A stretch of 64,000 nucleotides of DNA from Solitalea canadensis DSM 3403. GTDB taxonomy: Bacteria; Bacteroidota; Bacteroidia; Sphingobacteriales; Sphingobacteriaceae. Both the position numbers and the translations under genes were made by a program. The DNA is taken from assembly GCF_000242635.2 (NCBI RefSeq), contig NC_017770.1, positions 3,050,669 through 3,114,668 on the forward strand, read 5' to 3'. This document shows positions 1 through 64,000 of the stretch, in pieces; position 1 is the first letter of the stretch; each line of letters opens with the position of its first letter. Under the pieces are notes generated by a model, which worked only from the letters and a program-made list of their open reading frames with translations, had not been told where the DNA came from and did no database searches.

Positions 1-169
1 GCACTATGTCTATAGCCCTTATGGGCTAAACAACAGCGCAAAAAGCTTCTTTTATAATCGAGGCATTACCGATCTTATACTCCAATGGATTATCATTTAG
101 AACTAACAACTTAGCTTAATTAAAGTTATCAGGTTTTTAGTTTCATTAACTATTTGAAGTTCATAAAAT
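1..169. other. Left-edge intergenic region, no gene seen
   Basis: No convincing coding region was found in this stretch on either strand. A 6-bp hairpin (TAGCCC 13-18 with GGGCTA 23-28) is present but lacks a U-run, so it may be the remnant of a terminator of a gene outside the window. Nothing else stands out before the regulatory elements of the transporter gene. Confidence 0.4.
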
Positions 170-183
170 ATGAGCATAATCAA
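170..183 (+). promoter_or_regulatory. FNR/CRP-like operator upstream of the MFS gene
   Basis: ATGAGCATAATCAA fits the FNR consensus TTGATnnnnATCAA perfectly in the right half and 3/5 in the left. Its centre (176.5) lies 29.5 bp upstream of the first base of the -7 box at 206, i.e. near -43 from the expected start site, the class II activator position. The pflB promoter has a similar site at exactly the same distance. The regulator is inferred. Confidence 0.45.
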
Positions 184-205
184 CTTTCATTGTAGCTACA
201 GCACC

Positions 206-213
206 TATATTTG
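206..213 (+). promoter_or_regulatory. Bacteroidota -7 promoter box (TATATTTG)
   Basis: TATATTTG is an exact TAnnTTTG box 21 bp upstream of the MFS start codon, giving a short 5' leader. There is no TTTG -33 element at normal spacing, consistent with dependence on an activator bound at 170-183. Confidence 0.55.
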
Positions 214-233
214 CCTCGCTCAAAAAATGAATT

Positions 234-1424
234 ATGTTGAAAAGGAATAAATGGTTGATTGCATTGGCCGGAATGATGTTACAGCTATCAATTGGTTCAG
301 TGTATGCGTATAGCGTTTGGATAAAACCAATAAACCTATCAAACGGATGGGATGCACATCAATTGAAACTAGCATTTAGTTTAGCCATTTGTTTTCTCGG
401 GCTTACCGCTGCATTTATGGGCAAGTTCGTTCAAAAGATAGGTCCACAAAAAGCAGGTTTATTAGGCGCTATATTTTGGGGAGCCGGTTTATTAGGAAGC
501 GGTTTTGCTGCTTCACAAGGTTCTTTACCTTTATTTTACTTCTTTTATGGTATAATCAGTGGTATCGGTTTAGGGTTCGGTTATATAACGCCGGTTTCAG
601 TAGTTGTTAAATGGTTTACAGAAAAACCGGGATTCGCGAGCGGACTTGTCATTATGTCTTTTGCTGCTGGTTCCATTATTGCTTCCAAAATAATTCCATC
701 GCTTGCCGCAACATATGGAGTTCCTAATGCTTTTTACATTTTAGGCATCACCTATTTCATATTGATGCTTTTAGCATCCATTTATCTTACTTTACCTGAA
801 ACTACAGTCAACAGTAGCTCAAATACAACAACAGTAAAACTTTCAGAACTTTTATCAGACCTTCGTTTTTATAGCCTTTGGCTAATGTTGTTTTTTAATA
901 CTACCTGCGGCATTGCCTTAATCGCTATTGCTGCACCAATGGCTAAAGATATCATCCACATAAATGATGCAGCAGCTATTACTTTTGTGGCAACAATAGG
1001 ATTGTTCAATGGGCTTGGGCGACTTATCTGGTCGAGCATTTCAGATAAAATTGGCCGTTGGAATACCTTTATGGCTTTTTTCCTGATAGGAGCTATTTGT
1101 TTCCTTGTACTGAGTAATACACAAACTTCATTCATATTTCAGGTAACTGTATTTATTATCATCAGTTGTTATGGTGGAGCCTTTGCAACCATGCCTGCTT
1201 TTGTAAAAGATATTTATGGTACAGATAAGGTTGGTTCAGTGTTAGGCTATGTATTAACAGCTTGGTCAGCAGCTGCCTTTGCAGGTCCGTGGTTAATTAC
1301 TGTTACCACCAACTATTCAATGATTTTTTACCTATTCGCAGGTTTATTAATCTTAATTGCAGCAATTAGCTTACTGGTTAAGAGTAAGTTACAAAACAAA
1401 ATTGCCGTTTTAGTCATAAGCTAA
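234..1424 (+). CDS. OFA-family MFS transporter (oxalate/formate antiporter-like)
   Basis: A 396-aa integral membrane protein with about 12 hydrophobic segments and the look of the OFA (oxalate:formate antiporter) family of the major facilitator superfamily: an N-terminal [10 protein letters not shown]-type segment in helix 1, a [17 protein letters not shown] segment after helix 4, and a central DKIGR loop (about residues 270-274). OFA members move small monocarboxylates or dicarboxylates such as formate, oxalate or pyruvate. The next gene downstream is pflB, and both promoters share an FNR/CRP-like site at identical spacing, so formate or pyruvate export during mixed-acid fermentation is a sensible guess; the substrate cannot be read from sequence. 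The ATG at 234 follows directly after the promoter. Confidence 0.8.
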
Positions 1425-1444
1425 GTGTAATTTTTACACATTAT

Positions 1445-1458
1445 ATGATTATAGTCAT
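1445..1458 (+). promoter_or_regulatory. FNR/CRP-like palindrome upstream of pflB
   Basis: ATGATTATAGTCAT lies inside a 16-bp inverted repeat (1444-1459, 14 of 16 positions symmetrical) and resembles the FNR consensus (4/5 and 3/5 in the halves). The centre, 1451.5, is 29.5 bp upstream of the -7 box at 1481, the same distance as for the transporter gene. Anaerobic activation by an FNR/CRP-family protein is inferred. Confidence 0.5.
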
Positions 1459-1480
1459 AATTTCAGAAAAATCGACAAGT

Positions 1481-1488
1481 TACCTTTG
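1481..1488 (+). promoter_or_regulatory. -7 promoter box of pflB (TACCTTTG)
   Basis: TACCTTTG matches TAnnTTTG exactly and predicts transcription starting near 1495, about 24 nt before the pflB ATG at 1519. An in-frame TTG at 1486 lies within this box and therefore cannot be the start codon. No good -33 TTTG is present. Confidence 0.6.
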
Positions 1489-1518
1489 TGCTACGCAAAC
1501 AAATTAAAATTGATTAAC

Positions 1519-3753
1519 ATGAAAGCGGATGTCGAAAAAGTTCCATTTACATCTGGCGAATGGAATACCAGCCTAAATGTTTACAACTTTGTTGTAAAAA
1601 ATATTACTTCTTATACCGGAGATTCGTCTTTTTTAGTAGGACCATCCATTAAGACTACTTACTTATGGAATATCTGTCAAGATACCTTACGCAAAGAGAG
1701 AGAGAATGACGGCTGTCTGGGTATTGATACGGAAACTATTTCCACTATGACAGCTTTCAAACCTGGTTTCATCAACAAAGAAAATGAAGTAATTGTTGGG
1801 TTACAAACCGATGAATTGCTAAAAAGAGCAATGAAACCATTTGGAGGCATCAAATTGGTTGAATCAGCAGTAAAAGAAAGAGGCCTGAAGGTTTCTGACC
1901 GTGTTATAGATGTTTTCAACTATGCAAAAAACCATAATGAAAAGGTATTTGATGCATACGATCAGGAAATCAGAACTTTTCGCTCTAAACATATACTTAC
2001 AGGTTTACCTGACAATTATGCACGTGGTCGTATTATCGGCGACTTCCGCAGAGTAGCACTTTATGGTATCGATCAGCTTATCAAATTCAAATGGGCTGAT
2101 TATGATAAAGTTTCAGGTGAAATGACTGAACATAAAGTTCGTCTGCGTGAAGAAATTTCATTGCAGATATCAGCCCTTAAAGACATGCTTTTAATGGCTT
2201 CTGAATATGGGTATGATATCTCTCGCCCTGCTGAAACAGCACAAGAGGCCGTTCAATGGGTTTATTTTGCATACCTGGCAGCTGTTAAGGAGCAGGATGG
2301 TGCTGCAATGTCATTAGGTAATGTATCCTCATTCCTTGACATCTTTATTGAAAGAGACCTTGAAGCCGGCTTAATGACCGAAAGTGAAGCGCAAGAACTG
2401 ATCGATCAATTTGTGATGAAACTTCGCATGGTTCGTCATTTACGTCCTGCAGCTTATGATGAGATTTTTGGTGGCGACCCTACCTGGGTAACTGAATGTA
2501 TCGGCGGTCAGCTTCATGACGGAAGAACAAAAGTTACCAAAACTTCCTATCGTTTCCTTCAAACACTATATAACCTTGGTGCATCTCCTGAACCTAACTT
2601 AACTGTTTTATGGTCAGAACAATTGCCTGAAAGTTTTAAACGTTTCTGCGCACAGGTTTCAATTGATACTTCATCGATCCAGTATGAAAACGACGACTTA
2701 ATGCGTCCTAACAGAGGATCTGATGATTACGGAATTGCATGTTGTGTTTCACATCAGGAAATCGGAAAATCTATTCAGCATTTTGGTGCACGCGCCAACC
2801 TGCCTAAAGCATTACTGATTGCCCTTAACGGTGGTCGTGAAGAACACGGAGGAACTCAGGTACTAAAAGATATACCTCAGATCGACGAAGGTGTATTAGA
2901 TTACGATATCGTTCTGGATCTTTTCAAACGCAGTATGAAAGAGCTGGCCCGCGTATATAGCAAAGCCATGTATATCATTCACTATATGCATGATAAGTAC
3001 TATTACGAAAGAGCTCAGATGTCTTTGATCGATACCGATCCGCATATTGATATTGCCTATGGGGCAGCTGGTATTTCGATTATTGCAGACTCTTTATCAG
3101 CCATCAAATATGCAAAAGTAACTGCTATACGTAATGTAAAAGGTCTGACTACAGGATTCAACATCGAAGGCGATTTCCCTAAATATGGTAACGATGATGA
3201 TCGTGTAGATACTATCGCTCAGGAAATCACTTCTTACTTTATCGGTGAATTAAGAAAACACAAAGCATATAAAAATGCCACTCCTACCCTTTCATTATTA
3301 ACCATTACATCCAATGTGATGTATGGAACTAATACAGGAGCAACACCTGATGGCCGTGATAATGGGGAGTCATTTGCACCGGGTGCTAATCCAATGCACG
3401 GAAGGGATTGCAGTGGTGCTATTGCATCATTAAACTCTGTTGCAAAACTAAACTATAATGATGCGCAGGATGGAATCTCAAACACCTTCTCAATGATCCC
3501 TAAATCATTAGGAGACACAAGAGGTGAACAGATCAACAACCTGGTAAATACGATGGAGGGTTATTTCAAACAGATGGCTCATCATTTAAATGTAAATGTA
3601 CTTAACCGCGAAACATTGATGGATGCATACGAACATCCAGAAAACTATCCGCAATTAACGATCAGGGTTTCTGGTTATGCGGTTAACTTCGTAAGGTTAT
3701 CAAGGGCGCACCAGTTAGAGGTAATTGCCCGTACATTCCACGAGAATATGTAA
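1519..3753 (+). CDS. pflB: Pyruvate formate-lyase (formate C-acetyltransferase)
   Basis: A 744-aa glycyl radical enzyme that cleaves pyruvate with CoA to acetyl-CoA and formate under anoxia. The active-site cysteine pair sits in IACCVS at Cys408-Cys409 (Cys418/419 in E. coli) and the C-terminal radical loop reads RVSGYAV with Gly719 as the radical site; overall length matches the family (E. coli 760 aa). The start is set at the ATG at 1519 because an upstream in-frame TTG lies inside the promoter -7 box. Its activating enzyme follows after an 82-bp gap containing a terminator-like hairpin. The preceding OFA-type transporter may handle the formate or pyruvate. Oxygen control by an FNR/CRP-like regulator is suggested by the site at 1445-1458. 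Confidence 0.97.
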
Positions 3754-3778
3754 CAACCAATATATGTATTATAAATAA

Positions 3779-3807
3779 AGTCGGGCCATTCCATGGCCTG
3801 ACTTTTT
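3779..3807 (+). terminator. Intrinsic terminator between pflB and pflA
   Basis: An 11-bp stem (3779-3789 with 3793-3803, one G-U pair) closes a 3-nt loop and runs into a U-stretch (TTTTTCTT). It lies between pflB and pflA, so it should attenuate rather than abolish pflA transcription unless pflA has its own promoter, which I cannot see. Confidence 0.8.
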
Positions 3808-3835
3808 CTTGTTAACCAATTTTGTAAATTTAACC

Positions 3836-4618
3836 ATGTACTTTCCACTACAGGATATAGAGGCGGCCAAGTTAAACAAGGATGACCCTGAACACTTAAG
3901 GATTCATTCACTCGAAACCTTTGGCACACATGATGGCCCCGGCATCAGAATGGTCGTATTTGTTCAAGGCTGCCAGTTCAGATGTGTTTATTGTCAAAAC
4001 CCTGACACATTAGATGTAACAGGTGGCACATTGGTAACAATTGAAGAATTGGTAAAAAGGGCGGTTCGCCAGCGTAATTATTTCGGCAAAGAAGGCGGCG
4101 TTACCGTTTCAGGTGGTGAGCCCTTACTACAAAGGAGTAAACTCACAGATTTCTTTCTTTTATTACATGAAGAGGGAATAAATACCTGTTTGGATACCAA
4201 CGGACGATTAAATAATAAAGAGGTACACGAGCTGCTTGCTTATACTGATTTGTTACTGCTGGATGTAAAGCATATTAATAATGAAATTCATCACCGACTA
4301 ACAGGTTTAACTAATAAAAACACACTGGGACTTGCTGAATACCGTGAATCTACAGGTAAACGTATGTGGTTAAGGTATGTACTGGTTCCAGGATGGACAG
4401 ATCAGCCGGAACACCTTGAAGAATGGGGACAACATTTCGCCAATTATAAAACAGTTGAACGTGTTGAAATCATACCGTTTCATCAACTGGGAGCACATAA
4501 GTGGGAGTTGCTTAACATGAACTATCCATTAAAGGATACTCTACCTCCAACCGCAGAGAGTAAAAAGCAAGCATTGGATATATTTCAGAAGTACTTTAAA
4601 AATGTAATTCTGAAATAA
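3836..4618 (+). CDS. pflA: Pyruvate formate-lyase-activating enzyme (radical SAM)
   Basis: A 260-aa radical SAM enzyme that installs the glycyl radical on PflB. It has the CxxxCxxC cluster motif (CQFRCVYC), the family segment TFGTHDGPGIR just before it, SGGEPLLQ and DTNG motifs, and VPGWTD / PFHQLGAHKW near the C-terminus, all closely like E. coli PflA (246 aa). The ATG at 3836 is preferred over an in-frame TTG at 3809, which falls immediately after the terminator's U-run. It lies 82 bp after pflB and ends 3 bp before the convergent ChaN-like gene. Lower expression than PflB would suit its catalytic role. Confidence 0.96.
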   Translation: MYFPLQDIEAAKLNKDDPEHLRIHSLETFGTHDGPGIRMVVFVQGCQFRCVYCQNPDTLDVTGGTLVTIEELVKRAVRQRNYFGKEGGVTVSGGEPLLQRSKLTDFFLLLHEEGINTCLDTNGRLNNKEVHELLAYTDLLLLDVKHINNEIHHRLTGLTNKNTLGLAEYRESTGKRMWLRYVLVPGWTDQPEHLEEWGQHFANYKTVERVEIIPFHQLGAHKWELLNMNYPLKDTLPPTAESKKQALDIFQKYFKNVILK

Positions 4619-4621
4619 CGT

Positions 4622-5509
4622 TTAAAACGTTCGTTTTACGCTTGGGTCAGTAACTATAATAAAATCGGCCAATTGGCTAAATTTAGTAAAGTCAGGGTTC
4701 TTAAATGAATCATCTGAGAAGCAGCTTATTGTTGTGACTTTTAACCCGGCCTTCTTTAATCGATAGCAAACACCAAGGCATTCGTCAGAATGAAATCGGC
4801 CGTTTAACTGTAGTACTTTAAATTCTTTATTTTTAACAATAAATGATGTGATTACATCAGCCATTGATGCGTCCCAAAGATTTTGAGACTGGTATATCTG
4901 CATGCCAGGCATATTATGACCGCCTAATGTTTTCAGAAACTTATGGTAATAAGCCCCAGAAAGCGTATCAATTGGTAATGGAGGCAGGAATGTTTTAGAT
5001 TGATCATTCAGTTCACTTAATGAAGCTAATCCGAGGCGAGTTACCCGGTTTACGTAACGCGATGGGGCATTAGCAGCGATAACAGGAATGGTATTCTTTT
5101 TAGCAAACTCAATTAAAGGTTTATAATCCGCATAGTTTTTCCAGGGACGAGCGTCATTCATGAAGTTTTTCTCCCTTATCATATTAGTTAAATATTCATT
5201 TATTACAGGCTGAATATCACGCTCAAACATTTCCAGAGATAAGGCAACTTTACCCTTTGACTGAAGAAATAGCTTTTCTAATACAGCCAGCTGAAGTACA
5301 TGTCCCACTGAATCATTATGTTCTTCTCCAAACACAATTACTTGTGCTTTAATTAACTGTGCAGCCAGTTCATCAATCGTTAGCTGTTTATTTTCTGCTG
5401 ATGAATAGATTTTGTACGGCAATCCTTTTGTTTGAGCACGACTTACAGCACTAAGCAATTGCACACAAAAACACACAACGGCTATTTTAATCAACAATGA
5501 GTAGTTCAT
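4622..5509 (-). CDS. ChaN-like protein (Cofac_haem_bdg / DUF399 family)
   Basis: A 295-aa exported protein with an N-terminal signal peptide ending near SRA-Q (about residues 24-26). The family core is visible: FGEEHNDSVGH (about residues 60-70) and a later LEMFERDIQPV segment, typical of the ChaN family, whose Campylobacter member binds haem at the cell surface. Bacteroidota homologues are commonly unstudied periplasmic or outer-surface proteins. It converges on pflA with a 3-bp gap and is divergent from rpmH, so it is probably a single-gene unit. There is no lipobox cysteine after the signal sequence, unlike lipoprotein ChaN. Function in iron or haem handling is family-based inference only. 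Confidence 0.75.
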   Translation of the reverse strand: MNYSLLIKIAVVCFCVQLLSAVSRAQTKGLPYKIYSSAENKQLTIDELAAQLIKAQVIVFGEEHNDSVGHVLQLAVLEKLFLQSKGKVALSLEMFERDIQPVINEYLTNMIREKNFMNDARPWKNYADYKPLIEFAKKNTIPVIAANAPSRYVNRVTRLGLASLSELNDQSKTFLPPLPIDTLSGAYYHKFLKTLGGHNMPGMQIYQSQNLWDASMADVITSFIVKNKEFKVLQLNGRFHSDECLGVCYRLKKAGLKVTTISCFSDDSFKNPDFTKFSQLADFIIVTDPSVKRTF

Positions 5510-5642
5510 ATGTAAAGAAGATGGTTATTTTTGCTAAAATTTTTGTAACACAACAACACAGCTTATCAACAGCCGAACATGATTTGCCTTGTTGAAGTTT
5601 TGTAATGCAATTTTCATAATAAAAAGGATTTATCAAATTCAT

Positions 5643-5673
5643 TTTGATTTAACAGAAAACAAGCCTATATTTG
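5643..5673 (+). promoter_or_regulatory. Promoter of the rpmH operon
   Basis: A textbook Bacteroidota promoter: TTTG at 5643-5646, a 19-bp spacer, then TATATTTG at 5666-5673. Transcription would start near 5680, about 40 nt before rpmH. Confidence 0.75.
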
Positions 5674-5718
5674 CAGCCCTGTTAAAATAGTTTATAAACA
5701 GCAAAGAAGCATAAAGAG

Positions 5719-5877
5719 ATGAAAAGAACATACCAACCATCGAGACGTAAAAGAAGCAACAAACATGGCTTCCGTGAGAGAATGGCGAGTGCTAATGGCC
5801 GTCGTGTATTAGCTTCACGTCGTGCAAAAGGCAGAAAAAGATTAACCGTTTCTGACGAAAAAAGACATAAAGCGTAA
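5719..5877 (+). CDS. rpmH: 50S ribosomal protein L34
   Basis: A 52-aa, strongly basic protein beginning [12 protein letters not shown] and containing [19 protein letters not shown], the hallmark of L34, a component of the large ribosomal subunit near the 5' end of 23S rRNA. It is the first gene of the usual rpmH-rnpA-yidD group. A strong promoter lies upstream (5643-5673). Length is normal for Bacteroidota L34. Confidence 0.97.
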
Positions 5878-5965
5878 TTGATATTGGCCCAATGGCCTTC
5901 CTGAGGCCGGTTATTTCACTCGGATTTGCCATTTTAGTCCGCATAAAATCCGGTTCCTTATATCA

Positions 5966-6370
5966 ATGAATACTTTCAAAAAAGAAGAACGATTGTGTAG
6001 TAAAAAGCTTATTGGTGAGCTTCTACAAAATGGTTCTTCTTTTTTAGTTTATCCCTTCAGAGTTGTATGGGTAAACCAGCCCGCCGACTTACCCCGCCCC
6101 TTCCCGGCTCAAATCCTAATCAGTGTTTCAAAAAAACGCTTTAAAAGAGCAAACAAGCGTAATTATATTAAGCGACTTGTTCGTGAAGCCTATCGTGTAA
6201 ATAAGCAAGAATTTCTTTATCATTCTTTAGAAGAACAAAATATGGCTGTTGCTTTTATGTGCAGCTACATTGGGAACGAGATTTTTACATACACTGAATT
6301 AGAAAAAAAACTTAAATTACTGCTCGAACGTTTAAAGAAAGAAGTGGTAAAAAGTTTACCGAAAGTTTAA
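5966..6370 (+). CDS. rnpA: Ribonuclease P protein component
   Basis: A 134-aa basic protein that binds RNase P RNA and assists 5' processing of pre-tRNAs. The diagnostic RNR motif region is present as [19 protein letters not shown] (about residues 51-69), and the N-terminal [12 protein letters not shown] is typical. It follows rpmH after 88 bp containing two weak hairpins, and its TAA stop overlaps the ATG of yidD by one base (TAATG), indicating translational coupling. Confidence 0.95.
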
Positions 6371-6594
6371 TGCTGAACAGAGTTTTAAATTACATTTTCA
6401 TAGCACTTATACGGTTTTATCAATACGCCATATCCCCTCTTTTAGGCCAAAATTGCAGGTTTACTCCTACCTGTTCGCAATATGGAGTTGATGCAATAAA
6501 GAAACACGGCCCATGGAAAGGTGGTTGGCTAACCATAAAACGTATATCTCGTTGCCATCCCTGGGGAGGACATGGACATGACCCTGTACCCTGA
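6370..6594 (+). CDS. yidD: Membrane protein insertion efficiency factor YidD
   Basis: A 74-aa protein with the YidD (DUF37 / haemolytic domain) signature: [15 protein letters not shown], then [19 protein letters not shown] and the C-terminal [16 protein letters not shown]. The family is a small inner-face membrane-associated protein that aids insertion of proteins via YidC. The start codon overlaps the rnpA stop by one base. yidC, often next in other phyla, is absent here; an S41 peptidase follows after 108 bp. Confidence 0.95.
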
Positions 6595-6702
6595 GTAAAA
6601 ACTATTACAGAAAGGACCATAACTATCAAACGAATTAACTAAATTTAATCTCTCGGAATAATTTTTGAAGCTGTAGGCGAATGTTGAATCATCTTTTCCA
6701 AT

Positions 6703-8358
6703 ATGTTTAAAAGATATAAAAAAACGCTCTTAGTATTAGCTGTTGCAGCAAGTTCGCTGGGAACAATGGCCTTTGTAGATGATTTCTTTGAAATCTCTAA
6801 AAACCTCGATATTTTTTCCGCTCTCTACCGGGAAGTAAACACTAATTATGTGGATGAGGTTGAACCTGCAAAACTCATGCGCACCGGTATAGATGCCATG
6901 CTCAAATCACTTGATCCATATACCAACTTTTACTCTGAATCGGAGATCGAAGATGTAAGGTTTATGACCACCGGACAGTATGGAGGAATTGGTGCTACCA
7001 TCGCTCAGCGAAAAGGTGAAATTGTTGTAAATGAACCTTACGAAGGTTCTCCTGCACAAACTGCCGGCTTACGTGCAGGCGATATTATTGTAGCTATTGA
7101 TGGAAAATCAACCAAAGGAAAGAACAGTGGTGATGTAACTACTTTTTTAAAAGGCCAACCCAATACCCCGGTTGTACTTACATTACGCCGTCCGGGAGAA
7201 AACGCCGATTTTCAAAAAACACTTACCCGTCAGGAAATCAAAATCAAAAATGTACCGTATTTCAGTATGGTTACTGATAATATTGGCTACATCAAACTAA
7301 CTGGCTTTACCCAAAATGCCGGCAATGAAGTAAAAGATGCTCTTGCCGAGTTAAAGAAAAACGGAGGATTAAAAGCTGTTATACTTGATCTAAGAGGCAA
7401 TCCTGGTGGTTTATTAAATGAAGCGGTAAATGTTACCAATGTGTTTGTTGATCGTGGACAATTAATCGTAACCACCAAAGGAAAGGTAGCAGATAATAAT
7501 CGTTCGTATAAGACTTTAAATACCCCAATTGATTTAGCAATCCCGGTAGCAGTACTAACAAACAGCCAATCGGCTTCTGCTTCGGAAATTGTTTCTGGAG
7601 CAATTCAGGACCTGGATCGTGGCGTAGTAGTTGGTCAACGTACTTTTGGTAAGGGATTGGTTCAGAACACCCGCCCATTGGCGTTTAACACCCAAATGAA
7701 AATCACCGTTGCTAAATATTATATTCCTAGTGGCCGATGTATCCAGGCATTGGATTATACACATCGTAACCCGGATGGAAGTGTCGGAAAGATCCCTGAT
7801 TCATTGATCAGAGAATTTAAAACGACCAATGGCCGCAAGGTTTACGACGGTGGAGGTGTAACTCCTGATTTCGTTACGGATCAAAATTCCTTAAGCAGCA
7901 TTGCTATCAGCCTGTTAAGTAAAAGCCTGCTTTTTGATTATGCTACCAATTATCGTAATAAAAATGCAACAATTGCACCTGCCAAAACCTTCACTTTAAG
8001 TGATGCAGATTACAACGATTTTGTTAAATACCTATCTGATAAAGATTATGATTATGTAACTGCAAGTGAAAAAACACTTGAAGAATACAAAAACGCTGCG
8101 ATCAAGGAGAAATATTTCGATGCGATTAAACCTGATTATGAAAAACTTAAAAATTCGCTAAAACACGATAAACAATCAGATTTGGTGAAATTTAAAGATG
8201 AGATCAGCGGTTTACTTGAAAGTGAAATTGCCACAAGGTATTACTACCAAAGAGGCAAAATTGAGTCGACATTGAAGAGAGATAAAGATATAAAAAAAGC
8301 GGTAGAGGTGCTTACCAATACCAATCAGTATAATACCGCATTAGCAGTTAAAAACTAA
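6703..8358 (+). CDS. S41 family carboxyl-terminal processing peptidase (CtpA-type)
   Basis: A 551-aa exported serine protease. An N-terminal hydrophobic segment (residues 8-24) directs it to the envelope; a PDZ domain with GGIGATI and GSPAQTAGLRAGDIIVAIDG lies around residues 95-170, followed by the S41 core. The Ser-Lys dyad is visible as SASASE (Ser292) and TFGKG (Lys317), with the 25-residue spacing known from CtpA. The last ~150 residues are a charged extension common in Bacteroidota CtpA proteins. Such enzymes trim or degrade periplasmic proteins from their C-termini. It follows yidD by 108 bp and ends at a strong terminator (8390-8425). Confidence 0.93.
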   Translation: MFKRYKKTLLVLAVAASSLGTMAFVDDFFEISKNLDIFSALYREVNTNYVDEVEPAKLMRTGIDAMLKSLDPYTNFYSESEIEDVRFMTTGQYGGIGATIAQRKGEIVVNEPYEGSPAQTAGLRAGDIIVAIDGKSTKGKNSGDVTTFLKGQPNTPVVLTLRRPGENADFQKTLTRQEIKIKNVPYFSMVTDNIGYIKLTGFTQNAGNEVKDALAELKKNGGLKAVILDLRGNPGGLLNEAVNVTNVFVDRGQLIVTTKGKVADNNRSYKTLNTPIDLAIPVAVLTNSQSASASEIVSGAIQDLDRGVVVGQRTFGKGLVQNTRPLAFNTQMKITVAKYYIPSGRCIQALDYTHRNPDGSVGKIPDSLIREFKTTNGRKVYDGGGVTPDFVTDQNSLSSIAISLLSKSLLFDYATNYRNKNATIAPAKTFTLSDADYNDFVKYLSDKDYDYVTASEKTLEEYKNAAIKEKYFDAIKPDYEKLKNSLKHDKQSDLVKFKDEISGLLESEIATRYYYQRGKIESTLKRDKDIKKAVEVLTNTNQYNTALAVKN

Positions 8359-8389
8359 TCGTTAATACTAACTGATTTTATATTTTTGC

Positions 8390-8425
8390 AAATCCTTCAT
8401 CATAAGTTATGGTGAAGGATTTTTT
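8390..8425 (+). terminator. Rho-independent terminator after the S41 peptidase
   Basis: A long hairpin (arms 8390-8405 and 8407-8422, one mismatch, tight loop) ending in a T-run. It lies 32 nt after the peptidase stop and about 58 nt before tsaB. Confidence 0.75.
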
Positions 8426-8482
8426 ATGGATTACAGCCATAATTTCCGACTGTGATCTTAATCTGAAAATCTGTAAAAGTTA

Positions 8483-9166
8483 ATGGCATTAATCTTAAGC
8501 TTAGAAACAGCCACCGCATGCTGCTCCGTTGCACTATCAGAAAATGATAGCATCATTAGTTACAAGGAAGAAACCAGTCCGAATATTCACGCAGGTTCTT
8601 TAACACTTTTTATTGAAGAAGTAATGAAAACACCGGGTAAACAACTAACCGATGTAGATGCTATTGCCGTAAGCATGGGTCCCGGCTCTTACACAGGTTT
8701 AAGAATTGGAGTCTCAACAGCCAAAGGATTATGTTATTCGCTCGACAAGCCGTTAATCGCAGTGAATACCCTAAAAGCGATGGCTAAAGGATTTCAGCTT
8801 ACTATTAACAGCAATAAAACCACTTTACTCTGCCCCATGATTGATGCCCGCAGAATGGAGGTTTTCACTGCTATATTCGATCAGCAATTAGATGAGGTTA
8901 TTCCTACCTCCGCAGTTATTATTGATGCCTCTTCATTTTCGGATATACTTAACGATAAGCAAATTACTTTCTTCGGAAACGGAGCTGAAAAATGTAGTTC
9001 AATCCTAACCTCTACTCATGCGCTATTCGACAATGGGTCATATAATTCTGCACGTTTTATTGCTCCACTTGCGTTCGAAAAGTTTTTACGCAACGAGTTT
9101 GAGAATGTGGCGTATTTCGAACCGTTTTACTTAAAGGATTTTGTGAGTACTCAGCCTAAAAAATAA
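8483..9166 (+). CDS. tsaB: tRNA threonylcarbamoyladenosine biosynthesis protein TsaB
   Basis: A 227-aa ASKHA-fold protein, the TsaB (YeaZ) partner of TsaD in t6A37 modification of ANN-decoding tRNAs. It starts LILSLETATACCSVAL and carries the diagnostic SMGPGSYTGLRIGVSTAKGL around residues 65-85. It is catalytically inactive in other species and serves as an assembly platform for TsaD-TsaE. The 3' end abuts the convergent lipoprotein gene by 2 bp. Other t6A genes are not in the window. Confidence 0.95.
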   Translation: MALILSLETATACCSVALSENDSIISYKEETSPNIHAGSLTLFIEEVMKTPGKQLTDVDAIAVSMGPGSYTGLRIGVSTAKGLCYSLDKPLIAVNTLKAMAKGFQLTINSNKTTLLCPMIDARRMEVFTAIFDQQLDEVIPTSAVIIDASSFSDILNDKQITFFGNGAEKCSSILTSTHALFDNGSYNSARFIAPLAFEKFLRNEFENVAYFEPFYLKDFVSTQPKK

Positions 9167-9168
9167 GC

Positions 9169-9672
9169 TTACTTTAAGAAAGAGATTAATTCATCGTTTG
9201 GAAGATCGTATTCAAATATCTTTCTATTCTTTAGATCTATATAAATCCATTGTATGGTAGTTTGCATACCATCCAATTCATGGGTTAGCCTTATGGCATA
9301 ATATTCAGTCCCGCCTCTTTCTTGAGACTCTGCTGTATAGTAGAAATGAGGATCATTGACCTGAGAGGCAATCCAATCTTTATCAACCTTTGTAAGGTAA
9401 TGAATTACTAATTCGTGAATAGTATCAGCTAAAACATTTTCCGTTTCTTGGTCGAAGTAATAACCCTTCAACTTTTCTTTAAGGATATTTGAGGACTTAC
9501 CGTCTCTTGTTTTAATAGAAACCATCGAATCCTTTTTCAACATTTCCTCGTGCTTAACCATGGATGTTGCCCCTGCCGAATTTGATGATTTACTAATTGT
9601 TTCTTTCTTTTTATCCTTTACACAAGAAATGAACAGTATACCTGCAAACAAAAAAATTAAATGGCTTTTCAT
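9169..9672 (-). CDS. Putative lipoprotein of unknown function
   Basis: A 167-aa protein with a short hydrophobic leader ending in FISC (Cys17), so a lipoprotein. A lysine- and serine-rich linker follows the cysteine. I do not recognise the remaining ~110 residues, a mixed alpha/beta domain including the motif TQRGGTEYYAIRLTHE-like region around residues 115-135. The gene is 9 bp downstream of the DUF5723-like gene on the same strand, so it is probably the last gene of a three-gene envelope operon. Confidence 0.65.
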   Translation of the reverse strand: MKSHLIFLFAGILFISCVKDKKKETISKSSNSAGATSMVKHEEMLKKDSMVSIKTRDGKSSNILKEKLKGYYFDQETENVLADTIHELVIHYLTKVDKDWIASQVNDPHFYYTAESQERGGTEYYAIRLTHELDGMQTTIQWIYIDLKNRKIFEYDLPNDELISFLK

Positions 9673-9681
9673 AGAACTAGT

Positions 9682-11115
9682 TTACTCCCCCATCGATCTT
9701 GTTCGTGCAACTCGCCTTCTATCTCGTCTACTGATACTCTTATCATCCATAGGAATAGAAATAGCTGTTTCAGAGTAATAGCATTTTCCGAATTTAAATA
9801 CCAGGCCAAAGTTTACATTCGCTGTAGTTCGGGAATCATAATAGTATTGAGTATCCTCATTGGCAGCCTTAGCTAGCTTAATAGAGCCTAACAAGTTGTC
9901 GGAGCCAACAACAAAATCAACTACTTTGGTTTTGATCATAAAATGGGTTCCGACCTGAAACGTATTGTGCGTATTGTATTGTGCTTGTAAAATGAAGTGG
10001 AAGTCTTCGTAGAAAAAATCATTGATCAGGGCAATATCAGTTTGCAGATTTTGCAAAGGCATCGAGAAAAACACTGCCGATCTTAAATAATGGGTAATAT
10101 AACCACTCACTCCTCCTTCTAATCTTGCAGGCAATGATGTCCTGAAGTGTTGAGTGGTAGCTGTTGTGTCATTAAACTTCAAAAGGGTTTTTAAACTGTC
10201 AGAAGAATAATCCCGAAGTAATACACCGTTTATATACCGTCTACCGTCATAGACCTTTGCCTTATTATTCTCTTTCCAGTTAATAAACCCGGCATCTTTC
10301 AGATACAATGAAGCTTCCCAGTAATCATCTATTCTGGCATTTACTCCCGCGGAAAAAGTTAATCCCGGATTCTTAAAGTTGGGCATAAAATCTTTGGCTT
10401 CAAGCGATTCCGTTTTTCCTAAAAGCTTAGATGTTCCGGTAAGGCTAAGATATAATTGATTTTCATCAGGAGTACTCAGGCTTTGCTGAATATCCATACG
10501 GGTATTGGTAAATTTTAAGTCACCATAGTTGATCCCGCTTACATAACCTAATTTAATACCTGCCGACAAAAACTCATTAATATCTCTTCTGAAGCCTAAA
10601 GCTACCTGTGTGTATGAGCTTCCATAGCTATCGGTAAGAAACTGGTTTGGGTAACTTCCAACTTCTAAATTATTCTTATTGAAGGCACTGACTGCTTCGT
10701 TTTTCAAGTCAGCACTCCCATAACCTTTAGTAGATACATCAACTAACAACTCACTTCCTGTACGATAATTGAGTAAAACTTTTGCAGAAAGCCAATTGAT
10801 TGATGCGATTGCTACCCCATAATTTATTTTTTGAGGATCGTCCAATGGGGGGCGGTTATAAATGGCCCGACTTCCATTTAGTCCATAATTCCTTAGTAAG
10901 GTGTCGGCATCGCCAAAATATCTACCATCTGCATTAATTGAAGGTATAAAGCAATTTAACTGAACCGTATTACAGTTTCTGTTCAAAACACCAATTGCCG
11001 GATTTTCCAGAGCTTCAAACATAGTCCCTGTTCCGAAAACAGAAATGCGTTGAGCCGAAACGTAGCTACATACTAAGATTAGCAGCGCAAGGAGAGCAAT
11101 TGGTTTACGATTCAT
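9682..11115 (-). CDS. DUF5723-like outer-membrane beta-barrel protein
   Basis: A 477-aa protein with a signal peptide (cleavage near VSA-Q, residue 21) and many alternating amphipathic strands ending in aromatic residues, consistent with an outer-membrane barrel. Segments such as ENPAIGVLNRN near the N-terminus, the AGVNARIDDYWEASLYLKD region around residue 275 and GLVFKFGKCYY near the C-terminus resemble the DUF5723 family of Bacteroidota. The last ~20 residues are very basic (SRRDRRRVARTR) and extend past the barrel. It lies between the large DUF3352-like gene (146 bp upstream) and a lipoprotein (9 bp downstream). Function unknown; not a SusC or porin of known type. Confidence 0.6.
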   Translation of the reverse strand: MNRKPIALLALLILVCSYVSAQRISVFGTGTMFEALENPAIGVLNRNCNTVQLNCFIPSINADGRYFGDADTLLRNYGLNGSRAIYNRPPLDDPQKINYGVAIASINWLSAKVLLNYRTGSELLVDVSTKGYGSADLKNEAVSAFNKNNLEVGSYPNQFLTDSYGSSYTQVALGFRRDINEFLSAGIKLGYVSGINYGDLKFTNTRMDIQQSLSTPDENQLYLSLTGTSKLLGKTESLEAKDFMPNFKNPGLTFSAGVNARIDDYWEASLYLKDAGFINWKENNKAKVYDGRRYINGVLLRDYSSDSLKTLLKFNDTTATTQHFRTSLPARLEGGVSGYITHYLRSAVFFSMPLQNLQTDIALINDFFYEDFHFILQAQYNTHNTFQVGTHFMIKTKVVDFVVGSDNLLGSIKLAKAANEDTQYYYDSRTTANVNFGLVFKFGKCYYSETAISIPMDDKSISRRDRRRVARTRSMGE

Positions 11116-11261
11116 AGATCAGACAAGTCGATTTTATGAGCTCTTTAGGTTACAGTTAATAGGTTGTTATACTATTTCAGCTAAGGATTGTTACAATCCT
11201 CAACAGATTAGATTCATCTCCCGATTAAATATAATACAACATCAAAGCATCTACAAACTTG

Positions 11262-13985
11262 CTAATTCTTTCTGTATATCAACAATTTATACGATGAACC
11301 CGTAATAAGGTAATCAGCGTGGTTAGTTGTTGAATAATACTTTATAAATGATGTATTTCCCTTTATCGGGAATCCCGTCGCTACTTCCCCATTTTCATTT
11401 AAGATAATCAATTGATCGGCAATTGTTAAATGTAATCCGATAACATTTTTGCCCGAACTATCTTCAAAGAATTGAATCTGAGAAGAAGCTTCACCATCAG
11501 GCACATAATCGTAAACCAGTGAACCATTACTAGTATATACGTACAGGTGATTTTTATCGAAGTAAACATATTCAGGAATGGCATCCCCTGTTATATTTTT
11601 TAATGCAAAAAAATGTTCGCCTGACCAAGTTCCAAAGCTCTTTGACCGCACTCTGCCGTCAAAAAACACCGTAACAATATTTCCGGCAGTATCGGCGCTT
11701 ATATATCGGGAATCGACAGCTTTAGTTCCTAAAACAGGATAAAACTGATTATTGACCATTACCGGAAGCTTGCCTGATGCTAACTGATTCCCTTTGCGAT
11801 CAAAAAAGCTAAACTTATTCTTATCTGTAATTGTAAAAAGAAAGGTTATACCCGACACTTTTGCCATTTGAATCGGATGAGAAACTAATCCAACATTTTG
11901 CTTTGGTCTCCAGCCTTCCATACGGTTAGCATCCAGGTCAAAAATAGTAACAGATTTGTCGACCAGCGGAACAACCAATCGGTATTCACCGGCTGAATCA
12001 TAATCAAAAACGGAAACTGGTGCACTTATTTTCCTTTTAAAACTCAATGGAAATTTAGGGTATGGTTTACCGTTTTCGTCAACAACAAATACCTTAGTGG
12101 TTGTATTAAACACCATGTATGGTTTTCCATTAATCTTTATCGGATTAATTAACCCCATCATTGGCTCGGTTAATTTAACTTTCCACAGTAATCTTCCTGT
12201 ATCATCCAGGTAATATAAACGATTTTGCCTATCAGTTACCGCAAAAGAATGAGTTCCATTACCGTTTTCAATCAAAACCGGATTCCCCGTTAGCTCAGTG
12301 TCAAGATCAACAGATTTAATTAATGCATAGGAAGTTGTGTCTTTTAGCTGATCCTCTTTCTTAGGTTCATAAAGGAAGTTCAGATTACTAAAAAATTGCC
12401 CTCCACTGGCATTTAACTGAAAAGTTAGACCGTAATAATTAGCAATTCCATGCTTTTCGGATGTATAATCAATTAATCTTTTATTTCCATTATCCGACAG
12501 CATAGTATTGCTGTTTGCAAAATTGAGATAGAAATAAACATTCGATTCCGGATTAATATATTGTTTATACTTTTTGTAATTATCAGATTGTTCCAAATTT
12601 TTTGAAACTAACAAATCATCAATAAACTGATGTAAAACCGGTTGATACGAAGCAGCTATCAGGTAGTTGTTAACCACTGCCATATATGGCCATTCAATAT
12701 TCTTATAAACGGTTCCTAATGTTGAACTTAACAGATCAGGATATCCGCAATAAAACATTGAAAAACCTTTATAATTTGCAAGATTACCTCTACTTATTCC
12801 TTTCCTTTTATCTGCGATTACAATTTTTTGTAAAAAATCCTTTGCCTTACTGGTATCGCTCAAGGCAATTATTGCTATTTGACTAGCTTTGGCCGTAACA
12901 CCTTGTGTGTCATAAGCGGCCAGTGCAAATTCGTTACCCATAAACTGTGTCCACTCAGTTTCCAGGTCGAGATTATAATTTTTCTTAAAAGATGACAGCC
13001 ATTTCTCATGAATATCCGTTCTTTTACTTTGTCCCAAAAATACTTTATGATCTTTTTTAAACTGCTCATAGTCGCTGACACCAAAATCAACAAAAAAAGA
13101 AGTTCGATCAGCAAGCAAAGCTGGAATTCTGACCGGCTGAGGCTTTTGATTTATAAACATTGCAAAGTAATCAGCTGAAGAAAGATCTGCATGGGTAATA
13201 CCGTTAAACATCAATGCATCACTCTTGTAATTCAAATTAAGGGTACTCCATTTGGCTACCCCTGTTAAGAACCCTAAACCTCCTTTATTTTTATCGTCCA
13301 AAAAGGCATCAGTTAGTATCCCAAGTTGTTTATAATTGATATATAAAGTTGCTTTTATAGCGGTAGACTCCACATTTTCAACTTTAATTAAAGAACCTAC
13401 AGAAATATCTGTTGAACTGTGTTGCACATTAATGCTATTTTTCAAAAGTTCTACATCAAAACTTCCAAGTAACAAACCTTTGTAGGAAGTAAATGAAAAC
13501 GCTTTATGATTATTGCCCAGCCCAACTGTATAAACCTCTGCATCTTCAATTTTAGTAAGTCTGTATTTCAGGGTATTATCCTCCCCTTTCAAATTATTAA
13601 AAAACCGATTAAGACGGTCAGTGTTTTTAAGAGGAATGATGAATAAAAGGGATGGTGATTGTTGGCTATTGATATGAACGGAGGTTAAGATTCTTTCGTC
13701 TTTTAGTACATTTCGCAAATCTGCATGCTGCAAAAACGAACTATTCAACGATTTAATATCAGCTATTAATTCGGAACTGAATAAATCATCCAGCATTCTA
13801 TTTTTCTGAAATAGTGATAAAAATTCTTCGGAGTTTCTGAGATCAATAACAACTGCAGCTGATGCAGGAACTGCTTTAAATGGCTGAGACTGGTATCTGC
13901 TACTATTTAAGCTTTTAAAATAAAAGAAAACAACCGTGGCTACTGCTGCAACCAACACCACCACTGCCGCCAGGAATTTGTTCAT
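11262..13985 (-). CDS. Large membrane-anchored DUF3352-like protein with C-terminal beta-propeller-like region
   Basis: A 907-aa protein with one N-terminal membrane anchor (residues 5-24) and no other membrane segments, so most of it should face the periplasm. Residues ~37-550 begin FKAVPASAAVVIDLRN and resemble the DUF3352-type fold found as a single large periplasmic domain; residues ~560-905 contain repeats of the FAVTDRQNRLYYLDDTGRLLWK and DAIPEYVYFDKNHLYVYTSNG kind, typical of PQQ/FG-GAP-like propeller blades. It is the first gene of a minus-strand trio with an outer-membrane protein and a lipoprotein. No function can be assigned; the arrangement suggests an envelope-spanning assembly. 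Confidence 0.6.
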   Translation of the reverse strand: MNKFLAAVVVLVAAVATVVFFYFKSLNSSRYQSQPFKAVPASAAVVIDLRNSEEFLSLFQKNRMLDDLFSSELIADIKSLNSSFLQHADLRNVLKDERILTSVHINSQQSPSLLFIIPLKNTDRLNRFFNNLKGEDNTLKYRLTKIEDAEVYTVGLGNNHKAFSFTSYKGLLLGSFDVELLKNSINVQHSSTDISVGSLIKVENVESTAIKATLYINYKQLGILTDAFLDDKNKGGLGFLTGVAKWSTLNLNYKSDALMFNGITHADLSSADYFAMFINQKPQPVRIPALLADRTSFFVDFGVSDYEQFKKDHKVFLGQSKRTDIHEKWLSSFKKNYNLDLETEWTQFMGNEFALAAYDTQGVTAKASQIAIIALSDTSKAKDFLQKIVIADKRKGISRGNLANYKGFSMFYCGYPDLLSSTLGTVYKNIEWPYMAVVNNYLIAASYQPVLHQFIDDLLVSKNLEQSDNYKKYKQYINPESNVYFYLNFANSNTMLSDNGNKRLIDYTSEKHGIANYYGLTFQLNASGGQFFSNLNFLYEPKKEDQLKDTTSYALIKSVDLDTELTGNPVLIENGNGTHSFAVTDRQNRLYYLDDTGRLLWKVKLTEPMMGLINPIKINGKPYMVFNTTTKVFVVDENGKPYPKFPLSFKRKISAPVSVFDYDSAGEYRLVVPLVDKSVTIFDLDANRMEGWRPKQNVGLVSHPIQMAKVSGITFLFTITDKNKFSFFDRKGNQLASGKLPVMVNNQFYPVLGTKAVDSRYISADTAGNIVTVFFDGRVRSKSFGTWSGEHFFALKNITGDAIPEYVYFDKNHLYVYTSNGSLVYDYVPDGEASSQIQFFEDSSGKNVIGLHLTIADQLIILNENGEVATGFPIKGNTSFIKYYSTTNHADYLITGSSYKLLIYRKN

Positions 13986-14195
13986 TTAACAATATTTATA
14001 ATGTTCTCATTTTTAGAGAAACGATCTGATTGATGCTTACTATTAGAAACTTACAGCTCAAAAGAGTTTTTAAAACAGTTTTAAGAGTGTAGGCGCTTTA
14101 ACAAAAATATAATTTTACTCTTTTGTTTCGTTTAATTGTTGTAAACAGTTGTTAATTTAGATGCTTATTTCGTTATAAGATTAAACTTCCGTTAA

Positions 14196-14588
14196 ATGCA
14201 AAAACAAGTATTAATGATAGCATCCATTTGCGGTGCTTTGGCCGTAGCTTTGGGTGCTTTCGGAGCACATGGTTTAAAACCTTTGCTTAATGACTATCAG
14301 CTTTCTATTTGGGAAAAAGGCGTTCAATATCAATTTTACCATACTATCGTATTATTAGTTTTAGCTTTTTATCCAAAGCTATCTGTAAAGAAATCTTTTT
14401 TAAGAGCCGTATGGTTCTTCCTTGCGGGTATTATCTTATTTTCCGGTTCATTATATTTATTGGCAACACGCGAAGTTATCGGATTTCATAACGCAACCTG
14501 GTTAGGAATCATCACTCCTTTTGGTGGTGTAGCTTTTATAATTGGATGGTTATCTGTATTTATTGGAGCGCTTAGAGAACGTTTTTAA
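14196..14588 (+). CDS. DUF423 family small membrane protein
   Basis: A 130-aa protein with four predicted membrane helices and the DUF423 (YgdD) signature: ALAVALGAFGAHGLK near the N-terminus, then WEKGVQYQFYHT. The function of this widespread family is unknown. It is transcribed away from the DUF3352-like gene and sits 105 bp upstream of priA. Confidence 0.9.
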   Translation: MQKQVLMIASICGALAVALGAFGAHGLKPLLNDYQLSIWEKGVQYQFYHTIVLLVLAFYPKLSVKKSFLRAVWFFLAGIILFSGSLYLLATREVIGFHNATWLGIITPFGGVAFIIGWLSVFIGALRERF

Positions 14589-14625
14589 TAATAAAATGCC
14601 CTTTAAGTTTTTTTTTATTAATTTC

Positions 14626-14637
14626 TGAACCGGTTCA
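14626..14637. promoter_or_regulatory. 12-bp perfect palindrome upstream of priA
   Basis: TGAACCGGTTCA is a perfect dyad with a central CG, in the 105-bp gap between the DUF423 gene and priA. It resembles LacI-type operators in form, but no cognate regulator is nearby; it could also be a minimal hairpin after the T-run at about 14609-14617. Confidence 0.3.
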
Positions 14638-14693
14638 AAAACTTATACCTTATTACCTGTTTACTGGCATCAACAATTGCTAATTGATAAACT

Positions 14694-17177
14694 ATGCTTA
14701 AACTTCATTCTGGTGATTATAACGACAGAGTAACACTGTTCGCAGAGGTTGTGCTGCCCTTAGCAATTTCCAGAAACTATACTTATCGCATTCCATTTGA
14801 ACTCAATCAAACTATCAGGGTTGGGCAACGGGTAATCGTGCAATTTGGAAAGAATAAAGTATACACTGCATTAGTTTATCAGATTACAACTGAAGCTCCA
14901 ACCCTATACGAGGCAAAGTATATTATTTCTGTATTAGATGATGTGCCACTGGTAACGGAGAATCAGTTAAGATTATGGCAATGGATTTCATCCTATTACA
15001 TGTGCTACATTGGAGAAGTGATGAATGCTGCATTACCAGCAGCCATGAAACTTGCCAGTGAGACTAAAATCACCTTGAATCGTGAACACGAGTTTGATAA
15101 AAGCTTATTGAATGATAAAGAGTTTTTGGTTGTAGATGCATTGGAACTAAAAGAAGACCTCAGTATTAGTGATATTATGAAGGTATTGGGTCAGAAAACC
15201 GTAATGCCAGTAATTAAATCATTAAATGAAAAAAGAATCGTTTTAATTTCGGAAGAACTAAATGACCGTTATAAACCCAAGCTCGAAACATTTGTTAAAC
15301 TACACAAGGTTTATAATAATCCTGATCAATTAAAAGAGCTTTTTAGCATATTAGAAAGGGCCCCAAAGCAGGTGGATCTTTTAATGGTTTACCTACACCT
15401 TTCGAAGCTCCGACCGGCACTAACAAAAAAAGAGTTACTGGAAGAAAGCGGTGCTTCTAATGCCATTTTTAATGCTTTGGTAGAAAAGGACATTTTCAGA
15501 ACCGAAAAAAAAGAAATCAGTCGCTTTTCACAACCTGAAATTGAACTAATAAAAAACTTTAGTCTTTCTGCTGCACAAGAAAAATCGTTGGATGAAATTA
15601 AGGACGGATTTGAGGCTAATCTTCCGGTTCTTCTTCACGGAGTTACAGCCTCCGGGAAAACGCAGATTTATATAAAACTCATTGAAGCTTGTCTAAAAGA
15701 ACACAAGCAGGCTTTATACTTATTACCTGAAATTGCCCTTACGGCTCAAATGATTCAGCGTTTGCAAGCACATTTTGGTGATAACGTAGGAATTTATCAT
15801 TCAAAATACAATGACAATGAACGGGCTGAAGTGTGGCAAAAAACGCTTAAAAATCAATACAAAATAATTTTAGGCGCACGATCTTCTGTTTTTCTGCCCT
15901 TTGCAGATTTAGGGCTAATCATTGTTGATGAAGAGCACGAAACTTCCTTTAAACAATTTGATCCGGCACCTCGCTATAATGCACGAGACACGGCTTTGTA
16001 TCTCTCCCATTTGCATAAAGCTTCCATTATTTTAGGATCTGCAACACCTTCTATTGAAAGTTATTATAATGCAACCAGCAATCGTTATAAACTGGTTACG
16101 TTGACAGAGCGTTTTGGCGGAGTTCAATTACCAGAAATACAAGTAGCCGATTTACAGCAAGAACGCAAGCAAAAAAGCATGAAATCTCATTTTTCGAGCT
16201 TGTTGTTCAATGAAATTGAATTAGCACTTAATAAAAAGGAACAGGTAATCTTATTTCAAAACCGCCGTGGCTACGCTCCTATGCTAATGTGTGGCACTTG
16301 TGGATTCACTCCCAAATGCATCAATTGCGACATTAGCTTAACATACCATAAACATGATAATAAATTGCATTGTCATTATTGTGGCTTTAAAGACGAGTTG
16401 TTTTATCGTTGCCCGGCATGTGGTAGTACCCAAGTAGAACAAAAAGGTTTTGGAACGGAAAAGATCGAAGATGAACTGGCAATAATCCTTCCAACAGCTA
16501 GAATTGCGCGAATGGATTTGGATTCAACCCGCAGCAAATACGGGTATCAGCATCTGATCAACGATTTTGAAGACCGAAAGATTGATATCCTGGTAGGTAC
16601 CCAGATGGTTACCAAAGGACTTGATTTTGAAAATGTAAGTTTAATCGGTGTGCTGAATGCTGATGCAATGCTGAATTTCCCTGATTTCAGAGCTTTTGAG
16701 CGCAGCTTTCAGTTAATGACACAAGTGAGTGGCCGGGCAGGCAGAAGAAGCAGCAGAGGCAAGGTAATCATACAAAGCAACCAACCTACTCATAAAGTTA
16801 TTGAATGGGTTATGTACAATAAATATGAACCTTTCTTTAAAGCGGAGTTAGCAGAACGGAGTGGGTTTCATTATCCTCCATTCTATCGGCTTATACAAAT
16901 TGATATTAAAAATAAAGACCAAAACCTGGCAAACCAATCTGCCGAGTTTTTAGCCAAAGAGTTAAGAAATCAGTTAGGAAAACGAATATTGGGTCCGGAA
17001 ATACCACTAATATCTCGGATACGAAACTATTATATCAAAACAATTATGATCAAAATTGAGAAGGAAAATGTCTCAATTGGGAAGGTAAAGCAAGTTGTTC
17101 AGGCCGCTATCGATCACTTTTATACACAAAAAGAGAATCGTAACAGCCTGATCAAAATTGATGTAGATCCTTATTAA
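14694..17177 (+). CDS. priA: Primosomal replication protein N' (PriA helicase)
   Basis: An 827-aa superfamily 2 DNA helicase that restarts stalled replication forks by loading the primosome. The 3' DNA-binding domain occupies roughly residues 1-115, Walker A reads GVTASGKT at 316-323, the DEEH box is at 412-415, and the zinc-binding insertion begins with CGTCG at Cys533 with further cysteine pairs to about residue 580. The QNRRGYAP and VSGRAGRRSSRG helicase motifs are intact. It ends by overlapping the stop codon of the convergent outer-membrane gene (4 bp shared). Length is normal for Bacteroidota PriA. Confidence 0.96.
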   Translation: MLKLHSGDYNDRVTLFAEVVLPLAISRNYTYRIPFELNQTIRVGQRVIVQFGKNKVYTALVYQITTEAPTLYEAKYIISVLDDVPLVTENQLRLWQWISSYYMCYIGEVMNAALPAAMKLASETKITLNREHEFDKSLLNDKEFLVVDALELKEDLSISDIMKVLGQKTVMPVIKSLNEKRIVLISEELNDRYKPKLETFVKLHKVYNNPDQLKELFSILERAPKQVDLLMVYLHLSKLRPALTKKELLEESGASNAIFNALVEKDIFRTEKKEISRFSQPEIELIKNFSLSAAQEKSLDEIKDGFEANLPVLLHGVTASGKTQIYIKLIEACLKEHKQALYLLPEIALTAQMIQRLQAHFGDNVGIYHSKYNDNERAEVWQKTLKNQYKIILGARSSVFLPFADLGLIIVDEEHETSFKQFDPAPRYNARDTALYLSHLHKASIILGSATPSIESYYNATSNRYKLVTLTERFGGVQLPEIQVADLQQERKQKSMKSHFSSLLFNEIELALNKKEQVILFQNRRGYAPMLMCGTCGFTPKCINCDISLTYHKHDNKLHCHYCGFKDELFYRCPACGSTQVEQKGFGTEKIEDELAIILPTARIARMDLDSTRSKYGYQHLINDFEDRKIDILVGTQMVTKGLDFENVSLIGVLNADAMLNFPDFRAFERSFQLMTQVSGRAGRRSSRGKVIIQSNQPTHKVIEWVMYNKYEPFFKAELAERSGFHYPPFYRLIQIDIKNKDQNLANQSAEFLAKELRNQLGKRILGPEIPLISRIRNYYIKTIMIKIEKENVSIGKVKQVVQAAIDHFYTQKENRNSLIKIDVDPY

Positions 17178-17860
17178 TCTTCGAGTGAACCGAAATTGTA
17201 CAACAGGGTTAAACCACCCAATGGGTTAAAATAGGTTTCATACCTGGTAGTAGCCGGTACAGATGTTTTAATCATTGTTGCACCTAAAGTATTCTGAATC
17301 TTTTCATGGAACCAAATCCCATTAAAGTTAGCCGTTGCAGAAATGGTAATTCTATCCATAGGATAAATTTTTACACCAATGAATGGAGTAAATCCAGCTC
17401 CATTGCGAATATTTTCCACAGAACTCAGCACACCTGATGGCGGAACAATTTTCCCATTATACTCTGACCTGAAATAAAAAACGTCAAGTCCGATTACAGG
17501 TCTTACGTTGTAATAAAAGAATTCTCGTTCAAAACCAACGCCTACTTTCAGTTGCTCATTAGCTCCTGTATAGCCGGGACAAGTCGGACAATCAGGTGCG
17601 GAATTATTGTCTTTTTGCTTAAGATAATCTACTCCGCCGCGAAAAGAGTACATGTTATTTCGTACCTTGAATATAATTCCGGTTACGCTATTTAACTGAT
17701 AATCATTGTTGTTGAAATCAGAATTAGGTACAGCCATTTGTTCATTGTAACTCAAAATTTTGGCTCCAAGACTGAACCTGTACGGAGAAATGTTTTGTGC
17801 TTTCAGGGTATTGGCAAACAACACTGAAAAGAAAATTAATAAGGGAAACTTTAGTTTCAT
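17174..17860 (-). CDS. Putative outer-membrane beta-barrel protein
   Basis: A 228-aa protein with a signal peptide cut near LKA-Q (residue 22), and alternating strands ending in aromatic or short residues, finishing LLYNFGSLED; consistent with an 8-strand outer-membrane barrel. One unusual feature is a CPTCPG segment around residue 93 that could form a small metal or disulfide site. It is convergent with priA (overlapping stops) and divergent from pcm. Function unknown. Confidence 0.6.
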   Translation of the reverse strand: MKLKFPLLIFFSVLFANTLKAQNISPYRFSLGAKILSYNEQMAVPNSDFNNNDYQLNSVTGIIFKVRNNMYSFRGGVDYLKQKDNNSAPDCPTCPGYTGANEQLKVGVGFEREFFYYNVRPVIGLDVFYFRSEYNGKIVPPSGVLSSVENIRNGAGFTPFIGVKIYPMDRITISATANFNGIWFHEKIQNTLGATMIKTSVPATTRYETYFNPLGGLTLLYNFGSLED

Positions 17861-17960
17861 TTTTTTGGGGAGTAATTTTTGATTTAGCTTTTATTTAGAT
17901 AATTGAACAAATATGCATAATTATTCGACGCCCTTATCAAATATTGAGCCAATTTTATTG

Positions 17961-17968
17961 TATTTTTG
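17961..17968 (+). promoter_or_regulatory. -7 promoter box of pcm (TATTTTTG)
   Basis: TATTTTTG matches TAnnTTTG and lies 27 bp before the pcm ATG. An in-frame TTG at 17966 falls inside it and was rejected as a start. No clear -33 box. Confidence 0.5.
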
Positions 17969-17995
17969 ACATTTAATAACTATAATTTAAAATTA

Positions 17996-18640
17996 ATGCT
18001 CGATTCGTATAAACATAAAGGATTAAGAAAGGTTTTAGTAAAGCAACTTAAAGAGAAGGGCATTAAGGATGAGGCTGTTCTAAAGGCAATTGAAAAAATA
18101 CCGCGCCATTTTTTTGTTGAAAAATATGCTGCTGAAGTTGCTTATGCAGATAAAGCTCTGCAAATCGACGCGGGGCAAACGATTTCTCAACCATACACCG
18201 TGGCCTACCAAACCGAGCTTTTACACATACAAAAAGGTGAAAAAGTACTCGAGATCGGAACAGGCTCTGGCTACCAAACGTCCATTTTAGTGGAACTTGG
18301 TGCTAAAGTGTATACAATAGAACGACAAAAAGAATTATTTGATAAGACATTAAAGTTTCTGCCTACTCTTGGCTACACTGCAAACTTTTACTTGGGTGAT
18401 GGTTCTAACGGTATTCCTGAAGAGGCTCCATTTAATAAAATACTAGTAACAGCCGGTGCTCCAAGCATTCCGGACACGCTGTTAAAACAACTGGCCATTG
18501 GTGGGATTTTAGTTATACCTGTTGGTGATGAAAAAGTACAAACCATGACAACCGTATTGCGGGTGTCTGAAAAAGAATACGAAAAGGTAGAATTCGCTCA
18601 GTTCAGGTTCGTTCCTCTGATTGGGGATAAAGCCTGGTAG
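17996..18640 (+). CDS. pcm: Protein-L-isoaspartate O-methyltransferase
   Basis: A 214-aa SAM-dependent methyltransferase that repairs isoaspartyl residues in aged proteins. Signature segments are IPRHFFV, QTISQPYTVAYQTELL, the SAM-binding LEIGTGSGYQTSIL and a C-terminal RFVPLIG. The start is the ATG at 17996, since an upstream in-frame TTG lies in the -7 box. The gene is followed directly by a heptamer-built inverted repeat and then convergent smpB. Confidence 0.95.
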   Translation: MLDSYKHKGLRKVLVKQLKEKGIKDEAVLKAIEKIPRHFFVEKYAAEVAYADKALQIDAGQTISQPYTVAYQTELLHIQKGEKVLEIGTGSGYQTSILVELGAKVYTIERQKELFDKTLKFLPTLGYTANFYLGDGSNGIPEEAPFNKILVTAGAPSIPDTLLKQLAIGGILVIPVGDEKVQTMTTVLRVSEKEYEKVEFAQFRFVPLIGDKAW

Positions 18641-18719
18641 TTTAGCTACTGGCTATTAGCTGTTAGCTGTTAGAAGTTTCTAATGGCTAAAGGCTAACGA
18701 CTAAAAGCTAATAGCTAAC
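18641..18719. repeat. Heptamer-phased inverted repeat (element A) between pcm and smpB
   Basis: The whole 79-bp gap is built from 7-nt units in opposite orientation: left arm of five units of the type NTTAGCT (18641-18675), a short spacer, then right arm of five units RGCTAAN (18685-18719: GGCTAAA, GGCTAAC, GACTAAA, AGCTAAT, AGCTAAC). Arms are complementary, so RNA or extruded DNA can fold into a long imperfect hairpin. It lies exactly between two convergent stop codons and probably ends transcription in both directions. Confidence 0.8.
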
Positions 18720-19172
18720 CTAAAATTTCCTCGCTCTACCCAACTCCACTTTCGCGTCGCGCTCTTTTATACTATCTCGTTTATCGAATTCTTTCTTACC
18801 CTGAGCCAAACCAATTTCTATTTTGGCAAATCCACGTTCACTGATAAACATATATAAAGGTATTATGGTTAAACCTTTTTCCTTTGTGCGTTGTAACAGT
18901 TTTTTAAGCTCTTTTTTTTGCAATAGCAAAGCTCGATCTCTTTTTGACTCATGATTATAAAATGAACCATGAGAGTATTCTGCAATGTGCATGTTTCTAA
19001 CATACAATTGTCCGTCAATAAACGCACAAAATGCATCACTAATATTTACTTTACTTTCACGGACAGATTTTATTTCTGTTCCTAACAATTTTATCCCTGC
19101 TGTATACTTATCAAGGATATGGTATTCAAAATAGGCTTTCTTGTTCTTTATATTTACGTTATTACCCGACAT
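18720..19172 (-). CDS. smpB: SsrA-binding protein (trans-translation)
   Basis: A 150-aa protein that binds tmRNA and delivers it to stalled ribosomes. Typical segments are NKKAYFEYHILDKYTAGIKLLGTEIKS, VNISDAFCAF, and HDRK-like RDRALLL with a conserved basic C-terminal tail (ERDAKVELGRARKF). The ATG at 19172 is preferred over a TTG two codons upstream. tmRNA itself was not found in the window. Its 3' end meets element A. Confidence 0.96.
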   Translation of the reverse strand: MSGNNVNIKNKKAYFEYHILDKYTAGIKLLGTEIKSVRESKVNISDAFCAFIDGQLYVRNMHIAEYSHGSFYNHESKRDRALLLQKKELKKLLQRTKEKGLTIIPLYMFISERGFAKIEIGLAQGKKEFDKRDSIKERDAKVELGRARKF

Positions 19173-19227
19173 ATTCAAAAAATGTTAGAACAAAGTATTT
19201 TGTTTAGATTAATATAAATACTCTTGT

Positions 19228-21117
19228 TCACTGATTATCTTTCACAATTAATACCGGCACTTTTACTTTGTGCCTTACGGTATCTACAGTTGCCCCAAAG
19301 ATAACATCTTTTAACGCTTTATGTCCATGTGCACCCATCACTAAAAAATCAATTTCACTATTATTTACAATTTTAGCGATTGCCTTTGCCGGATTACCAT
19401 ATCCAATCTTCCCTTCTACCTTGTACCCCATCTTTTTGATTTCACTCACATACTTGTCAATATTTCGTTCATCACTACGCGTTTCAAAATCATTGATTGA
19501 TTGTCCCAAATATTGGGCTCCTGCACTCTCTACAATGTGTATAAGTGTGTAATCAGCATCCTTTCCCCCTTGAACTAACGCATTTCTGATAGTGTGGCGA
19601 TCCATCGCTGAAAAATCAATCGTGATAGCAATATTTTTATATTCGATAAAATCTGGTGAATCAATAGATAATGCAGTTCCATGAGGCACAAAATCATCTT
19701 TAGGACTTTTCCTTCTGATAAACGGAACAACTATTACATACAAAAGCAGGCAACCTGTTAAGATGGTTACCGGAAGAACAAGAATGTAAATATAAATTAC
19801 ATTGTCTCCTGCTGATACTAACCAGCCTGTTATTTCTTCGTACACCAGTTTCACGTTTAATGAAATGATTAAAGTAGCACTTATCCACGCCAGCACCTTT
19901 ACCCAATTTTTAATGGCAAAACCATTCATCTGAGATTTATCACTGCAGAAATGGATTAATGGGATGATGGCAAATCCTAACTGCAGACTTAACACCACCT
20001 GACTTAAAACCAGAAGTTCTCCAAGTTTATCCTCCCCAAACCAAATAATTGTTATCATGGCTGGAGCTATTGCAATGATACGAGTGATCAAACGACGCAG
20101 CCACGGACGAATACGTAAATTTAAATAACCTTCCATTACAATTTGTCCGGCCAACGTTCCAGTTATAGTTGAACTTTGTCCAGATGCAATCAAGGCAACG
20201 GCAAATAATGCAGGAGCTAACGATCCAAATATAGAGGTAAGCAATTCATGAGCATCTTCAATATCTGCAATCTCAAAGTATCCGTTATTATGAAAAGCTG
20301 CTGCGGCCAGGATCAAAATTGAAGCATTAACCAAAAATGCAAGATTCAGCGCAATTGTGGTGTCAAAGAAATTGAATTTCAACGCTTCTTTAAGACTCCT
20401 TTGTTCATTTTCTATTTTCCTTGTTTGTACCAACGATGAATGAAGGTACAGATTATGAGGCATTACCGTTGCACCAATAATACCGATAGCAATGTATAAA
20501 GCTTCGCCACCTAAAATAGAAGGTTTAAAACCTCTAGCAATTTCCTTTACATCCGGCTGCGCAATAAACACGTCGACTAAAAATGCCATTCCAATAATAA
20601 AGACCATCGAAACAATAAACACTTCCATTGTTCGAATGCCTTTATTCATGAGGAACAGAATGATCAACGTATCCAATACCGTAATAGATACACCCCATAT
20701 TAATGGCAAGCCAAACAGCAATTTTAACCCAATGGCCATACCGATAACTTCGGCTAAATCACAGGCAGCAATCGCTATTTCGGCTAATATGTATAATGGA
20801 ATATTAATAAAGCTTGGGTAAGTTTTACGAGATGCCTGGGCAAGATCCAATCCACGTACAATTCCTAAACGGGCACTTAAACTTTGAAGTAACAAAGCCA
20901 TTAAATTCGACATCAATAACACCCATATTAACTGATAGCCGAACTTACTTCCTCCTGCAATATCTGTAGCCCAGTTCCCGGGGTCCATATAACCAACGCT
21001 TACCAAATAAGCCGGGCCAATAAATGCCATAAACCGTTTCCATGGACTCTTTGATACTGGAATACTTACGCTTGAATGAACTTCGGCTAACGAACCGGAA
21101 CTGTGTGCCTGTGACAT
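19228..21117 (-). CDS. mntH: NRAMP-family Mn2+/Fe2+ transporter with C-terminal UspA domain
   Basis: A 629-aa protein. Residues ~28-465 form an NRAMP proton-coupled divalent metal transporter with the metal-site motifs DPGN (45-48) and MPHN (219-222), and GQSST at 313-317 in the transporter signature loop. Residues ~492-627 are a cytoplasmic universal stress protein domain with the nucleotide-binding pattern GAHG-9x-GA near the C-terminus. The preceding mntR-like repressor ends 4 bp upstream, so the two form an operon. NRAMP-Usp fusions occur in Bacteroidota; the Usp domain may sense nucleotide or stress state and gate transport, which is inference. Manganese is favoured over iron because of the neighbour. 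Confidence 0.92.
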   Translation of the reverse strand: MSQAHSSGSLAEVHSSVSIPVSKSPWKRFMAFIGPAYLVSVGYMDPGNWATDIAGGSKFGYQLIWVLLMSNLMALLLQSLSARLGIVRGLDLAQASRKTYPSFINIPLYILAEIAIAACDLAEVIGMAIGLKLLFGLPLIWGVSITVLDTLIILFLMNKGIRTMEVFIVSMVFIIGMAFLVDVFIAQPDVKEIARGFKPSILGGEALYIAIGIIGATVMPHNLYLHSSLVQTRKIENEQRSLKEALKFNFFDTTIALNLAFLVNASILILAAAAFHNNGYFEIADIEDAHELLTSIFGSLAPALFAVALIASGQSSTITGTLAGQIVMEGYLNLRIRPWLRRLITRIIAIAPAMITIIWFGEDKLGELLVLSQVVLSLQLGFAIIPLIHFCSDKSQMNGFAIKNWVKVLAWISATLIISLNVKLVYEEITGWLVSAGDNVIYIYILVLPVTILTGCLLLYVIVVPFIRRKSPKDDFVPHGTALSIDSPDFIEYKNIAITIDFSAMDRHTIRNALVQGGKDADYTLIHIVESAGAQYLGQSINDFETRSDERNIDKYVSEIKKMGYKVEGKIGYGNPAKAIAKIVNNSEIDFLVMGAHGHKALKDVIFGATVDTVRHKVKVPVLIVKDNQ

Positions 21118-21121
21118 AATT

Positions 21122-21778
21122 TTATTTTGCTACCAGAATATTATTTGCTACTTCCTTACTTAGAAAAAGCGTTCTACCATCGGCTGTTGAAACAATAACC
21201 GATTGATCGTATTCATTTTTTTCTTTGATTGTGATGGATGCGCCTAATCCGAGTTGTTGTTTTTCGAGGTATTGTAGGAAGGTATTGGTGTGGTCAGAAA
21301 CACCGGCTATTTTTCCGGAATCTCCTTCATCAAGTTTTAACAGCTTATGAAAATTGGTTATGGAAAACACCCCATTTTTAGTAGGAATTGGGTCGCCATG
21401 GGGATCATATTTAGGAAAACCCAGGTATTCATCCAATCTATTTATCAATTTATCGGAATTAATATGTTCAAGTTCTTCCGCAATATCATGAACCTCGTCC
21501 CATTTAAAATTAAGCTTATTCACTAAAAAACACTCCCATAACCGGTGTTTTCTAATAATTTGAACGGCTATCTCCTCACCCTTTTTGGTAAGGCTGACTC
21601 CTTGGTAGCGTTCGTAATTTATTAATTTCTTATCCGCTAGTTTTTTTAACATATCTGTTACCGAAGCTGCCTTAGTATTCATCACTTCTGCAATTGCATT
21701 TGTGGTTACATTCCCTACAATGTGCTCGGTAAGCTTATAAATGGCTTTTAGATAGTTTTCTTCTGTAAATGAGTTCAT
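21122..21778 (-). CDS. mntR: DtxR/MntR-family metal-dependent transcriptional repressor
   Basis: A 218-aa repressor with an N-terminal winged helix (NYLKAIYKL, then VTDMLKKLADKKLINYERYQGVSLTKKG), the metal-binding dimerisation domain containing RKHRLWECFL, EVHDIAEELEH and a DPHGDPIP loop, and a C-terminal FeoA-like SH3 domain (about residues 150-218). It is 4 bp upstream of mntH on the same strand and its own promoter carries a dyad (21808-21823), so autoregulated, manganese-dependent repression of the pair is likely. Confidence 0.93.
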   Translation of the reverse strand: MNSFTEENYLKAIYKLTEHIVGNVTTNAIAEVMNTKAASVTDMLKKLADKKLINYERYQGVSLTKKGEEIAVQIIRKHRLWECFLVNKLNFKWDEVHDIAEELEHINSDKLINRLDEYLGFPKYDPHGDPIPTKNGVFSITNFHKLLKLDEGDSGKIAGVSDHTNTFLQYLEKQQLGLGASITIKEKNEYDQSVIVSTADGRTLFLSKEVANNILVAK

Positions 21779-21791
21779 AATTAAAGTCTGT

Positions 21792-21823
21792 CAAATCTAA
21801 TATTTTTTTTAGACTAACCTAAA
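21792..21823 (-). promoter_or_regulatory. mntR promoter with overlapping repressor dyad
   Basis: On the minus strand a -7 box TAGATTTG lies at 21799-21792, only about 14 bp before the mntR ATG. A 16-bp imperfect dyad (21808-21823, TTTAG..TA..CTAAA, 12 of 16 symmetric) spans the -20 to -37 region and contains GACTAACCTAA, which equals the right half of the DtxR/IdeR consensus. A metal-bound repressor there would block transcription of mntR-mntH. Confidence 0.5.
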
Positions 21824-21897
21824 TTTTCCAAATTTTTTTTCGGCAGAATATTGTTTGGTGGCAAATAAATTTGCTACTTTGTAGGAAATATAAAACA

Positions 21898-22374
21898 ATG
21901 AACGGACATCATCTCGATAAGATAGACCTACACATTATCAAATTACTACAAAAAGACGGACGAATTACCAATTTGCAATTATCCAATGAGATAGGCCTTT
22001 CTCCCGCTCCCACTCTTGAGCGTGTTCGTAAGCTTGAAAATCAGGGATACATTAAAAGTTACCATGCTTCAGTTGATGAAGAGTCGTTAGGTTTTGGCGT
22101 AAAATGCTTTATTCAGATTACTATTAACCTAAATATTCCTGATGCCAGAAATAAATTCATTCAAAAAATCAATGCGATTGAGGATGTAGTAGAGTGTCAT
22201 CACGTAACCGGTTCGTCAGACTTTGTTGTAAAGCTGGTTGCTAAAGACATGAAGGGTTACGAACGTATTATTTTGGAGAAACTAAGTAAAATTGAAGAAA
22301 TTGGTCATCAAAGCTCAATGATGATTTTATCAAGCACCATTAAGCCTTCGTTGCCTATTGTTCTTGAGAAGTAA
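21898..22374 (+). CDS. Lrp/AsnC family transcriptional regulator
   Basis: A 158-aa feast/famine regulator: an N-terminal helix-turn-helix (LDKIDLHIIKLLQKDGRITN, then LSNEIGLSPAPTLERVRKLENQGYI) and a C-terminal RAM/AsnC effector domain (residues ~75-150, with CHHVTGSSDFVVKLVAKD). The ATG at 21898 is used; an in-frame TTG 27 nt upstream gives a tail with no family match. It is divergent from mntR-mntH, and its 3' end overlaps convergent ung by 20 bp. The regulated genes cannot be deduced. Confidence 0.9.
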   Translation: MNGHHLDKIDLHIIKLLQKDGRITNLQLSNEIGLSPAPTLERVRKLENQGYIKSYHASVDEESLGFGVKCFIQITINLNIPDARNKFIQKINAIEDVVECHHVTGSSDFVVKLVAKDMKGYERIILEKLSKIEEIGHQSSMMILSSTIKPSLPIVLEK

Positions 22375-23041
22375 TTTGCCAATCTATGGGAGCTAAACCT
22401 TCTTTGGTTAGGATCTCATTTGTTTTTGAAAAATGTCTGCAGCCTAAAAATCCATTATATGCCGAAAACGGTGATGGATGGGCTGCAGTCAAAATAAAAT
22501 GCTTGTTTGCATCTATTAAAGCTGTTTTAGCTTTTGCATAATTCCCCCAAAGGATAAACACCAATCCTTTTTTCTTTTCAGATAACTTACGGATAACTGT
22601 ATCTGTAAATTGCTCCCATCCTTTATTTTGATGCGAACCTGCTTGACTTGCCCTTACTGTAAGTGTTGCATTTAATAACAATACTCCTCTTTTGGCCCAT
22701 TCTGTAAGTGTTCCATGATTGGGCGCCTGAATATTAAGATCTGCATCTAATTCTTTATAAATATTCTTTAATGAAGGTGGAACTGCTACTCCCTTTTGTA
22801 CCGAAAAACATAGACCATGTGCCTGACCTGCTCCATGGTAAGGATCCTGGCCTAAAATAACTACTTTCACCTCATCGAACGGGGTATAAGTAAAGGCATT
22901 AAATATATCGGAGTTACTAGGATAGATTACAGCTCCATTGCTTTTCTCTTCTTGTAGGAAAGCCTTAAGCTTAACCATGTAATCTTTTTCAAATTCATCT
23001 TTCAATACAGCAAGCCATGAGGGCTCAAGCGAAACTGACAT
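22355..23041 (-). CDS. ung: Uracil-DNA glycosylase (family 1)
   Basis: A 228-aa base-excision repair enzyme removing uracil from DNA. The water-activating GQDPYHG motif has Asp66, the uracil-binding FSV segment follows (GLCFSVQKG), and the minor-groove loop HPSPFSAYNGFLGCRHF with its catalytic His is near the C-terminus. Length matches E. coli Ung (229 aa). The 3' end overlaps the lrp-like gene by 20 bp. Confidence 0.97.
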   Translation of the reverse strand: MSVSLEPSWLAVLKDEFEKDYMVKLKAFLQEEKSNGAVIYPSNSDIFNAFTYTPFDEVKVVILGQDPYHGAGQAHGLCFSVQKGVAVPPSLKNIYKELDADLNIQAPNHGTLTEWAKRGVLLLNATLTVRASQAGSHQNKGWEQFTDTVIRKLSEKKKGLVFILWGNYAKAKTALIDANKHFILTAAHPSPFSAYNGFLGCRHFSKTNEILTKEGLAPIDWQITSQEQ

Positions 23042-23222
23042 ATAAAAAATTGTTATTTGACGCCAAGATAGTAGTTTTGGCCAAAAATTAATAGCAAAAA
23101 AAGGATATCTGCTTTGTCAAGCGTTTTTTATTGCAACTATTCCAACCATTTTTACGTATTAAGTATTGAAAAACAACCGAAGGTCATTTTTCACTTACTG
23201 ACAATTAAAAACCGAATCTTTC

Positions 23223-23663
23223 ATGAAAAAACTAAGCACATTATTCATAATTCTTTTAGGAGTTTTCAGCATTGTGACATCCTGTAAGGATAATGATGAT
23301 CCGCAACCATCATTAGATGGTAAATGGTCATTGGTAAAAGCAGATGTAAAAGTTACTGATGGAAATGGAAACGTTGTTAATTCCTTTAATATTCCTATTT
23401 CGCAATTTGCTGAAAAAGATAAACTAGAGTTAGAATTTAACAATGGAAAAATCATTTCGCAGGTTGATGCAAATGGAAATGCTGTTGTTTCTTCGGTAAA
23501 TTACCGTGTTGACAATAACACCCTGTTAGTAAAAGCTAATGATGCCAGTCCGGAAGAGCTCTTTGCCATTTATTCATTATTTAGCAAAGAACTTACACTT
23601 ACATTTGTTGAAATAAACGATGATGGCAAAATTGAGACTAAGCTTGTCTACAATCGTAAATAA
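23223..23663 (+). CDS. Small lipocalin-like lipoprotein
   Basis: A 146-aa lipoprotein with signal sequence and lipobox VTSC (Cys21) followed by acidic residues. The body begins LDGKWSLVKADVKV and then alternates short beta strands, like the lipocalin-like domains common in Bacteroidota surface lipoproteins. It stands alone between ung (divergent) and lysS (convergent), ending at a strong bidirectional terminator. Function unknown. Confidence 0.7.
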   Translation: MKKLSTLFIILLGVFSIVTSCKDNDDPQPSLDGKWSLVKADVKVTDGNGNVVNSFNIPISQFAEKDKLELEFNNGKIISQVDANGNAVVSSVNYRVDNNTLLVKANDASPEELFAIYSLFSKELTLTFVEINDDGKIETKLVYNRK

Positions 23664-23681
23664 AACATAAGCTCATAAAAG

Positions 23682-23727
23682 AAAAGCGTCCCTTCTTAGG
23701 TTCAACCAAGAAGGGACGCTTTTTTTA
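23682..23727. terminator. Strong bidirectional terminator between lipocalin-like gene and lysS
   Basis: A perfect 16-bp stem (23682-23697 with 23708-23723) around a 10-nt loop, with A-run on one side and T-run on the other. It serves two convergent genes. Confidence 0.9.
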
Positions 23728-23740
23728 TTCTAAGTTTGAT

Positions 23741-25453
23741 CTATTCAAACCAAACTTTTACTTCTTCTAATGACGGATTTTTAAGTTCGAGCTTCATTTT
23801 CTTTTTCATTCCGCCCATATCATTAAATACTTTATTCGGATTTGCCGCTTTTAACTCTTCTACTGTATTGAATCCCATTTTACGAATTACCTGAACCCAA
23901 TCAATAGGAATTCCAATAGCAACAAAATCTTCGTCAGTGCTTGCTGTTTGCTTTTTCTCAGGGCGCATTTGGGGGAAAAACAATACTTCCTGGATGGTGC
24001 TCTGATTGGTCATCAACATCACCAAACGGTCAATACCGATTCCTAAACCAGCAGTTGGAGGCATACCGTACTCTAATGAGCGTAAGAAATCCTCATCCAT
24101 TGCCATTGCCTCATCATCACCGCGTGCTGCTAATTTTAACTGCTCCTCAAAACGCTCACGTTGATCAATTGCATCATTCAACTCTGAGTAAGCATTAGCG
24201 ATTTCTTTTCCGTTTACGAACAATTCAAAACGCTCTACAAGTCCTTCTTCGCTACGGTGCTTTTTAGCCAACGGAGTCATTTCAATTGGATAATCCGTAA
24301 TGAAAGTAGGTTGAATAAGGTTATGCTCTACTTTTTCACCAAAGATCGCATCAACCAATTTCCCTTTACCCATTGTTTCATCCACTTCAATACTCAATTG
24401 TTTACATACATCACGTAATTGAGTTTCGTCCATTTTTGAAACATTTATACCGGTGTATTTCTCAATTGAGTCATACATACTCAAACGTTCATAAGGACCC
24501 TTGAAGCTAATATCATTACCCCAGGCATGTACTGTAGTGGTACCATGAATAGCCAAGGCTGTTTTTTCAATAACTTCTTCGGTCATGGTCATCATCCATT
24601 TGTAATCTTTGTAAGCTACATAGATCTCCATAGATGTGAACTCGGGATTATGAGTGCGGTCCATTCCTTCATTACGGAACATTTTACCGAACTCATAAAC
24701 ACCATCAAAACCTGCAACGATCAAACGTTTTAAGTATAACTCGTTAGCAATACGCAGAAATAATGGCATATCAAGCGTATTGTGGTGTGTATTAAACGGA
24801 CGAGCCGCTGCACCACCGTGTATTGCCTGTAAAATAGGCGTTTCAACCTCTAACCAGCCATGCGAATCAAAATACTGACGCATTGTGCTGATTATCCTTG
24901 AACGGGTAATGAATATATTCTTGAACTCTGGATTTACCGTTAAGTCAACATAACGCTGACGGTAACGCAATTCAGGATCAGTAAAACCGTCAAAAACATG
25001 TCCTTCTTCATCACGCTTAACGATTGGAAGAGGTTTTAATGACTTACTAAGAACAGTTAAAGAACTAACGTGAACAGAAATCTCGCCAGTCTTAGTTAAA
25101 AATGCATAACCCTTAATTCCCACAAAATCACCAATATCCAGAATCTTCTTAAATACTGTGTTATAAAGCGTTTTATCTTCACCCGGTGCAATCTCATCAC
25201 GAGCAATATACACTTGTATACGTCCGGTTGAATCCTGAATTTCGGCAAAAGAAGCACTACCCATAATGCGCTTGCTCATAATACGGCCAGCTAATGACAC
25301 GTTAGCAAACTCAGTACTTCCTTCTTTGAAATTATCTTTAATTTGTTTGGCGTGGGCATTAACTTCGAATAATTCAGCCGGATATGGATTGATGCCTAAC
25401 TGGCGTAACTCTTTCAACCCTTCACGTCGTTGAATTTCCTGTTCGTTTAGCAT
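23741..25453 (-). CDS. lysS: Lysyl-tRNA synthetase (class II)
   Basis: A 570-aa class II synthetase. The anticodon-binding OB domain occupies about residues 55-145; motif 1 and 2 regions include RYRQRYVDL, the lysine pocket segment GGAAARPF and [14 protein letters not shown], and motif 3 is [12 protein letters not shown]. After motif 3 there is an extra C-terminal tail of about 70 residues (from [11 protein letters not shown] onward) not found in E. coli LysRS but usual in Bacteroidota. A -7 box at 25489-25496 gives a leader of about 30 nt. Confidence 0.97.
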
Positions 25454-25488
25454 GTTTAAAATCTATCTATTTCTTAAAAAATGGAGTG

Positions 25489-25496
25489 CAAATATA
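25489..25496 (-). promoter_or_regulatory. -7 promoter box of lysS (TATATTTG on minus)
   Basis: The plus-strand CAAATATA is TATATTTG on the minus strand, an exact TAnnTTTG box 36 bp from the lysS start codon. No -33 TTTG at correct spacing. Confidence 0.5.
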
Positions 25497-25563
25497 GGAA
25501 TTTGAACATTAAGACTGTGAATATGTAGAAAATCAATATTTTTAGGACTTGACCGCTAATCTA

Positions 25564-27555
25564 ATGATCATTAAAAAATTACTTTACCTTTCACTGGCAT
25601 TGATAAGTTATGCCGCAAAAGCGCAGGAGTACAGTGTTACTTCGCCTAATCAAAAACTTAAACTCGCAATTACTGCGAGCAAAAACTTAAGTTACAGAGT
25701 TGATTTTAATAACAAAACTATTATTCAACCATCAGTCCTCGAATTGCAACTTGTTAATGGAAAAACATTTGGTCATTCAGCGGTAACTAAGAAAACTGCA
25801 AAATCAGTAAACAACGAAATCAAGCCACTCTATGGAACTAGCTCTTCTTACAAAAACAACTATAATGAGTTGATTATTGATTTTAAAGGTGGTTATTCAC
25901 TTGCCCTTCGAGCCAATAATGAAGGCGTTGCATACCGGTTTATTGCCTCCTTAAAAGATTCGATTACCATCAAAAATGAACATTTCGAACTAAATTTAGA
26001 CAAAGATTATAGTTTCACGACATTAGGAAGAAACAAGGATTATCATGGTTATGAAACTGTTTATCAAACTAAAACCATCTCCAAACTCGATTCTTTTTAT
26101 GCTTGCTTGCCAAGTGTAATAAATGTAGACAATAACATTAAGGTGGTGGTTTCAGAAACTAATTTATACAGTTATCCGGGCATGTACCTGATAAAGAACA
26201 ATGCAAAAGCCAATTCTTTAATAGCAAAGTTCCCCCAATACCCTTTGGAAACAAAACCAGGAGGTTATAGTAATTTTAATCTCCATGTAAAGAAAACTGC
26301 AGATTACATAGCTCATACTGCTGGTACACGAACTTTTCCATGGAGAGTAATTTCGATCACCGATGATGAAAAATCATTATTAAACAATCCGATTGTTTAC
26401 TTATTGGCAGATGAAAGTGCTAAAGATGATTATAGTTGGGTAAAGCCTGGTAAAGTGGCTTGGGATTGGTGGAATGCAAATACCTTGCAGGGCGTTGACT
26501 TTAAATCGGGAGTTAATACAGAGACGTATAAATACTTCATTGATTTTGCAGCAAAAAACGGGATTGAGTATGTAAACCTTGACGAAGGTTGGTCTGATCA
26601 GTTTAATTTATTCAAACTTTCAGATAAAATAAACATGCCTGAAATTATAGCGTACGCCCGCCAGAAAAACGTAAAATTGATTTTGTGGATGGTTTGGTAT
26701 ACGTTGGACAGGCAGCTTCCTGAAGCGTTGGATCAATTCCAAAAATGGAACATTGCCGGTATAAAAGTTGATTTTATGGACCGGGACGATCAACCTGTCA
26801 TGGAGTTTTATGAACGTGTTGCCCGTGAAGCGGCCAAACGTAAATTATTGGTTAATTTTCACGGAGCCTGCAAACCAACCGGATTGGAGCGAAAATACCC
26901 GAATGTGATTAATTACGAAGCGGTTTATGGTTTAGAACAAAGCAAATGGGACACCGTAAAACCTAACCATGACACTCATTTGCCTTTTCTTCGGAATTTT
27001 GCGGGGCCAATGGATTATACGCCTGGAGCAACCAGAAATGCTTCAATTGAGAATTTCCGTCCTGTTTACCAACGACCAATGAGCATGGGCACTCGCTGTC
27101 ACGAATTGGCTAAATTTGTTTGCTTCTACGCTCCTTTGCAAATGCTTGCAGATTCACCTACTGATTATGAGAAAGAAACTGACATGTTGAATTTTCTATC
27201 TCAGGTTCCGACTGTTTGGGATGAAACCATACCTTTAGAAGGAAAATTGGGTGAGTATCTTGCTGTTGCCCGCAGAAAAGGCAATACCTGGTACATTGCA
27301 GCTTTAACAAACGAAAAAAGCAAAGAGTTTGATCTTTCTTTACCTTTTCTAAAAGGCAATCAATACACCATCACCTATTTTGAAGATGGAATAAATGCAG
27401 ATAGAGTCGGTACCGATTATAAAAAGAAAACTGAAGTAATGACCATCAACCAAGCAACAGTATCTGACACCAACTTACCTTCTGCAAACAAGACTTTACA
27501 TGTAAAAATGCAGCCTGGTGGTGGTTTTGTGGCTGTTTTAAAAAATGAAAATTAA
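25564..27555 (+). CDS. Glycoside hydrolase family 97 (retaining type, alpha-galactosidase-like)
   Basis: A 663-aa secreted glycosidase with signal peptide (AKA-QEY, about residue 20), an N-terminal beta-super-sandwich and a (beta/alpha)8 barrel (about residues 270-560) plus a C-terminal sandwich. In the barrel, IKVDFMDRDDQ has Asp403 where retaining GH97 enzymes such as BtGH97b place their nucleophile, and NYEAVYG has Glu452 as the likely acid/base; SusB-type inverting members lack this Asp. A retaining alpha-galactosidase is therefore more likely than an alpha-glucosidase, but substrate is unproven. The start is the ATG at 25564, not the TTG 15 nt upstream. A small Mpo1-like gene follows after 15 bp. 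Confidence 0.88.
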   Translation: MIIKKLLYLSLALISYAAKAQEYSVTSPNQKLKLAITASKNLSYRVDFNNKTIIQPSVLELQLVNGKTFGHSAVTKKTAKSVNNEIKPLYGTSSSYKNNYNELIIDFKGGYSLALRANNEGVAYRFIASLKDSITIKNEHFELNLDKDYSFTTLGRNKDYHGYETVYQTKTISKLDSFYACLPSVINVDNNIKVVVSETNLYSYPGMYLIKNNAKANSLIAKFPQYPLETKPGGYSNFNLHVKKTADYIAHTAGTRTFPWRVISITDDEKSLLNNPIVYLLADESAKDDYSWVKPGKVAWDWWNANTLQGVDFKSGVNTETYKYFIDFAAKNGIEYVNLDEGWSDQFNLFKLSDKINMPEIIAYARQKNVKLILWMVWYTLDRQLPEALDQFQKWNIAGIKVDFMDRDDQPVMEFYERVAREAAKRKLLVNFHGACKPTGLERKYPNVINYEAVYGLEQSKWDTVKPNHDTHLPFLRNFAGPMDYTPGATRNASIENFRPVYQRPMSMGTRCHELAKFVCFYAPLQMLADSPTDYEKETDMLNFLSQVPTVWDETIPLEGKLGEYLAVARRKGNTWYIAALTNEKSKEFDLSLPFLKGNQYTITYFEDGINADRVGTDYKKKTEVMTINQATVSDTNLPSANKTLHVKMQPGGGFVAVLKNEN

Positions 27556-27570
27556 CCCTTATATTAATAC

Positions 27571-27885
27571 ATGGCAACAGAAGAAAAAAAATATAAAACG
27601 TTCCAGGAGTTTTATCCTTTTTATCTTTCCGAACACCAAAATTCTACAAGTCGCAGATTACATTTTGTAGGAACAGGATTGGTATTTGTGATTTTACTGG
27701 CAGCTGTCTTATTCCATAAACCCATTTGGCTATTGTTAATACCAGTTGTTGGTTATGGATTTGCGTGGGTTGGTCATTTTTTCTTTGAAAAGAATAAACC
27801 AGCCACTTTTCAGTATCCACTTTACAGCCTAGCAAGCGACTTTAAACTATTTTTTGATATTCTGGGGGGAAAACAACGGTTGTGA
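27571..27885 (+). CDS. Mpo1-like / DUF962 family membrane protein
   Basis: A 104-aa protein with a short N-terminal soluble part (FQEFYPFYLSEHQN, then RRLHFVGT) and two hydrophobic segments, ending GHFFFEKNKPATFQYPLYSLASDF. These motifs match DUF962 proteins, related to yeast Mpo1, an Fe(II)-dependent dioxygenase of 2-hydroxy fatty acid alpha-oxidation; the conserved histidines are present. It follows GH97 by 15 bp, probably cotranscribed, with no obvious functional link. Confidence 0.85.
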   Translation: MATEEKKYKTFQEFYPFYLSEHQNSTSRRLHFVGTGLVFVILLAAVLFHKPIWLLLIPVVGYGFAWVGHFFFEKNKPATFQYPLYSLASDFKLFFDILGGKQRL

Positions 27886-28004
27886 GTCTCTTTAGTTCTG
27901 AGTCTCTTCTTTAATTTTGAGTCTTGAGTTCTGAGTTTAGCGTTTGAAATATTAGCCTTAATTCCATTAACGTTAGGCTTTACTCAAGACTCAAGACTAA
28001 AAAA
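27886..28004. repeat. Heptamer-phased inverted repeat (element B) between convergent genes
   Basis: The 119-bp gap holds TGAGTCT-type units, three in exact 7-nt register at about 27917-27939 (GAGTCTT, GAGTTCT, GAGTTTA), and the complementary ACTCAAG units at about 27982-27999. An 11-bp exact match pairs the arms (GAGTCTTGAGT with ACTCAAGACTC). A looser TGAGTCT/TTTAGTT stretch precedes the left arm. Same architecture as element A but a different unit sequence. Confidence 0.7.
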
Positions 28005-28475
28005 CTACTTCACTTCCTGATCAACTTCAACGCGAAGCACTTTTAAACTCTTCTGAAGATCGTGATATTGATTAACCAATTTTTTCTGGGTTTGATCAAG
28101 CATGATTTGATCTGATTGTATTTGCCTTCTTCCTACTTCCAACACCGGAATTTTACTTAAGAATTCTTTATGCTGCTTAACTACCGTTTCCATTGAATCA
28201 ATTAGTTCACGATGGCGCAACAAGCCTGATTTTGCCCGATTACGCAAAGCCAAATAAGAACTGTCGTTCTCGCTTTTAACTAATTTAATTAAAGAATCCC
28301 GTTCTGTAATAGTTCTTACTTGTTGTGTAATCATGAGATTATAAAGAGAATCCATAGAAGCAACCTTAGCTTCGGTAATTTTATGTGCAGCAGCAATCTG
28401 TTCTTGGTTCTCTCCACGTGAACATGCTGCCGCTATTATTAATGCAGGATAGAAAAGGAAATGTATTTTTTTCAT
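28005..28475 (-). CDS. Coiled-coil lipoprotein of unknown function
   Basis: A 156-aa protein with a lipobox AAAC (Cys18) and a long, mostly helical, charged remainder (from residue 25 onward) with heptad-like leucine and lysine/glutamate spacing, consistent with a periplasmic coiled coil. No known domain was recognised. It is convergent with the Mpo1-like gene, separated by element B. Confidence 0.6.
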   Translation of the reverse strand: MKKIHFLFYPALIIAAACSRGENQEQIAAAHKITEAKVASMDSLYNLMITQQVRTITERDSLIKLVKSENDSSYLALRNRAKSGLLRHRELIDSMETVVKQHKEFLSKIPVLEVGRRQIQSDQIMLDQTQKKLVNQYHDLQKSLKVLRVEVDQEVK

Positions 28476-28574
28476 AAGATATCGGGTTTACTTACTTAAA
28501 TATAAATTAAAAATTTCTCAAACAATAGAATTTCAATTCATTATAAGTCAGTTTATTTATCAGTCCGACACAAA

Positions 28575-28602
28575 AAAAGCTGCACGTTTCCGTACAGCTT
28601 TT
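28575..28602 (-). terminator. Terminator of the proline dehydrogenase gene
   Basis: Minus-strand hairpin (arms 28575-28586 and 28591-28602, one mismatch, 4-nt loop) followed on that strand by a U-run from the A7 stretch at 28572-28578. It lies 20-50 nt after the gene's stop codon. Confidence 0.7.
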
Positions 28603-28623
28603 CAAACTATTCTCAATTCTCCA

Positions 28624-29820
28624 TTAAATTCTTCTGCGTTGCTTCTCTTTTACAATCAAACCCAGCTCCCGGCCCATTTGTCCGGCTATAGCTGTATTCT
28701 CTTGTGCACGACGGAATAAATAAGGCAATACGGATTTTACCGGTCCATAAGGCACATATTTTACTACGTTATAGTTTGCGTGCGATAAATTGAAGCTTAA
28801 GTTATCACTCATACCTAAAAGCTGAGAGAAATACACTTTAGGATTCTGACCTTCAATATTATGTTCTTCCAATAAATTAACTAGGTTCCTACAGCTATTT
28901 TCATTATGTGTACCCGCTACAAAAGCAATTCTATGCAAATGCTCCACACAGAATTTCACAGCTTCATCATAATCACAGTCAGTAGCTGCTTTATCCGGCT
29001 GAATTGGTGATTCATAACCCATTTCAGCAGCACGTTCACGTTCTTTTTCCATATATGCACCACGAACCAATTTAGCACCTAAATAGTAGTTATTTTCTTC
29101 GGCTTCTTGTGCATTTTCCTTTAGGAACGCTAATCTGTCGTGACGATAAATCTGGTAAGTATTATAAACAATAGGATCGATACGATTATATTTTTTCATC
29201 ATATCAATTGTCATATTATCAATAGGATCCTGAATCCAGGTTTCTTCCGCATCAATCATCACAGGAATACCGGCCTGAAAAGCTGCATGACAAATCATGT
29301 CAACGCGAGATTGTACTCTTAACCACTCCAGATTTTCCTTTTCTGACAATTGATCACCTCGTTGAATTTTCTCCAACAACTCCAAACGAGCTAAACCTGT
29401 TACTTTAAATACTGAAAATGGAACTTTGTGATCTTTGGTAGCACGGTTAATTGTGGAAATGATTTCATGGCAGGTTTCATCAAAGGCTTTTTCATTATTC
29501 TCGCCTTCAATTGAATAATCTAAGATTGTACCAACCTTATAGTTAGCAAGCTGATTAATTGTGTTCTCACAATCTTTGATACTTTCTCCACCGCAAAAAT
29601 GACTGAATATTGTTTTTCGGATAATACCTACAATGGGTAATCCCAATTTCAATGCAAAATTTGTTATTGGTGGGCCAATTTTCACTAGAAAATTAACATT
29701 GATCACTTTAAATAGCCAATAGGCTTTTTTCAGCTCGCTATCCGACATATGCGAGAATGCAATTTCTGTATTGTCGAAAGATAGAGCTGATGGTTTATTG
29801 ATGGGGCGGCTCTCTATCAT
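28624..29820 (-). CDS. Proline dehydrogenase (monofunctional)
   Basis: A 398-aa FAD-dependent PRODH that oxidises proline to pyrroline-5-carboxylate. Barrel motifs include GTILDYSIEG, MIDAEETWIQ, YQIYRHDRLAFL, YYLGAKLVRGAYMEKER and GTHNENS, with the C-terminal PYGPVKSVLPYLFRRAQENTAI segment that binds proline. It lacks the P5C dehydrogenase half of PutA, as usual for Bacteroidota. The ATG at 29820 is chosen; another ATG at 29835 is in frame but would lie upstream of a -7 box (29825-29832), and a third candidate is Met30 of the longer form. Confidence 0.92.
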   Translation of the reverse strand: MIESRPINKPSALSFDNTEIAFSHMSDSELKKAYWLFKVINVNFLVKIGPPITNFALKLGLPIVGIIRKTIFSHFCGGESIKDCENTINQLANYKVGTILDYSIEGENNEKAFDETCHEIISTINRATKDHKVPFSVFKVTGLARLELLEKIQRGDQLSEKENLEWLRVQSRVDMICHAAFQAGIPVMIDAEETWIQDPIDNMTIDMMKKYNRIDPIVYNTYQIYRHDRLAFLKENAQEAEENNYYLGAKLVRGAYMEKERERAAEMGYESPIQPDKAATDCDYDEAVKFCVEHLHRIAFVAGTHNENSCRNLVNLLEEHNIEGQNPKVYFSQLLGMSDNLSFNLSHANYNVVKYVPYGPVKSVLPYLFRRAQENTAIAGQMGRELGLIVKEKQRRRI

Positions 29821-29824
29821 GCCC

Positions 29825-29857
29825 CAAAGATACATTTTTTACAATTTTAGAAACAAA
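29825..29857 (-). promoter_or_regulatory. Possible promoter of the proline dehydrogenase gene
   Basis: Minus-strand TATCTTTG (29832-29825) with TTTG at 29857-29854 and a 21-bp spacer. If real, transcription begins at or just before the ATG at 29820, implying a leaderless or very short-leader mRNA. Confidence 0.45.
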
Positions 29858-29977
29858 TACAATTAAGTTTTAATCAACTAAATGACAGATCGTTAACAAA
29901 TACTTTTACAATTGAGGGTCGTATCTTCTTCCGATACAACGTCGAATAATTTCATCGGGAAATTGTAATTTGGCCTC

Positions 29978-31048
29978 ATGAATTTACAAGCTATTCAAAG
30001 TTCGGGGTATGAAGTTGTTTTTGGCGACGCTTCTGAACTGTTGATCGATTTTCTGCAAAAAAGAAATTATTCAAAAATATTTTTCCTTGTTGATACTAAT
30101 ACCAGCGAACATTGCTATCCGGGTATTGCTTTAAATATTGCAGGTGATATTCCTCATGATATTATTGAAATTGATAATGGGGAGGAAAACAAGAACATCG
30201 ACATATGTATTGGCATTTGGAAAATGTTGCTTGATTTTGGTGCCGACAGAAAAAGTCTTGTAATCAACTTAGGTGGCGGAGTAGTAACAGACATGGGAAG
30301 TTTTGCTGCTGCAACTTATAAACGAGGAATTGACTTTTTACAAATCCCTACTACCCTTCTTTCACAAGTTGATGCATCTGTCGGGGGTAAAACAGGAATC
30401 GATGTAGATGCGGTAAAAAATATGGTTGGTACCTTTACCAATCCACAGACCGTTATTATTGATCCATCTTTCTTGTTAACGCTTCCAAAAAGAGAAATTA
30501 TATCGGGTTTTGCAGAGATCATCAAGCATGGATTAATTGTAGATAAAGAGTACTTTAATGCGATTAAATTCATCATTTTTGATGATATAGACCCGCTTAT
30601 TATTCATCGTTCTGTAGCGATTAAAAATGAAGTGGTAACAGCTGATCCACACGAAAAAAATATACGTAAAAAATTAAACTACGGACATACGATCGGACAC
30701 GCTATTGAAAGCTATTCCTTACAGCATGACAAAAATCCTTTGTTACATGGTGAAGCCATCGCTATCGGAATGATTGCCGAAAGTTACTTGTCTCATAAAT
30801 TTGCAGACTTGCAACAAGAAGAATTAAATGAAATCTGCGATTTCATTTTATCCGTTTACCCAAGCTATAAGGTTGATGAAAATAGCTTTGATGACCTGCT
30901 TGCCTTCATGAAAAATGACAAAAAAAATGAGGACGATAAGATCAATTTCACTTTGCTCAATTCCATTGGAACCTCCACAATTAACTATTATTGCAGCGAA
31001 GAAGAGATATTAGAATCGATAAAATTCTATAATAATCTTATCAAATAA
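29978..31048 (+). CDS. aroB: 3-dehydroquinate synthase
   Basis: A 356-aa NAD- and metal-dependent enzyme forming the first ring of the shikimate pathway from DAHP. NAD-binding and core motifs are visible: NLGGGVVTDMGSFAAATYKRG, PTTLLSQVDASVGGKTGID and metal ligands in GFAEIIKHG, NYGHTIGHAIE and HGEAIAIGM. It precedes the attenuator-controlled aromatic operon by 252 bp and may be transcribed separately; proline dehydrogenase diverges upstream. Confidence 0.96.
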   Translation: MNLQAIQSSGYEVVFGDASELLIDFLQKRNYSKIFFLVDTNTSEHCYPGIALNIAGDIPHDIIEIDNGEENKNIDICIGIWKMLLDFGADRKSLVINLGGGVVTDMGSFAAATYKRGIDFLQIPTTLLSQVDASVGGKTGIDVDAVKNMVGTFTNPQTVIIDPSFLLTLPKREIISGFAEIIKHGLIVDKEYFNAIKFIIFDDIDPLIIHRSVAIKNEVVTADPHEKNIRKKLNYGHTIGHAIESYSLQHDKNPLLHGEAIAIGMIAESYLSHKFADLQQEELNEICDFILSVYPSYKVDENSFDDLLAFMKNDKKNEDDKINFTLLNSIGTSTINYYCSEEEILESIKFYNNLIK

Positions 31049-31099
31049 TCAACAAAACATATTTAAGTTTAAATTTTTTACAATTTTTCACAAATATTT

Positions 31100-31130
31100 T
31101 TTGTTTTACACAAAAAGACTTTTACATTTG
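31100..31130 (+). promoter_or_regulatory. Promoter of the aromatic amino acid operon
   Basis: TTTG at 31100-31103, a 19-bp spacer and TACATTTG at 31123-31130: an exact Bacteroidota promoter. Transcription is expected near 31137, about 19 nt before the leader peptide. Confidence 0.8.
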
Positions 31131-31155
31131 TGCAAACGCAGACAAAGAAATAACA

Positions 31156-31221
31156 ATGATATTAAACAACGCATATTGGTTCTTCGGTTACTTTTACTTT
31201 TTTAGTGAAAGCCGGGACTAG
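31156..31221 (+). CDS. Aromatic-rich leader peptide (pheL-like, 21 aa)
   Basis: A short reading frame (ATG at 31156, TAG at 31219) encodes 21 residues of which codons 7-16 read YWFFGYFYFF: five Phe, three Tyr and one Trp in ten codons. It sits between a strong promoter and an intrinsic terminator in front of pheA. This is the layout of classical ribosome-mediated attenuation leaders such as E. coli pheL, trpL and hisL. Ribosome stalling on the aromatic codons when charged tRNA is scarce would report on Phe, Tyr and Trp supply. No similar peptide is annotated to my knowledge in this phylum context; function is inferred. Confidence 0.85.
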   Translation: MILNNAYWFFGYFYFFSESRD

Positions 31222-31286
31222 TATGTAGATACTTTAAGATATACTTACATAAAAAGTCCCGGCGCGAAAAGCGACGGGACTTTTTT
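31211..31286 (+). promoter_or_regulatory. Attenuator: antiterminator / terminator pair before pheA
   Basis: The terminator stem pairs 31251-31261 (AAAAAGTCCCG) with 31275-31285 (CGGGACTTTTT), with an inner CGC/GCG pair and a U-run. A mutually exclusive antiterminator pairs 31211-31219 (GCCGGGACT, the last codons and stop region of the leader peptide) with 31255-31263 (AGTCCCGGC), nine perfect base pairs. A ribosome stalled early in the aromatic run leaves 31211-31219 free to pair, preventing termination; a ribosome reaching the stop codon covers it, so the terminator forms. Confidence 0.85.
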
Positions 31287-31300
31287 GTTTACAATGTTTT

Positions 31301-32128
31301 ATGAGCAAAAAAAGAGTAGCAATTCAGGGTACAAGAGCGTCGTTTCATGAGGAAGCCGCTTACAAATATTTCGGTGAAGACATTGAAATTGTGGAGTGTG
31401 TGACCTTTAAGCAAACATGCGAAGCTATTAAGAAAGGAACTGCTGATTATGCAGTTATGGCAATTGAAAACTCAATTGCGGGCAGTTTGTTACCTAATTA
31501 TGCATTGCTGCAAGAGTTTAACTTCCCTATTATCGGTGAGGTTTACTTACACATTCAGCTGCATTTGCTGGCATTACCGGGTGTAAAATTTGAAGATATC
31601 AAATACGTTCATTCACACCCTATTGCGATTCGCCAGTGCAATGATTTTTTTGAAGACTTCCCTCATTTACAAGTTTTAGAAAAAACCGATACGGCAGCAT
31701 GCGCAAAAAATATCAGAGAAAACAACCTGACAGACACAGTAGCCATCGCAAACCTAACGGCAGCTAAAATGTATGATCTGCAGGTGCTTGAGCGTAGAAT
31801 AGAAACTAACAAAAAGAATTTCACCCGATTCCTGATTCTTGCAAATGAAGCAGTTGAATCATCCAAAAACAATAAAGCTTCAATTTGCTTTCAGGTTGGC
31901 AATACAATCGGATCATTAGCTAAGGTGTTGAACATTTTTGTTGAAAACAACATCAACTTAACCAAGATTCAATCAATGCCAATCATCGGAAAACCAAACG
32001 ATTACAATTTCTACGTAGATTTAGAATGGGGTAAGGAAAGTGATTATGACCACTGTATGCGTAAGCTATTAAAAGCAGTTGTCAATTTAGCCGTAATGGG
32101 TGAATACCTGAAGAATCCGATGAAATAA
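31301..32128 (+). CDS. pheA: Prephenate dehydratase with ACT domain
   Basis: A 275-aa stand-alone prephenate dehydratase producing phenylpyruvate. Catalytic-domain motifs include VAIQGTRASFHEEAA, MAIENSIAGSLLPNYALL and NFTRFLIL (TRF motif), followed by a C-terminal ACT domain (from about residue 195). The usual ESRP phenylalanine-binding motif of the ACT domain reads QSMP here (residues 224-227). No chorismate mutase domain is attached; that activity is in the next gene. The ATG at 31301 is 15 nt after the attenuator's U-run, so this gene is the first target of attenuation. Confidence 0.95.
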   Translation: MSKKRVAIQGTRASFHEEAAYKYFGEDIEIVECVTFKQTCEAIKKGTADYAVMAIENSIAGSLLPNYALLQEFNFPIIGEVYLHIQLHLLALPGVKFEDIKYVHSHPIAIRQCNDFFEDFPHLQVLEKTDTAACAKNIRENNLTDTVAIANLTAAKMYDLQVLERRIETNKKNFTRFLILANEAVESSKNNKASICFQVGNTIGSLAKVLNIFVENNINLTKIQSMPIIGKPNDYNFYVDLEWGKESDYDHCMRKLLKAVVNLAVMGEYLKNPMK

Positions 32129-32195
32129 TCGGTGTAATCCAAAAAAGTAAAAAACAAACAAATTATAAAAGTTAAACTAAAAAGGACACAACAAC

Positions 32196-33299
32196 ATGAA
32201 AGCATTCGATGTACTTCCATTAAACGAATGGTTCCCAGGCGGTAACGAGCCATTAATAATTGCCGGACCATGCAGCGCCGAGAGCGAAGACCAGGTTATG
32301 GCTACTGCACGTGAATTAAAGAAAACCGGTAAGGTTCGCGTTTATCGTGCAGGCATTTGGAAACCACGTACTCGTCCGGGTGAATTTGAAGGGCACGGTG
32401 CTGAAGCTTTGAAATGGTTACAACGCGTTAAAGAAGAAACAGGTTTTCCTGTTACTTGTGAAGTTGCCACTGCAAAACACGTTGAAGAATCATTAGAAGC
32501 AGGTGTTGATATTCTTTGGGTTGGTGCACGCACAACAGTTAACCCTTTTTCAGTACAGGAAATTGCTGATGCTTTAAAAGGTGTTGACATTCCGGTTATG
32601 ATCAAAAACCCAGTAAACCCTGATCTTTCTTTATGGATCGGTGGCATTGAACGTTTATACCGTGCTGGCATTAATAAATTGGTTGCTATTCACCGCGGAT
32701 TTTCTTCATTCGAAAAATCAGCTTTCCGTAATGAACCAATGTGGGAAATGGCGATCAACCTAAAAACTCAACACCCTGAGTTGCCTATTATCGTTGACCC
32801 AAGTCACATTTGTGGTAATCGCGAATTGCTTCCATATATTTCACAAAAAGCGATGGACTTAGATATGCAAGGTTTAATGATCGAAAGTCATATTAACCCT
32901 GCAACTGCTTGGACCGATGCAAAACAACAAGTTACGCCAGAAGCATTAGCTCAATTAGTTGGCAACCTTACTTTGCGTAAACCTGAATCACAAAACGTGG
33001 AGTTTGTTAGCAAATTGGAGCAATTACGTCAGAATATTGACAAATTGGATGATCAGATTATCCAAAAAATGGCTGAACGTATGCAAATCGTTGAAAAGAT
33101 TGGTGAGTATAAACGTGATAATGATGTAACAATCCTTCAGGTTAACCGTTGGGAAGAAATCATGGAGAAACGTACTTCATTTGCAAAAGCATTAAACTTA
33201 AGTGAAGCCTTTACTCACCGCTTATTAGATCTTATCCACAGCGAATCAATTCGTCGCCAAACTGAGATCATGAATACAAAACCGGTTGAACACGCATAA
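32196..33299 (+). CDS. Bifunctional DAHP synthase / chorismate mutase (type II CM)
   Basis: A 367-aa fusion. Residues ~1-262 are a type I-beta 3-deoxy-7-phosphoheptulonate synthase (IIAGPCSAES, KPRTRPGEFEGHG, VGARTTVNPF, DPSHICGNRELL), which condenses PEP and erythrose 4-phosphate. Residues ~270-367 are an AroQ-type chorismate mutase (LEQLRQNIDKLDDQII, IGEYKRDNDVTIL). The mutase domain commonly provides allosteric control of the synthase. The gene is second in the attenuated operon, 67 bp after pheA, and is followed by element D and aroA. tyrA and an aromatic aminotransferase, often in this operon in Bacteroidota, are not present here. Confidence 0.95.
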   Translation: MKAFDVLPLNEWFPGGNEPLIIAGPCSAESEDQVMATARELKKTGKVRVYRAGIWKPRTRPGEFEGHGAEALKWLQRVKEETGFPVTCEVATAKHVEESLEAGVDILWVGARTTVNPFSVQEIADALKGVDIPVMIKNPVNPDLSLWIGGIERLYRAGINKLVAIHRGFSSFEKSAFRNEPMWEMAINLKTQHPELPIIVDPSHICGNRELLPYISQKAMDLDMQGLMIESHINPATAWTDAKQQVTPEALAQLVGNLTLRKPESQNVEFVSKLEQLRQNIDKLDDQIIQKMAERMQIVEKIGEYKRDNDVTILQVNRWEEIMEKRTSFAKALNLSEAFTHRLLDLIHSESIRRQTEIMNTKPVEHA

Positions 33300-33313
33300 T
33301 AGCAAATAGATAT

Positions 33314-33360
33314 TAGTTCATGGATCATGGTTTCAAGGTAGAACTATGATCTATGAACTA
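33314..33360. repeat. Inverted repeat with 7-nt phasing (element D) upstream of aroA
   Basis: A 19-bp stem pairs 33314-33332 (TAGTTCATGGATCATGGTT) with 33342-33360, allowing two G-U pairs, around a 9-nt loop. The arms contain TCATGGA/TCATGGT and TATGATC/TATGAAC-like 7-nt units; further units continue to 33375. It lies within the aro operon, 5' of the aroA ATG, so it could cut or modulate the transcript. Confidence 0.7.
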
Positions 33361-33378
33361 TCAACCATTAACTATAAC

Positions 33379-34635
33379 ATGAACATTCAAATTAAAGCTT
33401 CAACCAAAAACATAAATGGTGAAATAATTCTTCCGGGATCAAAAAGCGAAAGTAACAGGGCTTTAATTATGAGGGCATTGTGTAAACAACCTTTCGAAAT
33501 AAAAAATCTTTCGGTTGCCGACGACACTGTTACATTAGATCACCTTCTTTCCACACAAATACTTTCTTCTTCTCACAATAAAGCAACAATAGATGTAGGG
33601 CCAGCCGGAACCGCTATGCGTTTTCTTACTGCATTTTTAGCGGTAACTCCGGGTGAGTGGTTATTAACAGGAACTGCTCGCATGTTAGAGCGCCCAATTA
33701 AACTTTTAGTTGATGCGCTGCAAGAGCTCGGAGCTGATATTGAATTTGCTGGTAACGAAGGCTTCCCTCCTTTGAAAATTAGAGGTAAAGACTTAAAGCT
33801 GACGAATGAAATTGCTATTGATGGAAGTGTAAGTAGTCAGTACATTTCAGCATTATTGATGATTGCTCCTACCCTGCCTCAGGGTTTGATCCTGAATTTG
33901 ACTGGTGTTGTTGCTTCAAGGCCTTATATTGAAATGACGCTGGCTATGATGGCTGAATTAGGCATTGAGCATACTTGGTCGGAAAACACAATCATTATAG
34001 AAAAACAGGATTACACATCGAATGATCTGTTCATTGAACCAGATTGGAGCGGCTCGTCATATTGGTATTCATTAGCGGCATTATCTGATAAAGCGGATAT
34101 CAAACTTACCGGGCTAAAAACAAATAGTCTGCAAGGAGATAGTGTAATTTCGGGAATGATGGAAAACTTTGGTGTAAAAACTGATTTCCTAAAAGATGGA
34201 ATTCGCCTGTCAAAAGTATCTTCCACCGTAACTATTAATTTCATTGATTTTGAGCACTGTCCGGATATTGCACAGACTTTAGCTGTAATTTGTGCAGGGT
34301 TAAACCATAATTGTACATTTACAGGACTTGAAAGCTTAAAAATTAAAGAAACCGACCGTGTTGCTGCTTTACAAAACGAATTGGGAAAATTTGGAGTGAC
34401 GATAAAGCAAGATGGCCTGAATTATCAGTTGGATTGCTCAGGTAGTACAATTGGCAAATCCGACGATGCAGAACCAGTATTTATTAATACTTATCATGAT
34501 CATCGGATGGCAATGGCCTTTGCTCCTTTAACGTTAAAAGTTGATCAACTTGAAATTGAAGATCCTAAAGTAACGGGTAAATCGTATCCTCATTTTTGGG
34601 ATGATTTAGATAAAGTAGGAATTCATCAGATTTGA
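33379..34635 (+). CDS. aroA: 3-phosphoshikimate 1-carboxyvinyltransferase (EPSP synthase)
   Basis: A 418-aa enzyme that joins PEP to shikimate 3-phosphate. Motifs include LPGSKSESNRALIMRAL and VGPAGTAMRFL (residues 73-83), plus the KETDR and DHRMAMAFAPL segments. The canonical GNAGTAMRPL loop of class I enzymes is altered: the Asn is Pro75 and the Pro equivalent to E. coli Pro101 is Phe82. The ATG at 33379 is used; the ATG at 33346 lies inside element D. It is third in the attenuated operon. Start and end are both next to 7-nt repeats (elements D and E). Confidence 0.94.
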   Translation: MNIQIKASTKNINGEIILPGSKSESNRALIMRALCKQPFEIKNLSVADDTVTLDHLLSTQILSSSHNKATIDVGPAGTAMRFLTAFLAVTPGEWLLTGTARMLERPIKLLVDALQELGADIEFAGNEGFPPLKIRGKDLKLTNEIAIDGSVSSQYISALLMIAPTLPQGLILNLTGVVASRPYIEMTLAMMAELGIEHTWSENTIIIEKQDYTSNDLFIEPDWSGSSYWYSLAALSDKADIKLTGLKTNSLQGDSVISGMMENFGVKTDFLKDGIRLSKVSSTVTINFIDFEHCPDIAQTLAVICAGLNHNCTFTGLESLKIKETDRVAALQNELGKFGVTIKQDGLNYQLDCSGSTIGKSDDAEPVFINTYHDHRMAMAFAPLTLKVDQLEIEDPKVTGKSYPHFWDDLDKVGIHQI

Positions 34636-34734
34636 GATGTGAGATTTCAGATTTGAGACATATTTAATTAACAATAATCAGAGATTTATGCAGGATGTAA
34701 TAATCACATATCTCCTATCCCAAATCTCATATCT
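34627..34734. repeat. Heptamer-phased inverted repeat (element E) between aroA and aroC
   Basis: Left arm units CAGATTT, GAGATGT, GAGATTT, CAGATTT, GAGACAT lie in exact 7-nt register at 34627-34661 and start inside the last codons of aroA. The right arm CATATCT, CCTATCC, CAAATCT, CATATCT (34707-34734) is the complementary set. The arms can fold into a long hairpin between two genes of the operon, in the gap to aroC. Confidence 0.75.
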
Positions 34735-34745
34735 AAAATAAAAAC

Positions 34746-35819
34746 ATGGCTGGAAATACTTTTGGAGAAGCATTCAGAATAACGACTTTCGGCGAGTCGC
34801 ATGGCAAAGCTATAGGAGTTATCATTGATGGTTGTCCTGCAGGTTTGGAAATTGACCTTGAGTTTGTTCAATCTGAATTAGATCGGCGTAAACCCGGACA
34901 ATCAAAAATAACTACCCAGCGTAAAGAATCGGATATCGCACAGTTATTGTCTGGAGTTTTTGAAGGACAATCGACAGGCACTCCGATCACTTTTTTAATT
35001 CCGAATGAAGATCAACGTTCAAAAGACTACGATCATAATGTAGGCCCATTTCGACCTTCACATGCCGATTATACCTATCAGGCAAAATATGGCATCAGAG
35101 ATCACCGTGGTGGGGGGCGTTCATCGGCGCGTGAAACTGCAGCCAGAGTAGCTGCCGGAGCTGTTGCTAAATTATTTCTGAAACAGACAGCTGGCATTGA
35201 GATAACTGCTTATGTAAGTGCAGTCGGTACTATGAAAGTTGAAAAACCTTACACTGAGCTGGATCTTTCAACTACCGAAAACAATATTTTGCGCTGTGCT
35301 GATCCTGAAAAGGCAGAAGAAATGATCGCTTATATTGACAGTGTAAGAAAGGCAGGTGATACCGTTGGTGGTATTATTACCTGTATCGCCAAAAAAGTTC
35401 CGGTTGGGTTAGGCGAACCTGTTTTTGATAAACTGCACGCCGACTTAGGAAAAGCCATGTTATGCATTAATGCTGTACATGGTTTTGAATATGGATCAGG
35501 ATTTGAAGGAGCTACCATGCTAGGTTCTCAGCATAACGATCTTTTTGAAACCGACTTCTCCACCCGGACCAACAACTCAGGAGGTGTTCAGGGAGGAATT
35601 TCAAATGGTCAGGATATTTACTTCAGAGTAGCATTTAAACCTGTTGCAACCATTATGCAAGGACAGGAAACAGTAGATAAAGAGGGGAATAAAGTAGAAC
35701 TGCATGGAAAAGGTCGACATGACCCTTGTGTAGTTCCGCGTGCCGTTCCTATTGTTGAATCAATGGCGGCACTTGTTTTAGCTGATCATTTCCTTCGAAA
35801 TAAAAATGCAAAGATTTAG
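34746..35819 (+). CDS. aroC: Chorismate synthase
   Basis: A 357-aa FMNH2-dependent enzyme, last step to chorismate. Signatures include [32 protein letters not shown] and [21 protein letters not shown]. Length is typical. It closes the pheA-aroG/aroQ-aroA-aroC operon and is followed immediately by a terminator. Confidence 0.97.
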
Positions 35820-35843
35820 AAAAGAGGCGAAAGCCTCTTTTTT
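35820..35843 (+). terminator. Terminator after aroC
   Basis: Hairpin AAAAGAGGC / GCCTCTTTT with a GAAA tetraloop and a T-run, beginning directly after the aroC stop codon. Confidence 0.9.
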
Positions 35844-35885
35844 GTTTAAGATCCTTTTATCATAAAAAAAAGTAACTATTAATTA

Positions 35886-35893
35886 TATTTTTG
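35886..35893 (+). promoter_or_regulatory. -7 promoter box (TATTTTTG) of the first porin-like gene
   Basis: Exact TAnnTTTG box 22 bp upstream of the ATG at 35915. An in-frame TTG within the box was rejected as start. Confidence 0.5.
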
Positions 35894-35914
35894 CGCCTCA
35901 TCAAAATTCAAAAA

Positions 35915-36490
35915 ATGAAGAAACTCTACTTTTTAATTATCTGCCTATTAACTGCAGGAACTTCAATGGCACAGAAGGCTCAGTTTGGTTTAAAATTGGG
36001 TGCGAACTTCGCGAACCAACATGCAACCTATCAAAATTTAAGTGCGAATGGATCTACACTCACCAGCATTTACCTAGGTGGGTTTGTAAATACAGGGATT
36101 GGAGGAAACTTTTCCTTTCAACCAGAATTCTTGATTTCATCACAAGGAACACAAACGAATTACAACGGTAACACAATTAAGTTTAATACAGTGAATATTA
36201 ACATTCCGTTGATGATTAAAGTAAACGCAACAGAAGGCCTTAATTTTGAAGCAGGACCACAGTTAGGTTTTTTAGTTAGTGCGAAAGCAAGAAATAAAGG
36301 AAACTCCATTGACATTGCAGATGGTTACAATACTGTTGATTTGGGTATAAATGCTGGAGTTGAGTATGTATTCCCTAGCGGTTTCCTTTTAGGCCTCCGT
36401 TATTCACACGGTATCACGGATATTCTTAAAGACGATGAAGCTACAACGACTAACAGAGTTATTTTATTAGGAATTGGTTATAGATTCTAA
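35915..36490 (+). CDS. PorT-like / OmpA-like outer-membrane beta-barrel protein 1
   Basis: A 191-aa barrel protein with signal peptide (MAQ cleavage near residue 21), beginning FGLKLGANFANQ after cleavage and ending LLGIGYRF, a C-terminal aromatic typical of BAM substrates. The segments GGFVNTGIGGNFSFQPEFLISSQG and EAGPQLGFLVSAKAR match the PorT-type small barrel family. A paralogue follows 147 bp downstream. Function unknown, possibly a stress or envelope porin. Start is the ATG at 35915. Confidence 0.8.
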   Translation: MKKLYFLIICLLTAGTSMAQKAQFGLKLGANFANQHATYQNLSANGSTLTSIYLGGFVNTGIGGNFSFQPEFLISSQGTQTNYNGNTIKFNTVNINIPLMIKVNATEGLNFEAGPQLGFLVSAKARNKGNSIDIADGYNTVDLGINAGVEYVFPSGFLLGLRYSHGITDILKDDEATTTNRVILLGIGYRF

Positions 36491-36515
36491 AATCTCTAAT
36501 TATTTAAATAAGACA

Positions 36516-36544
36516 AAGAAAGAGCCATTCACCGGCTCTTTCTT
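36516..36544 (+). terminator. Hairpin terminator after the first porin-like gene
   Basis: Perfect 11-bp stem (36516-36526 with 36534-36544), 7-nt loop; only a short T-rich tail follows. Between the two paralogous barrel genes. Confidence 0.7.
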
Positions 36545-36573
36545 ATTAAGTAAATGTACTTAATATACAATAC

Positions 36574-36608
36574 CTTGTTATTAACTAATAATTATTGTTT
36601 TATATTTG
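36574..36608 (+). promoter_or_regulatory. Promoter of the second porin-like gene
   Basis: Exact -7 box TATATTTG at 36601-36608, with a weak -33 element CTTG at 36574-36577 (23-bp spacer). The ATG follows at 36638. Confidence 0.5.
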
Positions 36609-36637
36609 AACCATCAACGTAAAACAAAAAATCGAAA

Positions 36638-37267
36638 ATGAAAAAATTCTACGTATTAATTGCTTCTGTAATGATTGCAGGTGCAGCTATGGCTCAATCA
36701 CCAGTAAAATTTGGTTTAAAAGCTGGTGGTAACTTTGCTAACATCAACACATCAGTAAGTGGATTTGGTTCTTCAGTTTCACAAAGTGCAAGCTCTGTAA
36801 CAAGTTTCTATGTAGGTGGTTTAGCAACTATTCCACTGGGTACAAAACTTTCTTTCCAACCTGAGTTATTATTATCATCTCAAGGAGCAAAAGGAGAATC
36901 TTTTGACCTTGACGGCAATAGCTATGAAGGAAAATCAAGTACATTGTATTTAAATTTACCATTAATGGTTAGATATAATATTGTAGCTGGCTTACATGGA
37001 GAATTAGGTCCTCAAGTTGGTTTTTTATTAAGTGCTAAAGATAAATTTCAAGGAGAATCTTTTGATAGCAAAGATGGCTACAAAAGCTTAGACTTTGGCG
37101 TAAATGTTGGCGCTGAATATCAATTCCCTATGGGCTTATTTTTAAATGCACGTTATAACTGGGGATTATCAAACATTGCTAAAGGTATGGAAGAAGCAGA
37201 AGACTTCGGTGTTAGTGCAAAAGTAACTAACCGCGTATTATCTTTAGGTTTAGGTTTCAGATTCTAA
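36638..37267 (+). CDS. PorT-like / OmpA-like outer-membrane beta-barrel protein 2
   Basis: A 209-aa paralogue of the preceding gene: signal peptide (MAQ), KFGLKAGGNFANI, then FQPELLLSSQGAKG, GELGPQVGFLLSAKDK and a C-terminal LSLGLGFRF. It has a longer acidic loop region than its neighbour. Each copy has its own promoter and terminator, so they can be regulated separately. Function unknown. Confidence 0.8.
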   Translation: MKKFYVLIASVMIAGAAMAQSPVKFGLKAGGNFANINTSVSGFGSSVSQSASSVTSFYVGGLATIPLGTKLSFQPELLLSSQGAKGESFDLDGNSYEGKSSTLYLNLPLMVRYNIVAGLHGELGPQVGFLLSAKDKFQGESFDSKDGYKSLDFGVNVGAEYQFPMGLFLNARYNWGLSNIAKGMEEAEDFGVSAKVTNRVLSLGLGFRF

Positions 37268-37289
37268 TCCAAAAAGAACTAATATTCTT

Positions 37290-37320
37290 AAAAAGACTGC
37301 TCAATGAGCAGTCTTTTTTT
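37290..37320 (+). terminator. Terminator after the second porin-like gene
   Basis: 13-bp perfect stem AAAAAGACTGCTC / GAGCAGTCTTTTT around AAT, followed by T-run. Confidence 0.9.
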
Positions 37321-37416
37321 GTTTACAGCCCTCCTATTCAATTTCCATTTATTCTGGCTATATTTAATAAACTACTTATTAATCAATAGTTTACATCAAA
37401 CCTTATTCATAAGCAC

Positions 37417-39126
37417 ATGGATGATCAAAAAACCTTTCACCTGGGCCTGTGCATGGCAGGGGCGGTTTCTGCAGGTGCGTATACAGCCGGAGTAATGGAT
37501 TATTTAATCGAAACGCTTGAACGTTGGGAGAAAGCCAAGCAGTCTGGAGACCCTTCAATTCCTACTCATACTATTATTATTGATATTATTGGAGGAGCAT
37601 CAGCCGGAGGAATGACATCCATCATTGCAGCTGCCGCTATGCAAACACAGATTAATCATATTCAACCAACCAATAGGGATGATGAGATTTATAAAAAGAG
37701 TAATAAATTTTATGACTCTTGGGTTAATCTGGCTGCTGACGATATGCTTCCGTTAATGTTGAGTAATAGTGATATTGAAAAAAATGGAAGTGTTATATCC
37801 TTATTCAACTCTGAGTTTATTGATGACATAGCCGATAAGGCTGTAACAGTTTCAACGGACACACCTTACCTTCGCCCCTATATTTCCCCTGACGCTGATC
37901 TTTTAGTCACATTAACCAACTTACAGGGCATTCCATATTCCTTGGGATTTCTATCGTCCAGCAACCCATTGAACTTATATAAAACTGCCTCTCACCGGGA
38001 CTTTGGTCATTTTGCTCTTTCCGGAAATCCTTATAAAAATGACGGACGCATCCCCCTTTCTTTTATACAAAAAATAAATATTGATATAGCTAAAGCATGT
38101 GCTAAGGCTACCGGAGCTTTCCCGGTTGGATTAGCCGCAAGAGAGATTGTAAGAGATAAACAACAGGTTTTTGATAATCCTTTTATCAATTTAATCAACA
38201 CCATTGAAAAAAATTACAATCAAAACGAAGCCCCTGTAAACAGTTCTGTACTCAAAGACAAGTCGTATCTAAGTGAACTACTTACTCATTTACAGAATGA
38301 GGATAAATACACCACATTAAATGTTGATGGCGGACTTATGAATAATGAACCTTTTGAAATAATCAGGGATGTACTTTTAAGAAAAACAGGTGAGAACAAA
38401 CCAGATAATAATGATTACGACAAATGTAGAAGCAGTATTTTAATGATCGATCCATTTCCATGTGAACCTCCTGCCACAGATTTTAATAATAGCAGTGGAT
38501 TAACCAATATCGTTACTAAGACATTCGGGGCTATGCGGGGTCAATTATTATTTAAACCTGAAGATATTGAGAAGGCACTTGATCCTAAAAACATCAGTCG
38601 CTTTCTGATAGTACCTGAACGAAATGAGGATGGACAAAATATAGCAGGAAGTATGGCGATTGCCTGCGGCTCGTTTGGAGGCTTTGGAGGATTCTTTGAT
38701 AAATCATTCCGAGTTCATGATTATTTCCTGGGCCGCCGTAATTGTCAGTATTTTCTTCAGGAATGGTTTACTATTCCAGCTGATACCACCAACCCAATTT
38801 TTACTCAAAATTATAGTCCTACAGCAATTGAACGTTTTAAAGCTAAAAATGGACATTTGCCAATAATTCCGGATACCAACCGAAAAATTGATGGAACTGA
38901 AGAGAAACCATTATATTGGCCAAAGATTGAAGAAAGCAAAGTAAGGAGTTGGGAAAAACTATTTAAAGAACGTCTTAAAGAAGTGTTGTTTAAATTAGCT
39001 GACCTGAGAAACCTGGATAAGTTCCTATTAAAGGTCGGTTACGGAATATTAATCGGACGAAAACTAACTGATGCGATTATGAAAATGATCATTAACGACT
39101 TGAGAAACCATAATTTAATTAAATAA
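37417..39126 (+). CDS. Patatin-like phospholipase family protein
   Basis: A 569-aa protein with a patatin (Ser-Asp) hydrolase domain at the N-terminus: glycine-rich oxyanion region MAGAVSAGAYTAGV (about 13-26), nucleophile GASAG with Ser62, and the catalytic-Asp motif VDGG with Asp304. The family hydrolyses acyl esters or phospholipids. There is no signal peptide, so the enzyme is likely cytoplasmic or injected elsewhere. Residues ~310-569 are a long C-terminal part of unknown role. A VOC-family gene follows 3 bp later, suggesting cotranscription. Substrate unknown. Confidence 0.85.
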   Translation: MDDQKTFHLGLCMAGAVSAGAYTAGVMDYLIETLERWEKAKQSGDPSIPTHTIIIDIIGGASAGGMTSIIAAAAMQTQINHIQPTNRDDEIYKKSNKFYDSWVNLAADDMLPLMLSNSDIEKNGSVISLFNSEFIDDIADKAVTVSTDTPYLRPYISPDADLLVTLTNLQGIPYSLGFLSSSNPLNLYKTASHRDFGHFALSGNPYKNDGRIPLSFIQKINIDIAKACAKATGAFPVGLAAREIVRDKQQVFDNPFINLINTIEKNYNQNEAPVNSSVLKDKSYLSELLTHLQNEDKYTTLNVDGGLMNNEPFEIIRDVLLRKTGENKPDNNDYDKCRSSILMIDPFPCEPPATDFNNSSGLTNIVTKTFGAMRGQLLFKPEDIEKALDPKNISRFLIVPERNEDGQNIAGSMAIACGSFGGFGGFFDKSFRVHDYFLGRRNCQYFLQEWFTIPADTTNPIFTQNYSPTAIERFKAKNGHLPIIPDTNRKIDGTEEKPLYWPKIEESKVRSWEKLFKERLKEVLFKLADLRNLDKFLLKVGYGILIGRKLTDAIMKMIINDLRNHNLIK

Positions 39127-39129
39127 CTA

Positions 39130-39531
39130 ATGAAACGAGTTACCGGTATAGGCGGCATTTTTTTCAAATGTGACAATCCTGAAAAGCAAAAAGAATGGTA
39201 TCAAAAACATTTAGGTATTAACTCCGGAGATTTTGGTGGCACTTTTGAATGGCGATTAAAAGAAGACCCAGATCATGTAGCTTATACAGCATGGAGTCTT
39301 TTCAAATCTGATACTCGTTATTTCTCTCCAAGCGAAAAACCTTTCATGCTTAATTACAGGGTAGAAAACCTTGTGGAACTATTAGACGCACTAAAAAAAG
39401 AAGGAGTGCAGGTATTTGATAAAATTGAGGAATTTGAATTTGGGAAATTTGGCTGGATAATGGACCCGGAAGGCAACAAAATTGAACTTTGGGAGCCAAA
39501 TGACGAAAATTATTTCAACGAATCGAAATAA
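39130..39531 (+). CDS. VOC (glyoxalase/bleomycin resistance) family protein
   Basis: A 133-aa single-module VOC protein beginning VTGIGGIFFKCDNPEKQKEWYQKHLG and ending GKFGWIMDPEGNKIELWEP, the typical betaalphabetabetabeta module. Such proteins bind or modify small molecules using a metal centre; substrate cannot be told. It starts 3 bp after the patatin gene, so likely the same transcript. Confidence 0.85.
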   Translation: MKRVTGIGGIFFKCDNPEKQKEWYQKHLGINSGDFGGTFEWRLKEDPDHVAYTAWSLFKSDTRYFSPSEKPFMLNYRVENLVELLDALKKEGVQVFDKIEEFEFGKFGWIMDPEGNKIELWEPNDENYFNESK

Positions 39532-39578
39532 CAAATACGCTCTCCCCTTTGATCGATATTGAACAGATTTTGTATATT

Positions 39579-39626
39579 AAGGCAATTGAATGCCTTACCT
39601 GATATTAGTTACTTTTTATCAGGTAA
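39579..39626 (+). other. Two overlapping hairpins between VOC and NAD(P)-binding genes
   Basis: A 6-bp hairpin (AAGGCA 39579-39584 with TGCCTT 39591-39596) abuts a perfect 10-bp hairpin (TTACCTGATA 39595-39604 with TATCAGGTAA 39617-39626). They share two bases, so both cannot form fully at once. Possible terminator plus operator; no promoter match was found. Confidence 0.4.
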
Positions 39627-39680
39627 TTATTGTCGTAATTGTTCTTATTAATCTTCTAAACAAAATCAAAGGCTGATACT

Positions 39681-40295
39681 ATGAAGATCATTGTTTTCGG
39701 CGCCACCGGGCGCACCGGCCGTAAAATAGTTAAACAAGCTTTAGAGCGGAATTACCATGTAACAGGTTTTGCGCGCAATCCATACAATATCCATTTTCAA
39801 CACCCTCTTTTAGAAATATTTATGGGTGATGTACTGGATGCAGAAAAAGTGAAGGAAGCCATGCAAGGTCATGATGTGGTTCTTTCAGCCTTAGGCATTC
39901 CAGATTCCCAACAACGCTTCCAAGCCTATCAAAACATTATTTCGGCAATGAATGCCTATGAAATGAAACGCATTATTGCAATTGGCGGAATGGGCGTTTT
40001 GATGGCTGATGAACATACTCGCGTTGCGCACACGCCTGAATTTCCGGAGCAGTACAAAGAAGTATCAGAGGCTCATTTCAAAGTTTATGAGGAATTAAAA
40101 AAAAGCGGCCTTGATTTCACGTTTGTTTGTCCACCTAATATTATCGAAAACGAAAAAACAGGATTGTATATAGTAAAAACTGACCATCACCCCGGAAAAA
40201 ATTCGATCTCAACCGGAGATTTAGCCGACTTCATGCTAAATGTAATTAATGACGAGACCTTCTTTCGCACCCGAATTGGGATTTGCAACAGTTAA
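39681..40295 (+). CDS. NAD(P)-binding (NmrA/atypical SDR) family protein
   Basis: A 204-aa single Rossmann domain protein with the nucleotide motif GATGRTGR at residues 7-14, an ALGIPD segment after strand 4 and a putative active region SGLDFTFVCPPNI near the C-terminus. The full catalytic YxxxK of classical SDRs is not present, as in NmrA-like members that sense NADPH. It is 10 bp before a DUF1697 gene. Confidence 0.8.
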   Translation: MKIIVFGATGRTGRKIVKQALERNYHVTGFARNPYNIHFQHPLLEIFMGDVLDAEKVKEAMQGHDVVLSALGIPDSQQRFQAYQNIISAMNAYEMKRIIAIGGMGVLMADEHTRVAHTPEFPEQYKEVSEAHFKVYEELKKSGLDFTFVCPPNIIENEKTGLYIVKTDHHPGKNSISTGDLADFMLNVINDETFFRTRIGICNS

Positions 40296-40305
40296 TTGAG
40301 CTTCT

Positions 40306-40848
40306 GTGAAAACCTATATTGCAATATTAAGAGGCGTTAACGTAAGCGGGCATAATAAGATCAACATGAAAGAGTTGAAGTCTTTATTAGAAGAACACGG
40401 CTATGAAAATGTAACCACCTATATCCAAAGTGGGAATATTGTATTTACTATCGCTAAAGACGTACGACAGCTAGAAAAGAATCTTGAAAAGTTGATGACC
40501 GATAAATTTCAACTGACAATTCCTGTCATCGTCAGAACGGCTGATCAGCTAAAATCCATCATTAAAGAAAATCCTTTTTTAAAAGAAACTAATCTAGAAG
40601 AATCTAAGCTATATTTTACGCTTTTAGCAGAACCTCCTTCTACAGAAAATATTAAAAAAATAATCGAATACAATTACGAGCCCGACAAATTTGAGGTTAC
40701 TAAATCGGTTGTTTATGTTTTCTGTCCCAATGGTTATGGAGTTACCAAACTAAGTAATAATTTCTTTGAGAATAAATTAAAAGTGAATGCGACCACACGA
40801 AATTTAAACACCCTGAATAAACTTATTGAGCTGGCCGAAAAACTATAA
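40306..40848 (+). CDS. DUF1697 family protein
   Basis: A 180-aa protein with the DUF1697 signature YIAILRGVNVSGHNKINMKELKSLLE at the N-terminus, followed by YIQSGNIVF. The family occurs in many bacteria and is of unknown function. It starts with GTG 10 bp after the NAD(P)-binding gene, so they are probably cotranscribed, and its end overlaps the convergent CobW gene by 6 bp. Confidence 0.85.
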   Translation: MKTYIAILRGVNVSGHNKINMKELKSLLEEHGYENVTTYIQSGNIVFTIAKDVRQLEKNLEKLMTDKFQLTIPVIVRTADQLKSIIKENPFLKETNLEESKLYFTLLAEPPSTENIKKIIEYNYEPDKFEVTKSVVYVFCPNGYGVTKLSNNFFENKLKVNATTRNLNTLNKLIELAEKL

Positions 40849-41814
40849 AAAGGCAAAATCACTATAACAATTTTTCAATCCTTTCTCTAACAAATCACGG
40901 CGAAGATTCTTACCTATAAAAACAATTTTGCTTGTTCTAACCATTCCCTCTTCCCAATCACTTCCTGGAGTGTACGTAGCATTATTCATCACCGATTGAA
41001 CTATGTGACGTTCATCTAAACCAGCAAAATTTAAAACACCTTTAATCCGATAAAAACTTTGTCCTTGTATAACCAGCAGCACATTTAACCAATGTCTGAA
41101 TTTTAATAAATCAAGTGGATGATCGAAAACAAAACTTTGAGAAACCACTTCATCATGAGCAACTTGCTGTCCAATTGGGAAAAACTTAAAACCCTGTTCA
41201 ACCATTTTTGTAGTGTACGCTTCCATATTCAGCAAATTCACTTCATCCTGCTCACCTTTTACCGCAGTTATTATTTTTGCGTAGTTATTGATTTTTTTAA
41301 CGATTTCAACAACTCGAGTTAATTGCTCTTCAGTAATTAGATCTGTTTTATTAATGATAATAACATCTGAGAAAGCAATCTGCTTACGAGCCTCTTCCCT
41401 TTCCTTTAGCAGTGTCTCCATATTTTGGGCATCAACCAAACAAATAACGGCATCCAATCTAAGATGAGACTGGATGATTTGATCGCCAATAAAAGCGGCA
41501 GCAACAGCAGAAGGATCAGCAATACCTGTACTCTCCACTACTAAATGATCAAATACCGGAACATCTTTTATAAGCTGTGCTAAAACATCATTGAACTCGC
41601 CACTCATCGAGCAGCAAATACACCCATTAGATATCTCGAATAGTTCATTATCACCTTTAAAAACCAAATCACTATCTATACTTACTTCTCCAAACTCATT
41701 TTCCAAAACAATCAACTTTTTATCGGTATTTTTTCGGATAAGATTATTTAATAGAGAGGTTTTACCGGCGCCTAAAAATCCGGTTAGAACAGTTACGGGA
41801 ATTGGATATTGCAT
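40843..41814 (-). CDS. CobW/G3E family GTP-binding metallochaperone
   Basis: A 323-aa G3E GTPase: P-loop GFLGAGKTS (12-20), the family metal motif CxCC (CICC, Cys65-Cys67-Cys68) and a GTPase NKTD region (INKTDLI) around residue 155. A C-terminal CobW_C domain occupies about residues 225-323. These proteins deliver metals such as zinc to client enzymes; the metal is not identifiable here, and no Zur-type operator was found. It is divergent from the Gfo/Idh/MocA gene. Confidence 0.88.
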   Translation of the reverse strand: MQYPIPVTVLTGFLGAGKTSLLNNLIRKNTDKKLIVLENEFGEVSIDSDLVFKGDNELFEISNGCICCSMSGEFNDVLAQLIKDVPVFDHLVVESTGIADPSAVAAAFIGDQIIQSHLRLDAVICLVDAQNMETLLKEREEARKQIAFSDVIIINKTDLITEEQLTRVVEIVKKINNYAKIITAVKGEQDEVNLLNMEAYTTKMVEQGFKFFPIGQQVAHDEVVSQSFVFDHPLDLLKFRHWLNVLLVIQGQSFYRIKGVLNFAGLDERHIVQSVMNNATYTPGSDWEEGMVRTSKIVFIGKNLRRDLLEKGLKNCYSDFAFL

Positions 41815-41832
41815 TGCTTAATTACTAGGCCA

Positions 41833-41840
41833 CAAAGGTA
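41833..41840 (-). promoter_or_regulatory. -7 promoter box of the CobW gene (TACCTTTG on minus)
   Basis: Plus-strand CAAAGGTA equals TACCTTTG on the minus strand, an exact TAnnTTTG, 19 bp before the CobW start. No -33 box at correct spacing. Confidence 0.4.
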
Positions 41841-41970
41841 GTTAAACCATATAAGACATATAAGAACATTTAAGATTTAATCCCTATTTACTGGCTCACT
41901 AAATAGATAGTTATGATACAGACACGATAAGCTTTATATGTTAAAATATATCTTATATTGCATAGACATT

Positions 41971-41978
41971 TATCTTTG
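41971..41978 (+). promoter_or_regulatory. -7 promoter box of the Gfo/Idh/MocA gene (TATCTTTG)
   Basis: Exact TAnnTTTG 18 bp upstream of the ATG at 41997. An upstream in-frame TTG at 41958 is therefore not the start. The intervening divergent region also holds CATATAAG-type 9-10 nt repeats and their inverse (41848-41876 and 41932-41960). Confidence 0.45.
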
Positions 41979-41996
41979 CCCAAAAACAACATATAT

Positions 41997-43046
41997 ATGT
42001 CTGATCCTATTCTCACAGGAATTTGTTCATTTGGCTATTCAACAAAAGTATTTCACGGGCCTCTGCTTGCTGCAAATCCGAATTTTAAATTTAAAGCCGT
42101 AGTTGAACGAAACAAACAAGAATCAAAAGATAGCTACCCTGAGCTTACGATCTATAAAAGTATTGATGAGCTGGTTAACGATGGTTCTCTTGAGTTAATC
42201 ATTGTAAATACGCCCAATCAGACTCATTACGAGTTTGCAAAAAAGGCGTTATTAGCCAACAAGCATGTAATAATCGATAAGCCTTTTGCCGCAACGGTTG
42301 AAGAATGCCAGGAATTAATTACACTGGCAAATGAAAGGAATAAATGTCTAACAGCCTTTCATAATCGTCGTTGGGATGGCGATTTCAAGATCGTTAAAGA
42401 AATAATTGAGTCGAACCGACTAGGGCGATTAGTGGAAGCTTCTTTCAGTTTTGAGCGTTTCAGAAGCAAATTAAACCCTAAAAAACATAAAGAAGAACCC
42501 GCTCCTGCAACCGGACTCGTGTATGAAATAGGCACACATATTATAGATCAGGCCATTGTATTATTTGGTATGCCCGAAGCTGTTTTTGGGGATATTCGAA
42601 AAATGCGGGATGGTTCGCAAGTAGATGATTTCTTTGAACTATTACTTTACTACCCTAATTTTCGTCTTAAGTTAAAAAGTACCATTCTTGCTAAAGAAGA
42701 GCTTCCGGGATACATTCTACATGGTACCAAGGGTTCATTCATTAAAAAAAGAATGAACTTACAGGAAGATCAGCTAAAAGTAGGAATGTTTCCTACAGAT
42801 AACGGCTATGGAGTAGAGCCACCTTCTGAATGGGGTGTACTTTCCATTGAAGAAAACAACGAGTCTTTCCGTAAAATGATACCAACTCCGCATTCAAATT
42901 ATGGCGATTTCTTTGAGTTAGCCTACCTTCATTTAAGAAAAAACGGACCAATTCCGGTTAATCCGTTTGATGCATTAAATGGGATTAAAATAATCGAAGC
43001 TGCATATAAAAGTAATACAAACAAAATCGTTATAGCAATACAATAA
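41997..43046 (+). CDS. Gfo/Idh/MocA family oxidoreductase
   Basis: A 349-aa NAD(P)-dependent sugar oxidoreductase: N-terminal Rossmann fold with GICSFGYSTKVFH in place of the usual GxGxxG, an EKP-type loop reading IIDKPFA (about residue 95), and the C-terminal substrate domain with DQAIVLFGMPEAVFGDIR. Substrate is not determinable. A ROK-family gene follows 78 bp later in the same orientation, a common sugar-catabolism pairing. Confidence 0.88.
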   Translation: MSDPILTGICSFGYSTKVFHGPLLAANPNFKFKAVVERNKQESKDSYPELTIYKSIDELVNDGSLELIIVNTPNQTHYEFAKKALLANKHVIIDKPFAATVEECQELITLANERNKCLTAFHNRRWDGDFKIVKEIIESNRLGRLVEASFSFERFRSKLNPKKHKEEPAPATGLVYEIGTHIIDQAIVLFGMPEAVFGDIRKMRDGSQVDDFFELLLYYPNFRLKLKSTILAKEELPGYILHGTKGSFIKKRMNLQEDQLKVGMFPTDNGYGVEPPSEWGVLSIEENNESFRKMIPTPHSNYGDFFELAYLHLRKNGPIPVNPFDALNGIKIIEAAYKSNTNKIVIAIQ

Positions 43047-43124
43047 TTGCTATATTTAGCGAATTTATGTAGAGATTTATTAATAGCGCTCAATCGTAGT
43101 TGCGCTCATTTTTTATAATCAATT

Positions 43125-43991
43125 ATGAATAAAAAATTTGCTATTGGTGTAGATATTGGCGGGTCACATATTACTTCTGCAATCATTGATCTTGAAAGTA
43201 AAAACATTTTTCAATCAAGTCATAGTCGAATGCGCGTAAATGCGCATGGAACTTCCGAAAATATTATTGACGTTTGGACGGAAAGCATTCAAACCTCCAT
43301 TGATCATATCGGAAAGGATCATATAATTGGAGTCGGTATTGCTATGCCAGGACCGTTCGATTATGACTTGGGAGTTTCCTTTATAAAAGGTCAGAACAAA
43401 TACGACGAATTGTATGGTTTAAATGTTAAAAACATGCTTGCTGCATCTCTTGAAATCTCAACCGACAGGATCAGATTTATGAATGATGCAGCTTGTTTCC
43501 TTAAAGGTGAGGCATTTTGTGGTGCTGCTGAAGGAGCAAAAAGTGCTATTGGTTTTACATTAGGAACAGGATTGGGCTCCGCCTATTATTTTAATGAAAA
43601 AGCTGAAGATGCTCAACTATGGTGCAGCAGATTCAGAGATAATATTGCAGAGGATTATATTTCTGCCCGCTGGTTTGTTAGGCGATACCAGGAATTATCA
43701 GGTAGAGAGATCGTTGATGTTAAAGCATTAGCCGATCTGGTAGACACAGATGGTACGGCATTTATGGTTTTTAGTGAATTCGGCGAAACATTAAGCGAGT
43801 TCATGATGCCCATTTTAATGGATAAAAAACCTGAATATGTTGTAATCGGAGGAAACATCGCAAATGGATGGAATCTTTTCATCAATAAATTACAAGATGA
43901 TGTTCACCAGCAACTTCCAGACATTAAAATTGTGAAAGCTCAACTATCTGAAGAAGCCGCTTTAATTGGAGCTGCCTCTTTGTTTTTATAG
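43125..43991 (+). CDS. ROK family protein (atypical)
   Basis: A 288-aa ASKHA protein with the ROK/sugar-kinase phosphate motif GVDIGGSHITSAIIDL (8-23) and GTGLGSAYYFN in the phosphate-2 region. The usual ROK ExGH sugar-binding motif and the CxCGxxGCxE zinc motif are missing; instead the region reads AEDAQLWCSRFRDNIAEDY. It is therefore probably a divergent ROK subfamily, either a kinase with different substrate or a non-catalytic regulator-like protein. Its neighbour is a sugar oxidoreductase. Confidence 0.75.
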   Translation: MNKKFAIGVDIGGSHITSAIIDLESKNIFQSSHSRMRVNAHGTSENIIDVWTESIQTSIDHIGKDHIIGVGIAMPGPFDYDLGVSFIKGQNKYDELYGLNVKNMLAASLEISTDRIRFMNDAACFLKGEAFCGAAEGAKSAIGFTLGTGLGSAYYFNEKAEDAQLWCSRFRDNIAEDYISARWFVRRYQELSGREIVDVKALADLVDTDGTAFMVFSEFGETLSEFMMPILMDKKPEYVVIGGNIANGWNLFINKLQDDVHQQLPDIKIVKAQLSEEAALIGAASLFL

Positions 43992-44008
43992 TAAGAGCAA
44001 GGCACATT

Positions 44009-44060
44009 AATAAAGGAGCTAAGACAAAAGACATCTTTTTGAATCTTCGCTCCTTTATTC
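44009..44060. terminator. Bidirectional terminator between ROK and YkgJ-like genes
   Basis: Perfect 11-bp stem AATAAAGGAGC (44009-44019) with GCTCCTTTATT (44049-44059), a 29-nt loop with internal pairing and T-rich end. Between two convergent genes. Confidence 0.75.
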
Positions 44061-44066
44061 TTTGTT

Positions 44067-44558
44067 CTAAGCTGGGAAGTATTTTTTCATTCGCTCAACT
44101 ATCTCGTAAACAGCGGGACAAATGGTTGTATTTTTTAGCGTGATATCCAATATTTGTAACATTGGCGAATGGTCAGTATGGGGGTATTCTCTGCAGGCTT
44201 TGGGACGATCTTCATATACTGAACAATAATTATCATCACCTAAAAAAGGACAAGGTACCGATCTAAGTACATAATCATTATCCTCATCAATTCGTAAATA
44301 TCGCTCAACAAAATCACCTGGTTTCAGCTTTAATCTGGAAGCCAGTCTTTCAATATCTCGCTGTGTAAATAAGGGACCGGTTCCTCTGCAACAGTTGGCA
44401 CAAGTAAGACAATCAGTTTTTGCAAAAACAATTTCATGTTGTTCTGCGAAAGCAAGGTCAACCTCTCTCGATTTTTTATTCTTTAATCGTTCGAAGTATT
44501 TTTTATTCTCTTTTTTCCGCTTTTGCGCCTCACCTTTGAGCTGATTTAAATCTATCAT
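44067..44558 (-). CDS. YkgJ family cysteine cluster protein
   Basis: A 163-aa protein with the cysteine pattern of the YkgJ/CxxCxxCC cluster family: CLTCANCCRG around residues 50-59, and CPFLGDDNYCSVYEDRPKACREYP later. Such proteins bind zinc or an Fe-S centre, with unknown role. It is transcribed together with, or separately from, a small membrane protein 98 bp upstream, with a hairpin in the gap. Confidence 0.88.
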   Translation of the reverse strand: MIDLNQLKGEAQKRKKENKKYFERLKNKKSREVDLAFAEQHEIVFAKTDCLTCANCCRGTGPLFTQRDIERLASRLKLKPGDFVERYLRIDEDNDYVLRSVPCPFLGDDNYCSVYEDRPKACREYPHTDHSPMLQILDITLKNTTICPAVYEIVERMKKYFPA

Positions 44559-44577
44559 TCCAATTCCCCCTAAAACA

Positions 44578-44605
44578 CCTTTACCCCACTATTGTGAGGT
44601 AAAGG
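44578..44605 (-). terminator. Hairpin between the small membrane protein gene and the YkgJ-like gene
   Basis: Stem CCTTTACC/GGTAAAGG (44578-44585 with 44598-44605) plus an inner CAC/GTG pair. On the minus strand it lies downstream of the 44657-44854 gene and is followed by TGTTTTAG, a modest U-run. Confidence 0.5.
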
Positions 44606-44656
44606 CAACTATTTTTAATAAATAAGCATGAAATTACGCTCATGCAAAATTTATAC

Positions 44657-44854
44657 TTACTTGTTTTCTTCCTGGTAAGGAGCAAGGACACGAGCAATCG
44701 CCATTAAACTCATAACAGCTCCAATTGCAATTAATCCCCAGCAAACCATTGACAATAAATGAGAATCAATGATAAAACGGGCAAAAGTACCAATCATAAT
44801 GATGATGATAGCCACTGCTAAAAATGCGAAGTCTTTATCTAATTTGCTTTCCAT
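44657..44854 (-). CDS. Small two-helix membrane protein
   Basis: A 65-aa protein with two hydrophobic helices (about residues 8-28 and 34-54) and a charged C-terminus. Not recognised. It has a convincing promoter (44871-44902), so it is likely expressed. No partner is evident; it may be a small bacterial membrane protein like those in the 50-70 aa class. Confidence 0.55.
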   Translation of the reverse strand: MESKLDKDFAFLAVAIIIIMIGTFARFIIDSHLLSMVCWGLIAIGAVMSLMAIARVLAPYQEENK

Positions 44855-44870
44855 GCTCTTAAAATTTTGC

Positions 44871-44902
44871 CAAAAATAGGGTTTATAGTGTATTGATGCA
44901 AA
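44871..44902 (-). promoter_or_regulatory. Promoter of the small membrane protein gene
   Basis: Minus-strand TATTTTTG (44878-44871) with TTTG at 44902-44899 and a 20-bp spacer; 17 bp before the start codon. Confidence 0.6.
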
Positions 44903-45148
44903 TCATTCAAACTGTTATAAGAAATTTTTCATCAGGAAGACCAACGCCTTTTTTGTAAATCTCACTTATTTTATTGATTTTACAGATAAAGCCTTGATTC
45001 TGAAAATAAAAACAAGGTTCATTCGTTTATTTTTAAGATTATTGTAAAGATTTGAAATTAACATTAATAAACAGGCAACATAAACAACAAATTTGCGTAC
45101 AAAGGGAAAATACATTTAATTACAATCGATTTATCGTTATTAGTAAAA

Positions 45149-46150
45149 ATGAAGCAAGGAATCAACTCAATTAAAGGAAAGTTTACTCTATCGATACTTT
45201 TTTCAATCTTTTCAGCAATCAGTTGTCTGACTACAAATGCTCAGGCACCAAAAACCAAAACAATTAAGACCATTATCATAGATCCCGGGCATGGGTACCC
45301 TACCCTTAATGCTAAAGGGAGGTATAGCTATGAGGCGGACCTTACATTGAGTTTCGGACAACTTCTGGCAAAAAAAATCCAGGATTCATTACCTGAATGC
45401 AAGGTATTGATGACAAGAAACGACAGATATGATGCAGGGGGATTAAGTAGTCCACGTGAGGCTAACCGTTACAGGGCTAAATTTGCAAATGAAAATCATG
45501 GCGATCTGTTTATAAGTATCCACTGCAATTGGGCGCCAGGTAGAAGAAATTCTGAAATCGTAAGTTATAAAACATCAACTTATTATACAGGCAAAGGCAA
45601 AAACAGGAAAAAGCACACTAAAAAGGTTCCTGTTTATCGTACTTGGTCGAGCCCAAGTGAAGTTAATGGTGTCGAAACATTTATTTGGGCAGTTAACAAA
45701 AATGATTCGAAAGTACAATTTGTACAAAGTAATAAGAATGTTGTTGCAGATTCAACAGAGTTACATGGAGAGCATGGTGGAGATGCTCCGGTAGAAGAAA
45801 TGTTTGATTCTCCCGAAGCTAAAATAATGGCTTCTCTTACCACCCGTAAATTCTTTGATCAAAGCCTTATGCTTGCTGATATGGTTCAAAATGAATTTAT
45901 TAAACAAGGCAGGGTTAACCGTGGTGTAAAACAACGCAATAACGAAGGTATTTGGGTATTACAGGCCACAGCAATGCCTAGCATATTGGTAGAAGCAGGT
46001 TTTGTCTCTAATCCGGAGGAAGAGGACTATATGAACAGTGATAAAGGCAAAGATGAGATTGCCTCTGCTATTTTAAATGCAATTATGGGGTATAAGAAAA
46101 ACCTGGAATCAGGTTTAATCAAAACAGCTGCAACAAACTTAGCTGAATAA
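45149..46150 (+). CDS. N-acetylmuramoyl-L-alanine amidase (Amidase_3)
   Basis: A 333-aa secreted zinc amidase that cleaves the amide between MurNAc and the stem peptide during cell separation. Signal peptide (about residues 1-32, NAQA). Zinc ligands are His48 (DPGHG), Glu62 (YSYEAD) and His125 (SIHCN), and the catalytic Glu lies in SILVEAGFVSN near residue 292. The domain has a long loop of basic residues (KGKNRKKHTKK) between strands. No separate substrate-binding module is attached. Upstream 294 bp holds no gene. It ends at element C. Confidence 0.92.
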   Translation: MKQGINSIKGKFTLSILFSIFSAISCLTTNAQAPKTKTIKTIIIDPGHGYPTLNAKGRYSYEADLTLSFGQLLAKKIQDSLPECKVLMTRNDRYDAGGLSSPREANRYRAKFANENHGDLFISIHCNWAPGRRNSEIVSYKTSTYYTGKGKNRKKHTKKVPVYRTWSSPSEVNGVETFIWAVNKNDSKVQFVQSNKNVVADSTELHGEHGGDAPVEEMFDSPEAKIMASLTTRKFFDQSLMLADMVQNEFIKQGRVNRGVKQRNNEGIWVLQATAMPSILVEAGFVSNPEEEDYMNSDKGKDEIASAILNAIMGYKKNLESGLIKTAATNLAE

Positions 46151-46300
46151 CTAAATAGCTATTAGCTATTAGTTGTTAGCATAAATACTATCGACTAATT
46201 TTTAATAACCAACTGCTTAATAGCTTGAAATTAAAAAGCCGTTAGCATTACTTTCTAAGAAACTAATGCTAACGGCTAATAGCTAACTACTAACAGCTAT
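46151..46300. repeat. Heptamer-phased inverted repeat (element C) between amidase gene and tex
   Basis: Left arm units AATAGCT, ATTAGCT, ATTAGTT, GTTAGCA (46154-46181) and right arm TGCTAAC, GGCTAAT, AGCTAAC, TACTAAC, AGCTAT (46267-46300) are complementary and in 7-nt register. An inner 14-bp perfect hairpin pairs 46237-46250 with 46264-46277, so alternative folds compete for the right arm. The unit is that of element A (TTAGCT/AGCTAA). Again between convergent genes. Confidence 0.8.
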
Positions 46301-48586
46301 CTACTTCCATTTATTTTTCAATGCAGCTAGCATCGAATTCATATCCTGAGGTTCTTCTTTTTCTTTAGGTTTACTTTGCGAAGGTTTGATGGCTCTATCG
46401 TTACGCATCTTTTCCTTTTCAGCTTTTGTTCGCTGAACCGGTGCACTTTCATCCTTCATCGTTAGTGCGATACGTTTTCTGTCTACATCCACATCAGTAA
46501 CTGTTACCCAAACTTTCTGAGCCACTTTTACCACTTCATTTGCATCTGTGATAAAACGGTTTGAAAGTTGACTTAAATGCACTAAACCATCCTGATGAAC
46601 TCCAATATCGACAAAGGCGCCAAAGTTGGTTACGTTGGTTACAATACCTGGTAAACGCATACCGATTTTCAAGTCAGCAATTTCGTTTACATCATCAGCA
46701 AACTTAAATGCTTCAAACTCTTTACGAGGGTCGCGACCTGGTTTATCCAATTCCTGAATAATATCATTTAAGGTAGGCAAACCAACTTTTTCACTAACAT
46801 ATTGTTTCAGATCGATCTTCTTACGCAAATCACGATTGGATAACAAATCTTCCACTTTACAGTTATGATCTGCAGCCATTTTTTCTACAATATGATAGGA
46901 TTCAGGGTGAACAGAACTTGAATCTAAAGGGTGTTCTCCATTCAGAATGCGCAAGAAACCTGCCGCCTGCTCAAACACCTTCTCGCCCATTCTCGGAACA
47001 TCCATCAAATCCTTACGGGTTTTAAATGCTCCTTTTTCATTACGGTAATTGATGATATTTTGTGCCAATGCCGGACCTAAACCTGATACATAAGTCAACA
47101 ATTGTTTACTTGCTGTATTCACTTCAACCCCTACGGCATTCACACATGAAGCTACAACTTCATCTAATTTATTTTTCAAAGCAGCCTGATCAACATCATG
47201 CTGATATTGCCCGACACCGATTGATTTAGGATCGATCTTTACTAATTCGGCTAATGGGTCAGCCAAGCGACGGCCAATAGAAACTGCACCACGAACAGTT
47301 ACATCATAGTCGGGGAATTCTTCACGCGCAACCTCTGACGCTGAATAAACAGAGGCACCTGCTTCATTCACCATTACGACAGTAATAGCTTTCGGAAGAT
47401 CTTTAATACCATTTACAAAAGCTTCTGTCTCACGACTTGCCGTACCGTTACCAATGGCAATTGCTTCAATTTTGAAACGCTGGCAAAGTGCAAGTACAAC
47501 AGCCTCAGCCTCCACAATCTTAGCAGCCGATGAAGCAGTAGGATAAATAACTGTATTCTCCAATAATTTACCCTGTGGATTTAACACCACCACTTTACAA
47601 CCAGTACGGAATCCCGGATCGATTGCCAGAATGCTTTTTTGACCCATTGGCGATGCTAACAACAACTCACGTAGGTTATCCGCAAAAACAACAATGGCTT
47701 TCTCATCTGCACCTTTTTTGGTTAACAGACGCATTTCTGTTTCAATAGATGGTGACAATAAACGTTTATAACAATCGTCAATTGCAATTTTAATTTGTTC
47801 GGCAGCATCTCCTCTGCTCTTCACAAATTGGTTTTCTATAATATTGATAGCGTCTTCTTTTTCAGGAGCGATATCAAGACTCAGGATCATTTCTTTTTCA
47901 CCACGACGTAATGCCAGTAAACGGTGTGAAGGAATATTTTTCAGTTGTTCAGACCATTCAAAATAATCACGGTACTTAGCACCTTCTTCTTCTTTTCCTT
48001 TCATTACCGATGAAGTGATAACAGCTTTATCTGTATATAAAACACGCATTTTATCACGACAAACAGCATCCTCATTGATCCACTCAGCAATAATATCACG
48101 TGCACCTTGTAATGCTTCGCTTTCACTATTGACTTCTTTTTCAGCATCAACAAATTTTGTTGCCTCAGTGTCGATATCTTTGGTATCCTGGGCAAAGATC
48201 AATTGCGCTAGTGGCTCTAAACCACGTTCACGTGCAATCGTTGCTTTGGTTCGGCGCTTAGGTTTATAAGGAAGATAAAGGTCTTCCAATCTGCTCATAG
48301 TTTCAGCAGAAAGAATATCTTTTTCCAATTCATCAGTCAGCTTTCCTTGCTCACGGATAGAATTCAGGATAGTTTCCCGGCGTTTATCAAGTTCTCTCAA
48401 ACGCTCTATCTCATCGCGTATAGCACCAATGGCAACCTCATCCAAACTGCCTGTTAATTCTTTACGATAACGAGAAATAAACGGAATGGTAGCACCTTCA
48501 TTCAACAGCGCAACTGTTGCTTCTACCTGCTTACTACCAATACCCAAATCGTGGGCAATCTTCAGAAAATAGTTTTGTTCTGACAT
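46301..48586 (-). CDS. tex: Tex family RNA-binding transcriptional accessory protein
   Basis: A 761-aa Tex protein: N-terminal Tex domain (LNEGATIPFISRYRKELTGSLDE), YqgF-type RNase H fold with ILAIDPGFRTGCKV, helix-hairpin-helix repeats (SGLGPALAQNIINYR, RMGEKVFEQAAGFLRI), and a C-terminal S1 domain (GIVTNVTNFGAFVDIGVHQDGLVHLSQLS, about residues 640-710). The family binds nucleic acid and affects transcription and stress tolerance. Start is the ATG at 48586; an upstream in-frame TTG at 48607 lies in the -7 box. Confidence 0.95.
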   Translation of the reverse strand: MSEQNYFLKIAHDLGIGSKQVEATVALLNEGATIPFISRYRKELTGSLDEVAIGAIRDEIERLRELDKRRETILNSIREQGKLTDELEKDILSAETMSRLEDLYLPYKPKRRTKATIARERGLEPLAQLIFAQDTKDIDTEATKFVDAEKEVNSESEALQGARDIIAEWINEDAVCRDKMRVLYTDKAVITSSVMKGKEEEGAKYRDYFEWSEQLKNIPSHRLLALRRGEKEMILSLDIAPEKEDAINIIENQFVKSRGDAAEQIKIAIDDCYKRLLSPSIETEMRLLTKKGADEKAIVVFADNLRELLLASPMGQKSILAIDPGFRTGCKVVVLNPQGKLLENTVIYPTASSAAKIVEAEAVVLALCQRFKIEAIAIGNGTASRETEAFVNGIKDLPKAITVVMVNEAGASVYSASEVAREEFPDYDVTVRGAVSIGRRLADPLAELVKIDPKSIGVGQYQHDVDQAALKNKLDEVVASCVNAVGVEVNTASKQLLTYVSGLGPALAQNIINYRNEKGAFKTRKDLMDVPRMGEKVFEQAAGFLRILNGEHPLDSSSVHPESYHIVEKMAADHNCKVEDLLSNRDLRKKIDLKQYVSEKVGLPTLNDIIQELDKPGRDPRKEFEAFKFADDVNEIADLKIGMRLPGIVTNVTNFGAFVDIGVHQDGLVHLSQLSNRFITDANEVVKVAQKVWVTVTDVDVDRKRIALTMKDESAPVQRTKAEKEKMRNDRAIKPSQSKPKEKEEPQDMNSMLAALKNKWK

Positions 48587-48604
48587 GACTAAAAATTGAG
48601 GCTG

Positions 48605-48612
48605 CAAATATA
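48605..48612 (-). promoter_or_regulatory. -7 promoter box of tex (TATATTTG on minus)
   Basis: Plus-strand CAAATATA, exact TAnnTTTG on minus, 19 bp upstream of the tex ATG. No good -33 box. Confidence 0.5.
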
Positions 48613-48750
48613 AGCTTGCGTTTTTAGCAAAGGGAGAGTTTTTTTAAAAAGATAGATAACGATTTTAGTATGAATCATTTGGAGTAAAACTGCAAAAACA
48701 GAAAGTGATTCGACTTTGTTTTTGGTATTATTTAAGAGTCAATCCATCGT

Positions 48751-49413
48751 TTAAATTGGCAAGGCAAATCTCCCCCAGAGCGAATCAGCCCTGTTAAATA
48801 TGTCCGGTCCTGTTTCAAGAATCGAGTCGTTATGTTTTTTATAGTTTCCGGAACTGCAATGAATTACTTTTATCATAGTTCCATCCTCCACTTCTGAAAC
48901 AATTCCAACATGTCCAATTCCTGAACCGGCGCCATATACAACTATACAACCCTCTTCCGGAATCGTAATTTTCTCAAAAATCCCTGACTGGCTATTTACA
49001 TCAGCTACCATCGAATCGGTATAGATCCAACCTCCATGTTGTTTATAAAACGGAATATCCGATTTTCGTGACAACCCTAAAACCCAACAAACAAATCCAC
49101 TGCAATCACATTCATTGCTATCAGAAGCCGGAAGTGGTGCTCCAGGTTTCATACCCCCTTTACCTAATTTGTATTTTATTTTCTTACCCGTTGCCGAACC
49201 CGCCCGCTCCAACAGTTTATTGATTTTCATGGGTTTTACCAGTTTACCATCGTCAGGAATATCATCAAGATTCGGAATAAAGATTAGCTGCCCCGCATAA
49301 ATATGATCAGGATTCTTAATCTGTTTGTTAAATGACAATATTAAATCAACAGGAATTGAGAATTTCTTCGAAATCTTCGAAAGAGAATCTGCCGCTTTAA
49401 TTTTGTAATACAT
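48751..49413 (-). CDS. LysM domain protein with NlpC/P60-like amidase, no signal peptide
   Basis: A 220-aa protein beginning directly with a LysM domain (residues ~1-48, YKIKAADSLSKISKKFSIPVDLILSFNK) that binds peptidoglycan, followed by an NlpC/P60-like cysteine peptidase with DCSGF (Cys104) and His168 in GIGHVGIV. No signal peptide or membrane segment precedes LysM, unusual for a wall-directed enzyme. It could be released by lysis, secreted by a non-Sec route, or act on another cell. No phage or toxin genes are nearby. Upstream 411 bp lacks a gene. Confidence 0.8.
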   Translation of the reverse strand: MYYKIKAADSLSKISKKFSIPVDLILSFNKQIKNPDHIYAGQLIFIPNLDDIPDDGKLVKPMKINKLLERAGSATGKKIKYKLGKGGMKPGAPLPASDSNECDCSGFVCWVLGLSRKSDIPFYKQHGGWIYTDSMVADVNSQSGIFEKITIPEEGCIVVYGAGSGIGHVGIVSEVEDGTMIKVIHCSSGNYKKHNDSILETGPDIFNRADSLWGRFALPI

Positions 49414-49824
49414 ACTCCCTATTTTTTAAGTCTTTTATATTGAGATTTTGCTAAATATCTATTCCAAATGCCTGCCGCGCCTTATTCTCATAGGTTTAAA
49501 TTTGAGATGAGCTAAAAACGTCAAGTATGTTTCTCTGTGAATTGTAACAACTATAATGCTCCAGAATTATTTGGCGGTTTCTGAATTAGCCAAAACTGAA
49601 TAATAATACCTGGTATCAGAAAAGAAAATTGAGTTAAAAAGGCAGTAGTATGCTAAAAAATTGACCGTAAATTACTAATAAAGAGATACATAAATTCATT
49701 TAATTTATAAAAAAATCTATTCATTTAAAAGATTTCAGTTCAATCTGTATTAATTAATTAGTCGAGTTAATTTCAAACATTTTGTCCCTTAAGTACCTTA
49801 TCTTAGAAACAATATTTAAACCAA
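49414..49824. other. 411-bp divergent intergenic region, no gene seen
   Basis: The stretch between the LysM-NlpC gene and the rhomboid gene is AT-rich with no coding frame of note on either strand and no exact TAnnTTTG box with a -33 partner. It should contain promoters for both genes, but they were not recognised. No tRNA or hairpin of strength was seen. Confidence 0.5.
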
Positions 49825-50529
49825 GTGGAAACACAACAAACCGGTTCTGTAACAAAAAGTTTTATCATTAGCTTTTACCTCGTACTTGTATTATGGGTTG
49901 TTAAATGGGTAGAGATCAAATATGGCTTAAGTTTTGCCAATTTTGGTATAATTCCCCGAACCTATAAAGGCCTTATTGGCATTTTTACAGCTCCATTTAT
50001 TCATTCCGACCTTGGCCATTTACTTTCTAACTCATTTCCCTTACTAATAACCGGAACTATGTTATGGTATTTCTTCAAAGACCTTGCAATTAAAGTAAGC
50101 TTTGGGGTTTATATTTTATCAGGATTAGGTGTTTGGCTATTTGCCCGACAAGCCTATCATATCGGAGCCAGTGGAGTTTTATATGGCCTTGCCGGTTTTC
50201 TGTTTTTCAGTGGCTTTTTTCGTCGTGATCATCGCTTATTAGGAGTATCATTCTTAGTGCTATTTTTATATGGAGGATTGATTTGGGGGATGTTTCCCAT
50301 CATTCCGGAAATTTCATGGGAGTCGCATTTAATTGGAGGAATTATCGGTGCAGCTTTTGCGTTTTTCTTACGCAATAAAGGTCCTCAACGAATGATTTAT
50401 CCTATTGAAATTAATGAGGATGAGGAAGAGTTTGAAGATGAATATTGGAAGATTGATAACGAAAACGAGGAAAATGAATCTCAGCAAAATAATACTGCGG
50501 AAGATCCACATCCACGAGAAGTATTGTAA
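49825..50529 (+). CDS. Rhomboid family intramembrane serine protease
   Basis: A 234-aa six-helix membrane protease. The catalytic dyad is Ser116 (GASGVLYG) and His168 (WESHLIGG); the HSDLGHLLSNS region in helix 2 (residues ~60-70) is also conserved. The last ~35 residues are very acidic (NEDEEEFEDE, NENEENES), a soluble tail of unknown use. Translation begins with GTG; no in-frame ATG is close. Rhomboids cleave membrane-anchored substrates within the bilayer; the substrate is unknown. It converges on prc. Confidence 0.92.
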   Translation: METQQTGSVTKSFIISFYLVLVLWVVKWVEIKYGLSFANFGIIPRTYKGLIGIFTAPFIHSDLGHLLSNSFPLLITGTMLWYFFKDLAIKVSFGVYILSGLGVWLFARQAYHIGASGVLYGLAGFLFFSGFFRRDHRLLGVSFLVLFLYGGLIWGMFPIIPEISWESHLIGGIIGAAFAFFLRNKGPQRMIYPIEINEDEEEFEDEYWKIDNENEENESQQNNTAEDPHPREVL

Positions 50530-50545
50530 CTTGACTGTTTTAACT

Positions 50546-50585
50546 ATGCTGATAAAGCCTGCCCTAAGCAAGCCTTATTCAGCAT
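50546..50585. terminator. Hairpin between convergent rhomboid and prc genes
   Basis: Imperfect stem ATGCTGATAAAGCCTGC with GCAAGCCTTATTCAGCAT (50546-50585), between two convergent stop codons. Likely bidirectional terminator; U-run is short. Confidence 0.55.
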
Positions 50586-50600
50586 TATTTTAACTTATCT

Positions 50601-52649
50601 TTAGTTACTCTTATACTTTTCAATTAAGTCAGCGGTAACTGTTAGTCCTTCATTTTTAATGAAATCAGTTTCTATTTTTGGTCGTTTTTCATTTTGAGCT
50701 ACAGGGGCCAATCCCATCGCAGCACGATGGGCAATATAGCGCTCAAAATCTGATTCTTCTTGTTCCTCCTGCTCACTTTTAATCGACCTTTCATCTAAAA
50801 GAATCTTTTTGTTTCCTTCTTTCTTTGTAATTAATGATTGATCTTCCAACCAATATTTATAATCAATATTAGTGTGCAAACGTTTTAAGTGATGCTCGTT
50901 TAACTTGGGAAGAATTCTCTCCAAATTACTTACCGAAGTAATACTCACCGCTTGAATCTGATCAAACGGCAAAGCATTTTGCATCGTCTTTTCTCCGTAT
51001 TTTATTTCAATAGTTGTCGGAAATGCAATATCAGGAGTTACACCTTTTAACTGGGTACTGCTCCCATTAACACGGTAATACTTAGCAATTGTAAATGTTA
51101 GAAGTCCTAGGTCAGCATCTTTTTGTTTTAAAAGCTCATTAATTGAATAAATACGTTGAACACTACCCTTACCAAAACTCTGCTCTCCAATTAAAACGCC
51201 CCGCTGATAATCCTGCATTGCGGCTGAAAATATCTCTGATGCAGATGCACTGTTCCGGTTTATAAGAATTGTAAGCGGACCATCATAGATCTGTTGTGCA
51301 TCCGGGTCATTCTGAATCATCACTTTATTGTTTGCATCCCGAACCTGCACGATGGGGCCACTGGTAATAAACAACCCTGAAAGTTCAACGGCCTCTTTAA
51401 AAGAACCTCCTCCATTATTCCTTAAATCTATCATTACACCGGAAACCCCTTGATTCTTAAAATCAGCTAAAACCTTTTTCACATCATTGGATGTAGAAGC
51501 ATAATCCTTTTCTCCTTTCTGCATAGCGTCATTATCGAGGTAAAAGTTCGGAATAGAAATGATCCCGACTTTATAATCTCTGTTATTATAATGAACACTA
51601 TTTATTTCACTCTTTACTTTCTGATCTTCAAGCCTGATTTTATCCCTGATCAGGATAACTTCCTTCATTTGGTTTGCCGGAGAATTGACCGAAGAAAGCA
51701 TTTGCAAACGTACTTTAGAACCTCTTACACCTCGTGTTTTAGCAACAACTTCTTCTATACTCCATCCAACTACATCTTCAAAACTGCCCTCGTCGCCCTG
51801 TGCAATAGCCACGATTCTGTCATTAACTTCAATCTGACCGCTATTAGCAGCCGGACCTCCTTTTACAATTTGCTTAATTACCGGATAGTCATTTTCTATC
51901 CCAATTGTAACCCCAATACCATCCATTGATTTGCATAGCGCAGCCATATATCCAACCGCATTTTTAGGAGAGAAATAATTACTATGAGGATCAATGCTCT
52001 CAGTAGCGGCATTCATGAATGATTCGAAAGCATTTTCGCTTTTAAACGTCTCAATATTTCGCTTTAACTTTTGATAACGAGCAGTAATGATCTTTAAAGC
52101 TTTTTGCTCATCACCATGTTCGTTGATCTTGGATAAGATCAATTCATACCTGATTCGCTTATTCCAGTATTCATCAGCCTCACCTTCGGAGGTAAACCAT
52201 TTTTCATTCTCCCTACTTCTTAAAAAAGTTTCTTCGGTACTTAATGATTGTGTTTTCTTAAGCTCGTTAAGAGCGAAAGCAACCCGTTCATTCAGTCGGT
52301 TTACAAAAGTTGAATAGATCTCAAATACACCATCCAAATTGCCGCTTTGAAGTTCGTCATCAAATTGATAGCGATATTGTTCAAATGCTTTAATATCATT
52401 CTCCTGTAAAAACACATGTGATTTATCCAGTTTATTAAGATATTTTATGTAGATACGATTGGATAGGGAGTCGTCAATTCTGGTTTTCTTATAATGATAA
52501 TTGGCAATTGCATTAGCAATCATCTTCGCAACATTGGCTTGTTGAGGCTCTTGTTTAAAGATGTATTTATCAGGACCTTCAGTTGATAAAGCCATACACT
52601 GGCCGGCAACACCTGCCAAAACGGCCGTAATAATTAGTTTAAATTTCAT
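50601..52649 (-). CDS. prc: Tail-specific protease (Tsp/Prc, S41)
   Basis: A 682-aa exported protease with signal peptide (1-21, ALS), an N-terminal helical region, PDZ domain at about 245-335 (IGVTIGIENDYP, GGPAANSGQIEVNDRI) and S41 catalytic core with SASASE (Ser469) and SFGKG (Lys494), spaced 25 residues apart as in the family. A C-terminal DUF3340-like part follows from about residue 545. It processes or degrades periplasmic proteins by their C-termini; a second S41 enzyme lies at 6.7-8.4 kb. Upstream is the end of the surface operon with three hairpins. Confidence 0.93.
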   Translation of the reverse strand: MKFKLIITAVLAGVAGQCMALSTEGPDKYIFKQEPQQANVAKMIANAIANYHYKKTRIDDSLSNRIYIKYLNKLDKSHVFLQENDIKAFEQYRYQFDDELQSGNLDGVFEIYSTFVNRLNERVAFALNELKKTQSLSTEETFLRSRENEKWFTSEGEADEYWNKRIRYELILSKINEHGDEQKALKIITARYQKLKRNIETFKSENAFESFMNAATESIDPHSNYFSPKNAVGYMAALCKSMDGIGVTIGIENDYPVIKQIVKGGPAANSGQIEVNDRIVAIAQGDEGSFEDVVGWSIEEVVAKTRGVRGSKVRLQMLSSVNSPANQMKEVILIRDKIRLEDQKVKSEINSVHYNNRDYKVGIISIPNFYLDNDAMQKGEKDYASTSNDVKKVLADFKNQGVSGVMIDLRNNGGGSFKEAVELSGLFITSGPIVQVRDANNKVMIQNDPDAQQIYDGPLTILINRNSASASEIFSAAMQDYQRGVLIGEQSFGKGSVQRIYSINELLKQKDADLGLLTFTIAKYYRVNGSSTQLKGVTPDIAFPTTIEIKYGEKTMQNALPFDQIQAVSITSVSNLERILPKLNEHHLKRLHTNIDYKYWLEDQSLITKKEGNKKILLDERSIKSEQEEQEESDFERYIAHRAAMGLAPVAQNEKRPKIETDFIKNEGLTVTADLIEKYKSN

Positions 52650-52681
52650 GATTTGTAATCAGGAACATTAAATTCAAAAAA

Positions 52682-52817
52682 GGTCTTCTCTCTCGAGAAG
52701 ACCCTGCGTTATATGATTCAGGTATAAATCAAAGGGGCCTTGATTTATGTTTTCAAATATTCAAAGAAGAGCCGTGTACCCTTTACGATTGGAAGTCGAC
52801 AGAGACACGGTCTTCTT
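52682..52817 (-). terminator. Three consecutive hairpins ending the surface operon
   Basis: Between the last lipoprotein gene and prc are: a 13-bp hairpin with one bulge and 27-nt loop (52764-52777 with 52805-52817), a hairpin ATAAATCAA...TTGATTTAT (about 52724-52747), and a perfect 9-bp hairpin GGTCTTCTC/GAGAAGACC (52682-52703) followed on the minus strand by a T-run. The last is the best terminator; the first two may stabilise the 3' end. Confidence 0.65.
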
Positions 52818-52823
52818 ATCTTT

Positions 52824-53294
52824 TTAGAATTTCTGGACAATATATCCAACAGCTTTTTCCGGAGCCTGTTGATATATGATCCATACTTTCCCGCTTTCAA
52901 CTTTAATTACTTCTGCTTTTGCACAATCAACTCTAACTGGCTCTATGTTAACATCTTTCGAATAAATAGTAGCTGATTTTTTAGGGCCAACAGAATCAGG
53001 ACGGCCTTCAAACTCTAAAAAAAAGAATTTCATTCCATCCATTGTTGACCAACCAAATTTCTGTTTAGCATTTCCAAATAACATCCCTTTATCACGATAA
53101 GTGAAAAGTGAATCGTTATTATTTTGAAAGTCGATACGACCTCCACCCGAATAACGTAGTGTGCCATCGGCTTTTACTGATTCGTAAGGATCAACAACAG
53201 GAGTTGGACCGTCGACCTCCTTACGACAAGAAGCAAACAACATAATACCTGTTGTTACCAGAATCAATGATTTTAATATATTCTTTGTTTTCAT
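52824..53294 (-). CDS. Lipoprotein of unknown function
   Basis: A 156-aa lipoprotein with lipobox FASC (Cys23). The body starts RKEVDGPTPVVDPYESVKADG and has beta-rich segments, not recognised by family. It is last in the minus-strand surface locus, 17 bp after the Ig-domain gene. Confidence 0.65.
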   Translation of the reverse strand: MKTKNILKSLILVTTGIMLFASCRKEVDGPTPVVDPYESVKADGTLRYSGGGRIDFQNNNDSLFTYRDKGMLFGNAKQKFGWSTMDGMKFFFLEFEGRPDSVGPKKSATIYSKDVNIEPVRVDCAKAEVIKVESGKVWIIYQQAPEKAVGYIVQKF

Positions 53295-53311
53295 GACTTA
53301 GGATGATCAAA

Positions 53312-56107
53312 TTATTCAACAATTGTTACCGTTTTCTCAAGAATAAGTTTGCCGTCTGCACTTTGTGCACGGATAACATGTTTCCCGATTTCGTAATTAG
53401 CAGGATAAAAATAAATACCACCTTCAATAGCTTTTAACTCTACATCGTCTACAAACCATTTCGTTACCCCTCCACTGCCTTTTCCTTTGGCAACCAGCAA
53501 TACTCTGGCACTCATTTTTGCATACTGACGGTTTAACCCAAAAATAATTGGCATTAATGACTCCTGAGCAACTGATAGCACTGCTTGACTAGATGCTATG
53601 CTAGCGTTAGTATTACTTACCACGCAAGTATAAGCGGCAGCATCAGTCAACGAAATATTCTTTATTTTCAGCTTAGGTAAATTAGCCCCTTCAATATTCA
53701 TATCACCCTTTTTCCACTGATAATTCAAATTTGTTCCTATAGCTTTCACAGAGAAAATTACTGAGTCTTTTTCAACTACACTTTTACTTTCAGGTTGAGC
53801 CGTAATAACAGGAGCCAATAGACTAATCGAAAGTTGAGCAACATCTGAGGTAACAGAACCGGCTGAATTGGTAATTATACAAGTATAATTACCCTGATCT
53901 CCAGCCTGCAAATTACTTTTGCTGTAAGCTGTGGTAGTTGCTCCGGCAATGTTTACACCATCCTTTTTCCACTGATAAGTCATATTAGTACCGGTTGCAA
54001 CAACTGTTAAGACAACATTGCCGCCTTCAGTTATTAATTGGCTCCCAGGTTGAGTCGTAATAACCGGCATTACAATATTCACTTTTAAGGCAGCAGAAGA
54101 AGAGGTTAATGTTGCCAGATTATTGGAAATTACACAGCTATAAGAACCGCCATCTGTTAACGCCGCATTTGATTTCGTATAAGTTGAGGATGTGGCACCA
54201 GGAATATTAACCCCATCTTTTTTCCATTGATAAGTTAATTCACTTCCCGTTGCTGTAATGGAGAAAGAAATAGTTTCATGCTCATTTAGAGTTATATCTT
54301 GTGGTTGTGCCGTAATTGTTGGAACAAGCATACTTACTATTAAAACAGCCGGATTTGAAATGACACTGCCAGCAGAATTAGTTACTACACAGGTATAAGT
54401 TCCCGCATCAACTATAGCAGCATTTGATTTAGCATAAGTTGCGGTTGTAGCACCCTGAATGTCAACATCATCCCTTCTCCACTGATAAGTTAAATTACTT
54501 CCGGTTGTTGCTACTGTAAAGCTAAACGCCGAATTATCACTAATAGAAATATTTTTAGGTTGCTCAGTTATGGTTGGAGCCAGTATACTTACATTAATTG
54601 TAGCGGATTCTGAAGTTACCGTTCCCTTTGAATTGGTAACCACACAGGTATAATTACCTGCATCAGATAGCTGGGCATGGGCAACTGTATATGTTGTAGC
54701 GCTTGCTCCTGCTATATCAGTTCCATTTTTTTTCCATTGATAGTTTAGGTTCCCTCCTGTTGCAGTAACACTTAAATTTAAAGCAGCACCTTCATAAATA
54801 TTCTGGCTTTGAGGCTGTCCGGTAATTACTGGAGTAACTGCTAATGCAATAACTGTTACTGTTATATCATTACTGCTAATAGTAGTACCTCCATTGTAAG
54901 AGTTACTTATTTCACATTTATATTTACCCCCATCGCCATCTGCCATTATTTTACTATAAGTTGGAGTTGTCGCCCCAACTATTGCAACACCGTCCTTATA
55001 CCATTGAAAATTTGAACCATTTGAAACGATCGACAGGCTCAACAATTGCCCTTCATTGAGTATAGTAGTTAAAGGAGGATGACTGGTAATTTCCGGAGGG
55101 ACTGCTGATGTTATTACATTTAACGGTCTGGCATTTGAGGTAATACTGCCAAAAGAATTTGAAATAACACATCTATAGCTTCCTTTATCAGAAAGTTTTA
55201 CGTTGGATATTGAAAAAATGGATTTTGTTTCGCCCGGTATACTAACAAAAGGAGCAATTCCATCTGGTGATTTTTCCCATTGGAAACTGGTTGCGCCGGA
55301 AACGATTAAAGTATTTAGAGAGAAGCTTCCTCCCTCAGGTATGTTTTGTGTTGAGGTAGGAAAGTTTGTAATAATTGAGGGTACTCCGACAGGGGTATCA
55401 ATTATTAAATTAGCTTGTCCACTCGGTACACTACCTTTGGAATTTGCGACCAAACAATAATAAGATCCTGCATCCGAAACCGAAACATTATTGATGATGA
55501 AGTCGCTTTTATTGCCAGCAGATATAATATTCGCATTTGGGATCAATGTACCATTTGGGTAGTCACCCTTATACCATTGAACGTTAGATGCTCCAGAGCC
55601 TGTAGCAGGAGGATTAGGAGCGCCGCTCCACTTTACCGTTAATGTTAACTTTTGCCCTAGACCTAATGATTGACTCGCTATTGGAGAAGCTGTTATTACA
55701 GGAGTTCCATCTGCTGGATTTATGATAACATTGCAAGGCGTAGAATACACCGGTGAAGACACATCACTATTAGATACTCTACAACGCCATAAGCCATTAT
55801 CATTAAGACTAACACCAAACCTGGTAAAGGCGTTTGAAGTTAAACCCGGGATATCCGTATAGGTAAGTCCATTATCTTTGGATATTTCCCATTGGTAATT
55901 CAAATTTGTACCTGTAGCAACAATATTGATCGCCAACGTTCCACCTTCATTTTTGATCTGAGGAGAAGCCGGATTGGATGTGATCACAGGCGGAGTATCT
56001 GTAGCATTGATGCTAACAGATTTATCTGCTGCATTAACCACTTGCCATTGGACCGATGCAAGCGTTAACATTAGCAGAAAGATAGTTAAATAGTAATTTT
56101 TTTTCAT
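53312..56107 (-). CDS. Secreted protein with nine tandem Ig-like domains
   Basis: A 931-aa protein with signal peptide (1-26, VNA) and nine repeats of about 85-110 residues, each starting with P-x-I-T-xx-P and containing YQW, DxGxYxC and a V-T-xS tail (I-set-like). Repeats 5-9 are closest to one another, suggesting recent duplication. Each repeat has one cysteine of the canonical Ig pair; the partner position is hydrophobic, so disulfides within the domains are lacking. The last ~85 residues (from MPIIFGLNRQY) are a different beta domain of unknown type and do not resemble a T9SS type A sorting signal. A surface adhesin or scaffold role is inferred. It lies between the T9SS cargo and a lipoprotein. 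Confidence 0.8.
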   Translation of the reverse strand: MKKNYYLTIFLLMLTLASVQWQVVNAADKSVSINATDTPPVITSNPASPQIKNEGGTLAINIVATGTNLNYQWEISKDNGLTYTDIPGLTSNAFTRFGVSLNDNGLWRCRVSNSDVSSPVYSTPCNVIINPADGTPVITASPIASQSLGLGQKLTLTVKWSGAPNPPATGSGASNVQWYKGDYPNGTLIPNANIISAGNKSDFIINNVSVSDAGSYYCLVANSKGSVPSGQANLIIDTPVGVPSIITNFPTSTQNIPEGGSFSLNTLIVSGATSFQWEKSPDGIAPFVSIPGETKSIFSISNVKLSDKGSYRCVISNSFGSITSNARPLNVITSAVPPEITSHPPLTTILNEGQLLSLSIVSNGSNFQWYKDGVAIVGATTPTYSKIMADGDGGKYKCEISNSYNGGTTISSNDITVTVIALAVTPVITGQPQSQNIYEGAALNLSVTATGGNLNYQWKKNGTDIAGASATTYTVAHAQLSDAGNYTCVVTNSKGTVTSESATINVSILAPTITEQPKNISISDNSAFSFTVATTGSNLTYQWRRDDVDIQGATTATYAKSNAAIVDAGTYTCVVTNSAGSVISNPAVLIVSMLVPTITAQPQDITLNEHETISFSITATGSELTYQWKKDGVNIPGATSSTYTKSNAALTDGGSYSCVISNNLATLTSSSAALKVNIVMPVITTQPGSQLITEGGNVVLTVVATGTNMTYQWKKDGVNIAGATTTAYSKSNLQAGDQGNYTCIITNSAGSVTSDVAQLSISLLAPVITAQPESKSVVEKDSVIFSVKAIGTNLNYQWKKGDMNIEGANLPKLKIKNISLTDAAAYTCVVSNTNASIASSQAVLSVAQESLMPIIFGLNRQYAKMSARVLLVAKGKGSGGVTKWFVDDVELKAIEGGIYFYPANYEIGKHVIRAQSADGKLILEKTVTIVE

Positions 56108-56238
56108 GTGGATTAGCTTTCGTTCTGTTTAGAAAATCATATCATTAATTGTTAAAAAGTACTGAAAGAGAGGCATAACCGGCTATACTTTATATAACCC
56201 CTAACGTATTCCGGTCAGCCTTCAAAGCTATGAACCTA

Positions 56239-58251
56239 TTAATATTTTATAATAACATACCCCTTCTTCTTGCTTCCGTTTGGTAACTCAAGTACATAGT
56301 AATAAGTTCCTGATGGTAATAAATTACCTTTATAAGGGCCAACCGTAGCAATTCCATTCCAGCTATTATTATAATCGACTACTTCATAATGGATTTGTCC
56401 TCCTGCATCCAAAACAGTTAGTTTATTACCCGGAAAACGATCTATATTCTGAATATAAAACACATCATTGGAACCATCATTATTCGGAGAAAAACCATTA
56501 AAAACATGAATACCTTCATTATCATATGGGGTATCTAAAATCTGAACGGGAATTTGTATGCTTTGAGCTCCATTAAATGCGCTGACAGTGATTACTGCTT
56601 CGCCATAAGCATTGGCTTTCACTGCTCCATATTGATCAACACTTACCAGGTTGGGATAATTGCTTTTGTAAGTTGCATTTAAACTGATCCCTTCCGGTTG
56701 CAGGATAGATTTAAGATGAAGGGTATCTCCAACTGTTAAAATAAGCCTACCAGGAATAACTTCAAGAACTCCTTTATTTCCAATAAAGCCATCTATTTGC
56801 AGGTTTTGTGCATAAACATCACCTGAAAAAATGGTCGAGATCCGCTCATCTCTCCAAGCCATCACAACCTGGTTTCCGGCAATGTCACCTACTGTAAGGC
56901 CTGTTTTAACACTGGTTTTGCCCAAATCTGGATGATAATTGGCAACTATTTTTCGCCATACTTCTCCATAATTCATATCAAAACGCACTGCCCTTATTTT
57001 ACTATTTACATCCAGCGTTTGATAGATCAATAATGAGTGCCCATTTTCAAGTAGAATAGCTTTATTACAGACCAGACCTGTTTCGACAGGATAATTCATC
57101 ACTGTTTTTCCTACTACATCAGTAACAAAACCGGATTTATTAAACTCCTGTACATCTATGGTTTCTGTTTTCTTAACATTTTCCAATGAAGCATAGAAAA
57201 CGGTAAGACATCTCTTCTGTTTATTAAAATAGCCCGTTGGATTTGAGTATTCGTAATGCACAGTATCATTCGCAACAAACAATGGTTCCGAATAACTGGC
57301 AATTCCTTTATTATTAAAATGTTGAACTTTAATAGCAGATTTACTGGCACGGGTCACATAGGCAAATAACACATATACACCTCCTTCATCATCAGCCACC
57401 ATCTTCATATCTCCGGCGTTGGGAACTCCTGTTTTAGCATAAACTACCGAATTAAAAGTTCGTTTCAGATTCTCGTCATGTCCAATAATGCCTAACATTC
57501 TCGGCACATTACCCCCTGTATTGGCGAAATAACTCGTTATTGTTGATCCTCCAACAGTTGTAATGGTATTCATTTTTAAGTAAGTAGTATCTGTATTGGC
57601 AGGCTTGATAGAATCAGTAGCCAGGATAGTCCCTTCTTTTGTAGAAACCTTCTTAAAAACAAACGCCGATGGATTTTTTGCACCGTCGTACAATGTTTCC
57701 GACCAGGTAGCAAGCACAGAACCATTATCCAGTACCACGAATGAAGGCAAAACACATCCAACCTTATCTCTTGAGTTATTTAACTGAATACCTTCGCTGT
57801 CCCAAACAGACGTCTGATCAGGCGACACTTTATAAATAAACACATCATTTAAAGGCTGAATAGCCGTTTCTGAATACTTAAAGACACGCTGTTTCCTAAG
57901 ATCTTTGGTAAATAACAGCATATTCCCATCAGACAATCCCTCCATAGAATAGTTATCAGAAAAGGATAAAGAGGGTTTGTCGCATACAATCATCCCATTG
58001 CCCGGCCATTGAGGTAAACCGGTTGCAGAAAATTTCTTCAGATAATAGCGTTGTGTTACCTGTCCTCCATCATTTTCAAAAGACAAGCAGGATATATAAG
58101 TGGTTCCATCCGGAAATGTATAAACAACCGGACTCGATTGATTACTATAACCCGTAAAAATCGGGGTACTATTAACAATATCGTCTGTCCATTGTGCATT
58201 GGCATTAAATGCTATGAAGGCTGTTATGAACAGTAGTATAATTCTTTTCAT
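56239..58251 (-). CDS. T9SS type B sorting-domain (CHU_C, gliding motility-associated) protein
   Basis: A 670-aa secreted protein: signal peptide (1-19, NAQ), a large N-terminal region of beta-propeller-like repeats (about 20-490), a BIG2-like Ig domain (about 495-575, GVLEVIPGRLILTVGDTLHL), and a C-terminal gliding motility-associated sorting domain at 581-670 with GFSPNNDGSNDVF, LPSGTYYYVLEL and a final KKGYVIIKY. Such domains direct export by the type IX system and usually need a cognate PorP/SprF protein, here the gene just upstream (minus strand). It may be a surface binding or sensing protein. Confidence 0.88.
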   Translation of the reverse strand: MKRIILLFITAFIAFNANAQWTDDIVNSTPIFTGYSNQSSPVVYTFPDGTTYISCLSFENDGGQVTQRYYLKKFSATGLPQWPGNGMIVCDKPSLSFSDNYSMEGLSDGNMLLFTKDLRKQRVFKYSETAIQPLNDVFIYKVSPDQTSVWDSEGIQLNNSRDKVGCVLPSFVVLDNGSVLATWSETLYDGAKNPSAFVFKKVSTKEGTILATDSIKPANTDTTYLKMNTITTVGGSTITSYFANTGGNVPRMLGIIGHDENLKRTFNSVVYAKTGVPNAGDMKMVADDEGGVYVLFAYVTRASKSAIKVQHFNNKGIASYSEPLFVANDTVHYEYSNPTGYFNKQKRCLTVFYASLENVKKTETIDVQEFNKSGFVTDVVGKTVMNYPVETGLVCNKAILLENGHSLLIYQTLDVNSKIRAVRFDMNYGEVWRKIVANYHPDLGKTSVKTGLTVGDIAGNQVVMAWRDERISTIFSGDVYAQNLQIDGFIGNKGVLEVIPGRLILTVGDTLHLKSILQPEGISLNATYKSNYPNLVSVDQYGAVKANAYGEAVITVSAFNGAQSIQIPVQILDTPYDNEGIHVFNGFSPNNDGSNDVFYIQNIDRFPGNKLTVLDAGGQIHYEVVDYNNSWNGIATVGPYKGNLLPSGTYYYVLELPNGSKKKGYVIIKY

Positions 58252-58345
58252 GTGAATATAATTAGCTTTAAAAGATCAAATGGAATTTGCATGTAGTTTT
58301 ACTCAGAATATTGCTGAGCCATGCACATTTAATTACTTCTAACAA

Positions 58346-59242
58346 TTATTGACTCTTTTTATGTTGCAAAGCCATACGAATTCCTATCTCGTGAGTAGTT
58401 CCGGCTTTTTGTTGCAATTGACCCACTCCTGCCCCAAAAGAATAATTGAAGCTTATCATTTTCTCAACTCTTAACCCCACATTAAATCCAACTTCCTTAG
58501 AAGTTCGATAAGCCAGTCCTGTCCAGAAATTATCTTCAAAGAAATACCCTGTTAATGCAGCCTCTGCATTAACGGCTGATGATGTTTGATAACATAACAA
58601 AGCTGATGGACGAACTTTTATATTAGTCAGTTCAAAATCATACCCTGCAACCAAATACGTTCTGAACATATTGGCATCAAATAATTGGGATTTAACCGCA
58701 TCTCCATCAAAGTAATTGTAAAAGAACTGCGGGGCCGATAAGCCAACATAGTACTTATCTGTAGCGTAATAAGCTCCAAAACCGACATTGAACCCATAGG
58801 CCCTTCCTGTATTTGCGAACAGAGCTCCTAATTCCTGATCTTTCAACGAAAGTTCATCGTTGTTTTCTTTTAATGATTCAACACCAGTCTGCAAACCAAA
58901 TAATAGTTTTCCTTTACTTAATGGCAAACTATATGAATATTGTCCCATCAGGTCTACCTTGCTGGAAACGCCATAAGTATTATTAGTTATAAGAAAGCCA
59001 ATTGCACTCTTTGTATCATACAACGGTTGTCCGATTTGTAAGCGTTGAGCGGCAGGTGCTCCATCGATTCCCATTGCTTGTTTTCTGGCTATTATACCTG
59101 CTGTAAATCCTGTATAAGTTCCCATAAAGGCGGGATTTACTACTGCCTCATTATAGGAATAGTTTAGTATAGGAGCATTATTCTGTGCTATACTCTTCAA
59201 TGCAGCACAGATTATTACCCCAAGAATGAACAAACGTTTCAT
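58346..59242 (-). CDS. PorP/SprF family type IX secretion outer-membrane protein
   Basis: A 298-aa barrel protein with signal peptide (SIA-Q, residue 19), the family segment YNEAVVNPAFMGTYTG and repeated barrel strands, ending GIRMALQHKKSQ. In other species PorP/SprF proteins are required to export or anchor a neighbouring CHU_C-type cargo. It is directly upstream (94 bp) of the CHU_C gene on the minus strand. The rest of the T9SS machinery is not in the window. Confidence 0.9.
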   Translation of the reverse strand: MKRLFILGVIICAALKSIAQNNAPILNYSYNEAVVNPAFMGTYTGFTAGIIARKQAMGIDGAPAAQRLQIGQPLYDTKSAIGFLITNNTYGVSSKVDLMGQYSYSLPLSKGKLLFGLQTGVESLKENNDELSLKDQELGALFANTGRAYGFNVGFGAYYATDKYYVGLSAPQFFYNYFDGDAVKSQLFDANMFRTYLVAGYDFELTNIKVRPSALLCYQTSSAVNAEAALTGYFFEDNFWTGLAYRTSKEVGFNVGLRVEKMISFNYSFGAGVGQLQQKAGTTHEIGIRMALQHKKSQ

Positions 59243-59286
59243 ATTAAAATTCTTAGTACCTGAATTAATGACTTTTTACTTCCAAC

Positions 59287-60639
59287 CTATTCGTCTTTAG
59301 CTACATTGTCTCTGCGGGTAGTTTGAAGAACAGTCATGTAATAGCGACTATCTGCTCTTGAAACCAATGTAAATACCGGCTGGTTTAATGAATTATAACC
59401 TAATGGAACAATGGTGAAACCTTTAGGATTGGCTAATACATCGTTTATGAACGGATCAACAAATGAGTTTACAGCCAAATTAGCAGACCCTTTAACATAT
59501 TCATAATACAGTTGATCTTCATTTTTTATAGTTGGCTTTAGGGTAAAGTCGTTATAATCATATATACCGGCATTCACACTTTGGACCATTACATATAAGT
59601 TTTGGTCTTTTTTGCCGTTTCTATCCGTCCAGTTTAGGTACAATTGCGATAGATAATACCCATTTAACAGCTTTATTCTTCGCATATACTCACTATCCAG
59701 TTTCGGACTAAAGGAGATGATTTCATATTGAACTTCTCCGTCCGTATAAACTTTACCGGAATTCTTATAAATGTAAAGTGAAGTATCAGCCGGTGTGAAA
59801 GAGCCCGATAAATGTTCGTTGCCGGAAGTAACAGCCGAAATTGGCAACACATTATTAGCAAGATCTCCAACAACCAATTTGCTCAAATCATCATTACCAA
59901 CTTTAAAAGGTTTAAGTAACTCGATACCATCTGTAAGCATTTTATAAGGGTAGGTTTCTGTTTTTACCACACCATTATCACGGTAGATAAAAATCATAGT
60001 GTTGGTGCTGGCATTAAAAACAGCCGTTCCACTCAGTTTTTTATCAGTTCCGGCATACAGGTCTAATTGCTTAAAATATTTAAGATCTGAGTTCGTAATA
60101 AAACCATTAATTACCTTTTGTCTGTCTACTTTTGCATTAAATTCAAGTACATCCTGAGCTGTGGCTTTTTTTAAATGAAAGCGAATGTTTTTATCAACCA
60201 AATGAACAGGGTTCAACCAAAATGAACCACTACTATCCGGTTTAATTTCAAACTCAAAGTGTCCTCCTGCATTTTCATATAGCTTTTCAAAAACACTATA
60301 GGTAGAAAATGTCAGTTCAGGAAAGATCACTCCTTTCACATCGTACTTAACATTTGCCTGATCCAAATAATTATTAGTTGCAGAAACGTTATAATCAGAC
60401 TTAATATGCACTGAATCACCGCTAAATACTAAATGCATATTGAATGATCCGGAATTAGCAGCTGGTTTATATTCTATTACCCACCCTAATTCAGCATCAG
60501 CTAATGTTTTTTTATACTGAGCGCACACTTCTTCCATGCGAGGCGTGCCGGCCAGAATCAGGTTTTCGGCTTCCTTTGCACAGGAAGCTACTATCACACC
60601 CATACCTATGAACAGCAAATACTTATATATATTCTTCAT
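59287..60639 (-). CDS. DUF4302 family lipoprotein
   Basis: A 450-aa lipoprotein with lipobox VASC (Cys20), then TPRMEEVCAQYKKTLADAELGWVIEYKP, typical of DUF4302. The family is a Bacteroidota lipoprotein repeatedly found beside SusC/SusD and Mx1 peptidase genes. The gene follows the peptidase by 15 bp and precedes PorP/SprF by 44 bp. It may present substrates to the outer-membrane transporter. Confidence 0.85.
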   Translation of the reverse strand: MKNIYKYLLFIGMGVIVASCAKEAENLILAGTPRMEEVCAQYKKTLADAELGWVIEYKPAANSGSFNMHLVFSGDSVHIKSDYNVSATNNYLDQANVKYDVKGVIFPELTFSTYSVFEKLYENAGGHFEFEIKPDSSGSFWLNPVHLVDKNIRFHLKKATAQDVLEFNAKVDRQKVINGFITNSDLKYFKQLDLYAGTDKKLSGTAVFNASTNTMIFIYRDNGVVKTETYPYKMLTDGIELLKPFKVGNDDLSKLVVGDLANNVLPISAVTSGNEHLSGSFTPADTSLYIYKNSGKVYTDGEVQYEIISFSPKLDSEYMRRIKLLNGYYLSQLYLNWTDRNGKKDQNLYVMVQSVNAGIYDYNDFTLKPTIKNEDQLYYEYVKGSANLAVNSFVDPFINDVLANPKGFTIVPLGYNSLNQPVFTLVSRADSRYYMTVLQTTRRDNVAKDE

Positions 60640-60654
60640 TTCGTTGAATCTCTA

Positions 60655-61533
60655 TTAGTTAACAAACTGATATCCTGTGATTGCCTGACTGATCTGTTCC
60701 TGCAACGTATGCACGTCAATACCCATCTTATAGTAGTATTGAAAAACAAGAGCATATTTTTGCTCAAGCTTTGCATTTCCTTTGATTGCTGCCAGGTATT
60801 CAGTTTTTGGTACAGAAAGAATACCTTCAACAAACGTGGCAAAATCCTCTTCCTCATTCGACATTCCATAAGGAATCCAGAAACCTCTGCTCCGGGCTAC
60901 TTCTGTAGAAAAACTTCTGAAACTGGTACTTCCGGCATATAATCCTTTGGAAATATTATCAAAACCCTTCGGACGTCCGTATTTCTTATCCAAAATGTGA
61001 GCAAATTCGTGGTGCATCGTTTTGGCCTGCTCTTTCATCCAGGGCTTTGAACCACCTGCAGAAGTCAGCCAGTATGCGTCACTCCATTTAAAATTATTAA
61101 GGTCTGTAAGGATGATGCGCGATGCCGAAATAGCCTGTCCGGCTGCATCAAATCCCGATTCCCCCCCTTCATCATATTTAATAGTTGTACCTACCAGTAT
61201 TATTTCACGAGGCATGTTTTCACGCATAAAACCATTTACCTGGAACTCATAAGGTTTAACCCAAACCTTCTCCATGAAATCAATGTATGGTAAAACGTTC
61301 TCAAATTTTGGTGGAGCAACTATTTGTTCTGTTCCAAAAAAACGACGATCCCATCGGTAAATAATATTAGATTGATATTCTCCATTTAGTTCAAAAATCC
61401 TTAACGCAGTAGGATCTGTAGGAATTTCTGTCGGTACAGGTTCATCAAGCACAATAGGATCTTCCTTTTTACATCCGGTAAAGATTGCTGTCAACAATAA
61501 TCCTATAACTGTAAATTGTTTAAATTTCTTCAT
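60655..61533 (-). CDS. Mx1-type putative zinc-binding metallopeptidase lipoprotein
   Basis: A 292-aa lipoprotein (FTGC, Cys21) with a zinc-binding HExxH reading MHHEFAHIL (His175, Glu176, His179); a downstream MSNEEEDFATFVEG region (about 225-238) is a candidate third ligand. It resembles the Peptidase_Mx1 family. It lies between SusD (15 bp) and DUF4302 (15 bp), a recurrent three-gene set in Bacteroidota. Surface cleavage of proteins or peptides before uptake by SusCD is inferred. Confidence 0.85.
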   Translation of the reverse strand: MKKFKQFTVIGLLLTAIFTGCKKEDPIVLDEPVPTEIPTDPTALRIFELNGEYQSNIIYRWDRRFFGTEQIVAPPKFENVLPYIDFMEKVWVKPYEFQVNGFMRENMPREIILVGTTIKYDEGGESGFDAAGQAISASRIILTDLNNFKWSDAYWLTSAGGSKPWMKEQAKTMHHEFAHILDKKYGRPKGFDNISKGLYAGSTSFRSFSTEVARSRGFWIPYGMSNEEEDFATFVEGILSVPKTEYLAAIKGNAKLEQKYALVFQYYYKMGIDVHTLQEQISQAITGYQFVN

Positions 61534-61548
61534 CTTGGCTTACACTAA

Positions 61549-62994
61549 TTATCGTGGATTTTTGACCATTGCTTTATTTACTGCCAACTCCATGAACGGA
61601 ATCTGGATCGCATATCTAAGATCATCCGACTGTAATGTCTCTGTTCCTATTTGGGTAGTGTGCTCAACTGATAACTTAAGACGCTTAATATCAAACCACC
61701 TCAGTCCTTCATAAGCAAACTCCAAACGACGCTCTGTTATAATACGATCTGATAAAACTTTCTTCAAATCACCTGCTTTTGACATTTCAGTAGCAGTAAG
61801 TGCAGTAAACGGACTATATCTTTTTGCCAAAATCTTATTAATATTGGCAATTGCAGCATTGTAGTTAGGTGCTTTAGCCTTCACATAAGCTTCTGCCTGG
61901 TTAAGTAACACTTCCTCTACTGAAAACTCAATAATAGTAGAGGCCCGCTGACCGGCACCGATGAATTTTAAAACACCCCAGTTTGGAGTAGTATTCGTAG
62001 TGAATGCATAGATTTTTCCGCGATAATCATCAGGTAGGAATAATTCCTTAAACTCATTCGCATAAAATCCCGAACTGTTATATGAATTATATTCAACAGT
62101 TTGACTCATTAATAAAATGTTGGATTTAGCATTAGAAGCATAATCGTATCGGAAACCAACAAAGTCATTTTTACCGGGAAGGAAGTTATTGTAATCTGTT
62201 ACCAGATCCCTTACCGACGAATTTAACACCAATGCTTTATCGGATGCTTCGATACACGCTTCCCACTCTCCTTTGTATAATTTCACGCGTGATAAAAAAG
62301 CGTAAGCAGCTGCTTTAGAAAAGTGATATTTCTTGGTATTTCCTTCAACCGATGTTGACGTTGAGATCAAATCATCGTTAATTAATTCAATACCACTCTG
62401 AAGGTCGCTCTCTATATATTCATACACCTTAGCAACTGTTTCGCGTGGAAAATCTTCTTGCTGAGCATTTCCAACCTCCTGTTTATAAGGAACTCCTAAA
62501 TCTGTTGAAGCTGTTGCCGGGTCATAATGCTTTGCAAACAAGTTCACCAACATAAAATGGCAGTACGCTCTAACCAAATAAGCTTCACCTAGAACTGATC
62601 TCTTAAGAGGAGAATCTTTGGTGATATTATTTAAGCCTTCAATGGCTACATTGGCAACATTAATATTATTATAATAACTCTGCCATGACTTCTCAGGACC
62701 AATTGGTAAGTTCAGATCATAACCGTCTGACCATGTATAAAAAGGTTTGAGCCATGAAACCAATGTAGGCTGATTGAATGAAGGATAATCGTAATATTTA
62801 AGATTATCAGTCATTAACTCTGTAAAAACATAGTTGGCCTGTGGATATGCCGGCACGATCATCGCCTGGTAATCTTCAACGGACTGAGGACTTACGCGTG
62901 AATCTGGTAATTCATTCAAAAAATCTTTACACCCGGTGTTTCCGATCATCAAAGCCAGTGAAAAGGCAATAATTTGTATATATTTCTTTTTCAT
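61549..62994 (-). CDS. RagB/SusD family outer-membrane lipoprotein
   Basis: A 481-aa lipoprotein with lipobox NTGC (Cys22) and SusD-type helical TPR-like repeats, including GEAYLVRAYCHFMLVNLF and the C-terminal RIITERRLEFAYEGLRWFDIKRL typical of the family. It caps the paired SusC barrel and binds ligand. Start is the ATG at 62994, 10 bp after the SusC stop, not the TTG at 63015. The neighbours (peptidase, DUF4302) suggest a peptide or protein ligand rather than a glycan. Confidence 0.93.
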   Translation of the reverse strand: MKKKYIQIIAFSLALMIGNTGCKDFLNELPDSRVSPQSVEDYQAMIVPAYPQANYVFTELMTDNLKYYDYPSFNQPTLVSWLKPFYTWSDGYDLNLPIGPEKSWQSYYNNINVANVAIEGLNNITKDSPLKRSVLGEAYLVRAYCHFMLVNLFAKHYDPATASTDLGVPYKQEVGNAQQEDFPRETVAKVYEYIESDLQSGIELINDDLISTSTSVEGNTKKYHFSKAAAYAFLSRVKLYKGEWEACIEASDKALVLNSSVRDLVTDYNNFLPGKNDFVGFRYDYASNAKSNILLMSQTVEYNSYNSSGFYANEFKELFLPDDYRGKIYAFTTNTTPNWGVLKFIGAGQRASTIIEFSVEEVLLNQAEAYVKAKAPNYNAAIANINKILAKRYSPFTALTATEMSKAGDLKKVLSDRIITERRLEFAYEGLRWFDIKRLKLSVEHTTQIGTETLQSDDLRYAIQIPFMELAVNKAMVKNPR

Positions 62995-63004
62995 TTTTTT
63001 CTGA

Positions 63005-64000
63005 TTAAAAGTCAACGGATAAGCCTAATGACACAGTTTTAGGCAATGGTACACTTGTTCCGCTAACTAAAGCTTCCGGATCTTGTCCTTTCAGTTTCTG
63101 ATCTGCCCATACATAAATATTCTGAGCCAATGCCTGAAGCGATGCTGATTTTACACCAATGCGTTTTAACACATAGGATGGCAATGCATAGCTTAAAGAG
63201 ATATTTTTCAGACGGATAAATGACCCGTTCGCAACTCTGATGTCGCTACGGTTATAATTAGCAATAGGGTCTGCATTTTTCAAACGCCAGTAGTCATAAG
63301 TTTCCTGATCTAAAATGCGAGGAATTGTAGTGTACTGTTCGTCACCCGGGGTAGTCCAACGACTTGCCAGATCTTTGCTTAACGCGGTTGCATCATCATA
63401 ATATGGTGCATAGAAAGGCAGCAGGCGAATTTTGTTTCCGTATGCGTAAGTAAATAGTACAGAAAGACTTAAAGACTTGTACTTAAAACTATTAGTAATA
63501 CCACCGGAACCTAAAGGGTCACGGCTACCTTCATATTTTAACGTACCGGTACTGGTTTCATACTTATTGATAAGAGTTGTTACATTACCATCTTTATCAT
63601 AAAATGTAGGTAAACCCTCATTGCTCAAACCGGCAAACTGAAACGAGTACAAACCATTTAAAGGTCTTCCAATCATAGCACTTCCGGCATCACCCGTTGC
63701 TTGCATCACTGTTTGATTGAAATAAGCATCCAACACTTTATTCTTATTATAACCCCAGGTTACGATCGCATTCCAGCTTAAGTCTTTCACAATCGATGCA
63801 CGATAATTAAGTGTCACCTCGAATCCTGAGTTACGCATACTCGCCCAGTTAACTACTTTTTGAACATAACCTGTTACATATGAAGATGGAACGGTACCAA
63901 TCAGGTCGAAATTCTCACGATCATAATACTCGATCGTTCCTGTTAAACGATTAAAAAATCCAAAATCGAGGCCCACGTTATAAGCATGCTCTTTTTCCCA
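63005..64000 (-). CDS. SusC/RagA family TonB-linked outer-membrane protein, C-terminal fragment (continues beyond window)
   Basis: The reading frame stays open to position 64000 on the minus strand (the last visible codons read WEKEHAYNVGLDFGFF), so this is the C-terminal ~331 residues of a full-length (~1000 aa) TonB-dependent receptor, ending with SLGLSVDF. Barrel strands are visible such as GTIEYYDRENFDLIG and FIRLKNISLSYALP. The plug, CarboxypepD_reg-like domain and TonB box lie outside the window. It is paired with SusD 10 bp downstream. Confidence 0.95.
   Translation of the reverse strand, partial: WEKEHAYNVGLDFGFFNRLTGTIEYYDRENFDLIGTVPSSYVTGYVQKVVNWASMRNSGFEVTLNYRASIVKDLSWNAIVTWGYNKNKVLDAYFNQTVMQATGDAGSAMIGRPLNGLYSFQFAGLSNEGLPTFYDKDGNVTTLINKYETSTGTLKYEGSRDPLGSGGITNSFKYKSLSLSVLFTYAYGNKIRLLPFYAPYYDDATALSKDLASRWTTPGDEQYTTIPRILDQETYDYWRLKNADPIANYNRSDIRVANGSFIRLKNISLSYALPSYVLKRIGVKSASLQALAQNIYVWADQKLKGQDPEALVSGTSVPLPKTVSLGLSVDF

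Follow-up and report, generated by a model that had tools for sequence, protein, structure and literature searches.

In the complete 5.2-Mb genome of Solitalea canadensis, the stretch of 64,000 nucleotides that we analysed (the window) contains four aromatic biosynthesis genes, pheA, aroG/aroQ, aroA and aroC, preceded by a short reading frame with a run of aromatic codons (Table 1). They are the target operon named in an earlier note on this DNA, and the assignments agree with NCBIfam matches, which exceed the curated cut-offs for aroA and aroC and fall under them for pheA and aroG/aroQ. The product of the latter matches DAHP synthase (residues 10-258, E 4.8e-55) and chorismate mutase (residues 274-355, E 2.9e-13). 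The four genes are separated by gaps of 67, 46 and 110 nt. No terminator-like sites were found on the plus strand inside the pheA-aroC stretch, and no plus-strand sites of the form TTG-N17-23-TAnnTTTG were found from the leader promoter to position 36600. The sequence suggests that pheA-aroG/Q-aroA-aroC are co-transcribed. The tyrA gene of the same genome sits elsewhere, and no leader of its own was seen by eye in about 430 nt. Past aroC lie two adjacent ORFs (35891-37267) that look alike by eye; the first has an outer-membrane beta-barrel family match under the cut-off, and a strong terminator-like hairpin (37290-37318) follows the second.

Table 1. Features of the pheA leader and of the neighbouring genes in S. 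canadensis; positions are those of the window.
Feature	Position	Strand	Remarks
aroB	ends 31048	+	upstream of the leader, same strand
Promoter, Bacteroidota type, TTG-N19-TACATTTG	31101-31130	+	TTG 31101-31103, 19 nt, TACATTTG 31123-31130; predicted
Leader ORF, MILNNAYWFFGYFYFFSESRD and stop codon	31156-31221	+	21 codons; conserved in Sphingobacteriaceae
Strand 1, 5' half of the protector hairpin	31171-31198	+	overlaps the sensor codons, most of the aromatic run; predicted
Sensor codons, YWFFGYFYFF	31174-31203	+	9/10 codons aromatic (5 Phe, 3 Tyr, 1 Trp, 1 Gly)
3' half of the protector hairpin	31204-31226	+	holds strand 2 and the stop codon; predicted
Strand 2, 5' half of the antiterminator, GCCGGGACT	31211-31219	+	9 Watson-Crick pairs with 31255-31263
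Intrinsic terminator	31251-31286	+	31251-31261 with 31275-31285 (11 bp), then TTTTTTG; predicted
Strand 3, 3' half of the antiterminator	31255-31263	+	overlaps the 5' arm of the terminator
pheA, prephenate dehydratase	31301-32128	+	NCBIfam NF008865, E 4.4e-57, under curated cut-off
aroG/aroQ, DAHP synthase fused to chorismate mutase	32196-33299	+	NCBIfam matches
aroA, EPSP synthase	33346-34635	+	TIGR01356, over cut-off
aroC, chorismate synthase	34746-35819	+	TIGR00033, over cut-off

The leader ORF has exactly the boundaries that the earlier note had given it. Only one other ORF of 8-45 codons on either strand of the window reaches seven aromatic codons in ten, compared with nine in the leader. 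PheA was sought in 150 genomes, and 78 of the 93 matches came from 91 Sphingobacteriaceae genomes. With the three weakest matches left out, we analysed 90 loci (78 from Sphingobacteriaceae and 12 more distant class loci). For each locus, the small ORF that scored best within 250 nt upstream of pheA was considered, with reverse complements and dinucleotide shuffles as controls. At least seven aromatic residues in ten were found in 77 of the 78 Sphingobacteriaceae loci, as compared to 0/78 reverse complements and 7/1560 shuffles, and at least six in all 78 (6/78 and 40/1560, respectively). The class loci had such ORFs in 6/12 and 7/12 cases at the same two thresholds.

A second set comprised 80 named loci, 77 of them usable (L134, L143 and L166 are short of upstream DNA). 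At seven in ten, 57/77 had a leader within 250 nt (3/77 reverse complements, 4/1540 shuffles), and at six in ten, 59/77 (10/77 and 35/1540). Within 330 nt, a leader with at least six aromatic residues in ten together with a terminator was present in 61/77, and 57/77 had in addition a strand 2 of at least 6 bp. The named loci were drawn by similarity to S. canadensis PheA and are not a fair census of the phylum. The family and named sets share at least four genomes (L091=L002, L092=L003, L095=L074, L096=L076), and hence are not independent. By NCBI order, the leader occurs in Sphingobacteriales (6/6), Cytophagales (17/17), Marinilabiliales (10/10), Bacteroidales (15/18), Saprospirales (5/12), Flavobacteriales (1/6) and unplaced Bacteroidota (7/7), and is absent from the single locus with no assigned phylum (0/1). 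It is therefore widespread without being universal. Relatives do carry the leader before pheA, where the earlier note had proposed to look for it.

The 13 Sphingobacteriaceae genomes lacking a PheA match are all at most 2.4 Mb long, several of them incomplete. When 91 genomes were searched with a model of the pheA leader trained on 77 Sphingobacteriaceae sequences (R1), the eight of these 13 covered by the profile search gave no strong leader match, the best having E 5.6e-4. It looks as if phenylalanine synthesis has been lost there along with its switch.

Sequence comparison indicates purifying selection on the aromatic run. Over 31 independent leader pairs, pN/pS was 0.18 in the run, 0.76 in the rest of the ORF and 0.40 for the ORF as a whole. 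Of the 224 gaps in the ORF part of the alignment, 209 have a length of 3 or 6 nt and a further 13 one of 5 nt, while the linker has gaps of every length. The short ORF, with its cognate regulatory codons in a row, is probably translated, judging by selection.

The promoter that the earlier note had placed before the leader recurs in relatives. In 66/78 Sphingobacteriaceae loci, as opposed to 9/1560 shuffles, the leader ATG is preceded within 85 nt by a TTG-N17-23-TAnnTTTG site, its second box mostly 15-18 nt from the ATG; the pattern was also found in 3/7 class loci and in 21/61 named loci (9/1220 shuffles). On the plus strand of S. canadensis between 28601 and 36600, the only copies are the leader promoter and a site at 30774. 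The expected transcription start is around 31135-31138, some 20 nt ahead of the leader ATG.

The DAHP synthase fusion follows pheA in all 78 Sphingobacteriaceae loci, and aroA and aroC come next in 6/6 named Sphingobacteriaceae. Outside the family the usual order is pheA, an aminotransferase-like gene (by eye), often tyrA, and then DAHP synthase. Named loci with a leader have a DAHP synthase gene on the locus in 52/61 cases and those without it in 3/16, a contrast that is weakened by contig ends and shared ancestry. The upstream side bears on a rival explanation, that the hairpin is the ordinary terminator of aroB and the ORF is due to chance. The gene is indeed upstream on the same strand, ending at 31048. 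However, a promoter-like site separates it from the hairpin, and aroB was found upstream (within a flank of at most 1.5 kb) in only 23/78 Sphingobacteriaceae loci, as against 78/78 for the leader and hairpin. Given also the purifying selection on the aromatic run, we find this explanation barely credible.

As for RNA structure, both alternative helices proposed in the earlier note consist of perfect reverse complements, nine pairs in the antiterminator and eleven in the terminator, the latter followed by a T run. The folding that it had suggested gives -49.3 kcal/mol for a 171-nt region compared with a shuffle mean of -29.3 (z = -5.76), none of 200 shuffles being as stable. In addition, the leader ORF is predicted to fold on itself into a protector hairpin, a feature absent from the note. 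This hairpin pairs 31171-31182 with 31215-31226 (12 pairs, G-U included) and 31185-31198 with 31204-31214. In the modelled fold the protector completes a classical three-hairpin attenuator.

A hairpin with a T-rich tail is predicted in all 78 Sphingobacteriaceae loci, and in 74/78 when a stricter scan with a 110 nt limit is applied. We examined pairing in an alignment of 77 of the 78 Sphingobacteriaceae leaders (A1; L078 was left out), with structures taken from the S. canadensis sequence. The terminator had 93.3% of cells paired, with 36 changed on both sides (7.1 in shuffles; 0/500 as high), and the inner protector 96.7%, with 21 changed on both sides (4.7; 0/500). For the outer protector the values were 85.1% and 34 (21.0; 2/500), and the number of its pairs changed on both sides was no higher than in shuffles (257/500). 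The antiterminator was paired in 91.6% of cells as opposed to 16.5-56.9% in slid versions. Its covariation inside the family is weak, with six cells changed on both sides, matched by 88/500 shuffles. A further helix in the antiterminator loop, seen in the Solitalea fold (31221-31227 with 31244-31250), had 44.1% of cells paired, which did not exceed slid versions, and was dropped.

From the sequences, the antiterminator appears to be better supported by the joint change of strands 2 and 3 between distant lineages than by covariation inside the family. Within each lineage group the strands pair with a score of 13-14.2. When strands of Sphingobacteriaceae or Cytophagales-type loci are combined with those of three Bacteroidales-type groups, in both directions, the score is 6.2-9.1. 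Cross-pairing of related groups persists (12.5-13.0 between Sphingobacteriaceae and Cytophagales-type, 6.1-13.4 among Bacteroidales-type), and the groups of this matrix were picked by eye with the sequences already seen. The antiterminator beat all 50 shuffles of the stretch behind the run in 56/78 Sphingobacteriaceae, 4/7 class, 11/20 Cytophagales-type and 18/33 other loci. A clear strand 2, and hence an antiterminator exclusive with the terminator, is present in 74/78 Sphingobacteriaceae loci, the remaining four having no clear strand 2.

The full-length transcript is predicted to prefer the protector with the terminator (-47.1 kcal/mol) over a fold with the antiterminator (-37.5 kcal/mol). 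In a transcript ending at 31270, the antiterminator is preferred at equilibrium, also when no ribosome is present (P 0.999). Therefore, default termination would have to depend on the co-transcriptional order of folding or on displacement by the terminator.

A structured leader before amino acid genes could also be a T-box or a metabolite riboswitch. Still, in a scan of the 64-kb window with Rfam 15, no family, whether leader, T-box or other, reached the gathering score, and the conserved structure is accounted for by the ORF and the alternative hairpins. We regard this possibility as negligible. A relaxed scan gave 19 sub-threshold matches that we judged to be due to chance, the best being ylbH, PyrR and Thr_leader (E 0.02-0.06, far under gathering). 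A match to BTnc231 was likewise weak (12.5 bits against 80.4).

The geometry of the leader is conserved in a particular way. Judging by the sequences, the better-kept quantity is how far strand 2 lies from the sensor codons, and the stop codon may fall before, on or after that strand. In Sphingobacteriaceae (74/78 loci), strand 2 begins on average 9.2 nt (sd 1.5, range 7-13) behind the last aromatic codon, whereas its start as measured from the end of the stop codon varies with sd 6.0, over a range of -23 to +4. The distance behind the last aromatic codon is 9.2 nt (sd 1.1) in 20/20 Cytophagales-type loci (L097-L115 and L117, some of which are unplaced Bacteroidota) and 8.4 nt (sd 1.7) in 5/12 class loci. 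It is 14.0 nt (sd 3.2) in 31/54 other named loci, 19 of the remainder being short or having no leader and four having a weak strand 2. In the Cytophagales-type loci the start of strand 2 precedes the end of the stop codon by 11-32 nt; since the stop is mostly well past strand 2, a terminating ribosome would mostly leave that strand uncovered, in contrast to the textbook scheme.

In order to model the effect of a ribosome, a footprint reaching 14 nt upstream and 12 nt downstream from the start of the A-site codon was masked, and the accessibility of strand 2 just before the synthesis of strand 3 was read out. The model assumes this footprint and equilibrium folding; footprints of 10 and 14 nt gave the same picture. 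Accessibility was adopted as the measure once the equilibrium probability of the antiterminator at 31270 had been seen, as the latter does not separate early codons and the ribosome-free case from the aromatic run. On the S. canadensis leader, strand 2 is predicted to be free with a probability of 0.01 without a ribosome, at most 0.02 for codons 1-4, 0.31 and 0.38 for codons 5-6, 0.63 for Tyr7, 0.85 for Trp8 and 0.82-0.93 for codons 9-13. The value then falls to 0.68 at Tyr14, 0.35 at Phe15, 0.09 at Phe16 and 0-0.11 beyond, being 0.0 for a ribosome at the stop codon. In the model, then, strand 2 is freed by a ribosome on the regulatory codons, except for the last codons of the run.

The same tendency is observed across the family, where mean accessibility is about 0.5-0.7 in the permissive stretch and 0.19 without a ribosome. 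In 74 loci (the four of 78 with a weak strand 2 were left out), 322/406 of the codons at which strand 2 is more than half free are aromatic, compared with 280/1153 of the remaining codons. These loci are related and hence not independent, so that a Fisher p value for the contrast has to be read with reserve. Put differently, 322/602 aromatic codons are permissive as against 84/957 others, and 280/602 aromatic codons are not. Aromatic codons rank above the others in all 74 loci (AUC >0.5, mean 0.89).

We interpret the locus as a ribosome-mediated transcription attenuator of the trp/phe type that senses scarce charged tRNA-Phe and tRNA-Tyr, and put the probability of this reading at roughly 0.9. 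It builds on the ORF, its codon make-up, the conserved helices, the geometry and the gene order, as given by sequence and comparison, and would add to them a transcription start, co-transcription, stalling, antitermination and an amino-acid response. As long as the leader is free of ribosomes, its ORF would fold as the protector, strand 2 would be hidden, and the terminator would form before pheA. With charged tRNA-Phe and tRNA-Tyr plentiful, a ribosome would reach the stop codon and cover strand 2, and the terminator would form again. If either charged tRNA is short, the ribosome would stall in the run, melting the protector and leaving strand 2 uncovered. The free strand 2 would then pair with strand 3, the terminator would be pre-empted, and pheA-aroG/Q-aroA-aroC would be transcribed. 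The target genes make the amino acids sensed in this mechanism. Similar-looking leaders with Trp codons before trp-like genes and with Thr/Ile codons before a thrA-like gene, in this genome and in relatives, also speak for it; the separate location of tyrA, where no such leader was seen by eye, speaks against it.

Stalling on empty tRNA is not the only way in which such a peptide might act. In TnaC, the ribosome is arrested through the nascent peptide in the exit tunnel, and free aromatic amino acids or another ligand might arrest the ribosome here in a similar manner. The peptide is conserved in Sphingobacteriaceae, with a G-Y-F-Y core in many members, in keeping with a nascent-peptide sensor. 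Between orders, however, it is mainly the aromatic character that persists (YWFFGYFYFF, RFYFSFYFYP, FFYNFYYFFF). Within the family the RNA of the Y-F-Y codons forms pairs with that of the S-K-S codons (96.7% of cells), and this can explain the conservation of both motifs. Moreover, a biosynthetic operon would be expected to respond to scarcity and not to excess. We consider the nascent-peptide sensor improbable and retain the attenuator that responds to charged tRNA.

The earlier note had proposed that one leader could sense all three aromatic amino acids. For phenylalanine and tyrosine this stands, as codons for both are present in every leader counted (78/78 Sphingobacteriaceae and 61/61 named), and sensing of both is strongly predicted. 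Tryptophan does not fit as a general rule. Its codon is found in 36/78 Sphingobacteriaceae leaders (a single codon in 35 of them) and in 16/61 named leaders, and its presence changes at least 14 times on the PheA tree of the 78 loci. Going by these counts, Trp sensing does not seem to be a general property of the leaders.

A narrower form of the attenuator explanation follows the same lines: only Phe and Tyr are sensed, and the Trp codon fills an aromatic position without having an effect of its own. The sporadic distribution just given speaks for this, as do the separate Trp leaders that serve the trp-like genes of the same genome. Against it, 28 of the 37 Trp codons share the second position of the run, all four Solitalea species (4/4) have a Trp codon in the leader, a modelled ribosome waiting at Trp8 frees strand 2 (0.85), and tryptophan too is fed by aroG/Q, aroA and aroC. 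We see the chances of the narrower form as evenly balanced. In Solitalea, tRNA-Trp shortage might act as a further stall signal; the Trp codon in all four species and its place in the modelled permissive stretch make Trp sensing there possible. A single leader of this kind offers a ready test of multivalent Phe, Tyr and Trp sensing.

Beyond S. canadensis, we lean towards a broader reading of the attenuator, as an unannotated element widespread in Bacteroidota. It would read Phe and Tyr jointly, with Trp gained and lost repeatedly, and gate both the terminal branch and the entry DAHP synthase. Its ruler would be the spacing between the last aromatic codon and the antiterminator strand, and not the stop, so the stop could drift to either side of that strand; this arrangement would be kept across orders while the RNA sequence is rewritten. 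If so, the leader gives a base-by-base prediction of how many Bacteroidota may control the entry into aromatic biosynthesis, and the drifting stop codon probes which features of the textbook attenuator geometry are truly needed.

The pheA leader is not the only candidate attenuator in these genomes. The Bacteroid-trp model (RF01692, gathering score 49 bits) has three matches in the S. canadensis genome, all of them sub-threshold, and the pheA leader is not among them. Two correspond to Trp leaders followed by a hairpin and a T run: MKQTVLNNNWWWRSITCIR before a trpD-like gene (by eye; L171, C1:1526157-1526284, 33.8 bits) and MNKINSNNFAWWRCNN before a trpE-like gene (by eye; L172, C1:4046456-4046592, 30.7 bits). 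As these leaders score below the threshold, the model seems too narrow for Sphingobacteriaceae. The matches of R1 at pheA in the training genomes are expected by construction. Among the matches listed, 14 weaker ones were inspected, and they include two Thr/Ile leaders, one Trp leader and one possible branched-chain leader; no aromatic leader was seen in the other 10. The Thr/Ile leaders (MIFNTSIITTIIITTG and onwards) have terminators and precede a thrA-like aspartokinase gene in two relatives (L205, G015:C2:604579-604733; L206, G036:C1:644717-644871). In a more distant relative, the Trp leader MKTYNKYWWQQSYLR stands before a trpE-like gene (L207, G121:C388:14335-14476). The small Ile/Val/Leu-rich ORF MKQNLYIISVVAVALSAD is followed by a terminator-like hairpin and an aminotransferase-like gene (L216, G013:C2:396098-396238), and is possibly a branched-chain leader. 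With Trp and Thr/Ile leaders beside the pheA leader, attenuation looks like a general habit of Sphingobacteriaceae. The alignment of the pheA leaders could seed an Rfam family.

Attenuation in Bacteroidetes is not a new idea, and the abstract of Vitreschak et al. 2004 reportedly counts them among the groups with candidate attenuators; that study may already mention one at pheA. The earlier note had supposed such leaders to be known mainly from Proteobacteria. This needs to be qualified: two papers already suggest attenuation for Bacteroidota, one listing the Bacteroid-trp RNA for Bacteroidetes with 'y' for both RNA and cis-regulation (PMC2864571) and the other speaking of 'strong clues' for leader-peptide attenuation of amino-acid operons in Flavobacterium psychrophilum (PMC9723704). 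Short ORFs of Bacteroides thetaiotaomicron are described as reminiscent of leader peptides (PMC7366714). The authors of a 2010 paper knew of no demonstration of leader-peptide systems beyond Proteobacteria and Actinobacteria, ermC excepted (PMC2965389), and a study of Actinobacteria found no Phe or Tyr systems of this kind there (PMC1262725). The open-licence literature, which leaves most subscription papers outside its coverage, yielded no description of an aromatic leader in Bacteroidota. The class of mechanism is thus old and has been hinted at in Bacteroidota before, and the aromatic leader itself matches no Rfam family.

Among the closest known systems are those of Stav et al. 2019 (PMC6429828), where, according to the legend of Fig. 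6, two candidate uORFs with F and Y codons are associated with shikimate genes; like the Solitalea leader, they tie Phe and Tyr codons to shikimate metabolism, and our element may or may not be one of them. Bacteroid-trp is likewise a cis-regulatory RNA of Bacteroidota, and two Trp leaders of the same genome match it weakly; unlike the pheA leader, the leaders that match it precede trp-like genes and carry WW or WWW codons. In the enterobacterial pheL attenuator, a short Phe-rich ORF with protector, antiterminator and terminator controls pheA. The Solitalea leader shares, on prediction, the short Phe-rich ORF, the three-hairpin layout and the control of pheA, but differs in mixing Phe with Tyr (and, in part of the family, Trp) and in a cluster that adds DAHP synthase and common-pathway genes. 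In the multivalent ilv/leu attenuators, a single leader holds codons for more than one end product of a common pathway. The pheA leader similarly combines several end products, aromatic here and branched-chain there, and, if our interpretation is true, would be the aromatic counterpart of the multivalent branched-chain attenuators.
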